A stretch of 64,000 nt of DNA from Lophium mytilinum (lineage: Eukaryota; Ascomycota; Dothideomycetes; Mytilinidiales; Mytilinidiaceae). The stretch lies in contig MU004188.1 in NCBI GenBank assembly GCA_010093605.1, positions 1,064,341 to 1,128,340 of the forward strand, written 5' to 3'. The notes below the pieces were generated by a model, which searched no databases, was not told the origin of the DNA, and saw only the letters and a list, made by a program, of their open reading frames with translations. Made by a program: the position numbers and the translations under genes. This document shows, in pieces, positions 1 to 64,000 of the stretch; position 1 is the first letter of the stretch; each line of letters starts with the position of its first letter.

Positions 1-546
1 TGTAGTCAGTTACGCCTGTTACCTTCGCGACTGTTCGCGAGAGTAGGGGGAGCCAGAAGCCTGTTGTTGTGTTCTGATTAGATATATTTTCTTTCTTTAT
101 CATAAAACGTGACGGCATGGTCATTCGGCTCTTGAATCCAGCAATCGAAGCAACCCAATTAACGAACCGGAGAAACAGAGTTCGGACATCAAAAATAGTA
201 AGACGTTTCAAAACAACCAACACATCTATAATTCAATTCGGAAGACAAATAGAATGATCAAAAACCTACCAACCTCCCTCGCTACCTCGCCCACCACATC
301 CCCCACAATCCCTACATGCCCCCTCGTGGCCACGAGCAGGTGCCCCGCCGTCATAGGCAGGATGTCCAGGAAAGCGACGACATCGCGCGACGCCAGCACG
401 ACGAACGCGCTCGGCGACACGCGCTCTGGGTCCGCGGTCGCGTCGGTGGGGACGCTGGCGGCAAGGGTTGACGAGGACGCGGGCGCGGACGGGGCGGGAT
501 ACGCGGCGGCGATGGCGCAGAAGGGACAGGGGCTGGTGTCGTTCAT
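1..546 (-). CDS. HIT-family nucleotide-binding protein (partial)
   Basis: Histidine-triad family protein, a class of nucleotide phosphoramidases and hydrolases; the gene runs off the left edge. Exon 1 is 270-546 (ATG at 546) and encodes the CPFC start, the strand VAFLDILPMTAGHLLVATR and a following helix. A GTAGGT donor at 269 and an AACAG acceptor at 61 define a 209-bp intron. Exon 2 (60 down to 1) continues in frame as FWLPLLSRTVAKVTG, which matches the helix that precedes the HxHxH motif in fungal HIT proteins. The histidine triad itself would lie beyond base 1, so the active site cannot be checked. The N-terminal 40 residues are Ala/Pro/Ser-rich and probably flexible. The family call is firm; the substrate is unknown. 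Confidence 0.85.
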
Positions 547-1166
547 TGCATTGAGGCTGGCGGCACTGCGTAACTTTGGTGGGTTGGTTACTGGGGTGCT
601 GTTATGGGGGCGGCGGCATGCTGTGTTGTGTTTAGGTACTTCAATTGGGAGGACGTGACGTCTATGAGGCGGTGGGAGACGAGGCTGGATGGGAAAGTTG
701 CCGAGGTTGGAAATAGAGAAATTCTAACCACTCTTTCTACAACTTCTTATGGCAATGTTGTATATATTCATGTGTGTTTCGACTCTCGCAATTAATCAAT
801 CAACTCAAATCCCATAACCTTCCTGGGATTCTCGTGGAACCTAAAACCGTGTATCCAACTTCTCTAACATTTATCTATCCTTTCAGTCCCCCAAGCTAGC
901 TAATTTCCATTATTGGGCATTGTACATTCGAACGTATGCAAAATTGGGATGCCCGAGGGGAAATGCTGTCAACCCATCTTTCTTTGAACAAGGACTAAAG
1001 ATGGGCGAGCAGCCGAAGAAGGACTGAATCCTCGTGAATTTGAATTCTGCGGTTAGCTCTCTGCTCGATGATAGCGGTAGAAAGCTCGGATACTTAATCT
1101 ATAAAGATTAAATATAAGTCGCAACTGCACGCTCGCAAACGCCCATTAGGTGGACGTGATACCATT
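547..1166. other. Intergenic: HIT promoter and transporter 3' end
   Basis: About 620 bp between two minus-strand genes. The right part is presumably the 3' UTR of the transporter, and the left part the promoter and 5' UTR of the HIT gene. It turns AT-rich around 690-1130. The short ORFs here have no recognisable domain or splice context, and I see no RNA gene or repeat. Confidence 0.5.
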
Positions 1167-2453
1167 TCATGTAGCGGTACTTGCTCTCCTTTGAGCCGCT
1201 TCCTCAACATCTTCAATCTGAGCACCCAGAAGTGCAGTTTCCTCGTCAACAGCTGCGGTCTTCGGTGTGTCTTTAACGGCTTTCTGAGGCTTCTGTAGCG
1301 CCGACCACAACGTACTCGCGATTACTATAGCTCCACCAACAAAGCTCGACATCCCAGGAAGAACACCCCAGATACTCCAGTCAAACAACAACGCAAACAC
1401 CACTTGAGTGTATAGGATGCTAGTTGCCTTGCTGCTTTTGTCAAGCTGCAGCCCAGCCGTGAGAAGAAACTGCAGTATGAATCCCAAAACACCGAGGAGA
1501 GAGAGGAGTGCCCATTCTCGAGGACCTTGAGGTTTGACGAACCCGATGTTAGGTGTGATAAGAAGTATCAAAGTAGAGCCAACCGTGCTGACGAAGGCAA
1601 AGTAATTGACAGAGACGAGGGCATGAGCTCTGTCGCCAATGACTCGGATCATTGTATACGCTCCAGAAGCTCCTAGAACTCCCAGGACAGAGATAGCAAT
1701 CGCAATGAGACGCTGTGTTGTAGTCACTTCGTCCACTGGGTTACCCATATTTGTACTGTTGGCTTTGTCGCCAAAGAGAGCAGCAGGATGAGCAATAATA
1801 ACCACACCAACCAAAGCGAGAACTCCAGCGCAAAGGTCTTTCCATGAGAAGACTGCACCCAGGAGTAGTGAGCAAGCCCACGCCGTAACAATCGGTACTA
1901 GGAATCTGAAGACAGTGGCTTCGGCAAGAGGCAAATAATGCACCGAGTCTAACGACACCTTCAGTAGCCGCCCACCATTGCGATATGAATACGGGATTAT
2001 GTGAAATAATGGAATCTTACAATACAGGCACCAAAGTCCAAAGAATCCAAACAAGGCACGCAGGACTAGTAAACCCCTAACACTCTTTTTCCCCAAAGGA
2101 AAGTCGTGAACTTTGGTCAACCACATATACATTGAACTCAGGACGAAAGTCACACTCATGCGTGCAACGATAATCTGGTAATGGCATAAAGATTAGTGAA
2201 CAGAAATGGGGAATTTGGAGAAATAATAGTGACAAACCTGGAACGGATGCATGCCACCGTCGCCTAGCTGGAGAAAGCGAGCTATTGCATCCATTGACGA
2301 CCCGGCTACCTGAGCGAGAAGAATTAAGAAAACTCCTTTGTTGTTATGGTATACTCTTCTCCAGGCTCTCTCCCGTGTTGGTTGTCCGGACGTCAACGTC
2401 TCGTCAGGGCCTTCATCCTGCGCATCCTGTGGCTGGGGGTGAGATATGGGCAT
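1167..2453 (-). CDS. DMT-superfamily (EamA-like) membrane transporter
   Basis: Integral membrane protein of the drug/metabolite transporter superfamily, 383 aa. Exons are 2238-2453, 2021-2174 and 1167-1948. Intron 1 has a GTTTGT donor and TACCAG acceptor. Intron 2 (1949-2020, 72 bp) has a GTAAGA donor and TTAG acceptor, and its removal restores the family motif as FGLWCLYYSVHYLPLAEATV. About ten hydrophobic helices are visible, with soluble tails: an acidic/polar N-terminus and a charged C-terminus after the last helix (near TLWSALQKPQK). I start at the ATG at 2453; the extra upstream codons read from a TTG, not an ATG. Fungal relatives are mostly uncharacterised and sit in Golgi, vacuole or plasma membrane; the substrate cannot be inferred. 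Intron 2 is a multiple of three with no stop, so retention would insert 24 residues in frame. Confidence 0.85.
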
Positions 2454-3164
2454 TCTAGAGAGGTGTAGGATCAAGAGGATCTGACTATGGTATTCATAGA
2501 GTTTATTTCCATAGCAGTGTCTAAGTATGAATCGAGGCTGGAAATTTTCAGATACGCGTGACTATCACTTATGTCAGCACTACAACTAGTCTTCTCTTGG
2601 CCAATGAGCGTTTGCTCTTGGTATGGCCCGAATAGACCCTCGTAAAACGGCGTTACAAACGTCCAATTTCGGGTTGGTATTCATCAGAAACCTGCGATTG
2701 GCTAAGCAATTCCAACTTCACAAGCTCCACTCTCTTTTCAGGAATCCACTCATTCAGCTTCTCGCACAACTCATCCAAACCCTCTTCATCCCCTTCAAAT
2801 TCGCCAGAAGGACGCCGTCATGATAAGGATGAGCTACGCCATGCAAGTACAATATATACGAGTATCCACAAGAACCCCACACCATAAGCTCCTTAAACAG
2901 GATATACAATCCCAAAACGTCTACAACAAGAGACGCTTACTAATCAACACCGCAATGTTGCGTCAACATTTGAAAAGGCTAAGCGGTATCTTATCATGTT
3001 GCAAGCTCTAGGGACTAACTAATCTTACTAGTAAACATGGCTGCTCCAATGCTCGCGTCTATATAAAAGCCGCGCCCTATTATCCACAATCTATTTCCCA
3101 ACACATAAGAGCCGCACCACTCCCAACTGCATACCCACCCATCCCAACTCCCCCTCCTCCAACA
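2454..3164. other. Intergenic between divergent genes
   Basis: This 711-bp spacer separates the minus-strand transporter from the plus-strand hydrolase and should hold both promoters. A TATA box lies near its right end. A stop-bounded minus-strand frame at 2653-2817 reads as an acidic, gene-like peptide but has no start codon (see findings). The small plus-strand ORFs here look like chance. Confidence 0.45.
3060..3068 (+). promoter_or_regulatory. TATA box of the alpha/beta hydrolase gene
   Basis: TATATAAAA followed by a GC-rich stretch, 97 bp before the ATG at 3165. The CA-rich tract between it and the ATG is typical of a fungal 5' UTR. Position and consensus are seen; function is inferred. 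Confidence 0.6.
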
Positions 3165-4148
3165 ATGCCTTCCACCTCAAACAACTTCGTCCTACCTCGC
3201 CCCGGCTTCGCACCCAGCCCCCCAGTCCCCCCAATCCCAGCCCCTTCGGAATCCGCCTTCACCACCACCTTCGGCGCCCTTCTCCCCCCAGCCCAATACC
3301 TCCACCTCCACCAAGGAAACGCGGCCTACTACCCTCTTCCCCCATCCACCCCCTCCCCCAACCCCCCGCGGATCCTCCTCATCCACGGCGTCCAAACCCC
3401 CGCCCTGGGCCTCCTCCCCCTCGTCCGTGCCCTCCGCGCCTCTTTCCCAACCGCGCACCTCGCGCTCCTCGACCTCTGGGGCCACGGCCTCAGCGACACA
3501 CCCGTCCTCCCCCACACCCCCGCCCTCTTCCACTCCCTCCTCGACGCCGTCTTCGACGCCCTCGCCTGGCCCACCGCCCACCTCATCGGCTACTCCTTCG
3601 GCGGCGCGCTAGCCGTCGGCTACGCCGTCTCACGACCCTCCCGCGTGCAGAGCTTCACGCTCGTCGCGCCGGCGGGGCTGATCCGCTCCGCAGCGCTCAC
3701 AGACGAGGAGCGGGGGCACCTGCGCGGCGGGGGGGACGAGGCGGCGGCGCGGCGGTGGGTGCTAGAGTTCCTCGGGGGGTACGAGGCGCCGCCGGGGGAT
3801 TGGAGGGAGCGGGTGGCGCGGGGGGAGGTGGTTGCGGAGGCGGTGCGGGCGTGGCAGATGCGGGAGCATGGGGGCCATGGGGCGTCTGTTGTTGCGGTGG
3901 TGAGGGATGCGGGGCCGTTTGATAGTGATGCGGAATTTTTGAAAGCGGTGCAGACGGGGATTCCGTCGCTTGTGGTCTTGGGGGAGCTGGATGAGGTGTG
4001 TGCTGAGCGGGACATTAAAGAGCTTGGGTTTGGGAATGTTGTTGTGGTTCCGCAGGTTGGGCATGGTGTCGTTAGGGAGCGAGTGCCAGAGGTCGCGGGG
4101 TTCATCAGCGACTTCTGGACGAAAATCAACTTGACCAGCAGCGGTTGA
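3165..4148 (+). CDS. Alpha/beta hydrolase fold protein
   Basis: Single-exon serine hydrolase of the alpha/beta fold, 327 aa. The oxyanion region is LLIHGVQTP (about residue 69). A strand LALLDLWGHGLSD follows, and the nucleophile elbow is GYSFGG with Ser near residue 146. The acid is probably the Asp in LGELDEVC (about 275), and the catalytic His is in QVGHGVVRE (about 302). A cap region lies between the nucleophile and the acid. No signal peptide is evident, so it is probably cytosolic. The fold and catalytic triad are clear; the substrate (ester, epoxide, lactone or other) is not. The first two thirds are very C-rich on the coding strand and the rest becomes G-rich, which creates long antisense shadow frames. 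Confidence 0.88.
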   Translation: MPSTSNNFVLPRPGFAPSPPVPPIPAPSESAFTTTFGALLPPAQYLHLHQGNAAYYPLPPSTPSPNPPRILLIHGVQTPALGLLPLVRALRASFPTAHLALLDLWGHGLSDTPVLPHTPALFHSLLDAVFDALAWPTAHLIGYSFGGALAVGYAVSRPSRVQSFTLVAPAGLIRSAALTDEERGHLRGGGDEAAARRWVLEFLGGYEAPPGDWRERVARGEVVAEAVRAWQMREHGGHGASVVAVVRDAGPFDSDAEFLKAVQTGIPSLVVLGELDEVCAERDIKELGFGNVVVVPQVGHGVVRERVPEVAGFISDFWTKINLTSSG

Positions 4149-4843
4149 AAGAGACCGTGATGGTAGACGATGCGAGATTAGGAAAGGAGAAGGTACTAGA
4201 AGCAGATCAAACGTAGACACCTAGAATAGTGAGAAAGTTGGTAAGAAACCTTTTATTGCCATGCTATCAACATCAATCCAAGGGGTGAAGAATCCCATCA
4301 AAGCCCGCTGAGAGAAAAACACCGTGACCCCAACCGACCCCCCAAAAGCAGCACAGCAAAGACAATGATTTCGGACCGATAGTGATAACAAGGTTAAGGT
4401 ATCAGGTCTAGAAAAGAGAAGCGGAGGTCGCAGGCACTCATACACAAAACGAGTACAAGAGAGTACCGCTCTATCAAACCTACTTCGTTTTGGCAGAGTC
4501 CACCTTGCCGCTCACTAATCATACATGATGCCCAACCGGCTGCAAGCAATCAAGCCAACACGTGTGACCGCGCTGTCGGCCTTCTTGCCGCAGTGTCGAG
4601 CTTTATCCAGAGATACCCAGACGAATGTAAAAATCGTCCTATTAGACGCCGCCCAGCAGGATGGAAAAGAGATGAGTATAAGGAAATGCCACCCGATGTG
4701 GAACGCCGTTTGAAACCCAAAATGCAGCATGCAGAGATATCCATCGTCGACGAGGAGAGCCAAGACGCGTGTGAATAGTCGTCATTGAGTATCATGATTG
4801 CTTGAGAAATGAGATGATGAGTCATCAAAGCGCGAGGACAACA
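4149..4843. other. Intergenic, convergent 3' ends
   Basis: About 695 bp between the ends of the plus-strand hydrolase and the minus-strand cyclin, so it should hold two 3' UTRs. Several overlapping ORFs of 60-90 codons occur on both strands without domains or splice signals; I treat them as chance. No RNA gene was recognised. Confidence 0.45.
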
Positions 4844-6629
4844 CTATGGTCGAGCGCTCTTAACGGCGTCGATCGCACGAGGCTTCGCACCGTTGGCAGG
4901 AGCCAGCGCGTTGCCGAAGCTGGCAACATACTCCTTGGCCCACCGACGCAGGACAATAGATGCTGAAAGGAAATTAGTTGAGCTCGTCGAGTGTGATATA
5001 GATGACGTGCTTACCCTTCAAGAACTTTTTGCTGGCGTACTTCTTGAAGAACGCTTCATGACTGACAGGACCAGAGAGATAATCGATCATGAGCTGGAGG
5101 ACAGGTTGTATCTCTTCCTCGGTGTAACCAGCGTAATGTGCGAGGGTAGCGTCCTATCGACAAGAGTTAGTAAAACAACATGCGTGAAACAGACGGCACA
5201 CATACCCATTCACCACGCTCAAGGACCAAGCGAGCAAGATACATCGCGGCAGCAGCAACCTGGCTGGGGGGATGTCCAATGAATCGATGGTCCAAGCAGC
5301 CGATCTCCAAAAGGTACTTTCCAAGAGTACGTGTCTGCATGTCGTAGTTGTCGGCCTTAGATATCCTCCGCAGGAAGTTCATTGGGTTCGGATAGCTCAA
5401 GTCATAGTTCAGAGCGGCAAGAAGGAAACGCTCAGCGTTGAGGATCTCATCCTCAGAAAAACCGTCATCGGCGACGTGGCGGAAGTTCTGAACATGAGGC
5501 GACAACACCTCCTCGTACTTGGATGCGATGAACATCGCGGTGACACCAACAAGCTGTAGACGGTCGAGCTGGACCACTTTGCAGGACAGGAATCGGTCGA
5601 TGATGTTGACGGCCAAGAACAAGGTTTCCGGGAGCAGACGGAATCGAGTGTGAACCTCTAGCAGCCAGTCGACGAGTATACCCCGCATCTTCCACTCGAG
5701 CTCATTCTGGCTGTCCATGTAATCCGGGTTGGGCATGGTAGAGATCTCCAACTCTTTCAAGTACTCGAAGATCTCAACGACGTACTCAGAAACCATCAGC
5801 GGGTCGTCCATGTCTTCTTTGTCCAAGTCCTGAGGTTCGTCCTTCATCTCCTCCTCCTCGAAGACTTCGACCTCCTCTTGGACCTTGGCACGCTCGTGCT
5901 TGGTTGAGCCGGCCTTCGTGACGATGTCCCTCTCAACCTCGACGGTGACAGTCGTCTTCACGTTTGGATGGGGCAGGACGTTTTCAGATTCCTCTGGGTC
6001 CTGCTCCTTGACCGATGCCGCGCTCGAGGCTGACGTATTCCTCTTCTTCACTGGATTGCCCATGACGCCGGAGCCACTGGCGGGCCGTTTGAGATCAGAT
6101 GATGCGGTAGTCTTCTCCTTGGGTCCAAGAACAGAACGCGTCGAATTAGTTCTGGAGACCTTCTGGATCTTGGTGGGATGAGCTGCCTTCGAGACGAGGC
6201 CCGTCTTGGTTGCTAACGGCTTCTTTAACTCCTTTCCGTCCTTTGAGTTCTTGTCGCCATTTACGAGATCATCCTTGGCGAGGTTGGTGACGTTGGTCTT
6301 CTCTCCCAACGCAGCACGCTTTCGAGCCTGAGTACCATTGGCGGTTAATCCGGCAGCGGACTTCTTGGACTGCAAAGCCTTCTTCGGCACGTCGCCAGGC
6401 GCGACATTGGTTTCTAAGGCGGCAGTTTTGGCACGCGTAACGCGCGTCGTTCCTGTAGCAGCGTTCTCGTCATTCTCGTTGGTGATGGCCCGATGGCGGA
6501 GAGACCGTGCCTAGTGAGAGAGGTTAGATGAGAGATCGACGGAGGCCATGAGGTATGACCATGTTTGGGAAGTGCCAAGACACGTAATTGCACGCGTTGG
6601 GCATGAGCAACACTTACGACAGGAGGCAT
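4844..6629 (-). CDS. G2/mitotic B-type cyclin (NimE/Cdc13/Clb type)
   Basis: B-type cyclin that activates Cdk1 for mitosis, 524 aa. Exons are 6618-6629 (only ATG plus three codons), 5206-6510, 5015-5153 and 4844-4962, all GT-AG. The disordered N-terminus carries a destruction box, RAALGEKTN at residues 69-77, the signal for APC/C-driven degradation. The cyclin box starts near residue 256, with MRGILVDWLLEVHTRFRL and the hallmark FIASKYEE. The C-terminal cyclin fold continues through PPSQVAAAAMYLAR and, after splicing, the HYAGYTEEEIQPV segment. The protein ends in a basic tail. Fungi have one or two mitotic cyclins (nimE in Aspergillus, cdc13 in fission yeast); which orthologue this is was not resolved. 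The start is fixed by the GTAAGT donor right after codon four. Confidence 0.95.
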
Positions 6630-7936
6630 TGTGAGTGAGTGGAGAGTGAGACACTTCGACGACTCAAGGGGGATTCGAGAAGTTGGTGAAGTAGTGTGGT
6701 GGAGAGCTAAGAGTGGTTGTTGTTATGATGTACTGCAGTGGAGCAATTAGCGTTCCTGAACACCCAAACAAAGGTGAATCGGAGCGGATAGCGGCAAAAA
6801 CATACGCGGTAAGAGTGCCAGAGAGCCCGACAGAGACACGAGGGCCGGCTCGAGCGTATACGTGAAGATGCTCTGGAGTATCAAGGTCCTGGACACGCTC
6901 TGAGGGATACAGCGATGGGAATATGCGGCGACGAAGAACCCAAAGCCCCAGCAACGCGAAGGCCGTAGTGGTGAGGCGGACGGAGAGAGATGCAGCTCGG
7001 ACGAGCAGAAGGGGGGACGGCGGAGATGGTGGTGGTGGGCGGCGCTGAGGTAGAGGGAAGAGTAGGCGGGAAGGTTTGTTTTGAAGGTGAGGTAGGCGTG
7101 CCGGCCTTGGCAGAGGGCGCTAGCGTGGAGCAACGCGGTGGTGCAGGCAACTGGACGTGCGGGCGAGGCGAGACGGGCGCGAAACACGCACGAGAGGGCA
7201 GCGGTGGTGGTATGGAGATGCTGGCGACGATGCAGACGACGATGGAAAGCGTATAAGAGTCGAGGATGCGCGAGGAGGACTGCTTGCTAAATACTCGGTA
7301 TCGATTGGCGATGGGTGTGAATTGAGGGCGAGCAGCAGAGGCAATGTTGTGAGGTCGATGGCGCCGTTGCCCGGGGATCGCGCCTGCCAGAACAGCTAGC
7401 GGCGTGCACAACTTTATACGTGCTGTGTAAGTATTTATGCTTGACGAGACTGGACATAAAGGATTTGACATATAGAAGCACCACTCTCAATTGATCTGAC
7501 AATGTAGCAGTGGAGTCTGCGCTTTCTTCTTGAAAGGATGAAGAAGATCAAACTTTGAGAGCGGAGCAATGCGCTGGACTTGCATGCGCTGGACTTGCAT
7601 GTCAATCCATACACGCGGTATAATATCTAGCCACTCCAGCTCTAGCAGATGGCAATAGCAGCATGATCAAATCCGAAGCTCCTCTACTACACTATCACGA
7701 GAGGAGCCTATGATAGGAGCAGTCTATCATAGTAGCAGTATACTAAAGTAACATGCTGGTCTGAATACATCTATCATCACAAGTCCTTATGCACGCCAAG
7801 CATTTAGCCGTCTCCAATCGAACCTTTTTCGAGAAACCTCACCACCATCAAGCCTCACGACACCACCAGGCCGCCCTCCCTCCCGCCATCCCGCTGGGCG
7901 TCAATGGCCCCAGACCACCGCCATTGATCCCCCACC
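6630..7936. other. Divergent promoter region, cyclin and uL2m
   Basis: About 1.3 kb between the cyclin start (minus) and the uL2m start (plus). It must hold both promoters and 5' UTRs. ORFs of 80-200 codons on both strands (around 6750-7470) are compositionally odd, rich in Ser/Pro/Arg, and lack domains; I reject them as genes. A 15-bp direct duplication lies at 7569-7598, and related short CTATGATAGGAGC / CTATCATAGTAGC motifs lie near 7708-7740. Confidence 0.5.
7569..7598 (+). repeat. 15-bp perfect tandem duplication
   Basis: The unit ATGCGCTGGACTTGC occurs twice back to back, followed by another ATG. It lies in the cyclin/uL2m promoter region about 340 bp upstream of the uL2m start. It could be a duplicated regulatory site or simple slippage. 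Confidence 0.8.
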
Positions 7937-9113
7937 ATGCTGCAAACCCGATTGCCCCTGCGGCCGACCTCCACCGCTTGCCGCTGCCTCCTATCCACAA
8001 TCCGCAGCTACGCCGTCGCCGCCGTCGACCGCAAGCCACCCCCAACCCTCGAGCCCACCGTCTCCGCCGGCGATGGCCAAATCTACCAAGCCGCGGGGCC
8101 CCGCAAGGAGTCCACCGTGCAAATGCGCACCTACAAGCCCCGCACCCCCGGGCTGCGCCATCTCAAACGGCCCATAAACGACCACCTGTGGAAAGGCCGC
8201 CCGGTCAGCAAGCTCACGTACCCCAAGACGGGCATGGGCAAGGCGGGCCGTAACAACTCTGGCCATGTGACCGTGCGGCATCGCGGCGGCGGCCACAAAC
8301 GGCGGATCCGCATCATCGACTACCACCGCCGCGGGCCGGGCGAGCACGTCGTGGAGCGCATCGAGTACGACCCGAATCGGAGCTCGCATATCGCGCTGCT
8401 GAGCAACTCGAAGACGAAGGAGCAGTCGTATGTGGTTGCTGCGGATGGGATGCGCGCGGGGGATAAGGTGGAGAGTTTCCGCTCGGGCATCCCGCAGCAC
8501 CTCATTGCGAGCATGGGCGGCGTGATTGATCCGGGTATGCTGGCGGCGAAGACGGCGTTTCGGGGGAACTGTCTTCCTGTGCGTATGGTGCCGATTGGCA
8601 CGCAGATCTTCAACGTGGGATCTAAGGCGACTGGTGGAGCGGTGTTCTGCCGCAGCGCTGGGACATATGCCGTGATCATGAGCAAAGAGGAGTCAAGGCA
8701 GAAGGTTAAGGAGGTGGTTATTCGGCTGCAGAGCGGCGAGCAGAGGAAGATCGATCCAGACGCCTGTTGTACCGTTGGAGTGGCCAGCAACCCGCACGCG
8801 CATTTTGCGCAGCTAGGAAAAGCTGGGCGAGCTCGATGGCTGGGTATCAGACCTACTGTGCGTGGTCTCGCTATGAACGCAGGTACGCATGCCACTCCAC
8901 ACTCTCTGTCTCACATCATGAATATACACTGACATATGTCCAGCCGACCATCCCCACGGAGGTGGACGAGGTAAATCAAAGGGAAACGTGCACCCCGTCA
9001 GTCCCTGGGGCACTCCAGCCAAAGGCGGATACAAAACGCGCCGCAAGAGGAACAAGAACGTGTGGCTGGTGCAAGACCGCGTGCGGAACCAAGGAAAGCG
9101 GAGACCGAAATAG
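7937..9113 (+). CDS. RML2: Mitochondrial large ribosomal subunit protein uL2m
   Basis: Mitochondrial homologue of bacterial ribosomal protein L2, near the peptidyl transferase centre; 371 aa. Exon 1 is 7937-8882 and exon 2 is 8944-9113, with a GTACGC donor and TCCAG acceptor. The N-terminal 30 residues are rich in Arg, Leu and Ser without acids, as in a mitochondrial presequence. The body shows the L2 blocks [15 protein letters not shown] and [14 protein letters not shown]. The spliced C-terminus gives the universal signature [14 protein letters not shown], then a basic tail ending in RNQGKRRPK. The His in the GGGRG-flanking loop, conserved in L2, is present. The junction falls exactly inside that signature, so the splice is well supported. 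Confidence 0.96.
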
Positions 9114-9771
9114 ACCACGCAGCACGTCTGCTGGAGCTCTTCGTTCGCATTGTATCAACATATTCTTCCTCCTCGACTGTATCATATCATCTAGGCTCGC
9201 GCAGATATACGCAAGACCCAATGTACAATCAGCCCTCTAGAGCTCTTCACATTGGTGACATCGTCTTAGCGCCTCAACTAGATTCGCATTCACAAATCGC
9301 AACGCCTTTAGGTGACACCTCCTTCCGTATGTGGGAGCATGGAAAAAACGACTGAACTTCATCTCATCTATGATATACCATACCCTCCCCTCCCCATGGC
9401 ATCTCCCCCTTCTCCACATCATTCAATCAATGCAACCATCCCTAAAACAGCCAATTTCACACAATCCCCGTCACATCTTGGAAGGATCTTATCCCTAACC
9501 ATCACCACCCATCCCATTCAAACGCTCAGGTCCCGCCCCGCATCTCTCATAATGAAAGCCCCCAGCCATCCCATCAACCCCAAAGCCCCCGAACGACCCG
9601 TGCTCTGAAACTGAAACGCCCCTAGCGCCCCATTGTTTGTGGCCATGCCCGGCTCGTGGAAGAAGAAAACAGGCCAGTCTGCCTTTTCGTGGTATCTTGC
9701 ATGCATAGTCGTGGCAGCCAGCGCGCGCGTCCAAAACCCTGACAACGAACAAGGAATTTTCAACACACGCA
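9114..9771. other. Intergenic, convergent 3' ends
   Basis: Spacer of 658 bp between the ends of uL2m (plus) and PKC1 (minus); probably both 3' UTRs. Short ORFs on both strands show no domain. No repeat or RNA gene was recognised. Confidence 0.45.
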
Positions 9772-13751
<3,980 letters not shown>

Positions 13752-16700
13752 GGTGATGGCGGGTTCGAGGCAGCCGCAGGAAAGCCCTCAGAGGCTCCCT
13801 CGGCGACGATAGCAGCAGCGGAAAGGCCTGGAGTCGAAGAATCAGGCCTCGCCACGCCGCGAGTGATCCGCGGTGAAGGCGGCCGGACAGCCTGGGAAGA
13901 AGGGATATAAGAAGAATGTATGGGGCGCTGTGGGGGCCTGGATTTGTGACGCCGGTCAGCAGGTATCGAATGGTATTGGCTAACGTGATATACGGGCGAG
14001 AGGCAACCGTGGGTCGCGAAGAGGAGACGTCCGCCGGCGGGAATAGCGAGCTGTGAGCCGTGGGTATGGCCCGGTCGGGGCGTTTGCTGGGTAACGGTGG
14101 CCGCTTGGATTCACGGCAACAGGGCGAGTTCACGATGAGGCAGAGGGCGGGCTGGCTGAGGGCAGACGACGTAACTGTTGAGCAGCGGAGAGCAAAAGCA
14201 GGTGGGGCGAGTTGGCGGGGAGCCAGTGACAAAACCAGTGACCAAAACCACCATGGGGCATCACTTCAAAACACTGCAAGCACCCAGACAGTCACAGCCA
14301 CGACGCCGCCAGCGTGTTATTATACGGCTGACCTGTTGACTCCTCCCAGCTCCAGCCTCGCGGACCGTATGGTGGTGGGCCACAATGTTCTGTCATGCTT
14401 CTCCATGTCTTCAACCTGTTGGTGGCGGGCACAGGAATGAGTGCGTGCAGCTCTGATACACCATCTTGTTTGTGCAACTGCTTTCACCGCACCGTGGCTA
14501 TGACGAATTCATGTCGTTCTTTTATGCATCAGAACCTTAGTGCCAATACTATCGAGTGGCTGGGCCCAAATCTCAATAGTTCAGCTGAAGCCATCATCAA
14601 ACTCGACTCGTCTGTACCATCTGTGCCGGATACTCGATGAGCCCACTTCCTCATCATCTCTCAAGGGTCTCGTTGTACTATCCAGCCGGCAGCCATCGAG
14701 ATGAGCTCGTTCTGTGGTACTACATCTGTCTAGAGGCCCACGCATAGCTCTGCAGTGCTTCGTCTTACGAGTACTGCGTCCATTTACCGAATCTGTCAGC
14801 TTCTTCAGCTCGTCTCCATAAAATCCACAATCCGAGGTAATGGAGTGAGGCGACAAATCAGTAATCGTATCTTGCTACAATTAGATATCTCGGTGGGCTA
14901 TACGGCCGAGTGTAATTGTCCCTGTCAGAAGTGACAGCTCGACGCGTGCGTGTGGTTGAAACACTTGTGCAACGTCGGTCAGGCGAAACCAGCCACTTTT
15001 TCAAGGCTTACTTTGATCAGTAGTTGATTACTGGTGGTTTCTGACGCTACCTTTGTACAGCTCGCATCATAAGCCGCAAAAAGGCATGCGAGTCTAGCAC
15101 GTGACTACTTCGTTCAGCTCCCTATCGTGTTGACTGAGCGTATCCATACGCCCATCTTGGCACTCTAGCAGATCCCCTAAGCCCATCAGCGTAATGAAGG
15201 TTCCGGATTGATGTTATCAAAAGCTACGAGCCCGGACATTTGGTCGATAGGGCGGCCGAATCCGCTCGAACACGTTCGTTTAAAACAGCGTGTCGAGGTG
15301 GCGTATGAAAAGATACGGAGGCCGTTGGAATCCTAAATGAAGGTGCTTAAAACGTATACATCGTCGCGCCGAACAGCCGCTCATAGCAGGCGAAGGGAAA
15401 TGCTAAGACTTTAGCTAGGTCTTCCAAGGAATCACTTGACCTCGATATCCTTGTGAGAGTTATAGCTCCCTGTTCAGCCGGGGCTCTAAGCTTCCGCTCC
15501 CGGATCCTAGAAATAAGGCTTTGGGGTTCCATAGATGATTTCAGTTGCGCTGGGTAATAATCTAAATCCATCTAGCTGACGGTGTGTATTCTTTCTGTCA
15601 GTATGTATCCTTTCTGTCAGTAACCCTTCAAACAAGAACGACTTGCATTTCCCTACTTCCTGCATTATCAGTATCTGCAACCTACGAGGTGTATCGCTAT
15701 TGCAATTCGCAATAATGCCACCAATCCGAGAAGAAGAAAACTTGCAGCAGCTTACGAGTCTTTCTAGGGTTAACTCAAGGCGAGGCGATGTCCGCATAGC
15801 CTAACATGCAGGTGGGCCTGACGTCGCCCAAGCCTTTTAACAGCGAAGATAGCTTGGCAATTGGCGTTGACTGGAATTGCTACTCAGTGCGAGTTTCGAC
15901 AGGCTCGCGTTTGCTGCGTAGTGAGGAAGGAGGGGACCCTTTAAGTGCACTAGGCGTGCCGGGAGCCATAGCGGCTCGGAAGCATGCCCGGTAGGTTGAT
16001 TGTTCGACGATGGCTTGCTAGACAACCACGCGGGTGACACAAAAAGCCGTACACCAAACCACCAAAATCGCTTAGGTCAGCGAAATACACCTTAAAAGCG
16101 AAGCAGTCTAAGTCTACAGATACATTAAATCAGCGTACAAAACTTATACCAACGAATAGATCTGTTTCTGAAGATTATTATCATTCGCTTCTTAAATATT
16201 GCTCTCTTAGAGCGTTGGGATGCAATTGTGTTCTGAAAACGATAAGCGGTTTTGGTGTAGGGCTTTTTGTGTTACCCGCTTGACAACGTTGCATTCTCTC
16301 GGCCTTAACGGGTTTAGGTCTTGTTAGAGTTGTGGGGTGGCGCTTGGTGTGGTGATTATGCCTGGCATAGGGGTGCCGAGCGTGCCGTTTGCCCAGGTAT
16401 CACTCGCGAGATTTCAAGATATTGATGATCATGAAGCAAAGGCTCGATTCGCGTTAAGATTCTACTCCTATGAGAGAGTATGAATTGAAGGTTCATATTT
16501 ACTGTTTAGACTATACTTCTACAGTCAACACTCGTTGGGGTACCCGTCACGGGAAGCTTTACCACTATATGAATTCAATTAACCGTCATCGCGTGTGACT
16601 TGAGTAACAAGACTAAAGCAAAGCTATTGCTACCACACCACGGAGAAAATGCCGACAGCTGCAGGTCAAACAGGGACAGCGCGCATGGCGGAGACTCCCA

Positions 16701-17040
16701 AGGCCGACCCGCTGTTGATAGCCTTTGCAAGGCGAACACGGGACGCCAGGTCTCGGGCCGTACGCCGTACTAGGAGCCTCAGCGGACGAACTGGGGTCTG
16801 ACGGACGCTCCTCGGAGGCACAGTTGCATAGAAAGTCGGGGGCCAAGCCGGCTGCGCGGGAACAGAGCGGCAGGGCGGGCAGGCCGTTACTCGAGAGCCA
16901 TTAAAGCAGCACGCCTAGCATCCGTACGCAAGCATCGTGAAGAGTCTCGGGCTTGAAAACGGGGATCGCGGCATGGTGTAGAGGCGTGGTGTCGCGAGCC
17001 GATCATCTGATAACCGTTTTGCTGTGATGGGCATCGTGAT
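13752..17040. other. Gene-poor spacer, 3.3 kb
   Basis: Region upstream of PKC1 (minus) and of the Zn2Cys6 gene (plus). The first 500 bp hold a minus-strand ORF (13744-14232) that overlaps the PKC1 start by 8 bases in another frame; it is low-complexity and probably lies in the PKC1 5' leader. The rest (14.3-17.0 kb) has only short ORFs without domains. A small near-tandem motif TGTATYCTTTCTGTCAG occurs twice at about 15584-15620. I see no transposon end, tRNA box or known RNA. Confidence 0.4.
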
Positions 17041-17048
17041 ATATAAAA
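17041..17048 (+). promoter_or_regulatory. TATA-like element before the Zn2Cys6 gene
   Basis: ATATAAAA lies 43 bp upstream of the first ATG (17091) of a long upstream reading frame, and about 800 bp upstream of the presumed coding start at 17843. If used, the transcript has a very long leader. Function is inferred from consensus and spacing only. Confidence 0.35.
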
Positions 17049-17842
17049 AGATATCTCGGCGGCGCTTCGCATCCTCAGCATCAAGGGCCGATGATGCTCC
17101 CGGAAGAAACGGCTCTGCTGCACGTCGATCGCCCGCACAGCCTGGAGCGCGAGCCTTCCGAGCAACGTGAGACTCCCATACAAAGCCTTGCCGCCTGCCG
17201 AAGCCTGACCTCTACTTCTGCCGCGCCCTTGCCCGTCCAAACTCCCGCCGAACCACCCCAAAGCGCTGTCTGCTGTCTGTCCCGCCCGTCCAGCCCCTAC
17301 AGCTGTCGCCTACCGTCGCCGACTGCGCTGCTGCCCTTCCGAAGCCCTGATCCCGTGGTCGTGAGCCCTGCCGAGCACGCCGAACAGGTTGCCGGTCCGA
17401 ACATCGCGAACTGCTGCCGGCCAACGGCTCTTCAGCCCACTCCGCTGTCACGCTTGTGCCCGCATCCAATTGGCTCCAGCCTCTGGTTGACAGCTTCACC
17501 TCGACCACAGTTGCGCCTGTTGCTGCTTCTCAACACCACGACCTGCTTCTCGCCGATCTCGAGGCCCCGTCCCGCCACGCTCGTTGCCCAGCTTCCCCGC
17601 CCTCCTCCCGGACAACCGTCAAGATTAATTCCTCCACGCTCGCACCTCCGCCGGCGGAGCCCACTCCCTCCACCAGCTCCGCCGCGAGCGCGTCCTCCAC
17701 ATCCTATCCTACGTTGCATCCACAGTCGTTTGCGCTGCCCACCGACCACGCCGCACACCTCTCTGGCCCGCGACCATTACCCGCCACACACGTTGAGGGC
17801 ACACAGGCCGAGGGCGGCGCGCGTCGCCAGGAGCAGCCTCGC

Positions 17843-20800
17843 ATGAGGTCTTCTATCGCATGCGCGCGCTGTCGCCGCAGCAAGGTCAAGTGCGTCAACA
17901 ATGGCGTGAACACCACTTGCCGTGCCTGCGAGACCTCGGGGAGGGAATGTACCTATCCGCCGCCGGCGACTGCGGGTGCTGGAGCTGCGAGGCGGGAGAG
18001 CATGCTTTCGAGCCATCCTGGTGGGGGATCGGATGTATCACCGCAAGGCGAGGTAAGGCTCACGATCCACCACTCCATGATCTTGTTTCATGCTTCAACC
18101 CCATACTCCCGTGCGCGCCTTGATTCAGCCCTTTCATTTGCGAAGCTTGCCCTAGTTACATGACTTTTCGGTACATCAACATTCCTCAGCCCTACTACTG
18201 TTCACACGGACTATAAGAGTTCTCTATGTCAGCGATTGGGTGTGCCCTGTGTGATCAGAGTAGCTGCTCCAGCGACATAAAGCGAAAGACTTATCGAACA
18301 GGCTACGTCAACGTATCAAGGCGAATCGTGACGAAATACCAAAAGTCATGGCGCCAGAGGATCCCTACGCAATGCGAATTTTCAAACTTCAGTCACGCTC
18401 GTGTATTCCCTTTCTCGTTCTTTTGCTAATCCTCCCAGACTCCCCGACGACCACGGACGAAGAAAACCGCGGCTCCCACCTCCACACACTCGATCCCGAC
18501 TAAGGAGAGCGCTCGACCCATGCTAGACGCCTTGGACAATTCTCTGTTGACGCCGCAGATATGGACAGAGCTGGTAAGACAGTACCCCAATCTTTGTTTA
18601 TTGTAGGTTTCTGACAGCTCCCAGTTCGAAATATTCCAGCAGCACTTCTCCACAGACCTACCTTTTCTGCATCCGCCAACTTTCTTGAGACCACTCCGTC
18701 AATCTGCTCTGCAGTCGCCACCAACGGATGCCCCGGCCACACCTCCAGCATCCCCCTTGTTGCTCCTTGCTTTTCTTGCGTTGACGTCTCGATTTCACCC
18801 CACATTAGTGGCTCATCATTCTCCTGCAACTTCGTCGCGACCAAGCAATCCTATGGTAGCTGCTGAGTACTATTCTGTCGCCGCCAAGTCGCGATTAGCA
18901 GGACACTATGGCGACGCTCTTGGAGTGCCTACCCTCGAGCGCACTCAGGCCCTACTGATGCTCGGGCTTCACGACTGGGGAATGTGCCAGGGTGTGAAAG
19001 CCTGGATCTCCGTTGGCGTCGCTGTGCGGTCCGCTCAAGCTCTTGGCTTCCAATTTGAACAGGATCTAGACGACATGCCTCTGGCTCGGTCACTCGCTTT
19101 GACTACTGAAGCTCAGCACCTCGGACTTAGCACGGATCGCGATCGTTCTAGATCGGGTCTTAACAAGGGAGAAGCTTTCATTGAGCAGGAAATCCGGCGG
19201 AGGACATTCTGGAGCTGCTTCATCATGGACAGATATCTCGCCAGTGGGAAATATCGACCTTCCATGCTTAACGTCCAGGAGTTGCGAATACAACTTCCGA
19301 GTAGTGAGAGGGCATTTCTTTTCGGAGAGAAAGTTAGAACTCTAATGCTAGGGGAAGAGGTCAATGGTAATGCCGGTCGGGCTGAGGTGCAAAACGAACG
19401 CCAAGCTTCAGTCATGTTGGGGACGTGGAGCGGTGATCGAGAGCGGAGCCACGAGAACGGAGACCACTCGAGGAGAGCTCATGGCAATCATACAGTCGAC
19501 CGATCGCGGGAAGTCGAGGACGATAGTCGGTGGGAGGTTGGCCTTAACGAGGGCGTATTGAGCCGATTTATCAAGGCTCTCGACGTCTACAGTACCATTG
19601 TCAAATGGTCCTGCTCAGGTGGTCGGAGGTATGGTCTCCCTGAGATGAGCTTTGTCTACTTGCGGTGCTGACTTGTCCAGGCGTGAGAAATACCCGCCTT
19701 GGGATCAGAGATCAACATTTTACTCTCTACGACGGCAGCTCGCTGAATTCAAGGAGACCCTGCCTCGCGATCTTACTCTAACACCAGCCAACATATCTGC
19801 ACACATTACATCTAGGACATCGACGCCTTACACTCTCATGCATACTGTACAATTGTTGTGCAGCATCATGCTTCACCGCGAATATGTCCCTTTCATCCCT
19901 ATCCGATGCTCAAAGCCGCAAGGTCCCCTAGATCCTCCCATATTTTCTCCAGAGGAATATCAGATACCACCCGGTTTCTGGGACGACGGCGCTCGGGAAT
20001 GTTTCAAATCTGCTCGAGACCTGATTGACCTGTTGCGTACATGTCAAGAGTGGCAAGTGCTTGTGGAGACTCCGATTGTCGGATTTGCGGCATACACGGT
20101 TGCATTCGTCGGCAAGTTGCACTACGAGTATAGCTTTCCTTATTCACAAGGCTGACATTTTGCAGGCGTATATTGCATCAACTTCCCATGGATGGATCCC
20201 AACGGATTTATGTGCAAAGCCCGAAATCAATCCAATGGCTCTTACTCCTCTTCAGACCGAAGGGGCGCCGAAGCTGCCCGCAAGGCTCTTGAAATCGTGG
20301 GGCACATGCGGAAGCGTCTACAAATGGCTGACGGCTGGTTCAAGACAATCCGACGGGTACATCTGTACTTTTCGCGCATGAAGAAGGACTTTGAACGAAA
20401 CACACGAGCTCTAGAAGCGTCCTCAGAGAGTGGGAACTCCCCCGAATCCTACCGGCATCTGAGCCTTCGAGAAGGTGGATCCGGTGGCGGCTTGGAAGAG
20501 TACAAGCTACTTGAGAAGATTCTCAAGGAGTTTGGCAGCTTAGAAGACGAAGATCTCGACATGCCTGACGCAGACACCGACACGTCTTTGCGACTAGGAC
20601 AAGGCCTTGACGACGCTAGTGATGCTGGCAGTTCGGCCATCAAAAGTGAGGTGGCTATGGAGATGACGGATGGTACACCAGACAGCGCATCGGTCCGTGG
20701 AGTGTGGAATCCAGTCAACACAGTTGGCCACCAGCGATCTGAAAGCGGGAACGGAACGCCAGCCAACCTGAACACTGCAATGCCAGGCCACCATTACAAC

Positions 20801-21193
20801 CAGTTTCAACCCGGTGTACTGAGTCCACATAACCAGCACTTCCCTCCGTCGCGCCCGTCTGCGATGACACAGCTTGAACAGGCGGGCTACTCCACAGCAC
20901 CTCCCTACGGATCAAACGCACACAACCCAACACAAAACCACCTCGGACATCCTGGCGAACAGGCCCGTCAGGCATCACTTTCTCTCCAGCAACAGCTTCA
21001 GCCGCAGCAGCAGCAACCGGCACTGTGGTCTCCAGCAACTAAAGAACTGTGGCTCAACAACCTCGAAACGCGATTCGGCGGTGACGACGTAGCGGCCTTT
21101 GTAGCCGGTAATAACTGGGAGGACTGGGCCGGTATGGCGGCCAAGGAGCAGGGTGGGTGGCTGAGCACGGTTTGGGGTGGAGCTGCGCACTGA
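17843..21193 (+). CDS. Zn2Cys6 transcription factor with fungal_trans domain
   Basis: Nuclear binuclear-zinc-cluster regulator, 935 aa from the ATG at 17843. Exons: 17843-18052, 18439-18573, 18625-19628, 19681-20111, 20166-21193. The zinc cluster opens the protein: CARCRRSKVKC followed by CRAC and a final Cys, all six present. The middle-homology (fungal_trans) domain includes FQQHFSTDLPFLHPPTF, ERTQALLMLGLHDWG and IRRRTFWSCFIMDRYLASG. The C-terminus is Gln/Pro/Gly-rich and ends in a Trp-rich tail. Reading upstream of 17843 is open in frame but begins only at a GTG, so I do not extend it. Intron 4 uses a GC-AG pair (GCAAGT donor at 20112); splicing there joins FVG to VYCINFPWMDPNGF. Target genes are unknown and the neighbours suggest no pathway. 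Confidence 0.88.
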
Positions 21194-22282
21194 GCAGCTC
21201 ACCTTGCCTACTATTCTGTACTATTATGCTAATTCAGCAACGAGACGTTAATGAGCTTGAATACTCGGAGCAGTCATGGGACTGGCTTGAAAAGTAAGCG
21301 GATCCGGTAAAACATACGGTTATGAGGGTTTTCGATTTACGACGTCTACGTCGTGCACTATTAGGTTGGGCGGCTGGGACACGTACACAAATACCGTCGG
21401 TGTTTAACGCTGGCCGGGTTGTTTCTATTAGGGGTTTTCTCTATCGATGTGGGTGTTGTAGGAGGTTTAGGGATATGCTTCGTCTTCAAGCATATGTCAT
21501 ATCAGGGAATCTGGCGGCATGCATTTGTGCAGCGTTCTGCAGGTTCTGCAGGTTCTGGAGGATACGTGGACTGCTGAGGGACTACTACTGAATCGATGGA
21601 GGTGCTTAGTTACCCTGTTAATGTAATCATCCACCATGATGGGCTACTCAGCAGCTACTCATCAAGTCTTGGACTCAATTGACTTTGCATTCCGTGCACA
21701 CAGGCACTGGCACGATTATAACGTCACGATTAAACAGTCTAGCGTTGATGAGTCATCTAGCGTTGCTGAGTAAGCGAATCCATCTGCCCGACTATATCAA
21801 CTCGGCGACACCCTGCCCAAACTTCTTTCCTTAATCGCTTCGCGCAAACTGCTAACTAGGGCGGACGGACGATGCTAACTAGGGCGGTCGGACGATACTA
21901 ACTAGGGCGGACGGACGGTGCTAACTAGGGACGAGCTATTCATTCTTACTTGACGATTTGCTAACTAGGTTACGTTGGATTGTAATGATGATCTTCATCA
22001 TGTCTGGTAGTTGATGGTCATCAGCATCTTCTTTCACCAATCAGCATCTGGCTAGGACGATGGAGATGAGCGCGTTGGGTTGGGAGTGGTCGGATTTTAG
22101 GCCGATAAATTCACAACCTAGAAATAGCACTCTTGCTCTACTCCCCATTTGCCATGAAACCTTGTCAAGTGTTCCGCCTCAGTAAATCAGTAAACAACCG
22201 TACATTCGTCCCATGAGCGCCTCCTCCGCTCCTACCTACCCCAGAACCCCCTCCCAAAATTCCCACATCCACCACATCCCAC
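21194..22282. other. Intergenic, convergent, with minisatellite
   Basis: About 1.1 kb between the ends of the Zn2Cys6 gene and the CFEM gene. It contains a 23-bp tandem repeat at 21851-21930, one more isolated GCTAACTAGG at 21960, and an AP-1-like TGAGTCA near 21749. The ORF at 21322-21591 (89 codons, Arg/Cys-rich) has no domain and is not supported. Confidence 0.45.
21851..21930 (+). repeat. 23-bp minisatellite, about 3.5 units
   Basis: Units start at 21851, 21874, 21897 and 21920 and share GCTAACTAGGGCGG followed by ACGGACGAT with one or two changes each. The fourth unit breaks off after GCTAACTAGGG. Each unit contains CTAAC next to TAG. Confidence 0.9.
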
Positions 22283-22648
22283 TCAAAAGACGCCAGGACA
22301 CACCCTCCTCGCCCAAGCCAACGACTCTACACCCCAGATCAGTAAACTCCCAACCCAACGTCTATCCCGTAGCGCACGCACGGGGGAGAGCGAAAAACCG
22401 AGAAACTCACGAATCATATCCCCGATCCTGCACGTACTCTTCACACACGCCGTCACCTCAGAGCGAAAGATACTGTCTCTGCAGAAACACGCCATATCGG
22501 ACGTCTCGATTGAGCAAGCAGCGGCGTTGATGGCGTCGGTGGCGCATTCCTGGGCGCATAGAGGCGCGTTCGTGAACGGGGCTGTTTGGAGATTGAGTTG
22601 GGCGGTTGTGAGGGCTGTGAGAGCGAGGAGGGGGAGGAGGAGGCGCAT
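22283..22648 (-). CDS. Small secreted CFEM-domain protein
   Basis: Secreted cysteine-rich protein of 93 aa, a family that includes fungal haem-binding proteins, adhesins and effectors. Exon 1 is 22411-22648 and exon 2 is 22283-22326, separated by an 84-bp intron (GTGAGT donor, TGTAG acceptor). The N-terminus MRLLLPLLALTALTTA is a signal peptide with cleavage expected near residue 16. The mature part shows the eight-cysteine CFEM pattern: PLC, QEC, AAC, the CFC pair, TAC, STC, and the eighth Cys in VCPGVF from exon 2. There is no C-terminal hydrophobic tail, so it is not GPI-anchored. The intron is a multiple of three without a stop, so an unspliced message would still encode all eight cysteines with a 28-residue insert. 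Confidence 0.87.
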   Translation of the reverse strand: MRLLLPLLALTALTTAQLNLQTAPFTNAPLCAQECATDAINAAACSIETSDMACFCRDSIFRSEVTACVKSTCRIGDMIREFLGFSLSPVRALRDRRWVGSLLIWGVESLAWARRVCPGVF

Positions 22649-23075
22649 GGTGCTGGTAGGTCGGGGAGAGGAGGGTTAGGATGGCGCGGGAGGAAGAGGT
22701 TTGTGTGATGGAGGGGGTTTAGGGGATTGTGGGTGTTTCGGATAGAGGGGAAATTTTGACGCTGATCATAGGAATGAGAACAATTATGTTTTGAAGTCTT
22801 TAGGAAAAGATAGGCGGGATAGGGGTTATGAAGACGGTAAGGGTTAAAGGCGTGGTTCATGCAACCCCGGATTCTGGGATGGAATTCAAGCTTTAGCTGA
22901 CACATGGCATTTCGCGGGGGCGGTAGCAGATCGACCGGGGAACCATATGCTAATTCCGCGCTTCTTATTTATCTGAAACGCGAGGAAATGCAGTGCCAGA
23001 GCAGCCTCCTAGTCTCATTACATTGCTCGACCCACCGAACGCTAGTTTAACAAATATGTGTACGGAGTCGAAGCT
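22649..23075. other. Intergenic: CFEM promoter
   Basis: 427 bp upstream of the CFEM gene and downstream of the DUF4139 gene, both minus strand. No clear TATA box. A minus-strand ORF covering 22453-22905 is out of frame with the CFEM gene and rejected. Confidence 0.45.
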
Positions 23076-25457
23076 CTAAGCTGGCACGATCTTCTCTGCC
23101 GGCGGCAACCTAGCCTCATAATCCAACTTCAACAAACACCCCTGCCCCTTCTCCAAATTAACCGTCCAGTTCACCTCCCCGTTCTTCTTCAGCTTCGCCA
23201 CCGCCTTCCCCCAATTCGCAGCTTGCTGACTGGTAGTTACGTCCATGCTTCCACTGCTCCCCTCCTTCGCACTAACACCAGCACTCACTTTATCTCCCTC
23301 CTTCACCAGCCCCTTCGGTGTCGTGATGACGATCCTGAGCCGCTCGTCCTCAGACACCGGAACCTGATCAAGCACGAGGATCTCAACAGGCGTCGTCTTG
23401 GTGTTATTGATCCATGCGGAGCGTGTGTAGACTTGCGCGGATTCTTTGTTGAACATGAGGCCCTGCGTGCTGCGGTGCACGTTCGGCTTGGGGTAGTTAA
23501 CGTGAATAGACGGGTCCACGCCGAGTGGGAGGTCAAAGATCTGCCCGGGCGAGACGCGTGGGAGGGTCATGTTACCCAGGAACGACCCATCGAGGGTGAC
23601 GCCTGCGCTGCCTTTCAGCAGGGTGACAGAGCTGGATGGGTTCCGGATCTTAGTGCGCAGAAAGGCAGCAGCGCGGAGCTTCGGAACGCAGATATGGGAG
23701 AGGTGGATGTTGGAGGCTTTCAGGGAGGCGATCTTGTGGCGGCGGGTGGTCGAGGAGGGCGCGATGGTGCGGAGGCCGGGGACGTCGTAGGTGGATGAGA
23801 GGCCATTGTCTTCCCAGGAAGACTCCTCGAACTCGACGGCGGGCTCGGCCATAGAGTAGGAGTCTTCGATGGTTGGGTCGTAGGACTCCTCCGTGGTGGC
23901 CACGGCGTCCATTTTCTCCCCTCTCTCGAGGACAGATCTGGCGGATGCGAACAGAGATCCCGGGCCTAACTTCTTGGCTCGGCGTGCCGATGTGATAGCT
24001 GTGGTCAGCTCAACATTTGGTTTTGGTTGTTCGACACTTTCTACTTGAGCGTTCCGCATAAAGTGCGAGCCGTGGCTGCTATACATGTTGCTCGCTGATC
24101 CAAAAGCGCCTCCGGGACCAAAAGCCGAGGATGACTGTTGCGGAGCGGATGCTTGAGGGTCTTCCGGAGCTTGTTCCTTCTCCTTCTTCTTCCTTTCGTA
24201 TGGAGTATAATCGTCGTTCAATCCAAAGACATCACCGCGTTTGAAGGATGAGCTGCCAATTGCGAGTCCGCTACGCGGCTTGCGCATCTCTTCGGGACTC
24301 AAGAAATCAGGGTCATTCCTGCTGTACCTGTTGAGCTTCACCCGCCACGCATGCATGAATGGGACCTCGTCATCAAGACCTTGATAAGAAGTTTGCGATG
24401 TGGAAAAAGAAAGCTTTGCATCTTTCCAAGTCTCGCCGGTTCGGTTTAGGAACTCGGTGCGGTATACGATCGTTGCTGATTTCTGCTGCGATGAAATCTG
24501 GAGATCGTAGCGGGGAGTCCAAGAGGCTTCTTTGGTCACGTAAGAGAGTGAAAGCGAAATGTTGGTATCCGATGAAATAGAGGCCTCCTTCCCGGGCTCC
24601 GGTACCGTCGACTTCCCAGCGACTATAAGTGTGTCCATGGAGTTGCGGCGAGAACTTGAGGGTGTCATCTCGCCAGACGCAGTTTCAAGCTGGAGAGTGA
24701 CTTTGTACACTTTCTTCGGCCAGTATCGCAAGCGCTCTTGGATGGTGTGCATCTTCTCCTTGTCTCGCTCCGCCTTTTGGAGATCCTTCTTGCGCTGAAT
24801 CTTGTCCTTCTGCTTCTGGAGCTTGCTCTTCTCCTTTCTCCCCTCCTTCCCAGCCTTGAGCTTGTCACTCTCTTTCCTCGCAATCTCCTTGCGAAGGTCT
24901 ACCAGAGCCTGTGTTGCAATGGCATGAGCTTCATAAATCCTAGCTCGATCATCTTTGTAGGTTGCTAGCATCTTTGACACGTCGTTCGGGCTGTTATGCT
25001 GTGCAGCCGTCGTCTTAGTGTAGCGGTCAAGTGCTTCCAAGCTCTTATTGGAAGAATTCTGCTGCTCGATGGCTTCTGCTACTTTGAGACGAAGCGTCTT
25101 CAACTCTTGGGCGATTTTCTGCACGGTTTCGGCCTCGTCGTCGCTGTCCTCGTATTCGTCAGATGATTCGCTGCTTGAGTCGTCGGAGTCCTCTGGATAT
25201 GCTTCTTCAAAAATGTCCCGGTTTGGGACAAGGTCTACAGTCATGTCGACAATTGTTGCTGCGCCGCGGCCTTCGATCTGGATAGAGTGCTCATCGACCG
25301 TTGGAGTTAAGCCATAGATCTCAACCTCATTTGCTCCAGCTTTCAAAATCACATCGTGAATGTCTCGGACGACGTGCGCTCGGGATGGGTACAATATCAC
25401 TGACTTGGTAGGCAAATCCCGGATTAAGATCACCTGCTTCGGAATGTCGGATGCCAT
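23076..25457 (-). CDS. DUF4139 / mucoidy-inhibitor-A-like protein
   Basis: Single-exon protein of 793 aa with the two-part architecture of the fungal DUF4139 (MuiA-like) family. The N-terminal DUF4140-type segment covers about residues 12-240, with VILYPSRAHVVRDI near the start, then an acidic Ser/Asp/Glu stretch. A strongly charged coiled coil rich in Lys/Glu/Arg follows (about 200-250). The DUF4139 part starts with YVTKEASWTPRYDLQISS and runs to the end (NWTVNLEKGQGCLLKLDY). No membrane segment or signal peptide is present. The start is the ATG at 25457; six more upstream codons begin at a TTG. No biochemical function is established for the fungal family, so none is assigned. Confidence 0.9.
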   Translation of the reverse strand: MASDIPKQVILIRDLPTKSVILYPSRAHVVRDIHDVILKAGANEVEIYGLTPTVDEHSIQIEGRGAATIVDMTVDLVPNRDIFEEAYPEDSDDSSSESSDEYEDSDDEAETVQKIAQELKTLRLKVAEAIEQQNSSNKSLEALDRYTKTTAAQHNSPNDVSKMLATYKDDRARIYEAHAIATQALVDLRKEIARKESDKLKAGKEGRKEKSKLQKQKDKIQRKKDLQKAERDKEKMHTIQERLRYWPKKVYKVTLQLETASGEMTPSSSRRNSMDTLIVAGKSTVPEPGKEASISSDTNISLSLSYVTKEASWTPRYDLQISSQQKSATIVYRTEFLNRTGETWKDAKLSFSTSQTSYQGLDDEVPFMHAWRVKLNRYSRNDPDFLSPEEMRKPRSGLAIGSSSFKRGDVFGLNDDYTPYERKKKEKEQAPEDPQASAPQQSSSAFGPGGAFGSASNMYSSHGSHFMRNAQVESVEQPKPNVELTTAITSARRAKKLGPGSLFASARSVLERGEKMDAVATTEESYDPTIEDSYSMAEPAVEFEESSWEDNGLSSTYDVPGLRTIAPSSTTRRHKIASLKASNIHLSHICVPKLRAAAFLRTKIRNPSSSVTLLKGSAGVTLDGSFLGNMTLPRVSPGQIFDLPLGVDPSIHVNYPKPNVHRSTQGLMFNKESAQVYTRSAWINNTKTTPVEILVLDQVPVSEDERLRIVITTPKGLVKEGDKVSAGVSAKEGSSGSMDVTTSQQAANWGKAVAKLKKNGEVNWTVNLEKGQGCLLKLDYEARLPPAEKIVPA

Positions 25458-25888
25458 GATGGAGGGGAAGTGCAATCAATGAACACAATCTGTAAAGATG
25501 ATACGTGATGAGAACCTTCGAAGTTCAGATTGATGACAGTAAAAAGTGAGAGAAACTGTTGCCTTTATAATTCAGAGCCAGGCAGCAATAAATGTACACT
25601 TGTGGTAGACTCAGCCTTGGGGATCAAGGTTCTCCGCCGCAGCCTAACGCCACCGTGGCCATAGCTCCAAGCTACCCCTGAGAACTTCGTGGTGGCGCAG
25701 TACATTTGCTACGTGACATTCCAATTGTGGTCTGCAAATAGTGTGGTGTCGAAGGCGCTCGATTGCGCCAATTTGAAGAGCAGTAGGCGAGATTAGGAGA
25801 CGTAGCTCCTATATTTCTATCCATACGCATCTGATACCAAGCAACGAATATCGCTGAGCTACCCGTTGCACCAGCCGTATAGCCGGCA
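25458..25888. other. Intergenic: DUF4139 gene promoter
   Basis: 431 bp between two minus-strand genes, holding the promoter of the DUF4139 gene and the 3' end of the next gene. No TATA box or repeat stands out. A stretch around 25850-25890 that faintly resembles a tRNA on the minus strand lacks proper arms and is rejected. Confidence 0.45.
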
Positions 25889-26921
25889 TCATGCTTTCCT
25901 GACCTGTACCCAAGTCCTGTCGCAAAGTATGTTCGAAGATCGATCTAGGACACCGGGATTCTTGATGACGAACGTATCATCATTTTTAAGAACATGCTCG
26001 AGACCCAGAGGCTTAAGTCGCAGAGTGAACTCTGCGTTGCATCGAACACGTTTCAAAGGCGCGAACAGAGCCCTCTCCTGCTCTTCCCGATCTGTTCCTC
26101 CTACAAATCGTCTTACCAGCTCCACGTTCAAGACTCTTAGCTTCAGTATCCCAGCAATAACGTTCCACATCTGCTCCCAATCTTCCAGCTTGTGAAAGTC
26201 CCTTATAGGCACAGCAGAACAGAGTGAAATTTCGCGGATGGAAGCCAAACGGTGGGGCAAAACTGACTGCGAGAACATAAGGACATATTCTATTGTTCCC
26301 GTAGTTGGGAGCTGGTTGATCCTTGAGCCGAAATGAAACGCATTTCCGGAATACAACAGCTCGATCGCCTCAAGATATCTAATAGCTCGTCAGTTCGTGA
26401 GGTGACAAGGGCGCCGGAGAGTCCCACATTGCGCGGCATGTCAATAGTAGTGGGAGAAGGCTGTTCTTTTCCCCAACCCGGATATGTGAGATGCTATCCT
26501 GGGGCCGGCACCCGACAATGCTGCATGGGGTAAAGACAATCCGCTGCACTTTAGAACTCGCATGTGCGAAGCGATATTTCCTTACGCTTGAAGGCGCGCC
26601 GTCCAAGCTGTATATTGACCGCAAATGTAGGCGTAGGCTGCTACATAATGCTTCGCGATATATCAGGACACGTAACTCTGCGGATAGTTTTTGAAAGAGC
26701 GGCGAGGAGGATTGATACACGGCACTAGCTGAAGGCCCGGGGATTCCTTTGCTTGACTGCTGGCCTGGAAGAGTCTCAATGGGAGGCGGCGCTGAGAACT
26801 CGTCCGTCAAAGCTCTCTTCCTTCTCAAAGTCTCAGCTGAACGCTCATCAAATTCTTTTGTTATTTGACGCCTGAATTCCTCTCGGATCCCCAGCTTTGG
26901 ACCTTCGACGATTTCCGACAT
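25889..26921 (-). CDS. Hypothetical fungal protein, F-box/DUF7730-like
   Basis: Protein of 327 aa from two exons, 26428-26921 and 25889-26378, joined across a 49-bp intron (GTGGGA donor, CTGAC branch, TTAG acceptor). The join produces LPLLLTCRAIYLEAIELLYS, a pattern found in many fungal orphan proteins: an LPxELRxxIYREAL-like block (here LSAELRVLIYREAL) followed by an LxxLLLTCRxxYxEAxxLLY block. These are often annotated as DUF7730 or degenerate F-box proteins. The N-terminal 60 residues are polar and charged. Function is unknown; the neighbours give no clue. Confidence in the gene is good because two separate frames join into a known motif. Confidence 0.78.
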
Positions 26922-27337
26922 TTGTGTAGAATAGAAGAGTTAGGAGGGTTTGCTTTGTGACTGTGGGGTTAGTGAGAAGGTAAGGCCAGGGGATCGACTA
27001 TTAAGAAAGAAAAAGAATGAGAAAGAGGTGTTGACTATGGGCTCAGTCGGAATAACCAGAGCGCATACGAGTTCTTCAGGCTCTTGTAAGCAATAAAAGT
27101 TGGAAGTTGGGAACCTTGAAAGGCGAAGTGGAGGATGTTCATCCTAGCCTGATCTGGTGAGCCTCGGTCTACGCTAGAGATCCGACCTCACGTCTACCCA
27201 ACCCCGCTGTCATCAACATGAGCTCCTCAAAGCTAGACCTGCCCTCTACTTCTCTTCCAATTGACTTCGGCTGAAAAGGCTCAATATCCCACAGCTCTGT
27301 GAATCTCAACCGCAAACACCACACCATACCAGCAGTC
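26922..27337. other. Divergent promoter region
   Basis: 416 bp between the orphan gene (minus) and the SDR gene (plus). An ORF at 27169-27441 on the minus strand covers the SDR start and is a shadow. No consensus TATA box seen. Confidence 0.4.
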
Positions 27338-28398
27338 ATGACATCCGCCCCAAAAAAACGACTCCAAGCCCTGAGCGAGCAGCTCGTCAAGAAGCCAGAG
27401 GACCCGGGCATGTTTGAAAACATACCTAAGCTGCGGCACATAGCTGGAGACTCAGTAGGGCCGTAAGAAAGCTACCTATGACACCCATGTCTCTCCAGTG
27501 TTCCCATTACTAACGGCATCACAGTCGACTAAAAGACAAAGTCGCAATCATAACCGGTATGCATACACCCCTTTCCGCCTCGCCTAAATAGAACTAACAT
27601 GAGGATTCGACAGGCACAAACTCTCCCATCGGCATCGGCCGGGCCAGCGCCCACCAATTCGCCCATAACGGCGCCCGCGCCCTCTACCTCTGCGACTACA
27701 GCAACGAGCACCTACCCACTCACAAACGCGAGCTCGAATCCCTCTACCCCACCGTCGAAATCCACATCCGACAGTTCGACGCGGGCGACGAAGCTGCCGT
27801 TGCCGCCGTTGTACAAGAGGCCGTCGACACCTACGGCCGGCTCGACGTCTTCTTCGCAAACGCCGGCATCTCTAGCGCAAAGATCTTCTACGAGAGCAGC
27901 GGGGAGGAGTTCATGCACATGATGAAGACGAACGCGCTGAGTGTGTTTCTGGCGGCGAAGTATGCGAGTAGGGCGATGTTGATAACGAGCGAGGGGAAGA
28001 AGTATCCGAGTGGTAGTATTATTGGGACGGCGAGTGTGGCGGGGTTGAGGAGTAATGCGGGGCCGACGGATTATTCGGCGAGTAAGGCGGCTGTTGTGTC
28101 GATTATGCAGACGTGTGCGTATCAGCTTGCTGGTACGGGAATTAGGTGTAACGCACTCTGTCCTGGGGTGATAGAGACGGGGATGACGAAGGTGATGTAT
28201 GATGCGGCGAGGACTAGGGGAACGGAAGGGAAGATTGGGCAGCTTAATCCACTGCGGAGGGGAGCGGTGCCGGATGAGGTGGCGAGAGTTGCGTTGTTTT
28301 TGGCAAGTGATGAAGGGAGTTACGTCAACGGCCAGGCGTGGGCAGTATGTGGAGGCTTAAGTGCTGGACACCCGTTTGTGCCCGGGAAGCTGGCGTAG
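27338..28398 (+). CDS. Short-chain dehydrogenase/reductase (SDR)
   Basis: NAD(P)-dependent oxidoreductase of the classical SDR superfamily, 313 aa. Exons: 27338-27462, 27525-27556 (only 32 nt) and 27614-28398. Splicing across the tiny exon builds the Rossmann start KDKVAIITGTNSPIGIGRA, with the TGxxxGxG cofactor loop. Then come an acidic strand end (LYLCD), which favours NAD over NADP, NAGIS (catalytic Asn region), the catalytic Ser in GTASVAGL, and the YSASK catalytic Tyr/Lys pair. The end shows the family tail VNGQAWAVCGGLSAG. A 50-residue N-terminal extension precedes the fold. Substrate unknown. The first exons are C-rich and the last turns G-rich, as in the hydrolase at 3165. Confidence 0.92.
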
Positions 28399-29681
28399 GG
28401 TATGACGATATAGCGGTGACTACGGCGATAAACAAAAAGGAGTGGTTTTGAGTCAATGATGAGAAAGTGATGGAGTCTCAAAATGGAATGTATAGTATCA
28501 CTCATCTCATGCCTTGATTCGTCCCAATGTTCACGTGGTATTAGTGAATAAGCGCTGACAGACCTTTCTCCCGAGGTATAAGATCCTTCGTCACCTCGAA
28601 GATATCCAGTCTCCCATGGAAGCAAGGAGTGGAGTTGGAAGATCATAGTACAAAACGCTATCGCGCCCCGAGCAATGGCTGCTGCTGTCAACTCAGTACT
28701 GGTCATGGAATAACCCTTGTGAACGAGTGCGGTGGCGTGGCTCTCTCCAAACTCCTGGGTGTTGGTCCTATTATGGTGTGGGAGAGGGATACAATCAGCG
28801 GTCAACGATAATGCTATTCAACACTACTAGATAATGCAAAAGACCAGATTCTATCCCCCCAAATGACTCGGTGCCATAACATGGCAATGGTTAGAAATAG
28901 ACGAGAGCCCTGATATCTTCCTTCCAAGCTTTCATTGAGCGGAAGGTAGCTACATGCCTAGGCTTCTTCATAATCTAACGGAAAGGAGAAATATCACCAT
29001 CATTCTACTATAATTTCATTTACCGCAAGCCGAAACTCCTACTCACCAACACCAACGAGAAAAGACGCTCTCCATCATCATCCTTACTCCTGCCTCATCC
29101 CTAATCCCAAACCCACTAATACCATTAGACGCTTTTAGAACGTGTTTTGCAATTCCAATCCAACCACAGCACCACCCGCACCATTGGCTTCCCCAGTTGC
29201 TCGTTTTCGATCTGCCAAACCACTTACTCCATGGGAAGTATTGATTCGGACTGTTTATTAGGAACTCCTCTCCCGCCGATGCAGGAATAGATCTAGGACG
29301 GAGATTGAGGGGTTCTTATAGTCGAAAAGAAGAGAGGGCACAAGATGCGCACGTGACTTTCTAGTCGCAGTAGTATGAATCCACTGGCGGTTGGGCATGT
29401 GACTTCGCCATGACCGTGCGAACATACGAGGGCTGTCCATGGGAGATATCTTTTCCTTAGTAAATTGCCATAGAATGCCTTCTTTGAAAGCCTAGAGCTC
29501 TTCGCCTACCGAATATCCATGGTACGGGACGGGCTAAACGTTGCTTTGTGGAAATCAAACAGGGGAATAAGGCACACGAAGATCTTGAGAGTAACGCCAC
29601 GACATCACACTAGAAGACAATCTCAATACAGCCAAAGATCTTCAACTTCGACTGCGCTATCGACTATACAAACTGCAGCCA
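28399..29681. other. Intergenic, convergent, 1.3 kb
   Basis: Region between the ends of the SDR gene (plus) and VPS11 (minus). Longer than expected for two 3' UTRs. ORFs at 28320-28805 (minus), 28629-28811, 29258-29440 and 29519-29707 have no domain. No repeat, tRNA or known RNA was recognised. Confidence 0.4.
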
Positions 29682-32600
29682 CTACTCCGCCGCACCAACC
29701 CCCATAACCCCTCTTCCAAACCACTCACTGACCGTCCCAAACTTATCCCTACTCCTCTTCAGCGCATCAAGAAACAAATCATGCCTCTCGGCGCTCTCAA
29801 CCTGTGCCTTCCTGATGGCCCTGACCGTCGCATTCTGCGGCGCACAAAGCGGACACTCGACCTCTTCGTCATCGTCCTCACTCGCATTCAAGCAGCTCTG
29901 ATGAAAGCTATGCTTACACAGAAAGTGCACCGTCGGCAGGGCCAACGGCCTGGCGCAGCTCGCACACCGCGTGGCCTGGAACACAACAGGCTTGGTACTG
30001 AGGGTCTCGAGGTCGGCGCGCTTGATGTCCGTGTCGGCGCGGAAGGTGGAGATCATGCGGCGATTATTTGCGATTTCGAGGCGCTCGCGCTCGATGGTAG
30101 CGGCAAGGTAGTCTTTGACCATGCCCATTGTCGCAACGCCGTTGACACTGAGGGTTTGGATGACTTGGAGGGGCGCCATGAGGCCGTCGTCATCGATTTT
30201 CTGAAGCACGGTGTGGAGCTCGTCGCCGGCTTCTTCGAGGATGGTAGGGGAGGAGGTGAAGTAGGCGAGGGCGGCTGGGTAGAGTTGGGGTTCTTCGGGG
30301 CCGTATTTGCGCAGCGCTTTGATGGCGCCGGCGGTATCTTTGGCAGAGGTATAGGAGCGGAAGATATCGAAGCGGAGTCCTTGTTTCTCTCGGACAAGGA
30401 TAGTGCCGTCGCGGTAATTTGAGAGATGGGAGAGGAGGAGAACATTGGATGTGTCGATTGGTACCTGATAACGATTAGTGTTCTTGTCTGACGATGTTGG
30501 ATCAAGGCACTCACGTCTTTGCCCTCGATCAGCTTCTTGGCTTTCGTTTCCCATAGTTCTTTCTCTTCATCCTTTTTAGAACTTGCGATATGAAGATACA
30601 TTTCGAATAGAGTTGTGTAGAGATCGCTCTTGTTATCGTCGTTTAGCTCGTCTGCTTGTATACATGCTTCCAAGAAGATTATAAACTCTCCAGCATGGTC
30701 CACGAAAGCGGAGAAAGCAGTCCTGGGCTTCGGCACTTTGTACTCAGGAGGTGGTTCGTCAAGGTTTGTTTCCACGATCTGAGCTTGACTGAGTGTAGTC
30801 TTTTGCTCCCCAGCAGAGGCGGGCGATCCGATGGTGTTCGTGTTCATGTATGGCAGAGGCAGCAGAGCAGCAAGATTCTGCACAGCATTCGATGCTAGTC
30901 CCATGCCCATGCCTTGCGTCGCAGGGGCATTCTGAATGACGATAGCATCCTTCTTCGGACGAAACCGACCGGTGTAGTAGTCGATAAATATTTGGGTGGC
31001 GTCTTTCGGGCAGTGCTCGAGTAGAACAGTCGCGTATTTCATGAGATTATGATATGACTGTTCGTGTGAGTAAAGCAAGCCATGATGGAAGCAGACTAAC
31101 TTACAGTATCCGGCTCCAATCGCCAAATGTACGCAAGAGCCTCTGCGTATCGTTTCGAGTCCTCGATCAGGATGTCGACTACCAATTCGTGTTCTTCGTG
31201 CTTTCGTGCAAGAAAAGCGGCTTGGTCATAGTAACCGCCCTGACGGCACATCGAGATGGCTGTGTCAAGATCAAACTTGAGATCACCAGGCGATTTGATG
31301 AATTCCTCAAGCTTTTCTACATCCTTCAATTTCGCGTAGCAGTTTAGAAGCAATGTTGTGTGGTCTGATGTGGCTTTGTGATGCTCGTGGAGCTCTTCCA
31401 AGTACTCAATAAGATTATGAATCCTTTGCGTGTCAAGGAACTAGTGATTATGTTAACTTGAGAAAGATGCACGAAAGTGGAGTACCCAACCTTTCGAATA
31501 ACCTGCGAAGGCTCCGTGTTGTCGATTGCCTTCAGATACATTTGCATTGCTGTGTCGTAGTCTTGCTTGCGGTAAAGGTAATCCCCGTATTTGCGAAGGA
31601 TAACGTTCTTCTGGGTGGCATCGAGTTCTGCTTTTTGAGCAAGGTTGATTGCATAAGGGTACAAGTCCCGCTGATACAAAAGCTCGAGTTTCTGCGCGAA
31701 TGGCTTCTCGTGGTACCGGAATATCTAAGAGGTCAGTGTCACTCTTGGGGGCAAACAGTTGAGATACCCACCTTGCCATCCATAGTGAGAACGAAGAGGT
31801 CACCCCATTCGGACACCAGATCTTTTATCTGCGAGGTTAAGGCTTCCTCATGCGCCTTGAATTTAAGATCTGTATTGATCAATGTGAAGCTAGAGGTGTT
31901 GAAGAGGTCATCGGTATGACCTCCGCCAAATGACCTCAAAGGTCCGGTTCGCGTGATCGTGTTAGACTTTGGGGGCGAAACTACCGCGACATAGTCCTTG
32001 AATATGGTGATCATCTTCTTTTCCCCTTCGAATGCGTATACTGGTCCCCGCCCTTGGGGCCCATAATAGTATATGGCATCATCTCTTGCCACGATGACAT
32101 CGCGCGTAGCTTTGTCGACAGTCATACAACCTACTCCGCAGCCAGTCTCGTCCAGCGACCTCGCGGGCTGGCCTTGACCCCGACCAGAAATTATTAGAGT
32201 TGCAATCCGTCCGGTGGTCGCGATGTAAAGGGTTGTTATGCTGCCTTCCCGAAACTCGATACCAGTGATTGGCTCTTCAGACTCAAAGACAGTCCGCTGT
32301 CTCGCACCGCGATCGTGTATCAAGTCGCCTCTGACTACGGTCACTGCCCCATTCGCAAAACCAACAGCAAGTTGCGAGAGATCGTCCAATGCCGCAAATG
32401 CAGAAATCTGCACCGTCAGATAGTGTCACATGTGCTGATAGAGAGTGCATGCTCACTGGAAACTGCTTGCGACCATTGTGTATTGTAAGGGTACTCTGAC
32501 ACCGAGGGATTCCAGACTTCTTCTCCAACTTGTCGAGTGCCCACACCTTCAACACCGGTTCGCTCGAGAGGTCCTCAGCTATCGTGACTAGTAGAGCCGT

Positions 32601-32943
32601 GCCCTGCACCTGCTTCATATGCCTAATGGCTCCGACATCATGCGCCTTGAAGGACCGAACGACCTTGAACGATTGCGATAGGATGCGGACGGTGCCATCT
32701 GCGCTCCCAAAGAACACGCTTTCCGATCCAGATGCTACCGAGGTGATGTTCCCTTGCTATATATCTCGTCAGTCCCACTCTCCGAACATTGCAGTAGAAG
32801 CGGTTACCTCAGAGAGGGCGGCGCTCTCGTCCTCGGGGAGCTTGACTTGGGAGACATCGAAGAACTTGAACTGTTTCCACTGCCACATGTTAGCTTGTGC
32901 ACCGTACATACAGCGGTAGAGAACTTACCGAAGCCAGCGCCAT
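29682..32943 (-). CDS. VPS11: Vps11/Pep5, core subunit of HOPS/CORVET
   Basis: Core subunit of the HOPS and CORVET tethering complexes at endosome and vacuole membranes, 972 aa. Exons: 32929-32943 (five codons), 32808-32879, 32457-32756, 31772-32407, 31491-31724, 31105-31440, 30515-31057 and 29682-30464. The N-terminus MALASWKQFKFFDVSQVKLP leads into a beta-propeller (to about 340). A helical clathrin-repeat solenoid follows, for example YPYAINLAQKAELDATQK and AISMCRQGGYYDQAAFLA. The C-terminus is a RING-H2 finger, CASCARPL ... CKHSFHQSCL ... CPLC, typical of Vps11. It is divergently transcribed from YRA1 with 384 bp between the start codons. The eight-exon model keeps a single frame and matches the usual family length (about 950-1000). 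Confidence 0.96.
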
Positions 32944-33327
32944 TACTATCAGCAAGCCATATCCACCGGCACTGCGCTGCTTCGATGGACTGGGTGAAGG
33001 TAAAGCTGCCTGGTGATCGGTGAATTATTTCGCCGAGAGTCCGTGCGGTGGGGCTGAGTCATAAAGGCTTGGCGACACCCGTCTCCTTTCCTTGTCTTCG
33101 CCTTCAACGCGCGCTCACTCAAACCACCAACACAACCGCATCACCACAACGTCGCCGTCGCCAAACTGCCACTGCCTGCGCTCTAGCCTCGAGCCGTACG
33201 CTGACTATCACTTGCTTTCAAGGTTTTAGCTCAAGAGCTATTCTACAACAGCCGGTCGTCTGCCAACCCGACCGTCTTCGCCATTCTCACCAACCGACAC
33301 TCTATCACGATCAAGCCATCAGTCATA
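32944..33327. promoter_or_regulatory. Shared promoter region VPS11 / YRA1
   Basis: 384 bp between two divergent housekeeping start codons. It must contain both promoters and 5' UTRs. There is no TATA box, which fits constitutive expression. The YRA1 leader is probably the CA-rich 33100-33327. Confidence 0.5.
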
Positions 33328-35128
33328 ATGGCCGACAAGCTCAACCAGTCTCTCGATGAGATTCTGAAGACCCGTCGCGATACCCGCCCGAACCGTGGAG
33401 CCCGTCGCGGAGGCAAAGCCACCGCTGCTGCTCCGCCCGTCGGAGGCGTCAAGAAGATCACGAAGGCCGCTGCAAAGCAGGCAACCAAGCACAACGTCCC
33501 AACCGGCCCAGCCGGAGCCAGTGAGAGCAAGATCACTGTCAGCAACCTGGTCAGTACATACAAGATCCTCGAGAAAGTGGACTCTGCTAACAGTTCACAG
33601 CCGAACGACGTAGATGAGCGGCAGATCAAGGTATGTCGAGCGCGAAAGGCAGCAAAGCCTTGAATCCTTATTATTACGACCGGCGAGGCCCGCGATGTTT
33701 ACGAACCTACCTCTTCCGAGCCGTACCCTGTACGCGCATACCCCCTGGGTAGCCATGAAACACCTACGCTCTGCTCCTCTGACAGACACTCTTGCTCGCT
33801 TTCATTAGCTTGACGCAGAGGACTACAAGTTGAGTATCGAGTCGCTGTCGCTGTAAAGCCTGTTCGAATTCATGACTGTCTGGCACGCAGCTCATTGAAG
33901 AACATGGCAAAGACATGTGTTGGCACGAAATCCCTACGGATTACTCTGGACCCGTGAGGCAGAGATCCGACAGACACCACCTCGTGGCTGTACCACCTGA
34001 TGGATGCGACTGTTTCAGCGAGCGCAGCAGTGAACTAGCAGCACAGCAGACTTGATGAGCAGACCACTTGCGACATGACCCGAGTACACCACTGGTCGAG
34101 AAAGAATTTCGATAGGGGATGGCACACAAGCGGTTCAAACGGATTGTATGGGCAACGTCGACATGGGGTAGGCAAGTATCACGACAGCAGATTACGGGAG
34201 TAGCTTCGTTGCTATCAAGGCCGAGAACCTGTTCTTAGTCTTTGTGGCCGGGCTCTGTGGGCTCGTCTGATAGCGCGACATTCGACACCGGGGATGATTG
34301 TCAGCATTTCGACAGTGGACTTCGACCGCGCTATCTCGTCTTGCTAACTGTCACTGCTCGCTCGCTGGTCCTCTGCTCTGAGGATGTCTAACTAGGGCTG
34401 TTTTTCTACCCGGTTTCCGGATGTTCTGTTCAACGGCTGTTCACTGCTTGCTTTGGGTTTTGCCTCGCCGGCCGTAAAGAGCGATCACAACTTCTCGGAA
34501 TGCGTAACTAACCGACTTCCTTCGTTAGGAGTACTTCGTGAAGACCGTTGGACCTGTCAAGAAAGTCCTTGTTACCTACGGACCCAACGGTGTGAGCCGT
34601 GGTATCGCCACAATCACCTTCGTCAAGGGCACTGCTGCCGCCGAAGCTGCCAAGAGCCTCAACGGTGTGAAGGTCGACGATCGTCCGATGAAGATTGAGG
34701 TCGTCGTCAACCCACGCGACCTCCCCCCGACTGCTCCCGTCAAGTCCTTCAGCGAACGCGTTACGTGAGTATCCCAAACGCATATTTCAGTCTTCAGGTT
34801 CTCATATGTACAGCAACCCCAAGAACGCGGCCAAGTCCCAGCCGAAGCCCGCCACCGGTGGCAGAGATGCGAAGGGTTCCGCCCGTGGACGCGGAAAGAC
34901 TGCTCGTGGTCGCAATGCCGGCCGTGGCAAGCCCAAGACCGCGGATCAGCTCGACGCCGAAATGGCAGACTACTTCGTTGGAGATGCTGGCAATGGTGAC
35001 GCGATGGTCACCAACGGAGGTGCTACGGTTCAGGGTGCTACTGGTGGAGACACTGGTATGGACGACGATATCTTGGTAAGCTCCCTTGTATAAGAGTCGC
35101 AGGCACAGGGTACTAATATAGATAGTGA
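33328..35128 (+). CDS. YRA1: mRNA export adaptor Yra1/ALY/REF
   Basis: RNA-binding export adaptor that links the TREX complex to the export receptor Mex67; nuclear, 250 aa. Exons: 33328-33549, 33601-33630, 34529-34764, 34814-35075 and a final exon 35126-35128 that supplies just the stop codon. The N-terminal REF box is LNQSLDEILKTRR, then an Arg/Gly-rich stretch. One RRM follows (about residues 69-150): ITVSNLPNDVDERQIKEYF, VTYGPNGVSRGIATITF and a final strand ending KIEVVV. A C-terminal RG-rich region and the block QLDAEMADYF complete the family layout. Intron 2, inside the RRM, is 898 bp, far longer than others here. The last intron ends at the second of two AGs (35125), 9 nt past the TACTAAT branch site; use of the first AG would add about 90 residues of unrelated sequence. 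Confidence 0.93.
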
Positions 35129-36449
35129 TCGGTCGATGCAGTATCAGCACGGTGCTAGGGTTGGCACAGGTCTTCGGACAGTTTGATACGGTATCAGCAT
35201 GGTTGCCTGGATTGGCGCGGTTCTTCGGGCTATGGGAGTGGACGGCGTTCCACGGGTACCCTTCTTCTATCCGGGGTTTTGTTTCCAGATTGATTGGTCC
35301 ACTCATCTTGTTGGGTTGTACAACACTTTGCCTCTCTGACATTTCCTTGGTTCGGAATCGGGTTAGGCCAGCGAAGGAGTATCGAGCAGGCTAGGTCTTC
35401 ACAATGAGCAAAGTCTCACCCAATGAGCAAAGTCTCAGTCGATAATAATGCATTGCATCCAGCCTGACACGGTCCCCCAGTGAAACGCGTGCTTCTCAAT
35501 CTGGCGTGCAGGGCGAACAAAGGAGCTACGAAACACACCAGTGGGCATGGCGGGGCAGGTCACGAGGGCTGTGGGTACATGATGCATTGGCGTCGGATGA
35601 GCGCGTCCATTGATCCAGCGGGCTTGCGAGGCCGGAGGACATGATAGAGCAGTCTCTAGTGCGGGAGCTACGGGACCCAGCAGCTCCGTTTGTGCGGAGA
35701 AGGGCCACGGCGGCGTGATATCGAGCCATTCGAGCCGCACTACACTGCCAGCCTGGACCGGATCAGGAGGCTAACCATGGCAGTGCATGCGTGCCAGGGC
35801 GTTTGACTTTGTCTCAGCCCCTCGACCTGAGCTGGAGGGGTCTGCTGTGGATCTCGCTCGAAGGGAACCCGACGACCGAATTGTGGATCTGGTTCTGGGG
35901 ACGCGCGCAGGCGGGAGGGTCTGAGGGTCTGAGTATCAGGGCGTAGGGCAAAACACGCAGCTTTGCAGACCCCGAAGCTGTATGCGGACCAGGCGCTCGG
36001 CAGTTTAAGGGCATTTCCTGGGGCATTCCGCGGACAGATTAGTATTTCTTTCAGCAAGCAGGCATTGGATGCTGGGCGGAGGGGCCTGACGTATGCCCGC
36101 AAGGGCATCAATTTCGTGCAGTGGGGGAGGGCCTGGAGCGCATTGGCTGGCGCCGCGTCGAGGTGCGGGGCATTGCCCCTCAATGTTTGCCGCCAAAACA
36201 GCTTGGACGGCGAGCGTGCGGGCATCTCCCGCGAGGCCGAGGCCAGTGAGCACCCCCGAGAAGACCTGCTGCTTGGTGATCAGGGAAGGTGGAGCGGCGA
36301 CGAGGCCCTGCAACCGCGGAGTGCTGCCGATATAAAAGCCCTCCGGTGCCCCATGTTGCTGTACAAAGAACCTCTTCTCCCCCACCTCCACCACCCCATT
36401 ACCCCACAACTTCCAATTTGATACCCTTATACACGACACTACCGCAACC
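35129..36449. other. Intergenic: aldehyde dehydrogenase promoter
   Basis: 1.3 kb between YRA1 (plus) and the aldehyde dehydrogenase (plus). The right end holds a TATA box. A 19-bp direct repeat (CAATGAGCAAAGTCTCA core) occurs at 35402 and 35421. Frames of 100-160 codons on both strands near 35740-36470 are mutual shadows without domains. Confidence 0.45.
36331..36338 (+). promoter_or_regulatory. TATA box of the aldehyde dehydrogenase gene
   Basis: TATAAAAG lies 119 bp before the ATG at 36450, followed by a C/T-rich leader. A TATA box fits an inducible metabolic gene. Confidence 0.65.
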
Positions 36450-38261
36450 ATGGGACTTACACAGAAGCTCCACACGCCTCACAGCGGCGACTATGAGCAG
36501 CCCACCGGCCTGTGAGTTTCTCTCCCCCTTCCAAATCCCCAATTGCCGGCGGACCGAACATCACCGGCCCATCGTTCATGGGCCCTGTCTAGTACACGTG
36601 CAATATATATGCAATTGCTGACACCTCCTAGCTTCATCAACAACGAGTGGGTCAAGGGCGTCGACGGCAAGACCTTCGAGGTCATCAACCCCGCCACCGA
36701 GGAGGTTATCGTCTCGGTGCACGAGGCCACAGAGAAGGACGTCGACATCGCCGTAGCAGCCGCACGCAAGGCTTTCGAGGGCCCATGGCGGAGGGAGACT
36801 CCAGAGCAACGCGGCCGGTATCTGGCTAAGCTCGCGGATCTGTTCGAGGCGAACGTCGACGTACTCGCCGCCGTCGAATCATTGGACAATGGCAAGGCTC
36901 TCAGCATGGCCAAGGGTGACGTCGGCATGGCTGCTGGCTGCCTGAGATATTACGGCGGCTGGGCCGACAAGATCGAGGGCAAGGTCATTGAGACTACACA
37001 CGACGCGTTCAACTACACCAAGAAGGAGCCCGTAAGCACATTTCTCTCACGTCAGAATTACCAGCATCACTTCCACGTTATGCCCGTCAGCAGCTCGGCA
37101 CACCCCTGAACACAACCCCTCCAGCTATAGTGGGTTTCGAACAATGTTGACAACTATCAGATTGGTGTCTGCGGTCAAATCATCCCATGGAACTTCCCCA
37201 TCCTCATGTGGGCATGGAAGATCGGTCCCGCCATTGCCTGCGGTAACACCGTCGTCCTCAAGACTGCTGAGCAGACTCCACTCTCTGCCCTCGTGGCATG
37301 CAACCTGATCAAGGAGGCCGGTTTCCCCCCAGGTGTCATCAACGTCATCTCCGGCTTCGGAAAGGTCGCCGGTGCTGCCATCTCCTCGCACATGGACATC
37401 GACAAGGTCGCCTTCACTGGCTCGACCGTCGTCGGTCGCCAGATCATGAAGGCCGCCGCTGGCTCCAATTTGAAGAAGGTTACTCTCGAACTCGGTGGCA
37501 AGAGCCCCAACATCGTCTTCGCCGACGCCGACATTGACAACGCCATCTCGTGGGTCAACTTCGGTATCTACTTCAACCACGGCCAGTGCTGCTGTGCCGG
37601 TTCCCGCGTCTATGTACAAGAAGATATCTACGACAAATTCATCGAGCGTTTCAAGGCTCGTGCCGCCAAGAACGAGGTCGGTGACCCATTCCACGCCGAC
37701 ACCTTCCAGGGACCCCAGGTTTCCCAGCTACAGTTCGACCGCATCATGGGGTAAGTCACATGATCCCCACCCTTTTCCCCATCCCACTTCTCTCAAATCC
37801 ATACTAACACCTCCTGCAGCTACATCGAGTCCGGAAAGAAGGAGGGCGCGACCGTCGTAACCGGCGGCAAGCGCAAGGGCACCAAGGGCTACTTCATCGA
37901 GCCGACCATCTTCAGCAACGTAACCGAGGATATGAAGATTGTGCAAGAAGAGATCTTCGGCCCGGTGTGCTCCATCGCCAAGTTCAAGACCAAGGAAGAG
38001 ATCATCAAGACGGCCAACGCCTCCAATTACGGCCTCGCCGCCGCCGTGCACACCAGCAACCTCAACACCGCCCTCGAGGTCTCCAACGCGCTCCGCGCCG
38101 GCACCGTGTGGGTCAACGCCTACAACATGCTGCACCACGCGTTGCCCTTCGGCGGCTACAAGGAGAGCGGCATTGGCCGCGAGCTGGGCGAGGCTGCGCT
38201 GGATAACTACACGCAGATCAAGACGGTGAGCATCCGTCTTGGTGATGCGTTGTTCGGTTAG
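36450..38261 (+). CDS. NAD(P)-dependent aldehyde dehydrogenase (aldA/Alt a 10 type)
   Basis: Oxidises aldehydes such as acetaldehyde to acids; cytosolic class 1/2-like enzyme of 497 aa, related to fungal AldA and to the allergens Alt a 10 and Cla h 10. Exons: 36450-36511, 36632-37031, 37161-37750 and 37820-38261. Exon 1 codes [20 protein letters not shown] and splices to [10 protein letters not shown]. Seen: the Rossmann motif in [11 protein letters not shown], catalytic Glu in LELGGKSPN, catalytic Cys in [18 protein letters not shown], and the C-terminal [16 protein letters not shown]. Splicing of intron 2 joins KKEP to [13 protein letters not shown] exactly as in the family. No targeting signal. 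The start and all junctions agree with family length (about 497). Confidence 0.97.
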
Positions 38262-38644
38262 ATTGGTTGAGACTTGAGTGAAATGGAAAACATGGGGGAA
38301 AATTGGTAATGAATGCCAGAGGATGTGTTACGATTAAAGGATTGAGGAGCGAGATTGAGACACTGGACTGCTAGGAAATGTGGTTCTGATATTTGTATAT
38401 ATTAACCTCTCTTGCCCCCTTTTGAAGCGAAATCAGAAGAAAGCAAAACCTTTTACTTTAAACTGTCTATGCCTATTGTGTGCGTGAGGAGTGATATGTT
38501 GATGATGGTGTCAAGAAGGTCCATTCTATTCTGATATAAACGCTCCAGTCTATCGAACTTCCCAGAACTCGTCAGTTGATGCGCCCATCCATGTAACCAA
38601 CCAATTCCAAACACTCTCACTCTCCCTCTCCCTCTCAACCTCTC
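38262..38644. other. Intergenic, convergent 3' ends
   Basis: 383 bp between the ends of the aldehyde dehydrogenase (plus) and the nucleoside hydrolase (minus). AT-rich in its first 200 bp, as expected for 3' UTR. Nothing else seen. Confidence 0.5.
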
Positions 38645-40898
38645 TCACTTCCTCACCTCAAACAACTCCCCCCTCCCCGCCCCAACCCTCGCCTCCGCCC
38701 CCGTAACCCCAAAAATCCTCTCCAACAACACCCCCTGAAACACATCAAACCCCGGACTCCCTACACACACCCTCACCTGATTCCCGCGCCGCCCCAACCA
38801 CCTTCCATGATCCCCGACCACCTCCTCAGGGTGGGCGGGGGGGTCCTCGGGCTCCTCTCCAACCTCCTCCTCCTCCATCCTCTGTCTCCCCCTCCGATCA
38901 CTAACGCAAACCCCCCTCGTCCACTGCCCGCTCGTCTCCACCCTAACATCTTTCACAACTACGGGAAACTCGGCGGTAGGGTTGGGAGATAGCGCGTACC
39001 ACACGCAGCAGGGGTCGTGCAGCTGCAGCGCGACGGCGTCCGGGTGGGCGGTCAGGGCGGCGGTGTCGAGGGAGGCGATTTTGGTGAAGGTGGCATGCAG
39101 GAAGGTGGTGGTCCAGGTGGCGAGGGGGGAGGCCCGCCTACCTGAGGCGTAAGATTCATGGTTCGAAGAGAGCAGGGGGAGGGTGGTCGCGTTGAGGGCG
39201 CCGCGGGTGAGGGCGTGGGGGGTTGTGATGTCTGGAGAGAGGGGGGTTAGTTGAGGGGTGGCTGAATTTGGGGGGGTTGAGGAGCGGGAAGATATGAGGC
39301 TAAGGGGGATGAGAGGAGGGGTGGCTGGATTGGGGTGGATTTTCGAAGCGAGAGATGTGAGGCTAGGGGGGGCGGGAAGGTGAGGGGAGGGGTGGTTGAA
39401 TTGGGTTCTGTTTTTCGGAGTGATAAGATCGGAGACTAGGAGGGGTAGGTGAGGGGAAAAGTGACCGAGTCAGGTCGGATTTTCGAAGCGAAGAAACTGA
39501 GACCAGGGAGTTTATAGACGGGTCTCGATCCGGGAAGGGGTAATGCAAGAAGAAGTGGAAATGACTGAATGAAAGAGAGGTTGCATGAGAAGAAAGGTGA
39601 GCTTCGGCGCGGAAACGGCAAACCTTACTTACCGAGCGGGAACAGCGTTAGCTTTAGCTGCCGAGACAGCTTCTTCGGATAGGGCGCCAGGAAGGCGTCC
39701 TGGTTGCCAGGCGGTGTTGGTGGCATGGTCATGCTCGGGTGGGTCGACGTTAGGGCGAAGATGCGGGCGGCGGCGACGCTGTCGGCGTAAGTGTTGAACT
39801 CGGCGCCAGGGGTCATCTATGGGAGTGGTCAGGTGGGTATAAAGCCTTTAGGTCCGGGTTTTGAGAGGCGTGGAAGACTGGGATGAAGAGCATATAAAAT
39901 AATCGAGATCAGAGAAGTAAGTGCAGCGGATACTCACATTCCCAGGGACATCAATCGCACCACCCATAACCACAACCTCTTTTGCGCGAAGGAAGGTCTC
40001 AGGGTCAATCGAAGCAGCAATAGCGAGGTTAGTCAAGGGCCCAACGGCTACAATGGTAATGGTGTCTGGCTCGTTTTCGCGAAGCAGGCGAAGCATCTCT
40101 TCCGCTGCGGGTTTAGTAGAGGGTGTGAAGAGAGCATGGGAAGGATCTTGAGCTTCTTTCGCTGCGGCAACTTGTTCAGGGTCTGAGGACGAGGCGGCGT
40201 CTTTGAAAAGTGACTTCCAGGTGTCTGCTGGCGTGAGGTGAGGGTGCTACTATTGTTTAGAGATTTGAGATTGCGACGGTACGAGGACGTACGCTGTGGT
40301 GGATACCTCCGAGTCCATCGATGCCGTCTAGAAGAGTCAATATCAACTTCAGCTGCTGGTAGAAAATAGAGTGTAACATACGGAAATAATCTGCCAGCAT
40401 AATCTGATCTGCAAGCGGCTCCTCTGCTCCAACAGCAACTGCGAACTCTATCAGCAACACAAGTTCCACCGACGTAAAGTAGGTTGAAGCTCACCGATAG
40501 GTTTGCATGCCTTCAACGCCTCAAACCCTTCTGGCTTGCCGTTCTCCCTCCGCCATGCTTGCTCTATCTCGACGTAATGGAACAAAGTGACGACATTTTG
40601 GAGACAACTGTATGATAGGAAAGGGGCTCAGCATGGATATTCGTGGGGTTGCTGAAGATGAAGAAGAATGAAAGTGGGGGCCAACCTTTGGACCTCAACA
40701 TTTCCAAAGGTCAGAGACAAGAGCAAGACCTCTAGTTCCTCGGGCTTTGCCGAGAAAGCAAGAAGAATAGCAAGGATATCATCAACACCCTAGAATGATG
40801 AATCAGCTTGTGTCGCTGAATACACGTGAAGTTACTCAGAGCTCGCGTTAGTAGCTTACCGGGTCCGTGTCGATGATGATTCGGTTTCGTGGCGCCAT
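38645..40898 (-). CDS. Inosine-uridine preferring nucleoside hydrolase family protein
   Basis: Nucleoside N-ribohydrolase family member (purine/pyrimidine salvage), 478 aa. Eight exons: 40860-40898, 40686-40789, 40495-40607, 40382-40447, 40293-40327, 39938-40246, 39633-39816 and 38645-39231. The N-terminal calcium-binding motif is IIIDTDPGVDDILAILLA, assembled across intron 1. Also seen: FHGIDGLGGIHHS, ITIVAVGPLTNLA, VVVMGGAIDVPGN, and PGAEFNTYADSVAA, where the Glu-Phe-Asn precedes the ligand loop. The C-terminus has ALQLHDPCCVWYAL, carrying the last metal/substrate Asp, then IFGV. An acidic insert of about 30 residues (EEEEVGEEPEDPPAH) is unusual. Four introns are only 46-78 bp, but intron 7 is 401 bp and contains a degenerate tandem repeat. 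Substrate preference cannot be told. Confidence 0.92.
39252..39512 (-). repeat. Degenerate ~70-bp tandem repeat inside an intron
   Basis: Four G-rich (plus strand) units start near 39252, 39310, 39381 and 39450, each opening with TGAGGGG or TGAGAGG. Units two and four share GATTTTCGAAGCGA. The repeat lies inside intron 7 of the nucleoside hydrolase gene. Read on the gene strand, units carry a pyrimidine tract ending in TAG. Confidence 0.75.
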
Positions 40899-41587
40899 AT
40901 TTGTATTAGTGACGGCTTATGATGTTCGTGTATAGCGAGTTTACAGTCTAGTGAACACTGTGGAATGAAGATGCGAGCTGAAGTTTATAAAGATAGATGT
41001 GCATGGGGTGCAACTTCAACCACGTGAAGCTTGGCTCGAGGTTGATGACATAACTTCGTGGACTTAGCTTCACCCAATAAAGAAGCTGCTCACCAAAAAA
41101 GCTGGGGAACTGTCCGAGGTGTACCTAATAGCGGTTAACCGAAGCTGCGGCTTTGTATTTTCTATTGGTTATGAGGAATTGGGATAAAGCGTCGTCGGAA
41201 TCCGCCGATACTTCTGAAGCTTGGGCATGTCGTTTTCAACGTGACAAAACCGCAGACATATCCAAGGAGTATCGAAGGAGTGGTCTCAATATAATACATA
41301 TCTCCTTAATTTTTTGGTCTGCATACTTGACTTGTATAGGAAAAACATCATCAGATATGCTACCAAGTCCACAGACACCACTGTGGACCAAAGGGAAATC
41401 CAATTCGCGATATAATAAACGCCTTCTCAATGATCTACGACGCAGCCGTCCGGACTCCACGCCATGTTTTGGGTGTCATTTCTCGCCTTCGCCCATCTCT
41501 GTCCCAATAAGAAATGAAATTGTGGCTCTTCTGACTGAGCTCTGCTTGTCACTAATTGACGGCCCCCGGTGCAGAAATCAGCCTTGC
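40899..41587. other. Intergenic: nucleoside hydrolase promoter
   Basis: 689 bp upstream of the nucleoside hydrolase and downstream of SURF4. A TTTATAAAG sequence on both strands near 40983-40991 is a TATA candidate about 90 bp before the hydrolase ATG. The plus-strand ORF at 41153-41674 runs into the SURF4 gene antisense and has no domain. Confidence 0.45.
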
Positions 41588-42759
41588 TTAATAGACCTTC
41601 TTCTTCTCGTCCACACTGAACTGTCCAGGGCCCATGTTGACGAGGAGAAGGAGACCCCCACTGCGACGTGTTAGCTAGATTTCAGCTACTTCTGGAGATA
41701 TGGAGCTTACACAATGGACAGGATCTGGAAGAAATCGTATTTGGCGAAGTCCTTGTGGGGATGGTGAGGGTGAAGCTGCACAGCTAGTCAGAATTTGGCT
41801 ATCCGGAATTGGAAGACTCAAACATACCGTCCAGAAGTTGTTGACGAAAACGTTGAAGATGCTGAGAATGATGACCAGCATGATGGCGCTCCACTTTGAC
41901 TTGAAACCCACAACCACCATTACGCAGGCCCCAAATCCTATAATGCTGACGAGGACCCTCCAGAAGCTCCAGTCGCCGCGGAAGACGAAGCCAATAAACA
42001 GGAAGATCAACAGGATCCTTCCTGCCAGCTGGAAGTACATCTTGCGGTCCTTCTCGTCGATCTGCGGTAGGCCGGCCGGCGCAAACCTCTTGCGCACCCA
42101 CGAATCTGACAGCACCATGAGGAGTCCGCCCATGACGGACAGGTTGCGGAGGAAGAAGTTGAGGTCAAAGACGAGCCCATATCCGACTCCTTGTAACACA
42201 ACCACGCCCATCAACCCTGCGACGCCATAATCCGAGTGTTTTCGGACGATAATCATAAAGGAGCACGCGATCATGGCGATGATGTTTACGATGAGGAAGA
42301 GGTGTGTCAGGCCATTGTAGACTGTAGAACGAGACGCTGTCAGCGGGTGTTCCTTATTGAAGTCGCTGAAAGCAGGCGGGTGAACATACTCCCCCGGTAG
42401 GTATGTAGGTAGGTGAGCTGGTCGTTCCACTGGGTGAGGATGCGCAGCGCATCTTCTAAGAATGTGACGACGATTAGGAATCGCCCAATTGCTGGTAGAT
42501 AGCTATTGTGCGCGGTACACGGTCAGCACAGCTTCCAATTAAACCACACTAGGCCAACAGACTCGAAATGGCTGCAGCCGCGGAACACTCACGGTTTGAC
42601 GGGGTCAGACACGGTGTCTAACCACTCCTCGACCTTGTTCGTCTGCTCTCGGAGCTGGTCCAGCGGACTCGGGTCGTCGGTGGCAGAACTCCTGCCCGGA
42701 TTGCCAAAGGGACTCTGGTTGCCGAGGTGGTACCCGGCCGTGCCTCGTATCTGCGCCAT
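41588..42759 (-). CDS. ERV29: SURF4/Erv29 ER cargo receptor
   Basis: Multi-pass membrane receptor that packs soluble secretory proteins into COPII vesicles, 303 aa. Exons: 42593-42759, 42390-42502, 41828-42321, 41711-41775 and 41588-41660. After a 45-residue polar N-terminus the SURF4 fold starts with YLPAIGRFLIVVTFLEDALR and TQWNDQ. Further blocks are KRFAPAGLPQIDEKDRK and FWRVLVSIIGFGACVMVVVG. The last exons give HPHHPHKDFAKYDFFQ and LLLLVNMGPGQFSVDEKKK. The C-terminus KKKVY places lysines at -3 and -4, a COPI retrieval signal for the ER, as in the family. All four junctions join family motifs, so the model is firm. Confidence 0.96.
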
Positions 42760-43796
42760 GTTTGGTATGCAAGAGACTGTCGGCGGCGAGGAGGGGACTG
42801 CGGTGGACGAGGGGCGGAGGGTCGTTGGTGTGGGCGTGGGGCACTGTGGTGGTTGTAGTGGACTAGGGCAAGGTGGCCTCTTATACAGAATGCGCGAACG
42901 TTACAGGTGTGCTGTGACGGCAACCAAAGTGGCCGTACAGTCTGGGGCGTCCAACGGCCGGGCGTCTACGAAACCAGCTAGCTTATTCCGCCGCGCTTTT
43001 GTTCGCGGCGACATGCCCTCGACTCAAATTCTTTGATGACCATCTCACGTACGTTTCCAAGTATTTTTGGTGCCTCGCCAAGATTCACCGCCACACCGTG
43101 GCTGCGCTCTTCATGTTACAGCTATCAGCAATACAGCACAGTTGCATCTCAACGTCAAGTCACATATTCTGTAGAAAGTGAGAAGAGAACTTCTCCAGAA
43201 GCCTATTCCCTGCGCCTTGGAAGATGTCTTATGGGGCAAGAGAAACCGTTAAGAGCGAATTCTAGACAGAGCACCTGATTTGTTTCCTCATGGGTACCAG
43301 AGGTTTATATTTGAGTATTCTACACCAGCCAGCCCACTGGACGTCATGACCCGAAGTGCCAGCCCGTACTGAACATTGAAAGCCAGAGAATGGGTAATAG
43401 TCGAAGCGCAAAATCAAATAAGCAAACCACTCCCCAACCCAAAAATCGAAAGAAGAAAAGCCGGACCAATTTCCATAAGAACCCACGCAGTCCATGCAAT
43501 GCGAATGATGCCCTTTTGGTGTGCAGCTATCGTTGGCGCCGAAAATGATCGCCCCCGCTAAAGCCGCGAGATCCCGTGTTGTTACAGAGAAGAGCCATGG
43601 CTGCCTCATCCACTGGCAGACAAATAGATACCATCGACTAGAAAGAAGTTTGAGCGGACTCTGGTACCTTTGGGATTGAAGTATCAACTCAGAGCAAGGT
43701 AGGCGAGCCGCATTAGTAGACGCCAAGCTTCAAAGTGTTGGTCCGCTCCATGAATGCTTGAGAAGGTGTCCGAACCCTTGCACTTCAGTTGACTGG
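42760..43796. other. Intergenic with possible membrane-protein remnant
   Basis: About 1 kb between SURF4 (minus, start 42759) and the next minus-strand gene. A minus-strand frame ending with a stop at 43414 reads as a convincing hydrophobic C-terminus (see findings), while an overlapping longer frame at 43262-43726 does not. The rest is the SURF4 promoter. No TATA box was recognised. Confidence 0.4.
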
Positions 43797-44897
43797 TTAC
43801 ACAGCCCAGTCCGAGTCCAGAGGATGGTAGACGGCACCTGGCGGGGCCGAAGTCGTATATTCGACGTGAGGTTTGCTTGCGGGAGGCGCAGGGGCAGGCT
43901 TGAAAGCCGGTTGTTCAACGGGGAGAATACCGTTCTCGCTCCCTTCAACACTCGTATCCTTTGGCTTCTTCGCCTTGCGGCCCTTCGGCACCGTGGTCCA
44001 TTGGGAGTCCGCCATAGCCAAGCGCATTTGCTCTTCTTCGCTCATCCAACGGTCGTTGTTGGCGACGTCGTCCGTAGTGGCAGAAGAACCGGCCACAGCT
44101 CCCTCGCTGGAGCTCGTTGTCGAGCGCCTATCCTGATCGACAGGGTCGAAGGTGTCGAGCAGTGGCTGGGACTCCGGGACCACGCTACGCACAGGCGTGT
44201 TAGACGCGCCGTTGGTAAGGTTCCAGGCGTTCGAGGTTGGTGCCTTCGCCTGCTGGAGACCGTTCTTCGCTGGCTCACCACGAGCCTCTCGGGCGGTCCG
44301 ACGCTGCTTCTCCTCAAGAGCTTTGCGTTCCTTCTCCTCCTGCTCGCGCTGCAGCTTCTTCTCTTCGACCTTCTTCTTGTTCTGCCGTTGTTTCTTGCTC
44401 TCCAGAGGAGTCGCGACCCGAGGCTGATGAGACTGCTTCTCACGAACAGGCTGGGCAGGCTCCGTCAGTCGGAGGACGGATGCAGGGACGGCCTTTGGCT
44501 CTAACATGTCCGACACATCCCTCCCGCTCACTTTGGTAGCTGAGGGTTTGGGCTTCGGAGAAACAGCCGGAGACAGATCGTCATCTCCTTCGCCGCCTGT
44601 GGTTGAGGAGTTCGCGGACATGGTAGCCGCGACCTTTTCTCCTGTCTCCTGGGCCGCCTTCTTCGCCTTTCGGGCAGGCTTAGGTTTAGCAGCTTTCTTG
44701 GTAGCTTTTGGAGTGCCTTCCCCTGGGGTATTGTTCTTGTTGTCATCTCGTGGTACGTTGATGGCACGCTGGGTAGGTCGGCCGCGGTCTCTGCCCGTTG
44801 CGGGCTGCTGTTTTTTGCTACGATAGTATAGATAGTAACCGAAGCCAAATGCCGAGAGAATAGCCCAAGACAGAGCCGTGCTATGCCAGTTCTCCAT
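43797..44897 (-). CDS. Conserved fungal protein with N-terminal anchor and coiled coil
   Basis: Intronless gene of 366 aa, function unknown. Residues 9-25 (SWAILSAFGFGYYLYY) form one transmembrane helix followed by RSKKQ, so the bulk should face the cytosol. Next come Lys/Ala/Pro-rich low-complexity sequence (about 60-90), an acidic patch, and a basic coiled coil (about 170-215, NKKKVEEKKLQREQEEKER). A short conserved-looking block DRWMSEEEQMRLAMADSQWTT precedes a basic KGRKAKKPK run and a Pro-rich tail that ends PLDSDWAV. The design resembles organelle-anchored scaffold or ribosome-binding proteins, but I cannot name a family. The ATG at 44897 is the only plausible start. Confidence 0.8.
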   Translation of the reverse strand: MENWHSTALSWAILSAFGFGYYLYYRSKKQQPATGRDRGRPTQRAINVPRDDNKNNTPGEGTPKATKKAAKPKPARKAKKAAQETGEKVAATMSANSSTTGGEGDDDLSPAVSPKPKPSATKVSGRDVSDMLEPKAVPASVLRLTEPAQPVREKQSHQPRVATPLESKKQRQNKKKVEEKKLQREQEEKERKALEEKQRRTAREARGEPAKNGLQQAKAPTSNAWNLTNGASNTPVRSVVPESQPLLDTFDPVDQDRRSTTSSSEGAVAGSSATTDDVANNDRWMSEEEQMRLAMADSQWTTVPKGRKAKKPKDTSVEGSENGILPVEQPAFKPAPAPPASKPHVEYTTSAPPGAVYHPLDSDWAV

Positions 44898-47800
44898 GCT
44901 GAATGTTTGGCGACGCGGTGATCTTCTATTTTAACTAATGAGCGGGTGTGCAAGCGCAGAGGAGCTGACGTCTTACAGTAAGCTAAGTATAGGGGGCAGA
45001 AAGATGATAGACCGGAGACAGCTCCGTCAAAGTGCAAGTGGAGGAAATCCAGTAGCAGTGGTCGTCGTGGTGTTGAATTGGCAGGAGGAACAGCGAGTCG
45101 AGCAGCCCAGAGTAGATGCAAGGGCAGCTGGGCGCGGTATTGGTGTCTTAGGCCTGTTGAACGGAGCCTCCGAGCGACGCGAAGGTAAGTTCAGCCGCAG
45201 GCACCTCTGATATGCGGGCTGTCGGGAGCGGCGAAGGGAGAGTAAAAGACTAGCAGAAGAACATATGCAGTGGTGAGATAGAGCGGGACGGAGGTGCAAG
45301 CACACGATTCTGAGGCTTCAAAGCTGGCTCTCTTTCAGAAGCGTGGTTGATGTGGGCAGCACGGTGCGACGAGCTGGATTGATGCTCTGGACACGGGGCT
45401 TCAGAGGGCGAGGTGGAAGAAGAGTGTGTGGTGGAGAGGGAGCTGGGGGGAGTGAGCAGCGATGTATGCAGGTGTGGTGCCCGGCATAAAGTGGTAGTTC
45501 ATACTACCGCCGTACGGTGATGAGGTGGCCCCAAGAGCTACCAGACTTGTTCGAAACTATGGTTCGCTAAATCCTAATAATGTATCAGGGGGCTCAGGCG
45601 GTGCTAGGCAAGTGAAGGTGCACTGAGAGTAGGCGTCTGTTTAAAAATATCGCAGTGCTGAAGTAGAATCACAGATTCGAAGACTGCCACTTCTTGGCCT
45701 TTGAAGCACCCGCTGCCAGGGGTGTATCAGAAAGGCCGAGGAGAAGCAGCAAGGGTGTCAACGCCCCCCAGGATCGACACAGCCCTTCCAAACGCCTCGC
45801 ACGCTTTGGGACGCCGAAGTGCGAACTCTTTGACGCGCTGCAACCTCCCAGACGACGTCGCCACGCTGGTGAATGCACATGAAGCGCAGCCGAAACGATT
45901 TTAGACGGCATCAGGCGCGCCGTAGGCTTCTCGGAGACCTCAAAGGCCACCTTTCACTCGCAGCTCTGCGCCGGGCTGGATGGCCTGTTCAACGGACCTG
46001 CATGTCGTTCGACCCGTGGACACAGACGGAGACGCACGCCCAGAACAGGCAGCCCATATTGCCGTCGCACCCACGCCTTGTGCCCTGGGAACTCCCCCGT
46101 CTCGCCGCCCAAAAGCCCATGCTTCCCCGCAATTTGTCACATGAATTACCTTGCCAATCGCCCAACCGCTGTCGCCAGCTTCAGGTCGACGCGGCCGCTC
46201 CGTTGGCGAGATTGCCATCGGGTGGATGCCGCGTCCTTCATTTAGAGCTCTACAGGGGGCTGGCTGGTCTCCGAGCCCTTCATGTATTGGTGCTTGGTAG
46301 GACCTCGTCTCCAACAGACTTTAGGTACGTTGCAGCACCCATCTTCTTTTGTCAAGGGGCAAAGACGGCTGTCTGCATTGGCGCTGTGCAATATCTTGCC
46401 ACACAATAATTGGCATTCTTGCCGCTTACAACTAGGGAGAAGGTCCCCTATCCGGAAGGATGCTAGCTTACTATCTAGCAAGAATGCTGTACGAGTGTTT
46501 TCTCAAAACGCTATGGTTCGTCGTGTTGCGAGTTCTGCAAGACTACGACCTTGCTCCGACGGCTCGGCGACGATCCGAGACCTCGAGGCCTTAAATGTAT
46601 TTTAAGCCTGTAAGGCCGGTCTATATCCGCACCGTGTTAGTTCGCGTCCAGCATCATGGATCATCAAACTATGCCGAGTTTTGTTGGTCAGGTCGCTTGA
46701 AATGGAGCACTGTTAAGACCTCTCACGAAGCAAGACCTAGACTCTACGCATATAGGAGTAGTTAGAAGGCGCTCATAATACAGAAAAAATTCCACTTTTG
46801 CTTCATGAACCGCCTCAAGGATCCATGTACTGCAATCTGATCGTCGAGACTACAAAATTACAATTACAGATATTTACTACGCCTCACCTGAGATGTTGCC
46901 TTGCTCCAATATGGGACAGAGGAAGCGTCTCGCTATCCTGCTGTTTACAATATCGTTATTTGCAGCCCTTCAATAAAGTTGCTGTACGGGCCAGCGTCGT
47001 GATGTGAAATATGCTGCAAGCAAAATCTCCTTGCATTACATTTCGACTTTCAATATATGACCAGATAGAAGAACATAAGAGGCCTTGAATCTGCGCAGCT
47101 AACCACCGCTTTGCGCCTCCAGTCTGATCACATCCATTGGTCACGTGACACGTTACAGATACGGTTAGGGTGTCAATTGAGTGGAGGCACACATCACTCA
47201 CCGAATAGAATTTGATGCTCTGCCTCCGCTTGGGTACTTCAATATAGTTATGAAAATCCAAAGCAACAAACAGCACGGGTAATTGTGTACTTCCACCCCC
47301 TCCTCTAGTGAATGTCCGATCAACGAAGTTCAAGATATCCCAACTGCATCGAGGATCTTCGGGGAGCGGCAGACAAGTGTACACGGATCTGTGACGGGGT
47401 ATTGTAAGACTATATCTCAACTTCAGTCTGAAGGGGAATCTATGTTTCATGCCTCGGAAACTTGTCGTATATACCAGCTGAGTCGCGAAGCTCGCTCCCA
47501 CTACCTAGGTCACACCTCCTCCCATTAACGAACGCCCATGAAGACACAGTGCTCTCTGAGAGGTACCAATACTCGCACAGACAGGCATACTCGGGATGCA
47601 TAGCCGTGAGTCAGGCACTTACAATTGGCGGTGGTCATGCCACGCTCAAGCGGTCTGATGCGGGTCTGCGGAGAGGTGGCTCGACACGTTGACTGAGCCC
47701 ACAAATCTCTTCCGAAATAAGCTTAAAAGCATGTCCGTGGGCTATACCAGCGCTGTCGAGCTTCAGTAAGCTTGCGACTCCACCACCACAGCTCGAAACT

Positions 47801-48225
47801 CACAAAATCACGCTTCCATGAACCTGAATTTGCGAGTTGTCCTCGGCAGCACTGATTTCTGGCAACAGCCAGGCCGCAGCAAAGATAGCAATAACCAGCG
47901 CAATCATGGAGTAGCAATCGCATAGGAACTTGTCGAAACGAGCTCCATATCGAAGCTGGGGTATATTCTCAATTCCAGGATTTTCGCAGGGTTGCTTGGT
48001 GACGAGGCTCGGCCATACACACGAGTTACCCGGTCAACGCCCGCGAGAAACACCACTGTCTCAACCTGCACTTTGCTATTGCTTGCCGCCGCAATATCTG
48101 CTGAACGCCCTCCTATGAGTCTCCTTATTCACTCTGCATCATTCTTCGTAGTGTCTTTCTTATTTGTGACGTAAATAAACAAAGTTCGCCATTCACCACA
48201 ACCAACCAGTAAACAGCATTCCACG
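44898..48225. other. Gene-poor spacer, 3.3 kb
   Basis: Between two divergent genes. It holds a MITE-like element at 45581-45730. ORFs such as 45873-46409, 46956-47501 and 45669-45950 lack domains, start contexts and splice partners. No tRNA, known RNA or long repeat was seen. The last 300 bp should be the promoter and leader of the LIM gene. Confidence 0.4.
45581..45730. mobile_element. MITE-like element, copy A (hAT-like ends)
   Basis: A non-coding element of about 134 bp flanked by perfect 8-bp direct repeats TGTATCAG (45581-45588 and 45723-45730). Near its ends CAGGCGGTGCT (45595) and AGCACCCGCTG (45705-45715) are imperfect inverted repeats (9 of 11). A related sequence lies at 58215-58331 with the same end motif and the shared block ATTCGARGACTGCCACTT at similar spacing. 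The 8-bp duplication suggests a hAT-type transposase; no transposase gene is present in the window. Confidence 0.45.
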
Positions 48226-51024
48226 ATGCACAGATCAAAAAGTAAAGACCGTGCGACAGCGCCAGGCCCAGCCTTCATGTCTTCCAACCAAATGGGTGAG
48301 CAACTTCCCTTAAACATGGCACATTCCACTTCTCCTCGTGTGGCAGTTCGAGCTGACGATTCCTGGAAAGCAAACTACCTGCACGACCTTCGTAACAACC
48401 GCATTCCGAGACCAAATGGCTCCAGACCGCCTCCTCAGCAATTCGCATCGTGGTCAAGCAGGACTAGCTCCCAAGCAATAGAAAGCCCCACCGTATCCCC
48501 CTCCTCTCCGACCGCCAGCGACTCTATACCCGAGACTGCTTCAGTGCCCCCTCGGTGTTCCAGTGCCCAATCCCATAATCGAACAAATTCAGGCATGAGT
48601 CTGAGGGAATCTTTGGCTGGGCGGCCCTTGATACCAGAGCCTCGGCCTCGAGACGTCTCAGCTGCTACAACTGATGGCAATCGGCCAGTGACAATAGCGT
48701 ACAAGGAAAATGGACATCGACAGGTCGAGAAGGAGGAGGCACGCGCCTTGAGACTGGCTCTCGAGGTCATTGACTTGGAGGGGGAGCAAGGCCTATACAG
48801 TGCTGCTCGTGACGAAGCTGCTGAGCTGGTGTGGAAGCATCAGAACGCGGACGCGCCTGCTGTCGATCCCAACGCACCATACGAGTACCCTGGTCTTACA
48901 CGGACTTCAAGCCATAAGAGGAGCCGAAGCTTGGGCAGGACATCGCAAGATCTACAGCGAAGCAACTCCAAGACCAGAACTCGAAACTCGGTCGACTCGG
49001 CCACATCAAGAGGCAGTCGTAGCAGTAGCGGCAACAGCAAGAGGGTTCCAAGCGACCCTTCCATGGCTACACTGAAAGAGGGATCATCGGAAGATTCAAA
49101 CGATAGTACCGTGAACGATATCAGGGGTCGACAGTCACTGAAGAATACCGAGGCAGAATCAAAAGCATCGAGTAACCCGCCCTTCTCAATTGGTGACCCC
49201 AAACATCGTCGACGGTCCAGCGGTGCGAAGCGCAACACCAGTGGCAGCCTCTTCCGGAACCCTGACGATCAGATCTACGAGGAACCTGAGGAGGAGCAGC
49301 CACCTGCACCGAGGCCTATCCTGAACAAGACCCCAACAACTCTGCCGCTTGGAGTCCGTCGAAATCCCTTTACAAGGGTCCAGTTTGCGAAGGAGAGCCT
49401 GACCAGGTCCAACACTGATCCTACAGTGGCTATGAGGAAGTTCGACCGGTTCGAAATCCAAAGGAATCCACCGACTCAATCTCGCAATGCTGCCTATACA
49501 TCCAACTCTCTGCCCGCCGAGCCACCCAAACCCGTGGAGAAGGCCAACACTGAAGATGCTATGGAGGAGATAAAGATGAAGGATGGAAAGGAGATAAGGA
49601 GTGATGACATCCGGGCAGCGACTAGCATGAAGCTTAAGGATAGGAGCCCGAAGCTTCCAACACCTACGCTCGTCAGCGATAGCCCAGGTCGACCAATTGT
49701 TTCTTTCAAGAAAGACGATGTGAAGCCAAAAGAAGTCGAGCTAAAGCAAGAGCAATCAACTCTTCCTCCTATCACCGACGGTCTGCCCCCTCGACCAGAT
49801 CCCACAATACGTCCTCTCACCAAGTCTGCGACCGTTCCAGTGATTCCTACCATCAATTTCCCGGACGAAAATGAGCCCCGCAAACCAAAAGCCTCACGAC
49901 CAATTCCCAGTATCAATGTCTCTCCGACGCCTCCCATCCCGACCATAAGCGTCAACACCGCGCCACCACCTCCGACAATCAACGTCCAGCGTCCTTCGAC
50001 AGCGACGAACAATGCCCCAGTACCCAGAATCAATGCTCCCTCCATCTCCGTCAACTCTGGCCCTATTTCAAACGTGGACGGCCCCTCTTCCCAGCAGCGG
50101 TCCACACGACCTCTCCCAACCCCAAGAGCCAACCCAGGCCGCCCCGTCCCGCATTCAGTTGGCACAGCCCCGCCACTGACTCGCTCGCACTGGTCTCCCG
50201 CCGCCGCTCCCCGAACAGGCGCCCTATGCTCCCAATGCGCCCTCCCCATCGCCGGCCGCATCGTCAGCGCCGCCGGCTCCCGCTTCCACCCAGAATGCTT
50301 CGTCTGCCACTACTGCGGCGAGGGCCTCGAATGCGTGGCCTTCTACCCCGAACCCGAGAACGCGCGCGCAATCCGCGTCGACCGCATCCGCCGCCGCCAG
50401 GCTGGGGAGGACATCGAGACCGGCGAAGGCATCTCCGAAGCGGACGACGGCGACGAGAGCATGCGCTTCTACTGCCACCTCGACTACCACGAGTTCTTCA
50501 GCCCGCGCTGCAAGAGCTGCAAGACGCCGATTGAGGGCGAGGTGATTGTGGCATGTGGGGCGGAGTGGCATGCTGGGCATTTCTTCTGCGCGCAGTGTGG
50601 TGATGTGAGTGTCCTCTCTTTCTTTTGCCGATATGTGTGTGGGAAGCAAGTGCTAATATGATGTGTGTTCTGCAGCCTTTCGACTCCACGACGCCGTTTG
50701 TTGAGAAGGACGGGTACGCCTGGTGCGTCGGCTGCCACACGAACCGCTACTCGACTAAGTGCAAGAAGTGCCGCAAGCCAGTCACGGATATGGTGTTGAA
50801 GGCGCTCGGGGCGGAGTGGCACGCGCAGTGCTTCTGCTGCATGGTAAGTTCTTCCCTTTCTTTCACCCGTCTCTCTCAGTCCCTGCCCTCAAGTACTCAG
50901 ACCGCTAACGACTTCGATCAAATAGGAATGCGGTGGCCAGTTCGACGACGGCCGATACTTTCTCCGCGGCGACAGCCAAGACCCCGTGTGCGTGCGCTGC
51001 GAGGAGTGGAGATTGAAAGCGTGA
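48226..51024 (+). CDS. LIM-domain protein, paxillin-like (Pxl1 type)
   Basis: Cytoskeletal adaptor with three C-terminal LIM zinc fingers, 881 aa. Exons: 48226-50604, 50676-50843 and 50926-51024. Residues 1-660 are disordered, rich in Ser/Pro/Arg/Thr, with proline-rich repeats of a PTISVN / PTINV kind near 565-620. LIM1 begins CSQCALPIAGRIVSAAGSRF and contains an insert of about 30 acidic residues before FYCHLDYHEFF. LIM2 is CKSCKTPIEGEVIVACGAEW to CVGCHTNRYSTKC, split by intron 1. LIM3 is CKKCRKPVTDMVLKALGAEW to VCVRCEEWRLKA, ending the protein. In yeasts the paxillin-like Pxl1 acts at sites of polarised growth and the contractile ring with Rho1; the same role here is inference from architecture. 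Confidence 0.92.
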
Positions 51025-52102
51025 GAACGGGGTGCCTGTTTCTCTCGCAATCCGGCGAACACAAACTTCTCTTTTGTCCTGGGCTGGTGCGGTGTTGTTG
51101 CATAGGCGCTAGAATCTCTGACGAACGAACGAACGATGGTGTGCTTTTCTCCTTTTTTCTTTCCCTTTATTTTTTCCTTTAGCATAAGCATACCTAGGCA
51201 AGCGTGGGGCGGCATATCAATAGGCGCAACGTAGCATAATCCAAACCTAGCATCCTCTTCCCACCGTTCTGTTGCTGTGAATTGTGAGTTGGGTGCGTCC
51301 GCGAGTTTTCGTGTGGCCGATTTCTGCGGACCTCACGGTTAGTTGCGTGAGCATGGTGGGTAATTGGGCAAGGTAGTTTTTTTGTTTCTCTTCTAACCCT
51401 ACAAGAGAAGTACGTGGAAATCAGCCAGATTGAAACGCCGTGTCGTGCCCTATACCGCACCTTGCGCAGCCCTTAACTGGCCAGCAGCTCACGCCCAGAA
51501 AAGCAAACTCATCATTCAGAACCCCTTCTTCGTTTCAGAACGTGACGTTTAGTTCCGTCGACCAATCTAAGCCCATGCCCGTCCGTCCATCCGCCTGTCG
51601 CGCTGATCCCCGAGTAAGAGTTCGAAGAAGTAGGATCAAAAGCCCCCCAGCTGTTGGTAATAGTACAAAAACATCATCTTCCCGTCCTGCCCACCCAGTA
51701 GTTAAGGAAAAGAGTCGTACGTCGTGAAAAAGCTATATATGATGCACACACACGATACAGTAAACGATAATGTCGTCGTCATGTAGGGTTGAGGTGGTGG
51801 TTTGTGACTAAGAAGAGAAGGCATAACAAAAGGGGGTTGTGGTTCAACGAGAGAAAACGCGCAGAAAGCCATAAACCGGCAGCATAAGAAAACGACAGTT
51901 TTCTTTCATCCAATCAGAAAGACTTCTAGGACCCTTGGGCGAATTCGCGTTACGGTTTGCGCATTGGAAAACAAGACGAACATCGTAAAGCGAATAATAG
52001 AATGTCCCAGCCATCCAGCTCGCAGAAAACACACACACGCCGGGTATATATCAGTCAGTCACGAGACTGGCCTCTTTCTCTCTCTCGCACAACTCCTCTA
52101 GT
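51025..52102. other. Intergenic, convergent, 1.1 kb
   Basis: Between the ends of the LIM gene (plus) and the second Zn2Cys6 gene (minus). It should contain two 3' UTRs. T-rich tracts occur around 51140-51185 and 51370-51395. ORFs of 60-110 codons have no domain. No RNA gene recognised. Confidence 0.45.
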
Positions 52103-55100
52103 TCAGCGCTCCAAGACTTTCCTGCTGTGCTCCGCCCACCCCTCCGGATGCGGCTGCCCCACGCTCTCCCACCCCATCTGGATGCTCTCGAGGAAATTGT
52201 TGAAGCCGCCGTCCGACATAGGCGTCATGCCGGCCCCGCCGGTGGGGATGTCCCAGTCATTGCTCATGATAAACCCGCCGCTGCCCGCCGCCTCCTGGCC
52301 CGGGTCCTGGGTCTCAGGAAAGAAATTCGAGCCGATGCCGCCGAGCGCGGCGTCGAACTGCACGGCGTTATTACCGGCGGGGAAGAAGGCGGCGGGGTTC
52401 TGGGTCGGGGCCGTGCGGGCGGGATACGCTGTTGCCATGTCGGGAAATTGGGAGAGGGTATTGGTGCTGGTAGGCGAGGGGCCGGTGCGCTGTTGCATGC
52501 GGGGGAAGGATTGCGGGTTCTGGGGGTCGTCTTGGTTCTGGGGAGGGGTGAAACCCGAGGTGTTGGATGAGGAGCCGCGGTGGGATTGCGAGTGCGACGT
52601 CGACGGGGTGGGTTGGTCGACGCTTCCGTCGGCGGACGTGTCCATCTCCGAGTCGGTCTGGCCTTGATCGAAGGTTGACCGGGTGGTGGGTGGGAGGAAG
52701 ACGCTGGTTGGAGGCATAGCTGATGCTTTGGAGCGTTGTGGAAGTTCCATGTGGCCTTCTGACTGGGACGGGATGTACGAGTATGACGTAGATTGTGTGT
52801 CCATGTTTGTATTGGCCTGCGTAACGTGTGTGACGTGGAAAGAGGATCCTGGGGCTCCCGAACTGGGAGACAGGCCCGGGACCTGAGGTGTGCTGTGTGC
52901 TCCAATGCCGTTGTTTCCAAAGGTGTTCATTGGAGCATTTGCATTTTGGGATTCCCGAAGCGTGAAGAGCGGACTGCATTCCAAAGCATCAGTATTGACG
53001 GGTATTGACGCCTGATAGGAAAGTAGAAGTCAGTCTTGTGTAATGAAATAGGGGGAGCTTACCCAGAACAGTCGTATTCGTCCTCAGGCTGGGTACTTAC
53101 AGGTCCTTTCGGAGGAGGATTGAAGTACGGCTTAGTCTGAAGTCCGGACACTCCGGCACTCTCAAGGTCCAGATCTAGCTGAACGAGGAAAGATTCTGTC
53201 AGAGGATTCTTGCGCCTTAGCGCTTGCATAGCTTGCAAAAGGAATTGCAGAGAGGAAGTCATCTGACTATCGTTGGGTCGAGTTTTTAGGTATTGTACGA
53301 ACACTCGGGCAGCGACGTAAACGCAGAATGAAATGAAGGGGTTCATCTGTGAAAGCAATGTTAGCTTATGATTCTGAGTAGAGGCTCAACCACTCACCAT
53401 GCCCAGGTCAAGATGACTGATCGTCCGCATGATCGTTGCGATCTCTGCAGCAGCAGAGACACACCTGATCTTGCTCTCGTTGCTGATCTGTGCAGCCAAG
53501 CGATGTTTCTCGGATTTGAAGATAGCAGCTTGGTGGAGACATATTGCGGAAGTATGGATACTCATGTTCAAAAAAACCACGTTGGGATCGGGGAGGCCGC
53601 CAGGTAGCCTGAGGTGATCTGGCAGCCCTAATGAAGTGCCTAGCAGAATGTTCTCGAGTTCGCGGTGCCGTTTCCAAAACACACCATTGATGTCTTCGTC
53701 TCTGTCTTCTGGCGTCGGCCGATGCAAGTGAAGCAGATTACGACCAAACAACGCGGCAGTAAGTGCTATTCCACCAAACGGCGAAATGAAGCCCATTCCG
53801 TTTGAATGCATTGCTTGCTCAAGCGAGCTAGTCGACATCGGCTTGCTCTTGTCGAAAGCCTCTTCCGAGGAGGGCAAATTAGTCATGATCTGGCAAAACA
53901 TAGTTAGCTGACTGAAGATTATAAAGCTGGGAAATACACTCACATCCTTCTCGTCGATCGACATGGGCCAGCCGGTTCCAATGCTGGCATAGCGATCAAT
54001 AGCAAATGCCATCCAAAACGTTCTCCGCCTCTCCTCCCGCTCGGTCCAATCTCTTGGCGGGGGCAGACATTGCTTCACATCGAGACCAGCACCGTCCAAC
54101 CGGTGCAGTTGCTCCATCTGAGCAAGCCGGGAAGCTCGTCCGGAGCTGAGCCAGGCCCTAGGGAAGAACATTTGCTTGAACTCATAGGTCGCACACAGAA
54201 TCCAGGTTTGTGTATGTGCGAGCGTAATAATTGATTCTCCGTGTCCTTTCATCTCATCCATCTGGACATATTTTCGAGCCCGATGGTAGAAATGTTCTTG
54301 GAGGGCCTCGTACTTATCGGAGACAGAAGAAGCGAGACACCACATGATATATCGCAGACAGACGGGAGGCCTCATGTGGTGTGCGAGATTCATAGCTGCA
54401 AAATATCGTGGTCTGTGGATGATGGGTAACGAAGGGTGAATTTTGGTGAAGTATATCTGGTGTCTGTCGCAGGGTTAGATTTGGATTCTGGTGCTTGTGC
54501 TCCTGTAGAGCATCGTATTGAACTCACAGCTCATTGATGACATCTTGAGGAGGCAAAGGCTCATCAAGACCCAAGCCAATCATTTCCCAAGGAAATTCTT
54601 CCTCTCCAGAGTTCGCATTTGTCGATGGGTTTGTATTTAAAGCGGGGAACTGGTCAGAGGGAGACATCGAGTCCGGAAACGAGCCATGGATTCGATCTGG
54701 GTTCCCCATAGGCAGGAACCCCTCCGCCATTTGCGGTCCGACGGTATTGGCACTGAACGAGGTGGTGCGAGGCGCATCTTTGGGGTCGGTAGCGTCCTGG
54801 CTCTTCAGCATTGTCTCAACTTGCTCTGCAAGACACAAAAGTCAGATTCTATAATGCTGCTGCACGACTCGGGGCCTAGGGACATACGCAATCGAGCCTC
54901 CAGCATCTTCACGTATCCTCGCTTTGGCCCGCTCTTTTTGCGGACCTCATCGTATGCGCATTCATGTGTGAGTCTTTTGCACGTCCCGCACGTCGGTCTC
55001 GCGCCATCGCACTTCAGCTTTCTCTTCCGACATAGCACACAGGCTATGCGCTTGATTTTGCTCGCCGCATCGCCATCCCTCTGACCGTCGGTGCTGTTTG

Positions 55101-55206
55101 TCCGCCCGTTCGGCTGCGGGGCGCTACCATTATGGTCGCCGTTGGGCTGCTGCGACAGATCGTTGAAGTAGTCGTCGTTGGGCGAGTCGGAGCCGTCTTG
55201 AGGCAT
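52103..55206 (-). CDS. Zn2Cys6 transcription factor with fungal_trans domain
   Basis: Binuclear-zinc-cluster regulator, 927 aa, nuclear. Exons: 54888-55206, 54528-54825, 53944-54463, 53398-53889, 53101-53346 and 52103-53011. The zinc cluster is CVLCRKRKLKCDGARPTC with CGTC and a final Cys (about residues 56-84), followed by RKKSGPKRGYVKMLEARL, a linker and dimerisation start. The middle-homology domain starts at IYFTKIHPSLPIIHRPRYF and includes MRPPVCLRYIMWCLASS and RREERRRTFWMAFAIDRYAS-type sequence. The C-terminal 280 residues are Asn/Ser/Gln/Pro-rich and end in FLESIQMGWESVGQPHPEGW. Intron 5 has two donors: the GTAAGT at 53100 keeps frame, while a second GTAAG 38 nt further on would shift it. 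Targets unknown. Confidence 0.9.
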
Positions 55207-56061
55207 GATTGGGGATGTCGTGGTCGATTAGATTCAAATAACGCCCCAAACGCGGAACTTGATGAGGATCTCAGGCTGTGGGTGCAGCTCAAGGGGCCTC
55301 AGCCGTAATACGAGACAAAGACAAGGCGGCAGCGTCAGGTTCAGGTGCCACCAGACGTAAGGATATCAGCACACATATGCACAGCAGTCGAGTCGTCAGA
55401 GTGAGAGAGGTCAGTCAACGAGGGCCGCTCTAGGGCTAAGGCAGGCATCGTTGAATACGCAGCCCTGAGCGGGCAAGTCAGTGCTTCTGGGCGATCGGAG
55501 CTTCTCTCGCCGACATGCGGCTTCATCCCAGTCGTGCCAGTGGCGCCAGTCTGCTGTTGCACGGCCTGACGATTCCGTAATGCCTGCGCGCCCGTTGCTC
55601 ACCAGCCATCGATGGACGAAAACTGGCGGAAGCCATCAAAGGACGCATGCTCCACCCCTGTTTCTGGTAGGGCTGCGCCTCGTATGGCGCTGAGATGGCA
55701 GAGTACCGTGGAAGTGAGTGGAAGACCGTCATCAGTCTCTAGTCTGCCTTAACAGTGACGGTAAGGTCACGCTACCACGACGGGTCCTGAGGCCACAAGG
55801 CTGGAACGATCTGTCCTGGCAGTCTGGGAACACGTGCTTGAGATATGAAGTAAACAACAGTCGTGACTGCGCTGTAATATGCCAGGGACGTCTTGGGTAG
55901 CATTCTGATGCATGCCTGAACCCGTGTCTACTTTAGGATCCTTCAATTGTGCCTGTACCTTGTTGGGAAGCGCTTTTGACCGTCCCGATCCTTTGTAAAC
56001 GCCAGGTCCGTCCAACTAGAAGGACCTTACCTGTATCGAAACTGTAAACGGATAACAGACA
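55207..56061. other. Intergenic: promoter of the second Zn2Cys6 gene
   Basis: 855 bp upstream of the Zn2Cys6 gene (minus) and downstream of threonine synthase (minus). ORFs on both strands near 55340-55740 are shadows of each other without domains. No TATA box or repeat identified. Confidence 0.45.
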
Positions 56062-57867
56062 CTACGATGCCGCGAGCTTGTCTGCCGCAGCCCTTTCCGC
56101 CTCAACCTCCGCGACTACAATGCGCCTGACGCCCTCCCATCCTTCAGACTTGCGCGCGACAGTGACGCGCCGCGCCTTGTCTTCTAGTCCATGGAACTCG
56201 ACCGGGAGCACCGTATCGAAGCTGAACCCTGGCTGCCCCTGCAGCGCCATCTCCACGGCCTTGCTGAACTTGGCCGGATGCGCCGTTGCGAGGGAGATGT
56301 GATGGGTTGTGGGCGGCGGGTTGCGTTGGACGGAGCGGAGCGAGGCCGTGATGCCAATAGCAGAGTGGGGGTCCAGTATGTATCCTTTGCCTGTCGTGCC
56401 GGAAGCAGATGTTTGCGAGATTGCCGGCGACACAGCGCTGTAGATGGATGTGATGGTTGCAAGAGTCTCCTCATCCGACACCCGTTCGGATTCAAAATCA
56501 GCAGAGGCAGCCCGGAGAATCTTCTCGTCTACGCTGAACCCGCCCTTGGTTTTCAGCTCGGCCAACCAATTACGGACATGTTCTCCCGCCGTTGAGCGAC
56601 GGGTGGAGACAGGCGAGGACGGGGACGTGTATACGTTGTAGGCGAGGTACCACAGCAGCCGTTCGAAGTTGGACGAGACGAGGATGTCCATTGCCGGGCT
56701 CAGTGTCTCCTTGACCCCGTCTTCGTGTGCCAGTGCTCCGTCCTCCGGCACGCCGCCCGATGCCGCGGCGCCGTGGACAGGCTTTTTCTCATACTTGCCC
56801 GTTTGCCAGAAGCGGTGGAGGATATCATTAGCATTGGTTGCAATGACGAGCCTTTCGGCTGGCAGCCCCATCTGTTTTGCAAAGTATCCGGCAAGGATAT
56901 CCCCAAAGTTGCCGGTAGGAACGACGTAGCGGATAGTTGCGCCTGACACAAAGGATGGCGAGCGGATGAGAGCGAAGTACGAGTGGAAGTAGTACGTTAT
57001 TTGCGCCAGGATACGGGCCCAGTTTATCGAGTTCACGGCGGCGAGGCGGTGCGTCTTATTTATGATGGGATCTGCAAAAAGAGCCTTCACGAAGTCCTGA
57101 GAGATGTGTTAGCATTTGCGGTAAATAGAGAATGGAGATACTTTACGCACCTGGCAATCATCAAACGTGCCGTCTACCGCGAGATTGTGGACATTGGCAT
57201 CCATTACTGTAGTCATCTGCGCTTCCTGGATGGGACTAACCTTTCCCTGGGGATGCATGATGAAGACCGAGACATCCTTCTTTCCCCTCAAGCCATAGAT
57301 GGCCGCTGACCCAGTATCTCCGCTGGTAGCCCCAATGACCGTTAAATGTTCCCGATCTCTACCCGTCTTTCCTTGATTTCTTCTTACGAGGAAGTATTCA
57401 AACAAGTTCCCCAGGAATTGCAGCGCAACATCTTTGAACGCAAAGGTCGGCCCGTGAAATAGCTCTAGCAAGTGTATCTTCTTCTCTTCATCTAGTGTCA
57501 CAATGGGAGTAACGTCAGAGGTCCGGAATGTCGAGTAACTTCGCCTGATGAGTTCTTTGAGGTCTGCGGAGGGAATCTCGGTTGGTGAAATGAAGAGGGA
57601 GAATATGTTGAAGGCAAGCTCCTCGAAAGAGAGGTCTTTCCATGCTGACGCCCAGTTGGCTGGGAGGGAGGGTATTTCTTCGGGGATGAACAAGCCGCCG
57701 TCAGATGCGAGGCCTTTCAGCACAGCCTCTTCGAAGGAGAGCTACCATGTTCTCAGCTGTTGCCAATTCTAAAGGACAAAGATACAGAAATAGGCTGGAA
57801 CACTGCTCACATCGTAGGATCCTCCCCGGGTGCTGAGGTAGCGCTGAGAAGCGGTATGTGAAGCCAT
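56062..57867 (-). CDS. THR4: Threonine synthase
   Basis: PLP enzyme converting O-phosphohomoserine to threonine, the last step of threonine synthesis; cytosolic, 560 aa (budding yeast enzyme about 514). Exons: 57811-57867, 57151-57741 and 56062-57096. The N-terminus HTASQRYLSTRGGSYDLSFEE is the fungal threonine-synthase start, joined across a 69-bp intron. The PLP lysine is in HGPTFAFKDVALQ. ATSGDTGSAAIYGL binds the phosphate and DGTFDDCQ precedes intron 2. VNSINWARILAQITYYFHSY and VVPTGNFGDILAGYFAK are fold signatures. A roughly 25-residue Gly/Ala/Glu insert after KYEKKPVHG accounts for part of the extra length. The C-terminus is an Ala/Glu-rich helix. A divergent partner, the U3 snoRNA gene, lies about 750 bp upstream. 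Confidence 0.97.
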
Positions 57868-58214
57868 TGCAGCCGTTCAGTTGCTCGTGCGCAGATGTCA
57901 AGACTAGCCTATAGAGGGAACAATGACGAGTATTCCAGGGCGATAGATTGATACAAATTCCAAAACGCTCCTTCACACAATATGCCAGAAGCTGGTACCC
58001 CACTGCAGGAGTCAGTGCTACCGTGCGAGAGATTTGGAGGGGGTTGAATCATCGGCCCTGGTCGGCGATATCGGGCGGATCTTTTTTTGCAAGCCACAAG
58101 CGCGAGTCAAGTTTGGTGAACATCAAATGGCAGTCCTGTGATTCTATTTGTGGTGGCCCCGAGAGTTATCGAGATTCTCGAAGCCGTGGTTTTCAAGGTT
58201 TTGCTATCGTATTA

Positions 58215-58331
58215 GAAAGCCTTAGGCGGTGCTTGTTAAGCCTAGAGTGAGTGTCGTTCCAGATTATAGTCCATGGAGTGTATAATGAAATCACGTATTC
58301 GAGGACTGCCACTTTCTGTTTAGGAAAGCCT
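58215..58331. mobile_element. MITE-like element, copy B
   Basis: Sequence related to the element at 45581-45730. Both start with AGGCGGTGCT and, 73-79 bp later, share ATTCGARGACTGCCACTT. Copy B is bounded by 8-bp direct repeats GAAAGCCT (58215-58222 and 58324-58331). The right inverted repeat is weak, and the right-hand GAAAGCCT partly aligns with the end of copy A, so the exact boundary is uncertain. Confidence 0.4.
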
Positions 58332-58579
58332 GCCAGTCGTTCCTGCAGGATCCCAAGCTGTAGACGCTACACGTGAAAAGCTACAGGAGACACGGGCACT
58401 GCTACATATCTGATTATTCGTCCATTAGAGGCTTCCGCTACATTCGAAATGAATCTCTGATGCCCACGGACCGCTTTCGGACCTGGTGCGCGGTTCCTGG
58501 CGGTGGAGCAATTTTCAGCGCGATTCTAGAACCAGCCTAGCGCCGCATCAACGTTAGCGCGTCGCCGAAATATTTTTCG

Positions 58580-58585
58580 TATAAG
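58580..58585 (+). promoter_or_regulatory. TATA-like element of the U3 gene
   Basis: TATAAG lies 40 bp upstream of the inferred 5' end of U3 (58620). Fungal U3 genes are transcribed by RNA polymerase II, for which this spacing is acceptable. Confidence 0.45.
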
Positions 58586-58619
58586 ACCTCGCTGCCGCCG
58601 CCGCTTCTTCTGTTCTTCA

Positions 58620-58915
58620 GTCGACTTTGTAAGTTTCCCACTCCCCCCATGGAGTTCAAACCACCATCTCCCAAAGGCCTCATCGCTAACAACCCATTAC
58701 CACAGACTTCATAGAATCATTTCTTTAGTAAACGTCCTCTTCTGAGTCTCTTACCAGAGCCACAGATCTCCAACCTGGCTGATGAGTTTTATCCTCGATG
58801 TCCCAAAGTGAGGCCTTTTACCCTTGCTTCGGCGAGGGTGGCGATGATCTTGCGCTGGCTCAGGCGGCTGACTTCGGTCGGTCTGGTCAGCAGGACGTTG
58901 GGAGAAATCTGACAG
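58620..58915 (+). ncRNA. U3 small nucleolar RNA, with intron
   Basis: Box C/D RNA of the small-subunit processome that guides early 18S rRNA processing in the nucleolus. The RNA begins GTCGACTTT (58620-58628), is broken by a 77-bp GT-AG intron (58629-58705; GTAAGT, GCTAAC branch, CACAG), and resumes ACTTCATAGAATCATTTC, which matches the yeast U3 5' domain. Box A is at 58711-58728. Box C' TGATGAG is at 58780, box B AGTGAG at 58807, box C GCGATGATC at 58841 and box D TCTGA at 58908, all in the U3 order. A 7-bp hairpin with a TTCG loop (58821-58838) sits between B and C, and another TTCG hairpin (58868-58881) between C and D. The spliced length is about 219 nt; both ends are inferred. An ATG at 58798 opens a 159-codon frame that is not a gene. 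Confidence 0.93.
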
Positions 58916-59453
58916 GCTTTTCGAAGCTGCAATGTTGTGTGTGGGATACAATCTTGGAGGTTATGTGCGTGGTCGCTAGGTCACCGAATACCATCTTTTG
59001 CCTGAACAACCTCTTCCTGCTTTGTGATATCTTGTACTGCTGTGAAGTCTTCCCCTGCTGCGACTTTTACGCTGCCTTCGTGATGAAGCTGCTACCCCGA
59101 CATCGAAATCCGAGCAAAATTTTCACCACCGTGCGTCGCGAAAGAGGATGTAATGCCCGCGCGGATTGCTGTTGCACTTCATCACTGACGGAAGCTGACA
59201 TTCTTCATCGCCTACAGCTCGATGATCTTCAGCCAGTCTCCGTGGGTTGTCTCACGAAGCGCTTGATAGTCATCTGATGCCCAACCAAGAGTTCGAGCCA
59301 AGATGTCATTCACGCACAAGTGTCGTAACGCCTTAAGTTAGACCGCGTCCGTCTTACTGCGATGATGCGTGTAGATTCAATCTATAGTCGTTCTAAATAC
59401 GCGTTCTCCGCACGCATGCCCGTCCGAAATCCAATATCCCATGATACAATTCA
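58916..59453. other. Intergenic after U3
   Basis: 538 bp between the U3 3' end and the end of the acetyltransferase gene (minus). A weak box C/D-like arrangement is at 59075-59195 (see findings). A T-run follows U3 (TTTT at 58918). Nothing else seen. Confidence 0.4.
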
Positions 59454-60708
59454 TCAACACCAGCCATATTTCTCGCAACCGATCCAATCAATGCTGTCCG
59501 CTACCGGATGCTCATGCGGAAGGTTCCATTTCAAGCTTGCGATGCTCTCTTTGTCTCTGTTCACCACCTCAGCCTCAGGGTCCAGCATCTGAGCTGCGAA
59601 CACCATGGCGGAGTTGGGGTTCCATGCCTGAAGCTCCGCCATTTTCCATTTTCGCGCCTCCTCTTGGGCCACGAGCAAGAGCGCTGCGACTGCAGCTGTA
59701 TGCTTGGAGGTGTTACTCGAACCATTGCTCGGGTTCTGAGCTCCGTGACCTTCCCAGCTCGACCCCCCTTGCTCTTCAATTACTAGGCGGAGGATGTGGA
59801 GGGTGTTGCTTTCGCTCGCGTTGGGGTCATTGTTGTACCACATCCGCGTCCAGTAGCACCAAACCCTTTTGCCTTCTTCGGAGCCTACGATGGCCCCTTT
59901 GATCTCGGGCGCTTTACCGTGCAGCACGTTGCCGACGAAGTCCTCTCGGGCGTGGTGCCACTGGATGGTGTTGATATCAGGGATCAAAGCGACTGCTGTT
60001 TTGCTCTTTGCTGATCGGGACCCCAAGCTCTTGCGGATAAGAGCCTCGTCGATCCGGCAAAGTTCTGCGAGATCTTTCTCATAGAGAGGACGAGCCGTTG
60101 GGAGACTGTCGGTTGGCAATTTCTTCGCGGTCCTCGCAGGCACAGCTATATGAGCGGAATTGAACGGTTCCCAGCCAAGTCTAGAATAGAACCCCTTCGA
60201 AGTGTCAGAATTGAAAAGAGCCGTCATTTTACATTGCTCAGAGACTCACCTTGCCAATGTCGGAGTAAAGTACAGAGAAAAGAGACTCCTGATCTCCTGT
60301 CTGCCACGTCCGCAATGCTTTCCCAACCTCTTGCATCATTCGTTGCGCATAGCCCTTCCCTCTCATCGCTGGCGGGCAAAATACGCTCCCAATGCCATGG
60401 GAGATGGTCTCTTCAACTTTTCCATTGCGAGCGACTAATGCCTTTTTTCGGTACGACTCGCAGGCACACAGAACAACCCTCTTCTCAGCGGCGGTGTCGA
60501 CAAGAGCCCAATACGTGATGCCACCCTCTTTAGTCTGCTCTTGATTCGCGAGAACTTCTTCGCGACGCAGATATGTCTCTAGGGAGAGTGCACCTCTCCA
60601 TTCCACGCCATTGGCCCTGAATTGGGCCAGCTTCTCCTCCGGAGTAGGATGGACTAGGGCGAGAGTAGGACACTTCCCGTCCGGCAGGTTTGTGAGAGCA
60701 GACACCAT
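59454..60708 (-). CDS. LYC1: LYC1-type N-acetyltransferase
   Basis: Protein of 399 aa from exons 60250-60708 and 59454-60194, separated by a 55-bp intron (GTGAGT donor, CGAAG acceptor). It belongs to the fungal Lyc1 family, named for the Yarrowia lysine N6-acetyltransferase of lysine breakdown. The GNAT core is in exon 1: VVLCACESYRKKALV, then the acetyl-CoA loop in FCPPAMRGKGYAQRMMQEVG (R/QxxGxG/A type), and LYSDIGK. Splicing adds GFYSRLGWEPFNSAHI, the expected GNAT strand. A second lobe contains IQWHHARE and VWCYWTRMWYNND. Family assignment is firm; the lysine substrate is inferred from the family. Probably cytosolic; no signal seen. Confidence 0.88.
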
Positions 60709-61734
60709 CCTGACAGGCTATGTGCTCTGGACGGTTCTGGATGCTCCGATATCTGTTTTAGAATGATTCTAGAATACAACTGCAGGTCTAAGGCTGGCGC
60801 GTCCGAGATTGTAATGGGCTAACGTCGGCGAATTTGGCTTTGTGATAAAGAAAGAATGTTAAACTCTTCTGCAGGGGAAGTGCAGGCCGTAGAGACATGC
60901 TTGAGCGCCACGCAGCTGATGTCTTTATACTCGCCATCTCGTATGCCTTCCAAACGCGCCCTGGACTATCCGACTAAGGGATAGTAAAGTTTGTGGAGCA
61001 TTTGCCGACGCCAGGCGAGAGAAAGCGTGCCGTCAGCAGCTGGCGGTCATGCGGAGTCCGTCATCGCGACTTGCCTCGATGGATTGGGCCAGTCGAATGA
61101 GGCGGGATGGAACGCAAAGCGGTGCTTGAGATGGAGATGCAGCCTGTGGGCTACCATAGGCAAACGATGCATCCAGGCGTGCATCGGGCCTTGGGTGGCC
61201 TGGCTGAATTCTAGAACTAGGGAGTATGTATGGCGGCCAGGACACAACCTCAAACGCCGCGCCGCACTCTGCCTCCTGCCTCGCTCAGTCCATCTGGGCG
61301 TCCTCTCGAGGTCGTGGAGCTTCTCGCGCAGCCAAGACTGCAAATTCACGTCGACTGCGGCGGTCGAGTAGGTAGGTTTATTCTGCCGTGGGTTCCAGGG
61401 CCGTCGCGCGAGGTCCGCCGTTCGTGAGTTTGTAGAAAGGCATAAGGAAGGCGCTGCGCTGCTCCAGCACGACGTCGTCAGGGTGGTATTCCTACGTGGC
61501 TGTCATTTCCGTCAACCTTGTCCGTCGCACTCACTACTGAATCACTTGTGCTCATTGTCTACCTGTGTTCGAACGGCTGTTGGCTCTTCTTCCTGTACTC
61601 TCACTTGTGAGCTGGCTCAGCCTTGCTGCCCGCTCGCTCGACGACATCCCCGCCGCATGCCCAGATAGGCACTCCATAATCCAATCCAACGCACTCAACT
61701 ACTCGCCTTTCGCCGTTTGGTCTCTCGCAATATC
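60709..61734. other. Divergent promoter region
   Basis: About 1 kb between the acetyltransferase (minus) and the RBR ligase (plus). ORFs of 60-126 codons in 60990-61430 are overlapping shadows on both strands. No TATA box, repeat or RNA recognised. Confidence 0.4.
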
Positions 61735-64000
61735 ATGGCGACTCGTCTGCCCATCCGGCAAACAGAAGTCATTGTGTTGTCTGATGATTCCGATTCCGAT
61801 ACAGACAGCGACTCTGATCAACACACACCGCAGGGCAGCGACCTCTTTGCAGACGTGATCGATATCGACGACGACTTCGCAGCGGTGCTTGTAGCGACAG
61901 ACGATGTGCAGTTTCAGGACCCCCGCCCTGCATCTCGACCTCCTACTCCATTCACCGAGGATGACGCCCTGCAAAAGATTCTAGACATATTCCCAGACAT
62001 CGCGCACGACCATGTCCTCAATCTCTACAGGGAAGGGCTGCATGACGGTGTGCTCAGCTCCGTATGGTGCGATCAGTTGATCACTCGGCTGGTCGACTCT
62101 GGTTCATATCCCAAGGAGAGCGAGCGACGACGCAAAGACCTGAAGCGGAAGCGCACGGACACCCAGGACGACGAAGATGCTATCAGAAAGTTTGAGAAAA
62201 TGGAGAGGCACAACGCCGGCCGTCTTTACTCTCAACTCGCGTGAGTCAACCCTTCCCCTTCCTTGCATTTCACCATGTTTCGGATGACTCCATGGATGCC
62301 TTCGAGAAGTGATTTCCCAAGACGGTCGTCGACACGTGTAGATTCACTGCGCTGCTCGCCGACCTTCCTCGATTTCAGCTACATGACCGAGGTCGGCGTC
62401 GCGCTCGCTACCGGCCCAGCTGTATCGCGACCCACATCTAACACCACACATCCCACACACAACTTGCATGATAATTTGATCACTAATTGACAACCTTTTA
62501 CAGACTCAAGTTCCTAGGAAACGAGTTCCTCAACGTACCCGTCAAGCACATAGAGGCCACGCTTCGCGCTGACGGCACGCTATTCAAAGCCTTTACCACG
62601 TTGGCAGAACAGCTGCGCGAGTACGACCCGGAGAAGCACAATCCCTTCACGAAAGTTCGAGCCCGCATTATGGCAAAATCGAACGACGTTGTCGGAGATC
62701 CGTCCATGGACTACCTTAGAGATGACCTCAAGATGGAATTGGATGCCGCTCGGAAGAAGCGACTGAAGGATGAAGGTACGAGTCCTAGAGGTGACTCTGC
62801 TGAAGTTTCATTGCATAGCTAACCTATTACATCTCAGCCAACGAACGCTTGCAAAAAGAGCTCCAGGAAGAAATAGATAAAGCAGTGCGTGAAGAAACCG
62901 CTGTCGAATGGTATGTCAACTCATTTCGGACTCTCGATACCTGGCGCTGGCTAACTCGGGCTAGTGACTGTTGCTGCGGCAGCTTTCCGGTGCATCGCAT
63001 GACCGAATGCGAGGCCGCCACCCCCCATTTCTTCTGCTGTGAATGCGCTCGCACACTGGTCCACCATCTCATAGGCGACGGGAAATGTCGTCCGACATGT
63101 ATGTCAACCAAGGGCTGCAGTGCTGGGTTCGCGCGTCAACAACTGAAGATATTTCTGGACCAAGTCACGTTCGACAAACTTGAAAGCATGCAACAGCGAG
63201 AGGATGTCCTAGCGGCCGGCATAGAAGGCCTCGCTGAATGTCCGTTCTGCGATTTTAGGGCAGATTGTCCCCCGGTTGAGATCGACAGAGAATTCCGGTG
63301 CCGCAATCCAGGTTGCGAGAAAGTCAGCTGTCGCTTGTGCCGAGCGGAGACACATATTCCACAGAGTTGCGAAGAGTATGCGAAAGAAAACAAACTGAGC
63401 GTGCGACACGCCGTGGAGGAAGCGATGACCAATGCTTTGATTAGGATTTGCAAGTAAGTCAACCCTTCCGGGCTCTTCGTAGGCAGTCCGCTAACTGAGC
63501 AGTAAATGCCAACACCCTTTCATCAAGGACTTTGGTTGCAACAAAATGGTTTGCACACGCTGCGGCAACAAGCAATGGTAAGTCTCTCCATCCGTCTGTA
63601 GTTTCGTACGCAGCTGACCTCTTCTTCAACAGCTATGTCTGCTCCAAGACAGTCGTCGATTACAATCATTTTAAAGAAAACGGTCCTTGCCCTCTTCACG
63701 ACAACACAGACCAACGCCATACCGAAGATGTCAAAAAAGCAGAAACCGAGGCCCTTGCGAAAGTACGAGCCGAGAATCCAGAACTTACGGATGAGGATCT
63801 AAAAGTCAAAGTGTCCGACACAGTCAGGCTTGAAGAGGAGGCTCGCGCTCAACGGGCACAGGGGGCAATGGCACCCGGCCGATTAGGCGCATATGTTGGG
63901 CATTTTCACCCTCACCAACCCCAACACCCTCAACACCTTCATTTCGCGATGCGTGATCATGAAGGCTTGGCAGCAGTCGGAGGCGGTGCGGCTGCAGCTT
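61735..64000 (+). CDS. RBR-type E3 ubiquitin ligase (RNF216-like, partial)
   Basis: RING-between-RING ubiquitin ligase, cut by the right edge; at least 590 aa. Exons so far: 61735-62240, 62504-62775, 62838-62910, 62965-63453, 63503-63577 and 63633 to the end. The N-terminus has an acidic Ser/Asp run (VIVLSDDSDSDTDSDSD), which resembles a SUMO-interacting motif: VIVL followed by acids. Then come a helical region and a charged coiled coil (KELQEEIDKAVREE). RING1 starts CDCCCGSFPVHRMTEC (about residue 283) and includes CCECARTLVHHLI. The IBR has CPFCDFRADCP and CEKVSCRLC. RING2 is CNKCQHPFIKDFGCNKMVC, where the Cys of GCNKM is the catalytic one, then CGNKQCYVC. A Glu/Ala coiled coil and a His/Pro/Gln-rich tail follow. 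Domain order resembles RNF216/TRIAD3. The start is the ATG at 61735; six upstream codons begin at TTG. Confidence 0.92.

Follow-up and report, generated by a model that had tools for sequence, protein, structure and literature searches.

The window, by which we mean the whole 64-kb stretch of Lophium mytilinum DNA analysed here, holds one Rfam match above cut-off, Fungi_U3 (RF01846), one overlapping match of the same clan having been set aside. The match covers 58702-58917 on the + strand and reaches 126.8 bits, where the cut-off is 95, with an E value of 3.4e-31, which bears out the preliminary description's identification of a U3 gene. A permissive Rfam scan of 57500-59600, up to E 1, returned nothing beyond Fungi_U3, same-clan overlaps apart. 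Together with the sequence upstream of the match, the predicted gene comprises the following features.

58580-58585, + strand: TATA-like motif TATAAG, found by pattern match; putative promoter element, 40 nt upstream of the presumed RNA 5' end
58620-58628, + strand: predicted U3 exon 1, GTCGACTTT; 8 of 9 letters as in the Rfam Fungi_U3 consensus
58629-58705, + strand: predicted intron of 77 nt, GTAAGT ... CACAG; called from sequence signals, presumably spliced
58685-58690, + strand: branch-site motif GCTAAC, the only RCTRAY match within the intron; presumed branch A at 58689
58706-58917, + strand: predicted U3 exon 2, opening with ACTTCATAG; Rfam RF01846, with the 3' end as given by the model
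58714-58719, + strand: box A core GAATCA, found with a relaxed pattern; one letter off GYATCW (PMC5832005)
58780-58785, + strand: box C' core TGATGA, aligned to the Rfam consensus
58807-58811, + strand: box B core AGTGA, sequence match
58827 and 58872, + strand: CTTCGG stretches of two hairpins, sequence match
58842-58850, + strand: box C, CGATGATCT, letters identical to the Rfam consensus
58909-58912, + strand: box D, CTGA, aligned to the Rfam consensus

Boxes C', B, C and D thus follow one another in U3 order and are accompanied by the two CTTCGG stretches, as had been described. The strict patterns of PMC5832005 for boxes A (GYATCW), C' (WYGATGA) and C (RTGATGA) are each missed by one letter, a deviation that the Rfam alignment accommodates for boxes C' and C. 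As to the extent of the gene, the letters at the proposed start, 58620, are those reported, but the Rfam match ends at 58917, 2 nt past the previously given end at 58915. Fungal U3 genes have their own promoter with a TATA box and a HomolD box (PMC5832005); no HomolD-like site turned up in 58380-58619 when CAGTCACA and its reverse complement were sought with up to one mismatch. Directly 3' of the end of the Rfam model lies a run of four Ts (58918-58921, + strand), which could be due to chance, and an open frame of 159 aa (58798-59277, + strand) overlaps the U3 gene, probably also by chance.

Both U3 models, RF00012 and RF01846, match the 43.2-Mb, 24-contig genome at one place each, namely the 58702-58917 locus, and a DNA search of the genome with exon 2 found exon 2 itself alone (1 of 1 candidates scored). 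The locus is therefore apparently the sole U3 copy of the L. mytilinum genome, a count that is a lower bound, as 48 of 330 (RF00012) and 24 of 479 (RF01846) candidates were scored and there may be a diverged second copy.

Protein-coding genes flank the locus on both sides. A threonine synthase gene with the Pfam domains Thr_synth_N and THR4_C lies at 56062-57723 (- strand), and its 54-nt intron (57150-57097, - strand) uses GCTAAC and CAG, as the U3 intron does. At 59454-60227 (- strand), possibly reaching 60708, lies a gene for a LYC1-like GNAT acetyltransferase; the adjoining open frame 60238-60708 is without a Pfam match. Among the best 120 of 400 matches, the LYC1-like protein shows 97% identity to an L. 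mytilinum protein across the whole 257-aa query and 82% identity to a protein of Mytilinidion resinicola. Lophium belongs to the Mytilinidiales within the Dothideomycetes.

Splice signals upstream of the Rfam match

U3 spliceosomal introns are characterized by GT-AG ends, a GTRWGT donor, an RCTRAC branch site 6-36 nt from the acceptor and a position in the 5' arm of hairpin M1. The preliminary description had placed an intron at 58629-58705 with GTAAGT, GCTAAC and CACAG, and these letters do stand where it put them, with 16 nt between the presumed branch A and the last intron base and the site falling between consensus positions 9 and 10, so that all of these sequence features are present. When both ends were shifted by up to 6 nt, a single alternative GT/GC-AG pair emerged (58633-58705).

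Taken on their own, the intron signals are uncommon but not unique: a full donor-branch-acceptor signature occurs within 150 nt upstream of 21 of 3,500 YAG triplets. The first nine letters of the Rfam consensus, in turn, are matched in at least eight letters at 10 places among the 127,970 positions of the two strands, and at one of these ten, the 58620 locus, GTRWGT follows. The weight of the intron call derives from this coincidence, because the signals meet an exon-1 consensus match followed by a donor, a combination found once in the 127,970 positions. The same coincidence, precisely at 58620 and with donor, branch and acceptor all suitably positioned, argues against an intronless U3 whose RNA would start near 58702 (ACAGACTTCATAG...), with the upstream GTCGACTTT and the splice signals there by chance. 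Such a start would agree with the Rfam alignment, which begins at 58702, runs full-length with a 5-nt deletion and passes the cut-off without any intron, and intronless fungal U3 genes are known (PMC5832005).

The 5' domain with and without the predicted intron

What separates the two readings further is the 5' domain. The suggested check with a covariance model on the unspliced sequence gave a score above cut-off, yet with the deletion in the 5' domain, where the intron had been placed: on contiguous DNA, the Rfam model takes a 5-nt deletion, and five M1 pairs lose their 5' partner. To the consensus and structure line of this match on contiguous DNA we compared the joined exons. Over the first 42 consensus letters, the joined exons agree in 35, compared with 28 for the contiguous DNA when ungapped and 30 with the model's 5-nt deletion. 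Consensus pairs of hairpin M1, six letters of exon 1 (GTCGACTTT) pairing with exon 2, are formed in 14 of 15 cases by the joined exons, as opposed to 8 of 15 (ungapped) or 9 of 15 (with the model's deletion) by the contiguous DNA. Furthermore, box A', whose motif TACTY is nearly perfectly conserved (PMC5832005), arises across the junction as TACTT and is absent from the unspliced 58620-58917. The M2 hairpin is present in the computed fold. A two-hairpin 5' domain with boxes A' and A is hence predicted, of which box A' and the 14 of 15 M1 pairs appear after splicing alone; at the level of sequence, removal of 58629-58705 restores the 5' domain of a fungal U3.

An RNA starting at 58702 would retain three possible basal M1 pairs but would deprive five others of their 5' partner and lack box A'. 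Considering this alongside the unique match at 58620, we regard a start at 58702 as very unlikely.

Folding energies were compared as well. Over the 16 GT sites in 58330-58699, M1 energy is lowest for the proposed donor (-9.0 kcal/mol), with a runner-up at 58486 within 0.4 kcal/mol (-8.6 kcal/mol); when 2000 random 9-mers were put in place of exon 1, 51 reached the energy of the proposed one. Base pairing with 18S pre-rRNA is a further mark of fungal U3. Pairing with the 5' end of 18S rRNA, computed with a presumed 18S sequence, gave -8.4 kcal/mol for the spliced form, -12.0 kcal/mol for the longer unspliced piece and -7.7 kcal/mol for exon 2 plus nine intron letters; among 1000 random replacements of exon 1, 503 reached the spliced value. 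With this presumed sequence, the pairing energies fail to distinguish the spliced form from the unspliced one or from random sequences and lend it no support.

Unspliced, the 5' domain appears damaged, as it might in a U3 pseudogene or a decayed extra copy. However, the cores of the boxes are present, as are the two CTTCGG hairpins, no other copy turned up in the genome (in a search that gives a lower bound), and U3 is present in all 147 fungal genomes surveyed in PMC5832005, leaving decay with a negligible probability.

In our assessment, with a probability of roughly 96%, the locus is a Dothideomycete U3 box C/D snoRNA gene, independently transcribed and carrying a spliceosomal intron. By analogy with the rest of the family, a primary transcript would start near 58620, the spliceosome would excise 58629-58705 and fuse GTCGACTTT to ACTTCATAG, and this fusion would rebuild box A' together with the 5' arm of M1. 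The mature RNA would then, with a trimethyl cap and as part of the U3 snoRNP, act like U3 elsewhere, as a pre-rRNA chaperone in 18S maturation. Fungal U3 is generally a Pol II transcript, and the preliminary description likewise names Pol II for this gene. The abstract of PMC5832005 gives polymerase III for U3.

Comparison with published U3 introns

Introns in fungal U3 genes have been charted by Canzler, Stadler and Hertel (2017, PMC5832005). Of 310 genes in their survey, 138, spread over 78 of 147 genomes, carry one, and such introns occur in the vast majority of the Pezizomycotina analysed. According to the same survey, the 5' half of M1 harbours 133 of the 138 introns, the mean length is 92 nt, the mean branch distance is 15 nt and 129 of the introns contain the branch motif RCTRAC; those of Dothideomycetes are alike in sequence and slightly variable in position, and direct evidence of U3 splicing is cited for S. 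cerevisiae and N. crassa alone. In the literature searched, it was the only paper to name U3 introns as such or to mention U3 snoRNA together with Dothideomycetes. An exact-pattern scan of bacterial, archaeal and viral collections, which is silent on fungal conservation, returned two stretches in bacterial/archaeal contigs (a Diapherotrites archaeon and a Bacteroidetes bacterium), neither of them an Rfam match at cut-off, and none in viral contigs.

The preliminary description had taken an intron in a filamentous ascomycete to be either ancient and shared or repeatedly gained. Neither the occurrence nor this dilemma is new, both being already found in PMC5832005, where a single gain followed by sliding and repeated gain were discussed and could not be distinguished. 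Our analysis contributes a further Dothideomycete U3 gene, apparently single-copy, to a set that is already well charted, and has little significance alone; its use is that of an exact data point, with the junction inside box A' and some 8 nt away from that of yeast, bearing on whether fungal U3 introns reflect sliding of an ancestral site or repeated gain, the question raised in PMC5832005. A further-reaching scenario, which we consider unlikely, is a separate gain at a non-yeast site that would split box A' of an apparently sole U3 gene, such that every functional U3 would be spliceosome-dependent and splicing could gate ribosome production.

For comparison with yeast, we used the 5' end of spliced yeast U3 that PMC6171561 prints as part of a construct. 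In a gapped alignment to its first 87 letters, the spliced Lophium sequence agrees at 73 of 86 positions and the unspliced one at 69 of 86, so that splicing adds just 4 matches; gaps were allowed because a length difference of 1 nt spoils the ungapped count (15 of the first 40 letters). The opening of exon 2, ACTTCATAG, had been called a conserved yeast U3 sequence and is indeed common to the printed yeast U3. In the gapped alignment, the Lophium junction corresponds to a point after yeast nt 8. The yeast junction can be deduced from a 3'-splice-site primer given in PMC3454408, the exon part of which begins at yeast nt 17; the yeast exons would therefore join no earlier than after nt 16, and the two sites are about 8 nt apart. 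Consequently, the idea that the Lophium intron sits at the very place of those in snR17A/B is not supported at the nucleotide level, though the 5' arm of M1 contains both sites. The mismatch with S. cerevisiae snR17A has no bearing on the status as a U3 intron, because the position of published U3 introns varies from clade to clade (PMC5832005).

SNR17A and SNR17B of yeast share with the Lophium gene their U3 identity, the GTCGAC 5' end, ACTTCATAG and an intron within the 5' arm of M1, but their introns lie about 8 nt further downstream and are 157 or 130 nt long. PMC12350175 gives these introns as the two present among the yeast snoRNAs of its set. S. cerevisiae has two U3 genes, whereas one was found in Lophium.

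For Neurospora crassa, PMC2780460 describes three U3 genes with a small intron in each. Like Lophium, it is a filamentous ascomycete with a small intron per U3 gene and with independent transcription of U3, as is predicted for Lophium, and it differs by its three copies as opposed to the one found in Lophium. Close counterparts are also the Pezizomycotina introns of PMC5832005, Dothideomycete ones among them; the Lophium intron resembles them in interrupting the 5' arm of M1 and in its GT-AG ends, GTRWGT donor and RCTRAC branch site; a difference from the intron-bearing Pezizomycotina U3 genes described in the main text of that paper was not found. With its 77 nt and a branch distance of 16 nt, near the published means of 92 nt and 15 nt, the Lophium U3 intron fits the established pattern.
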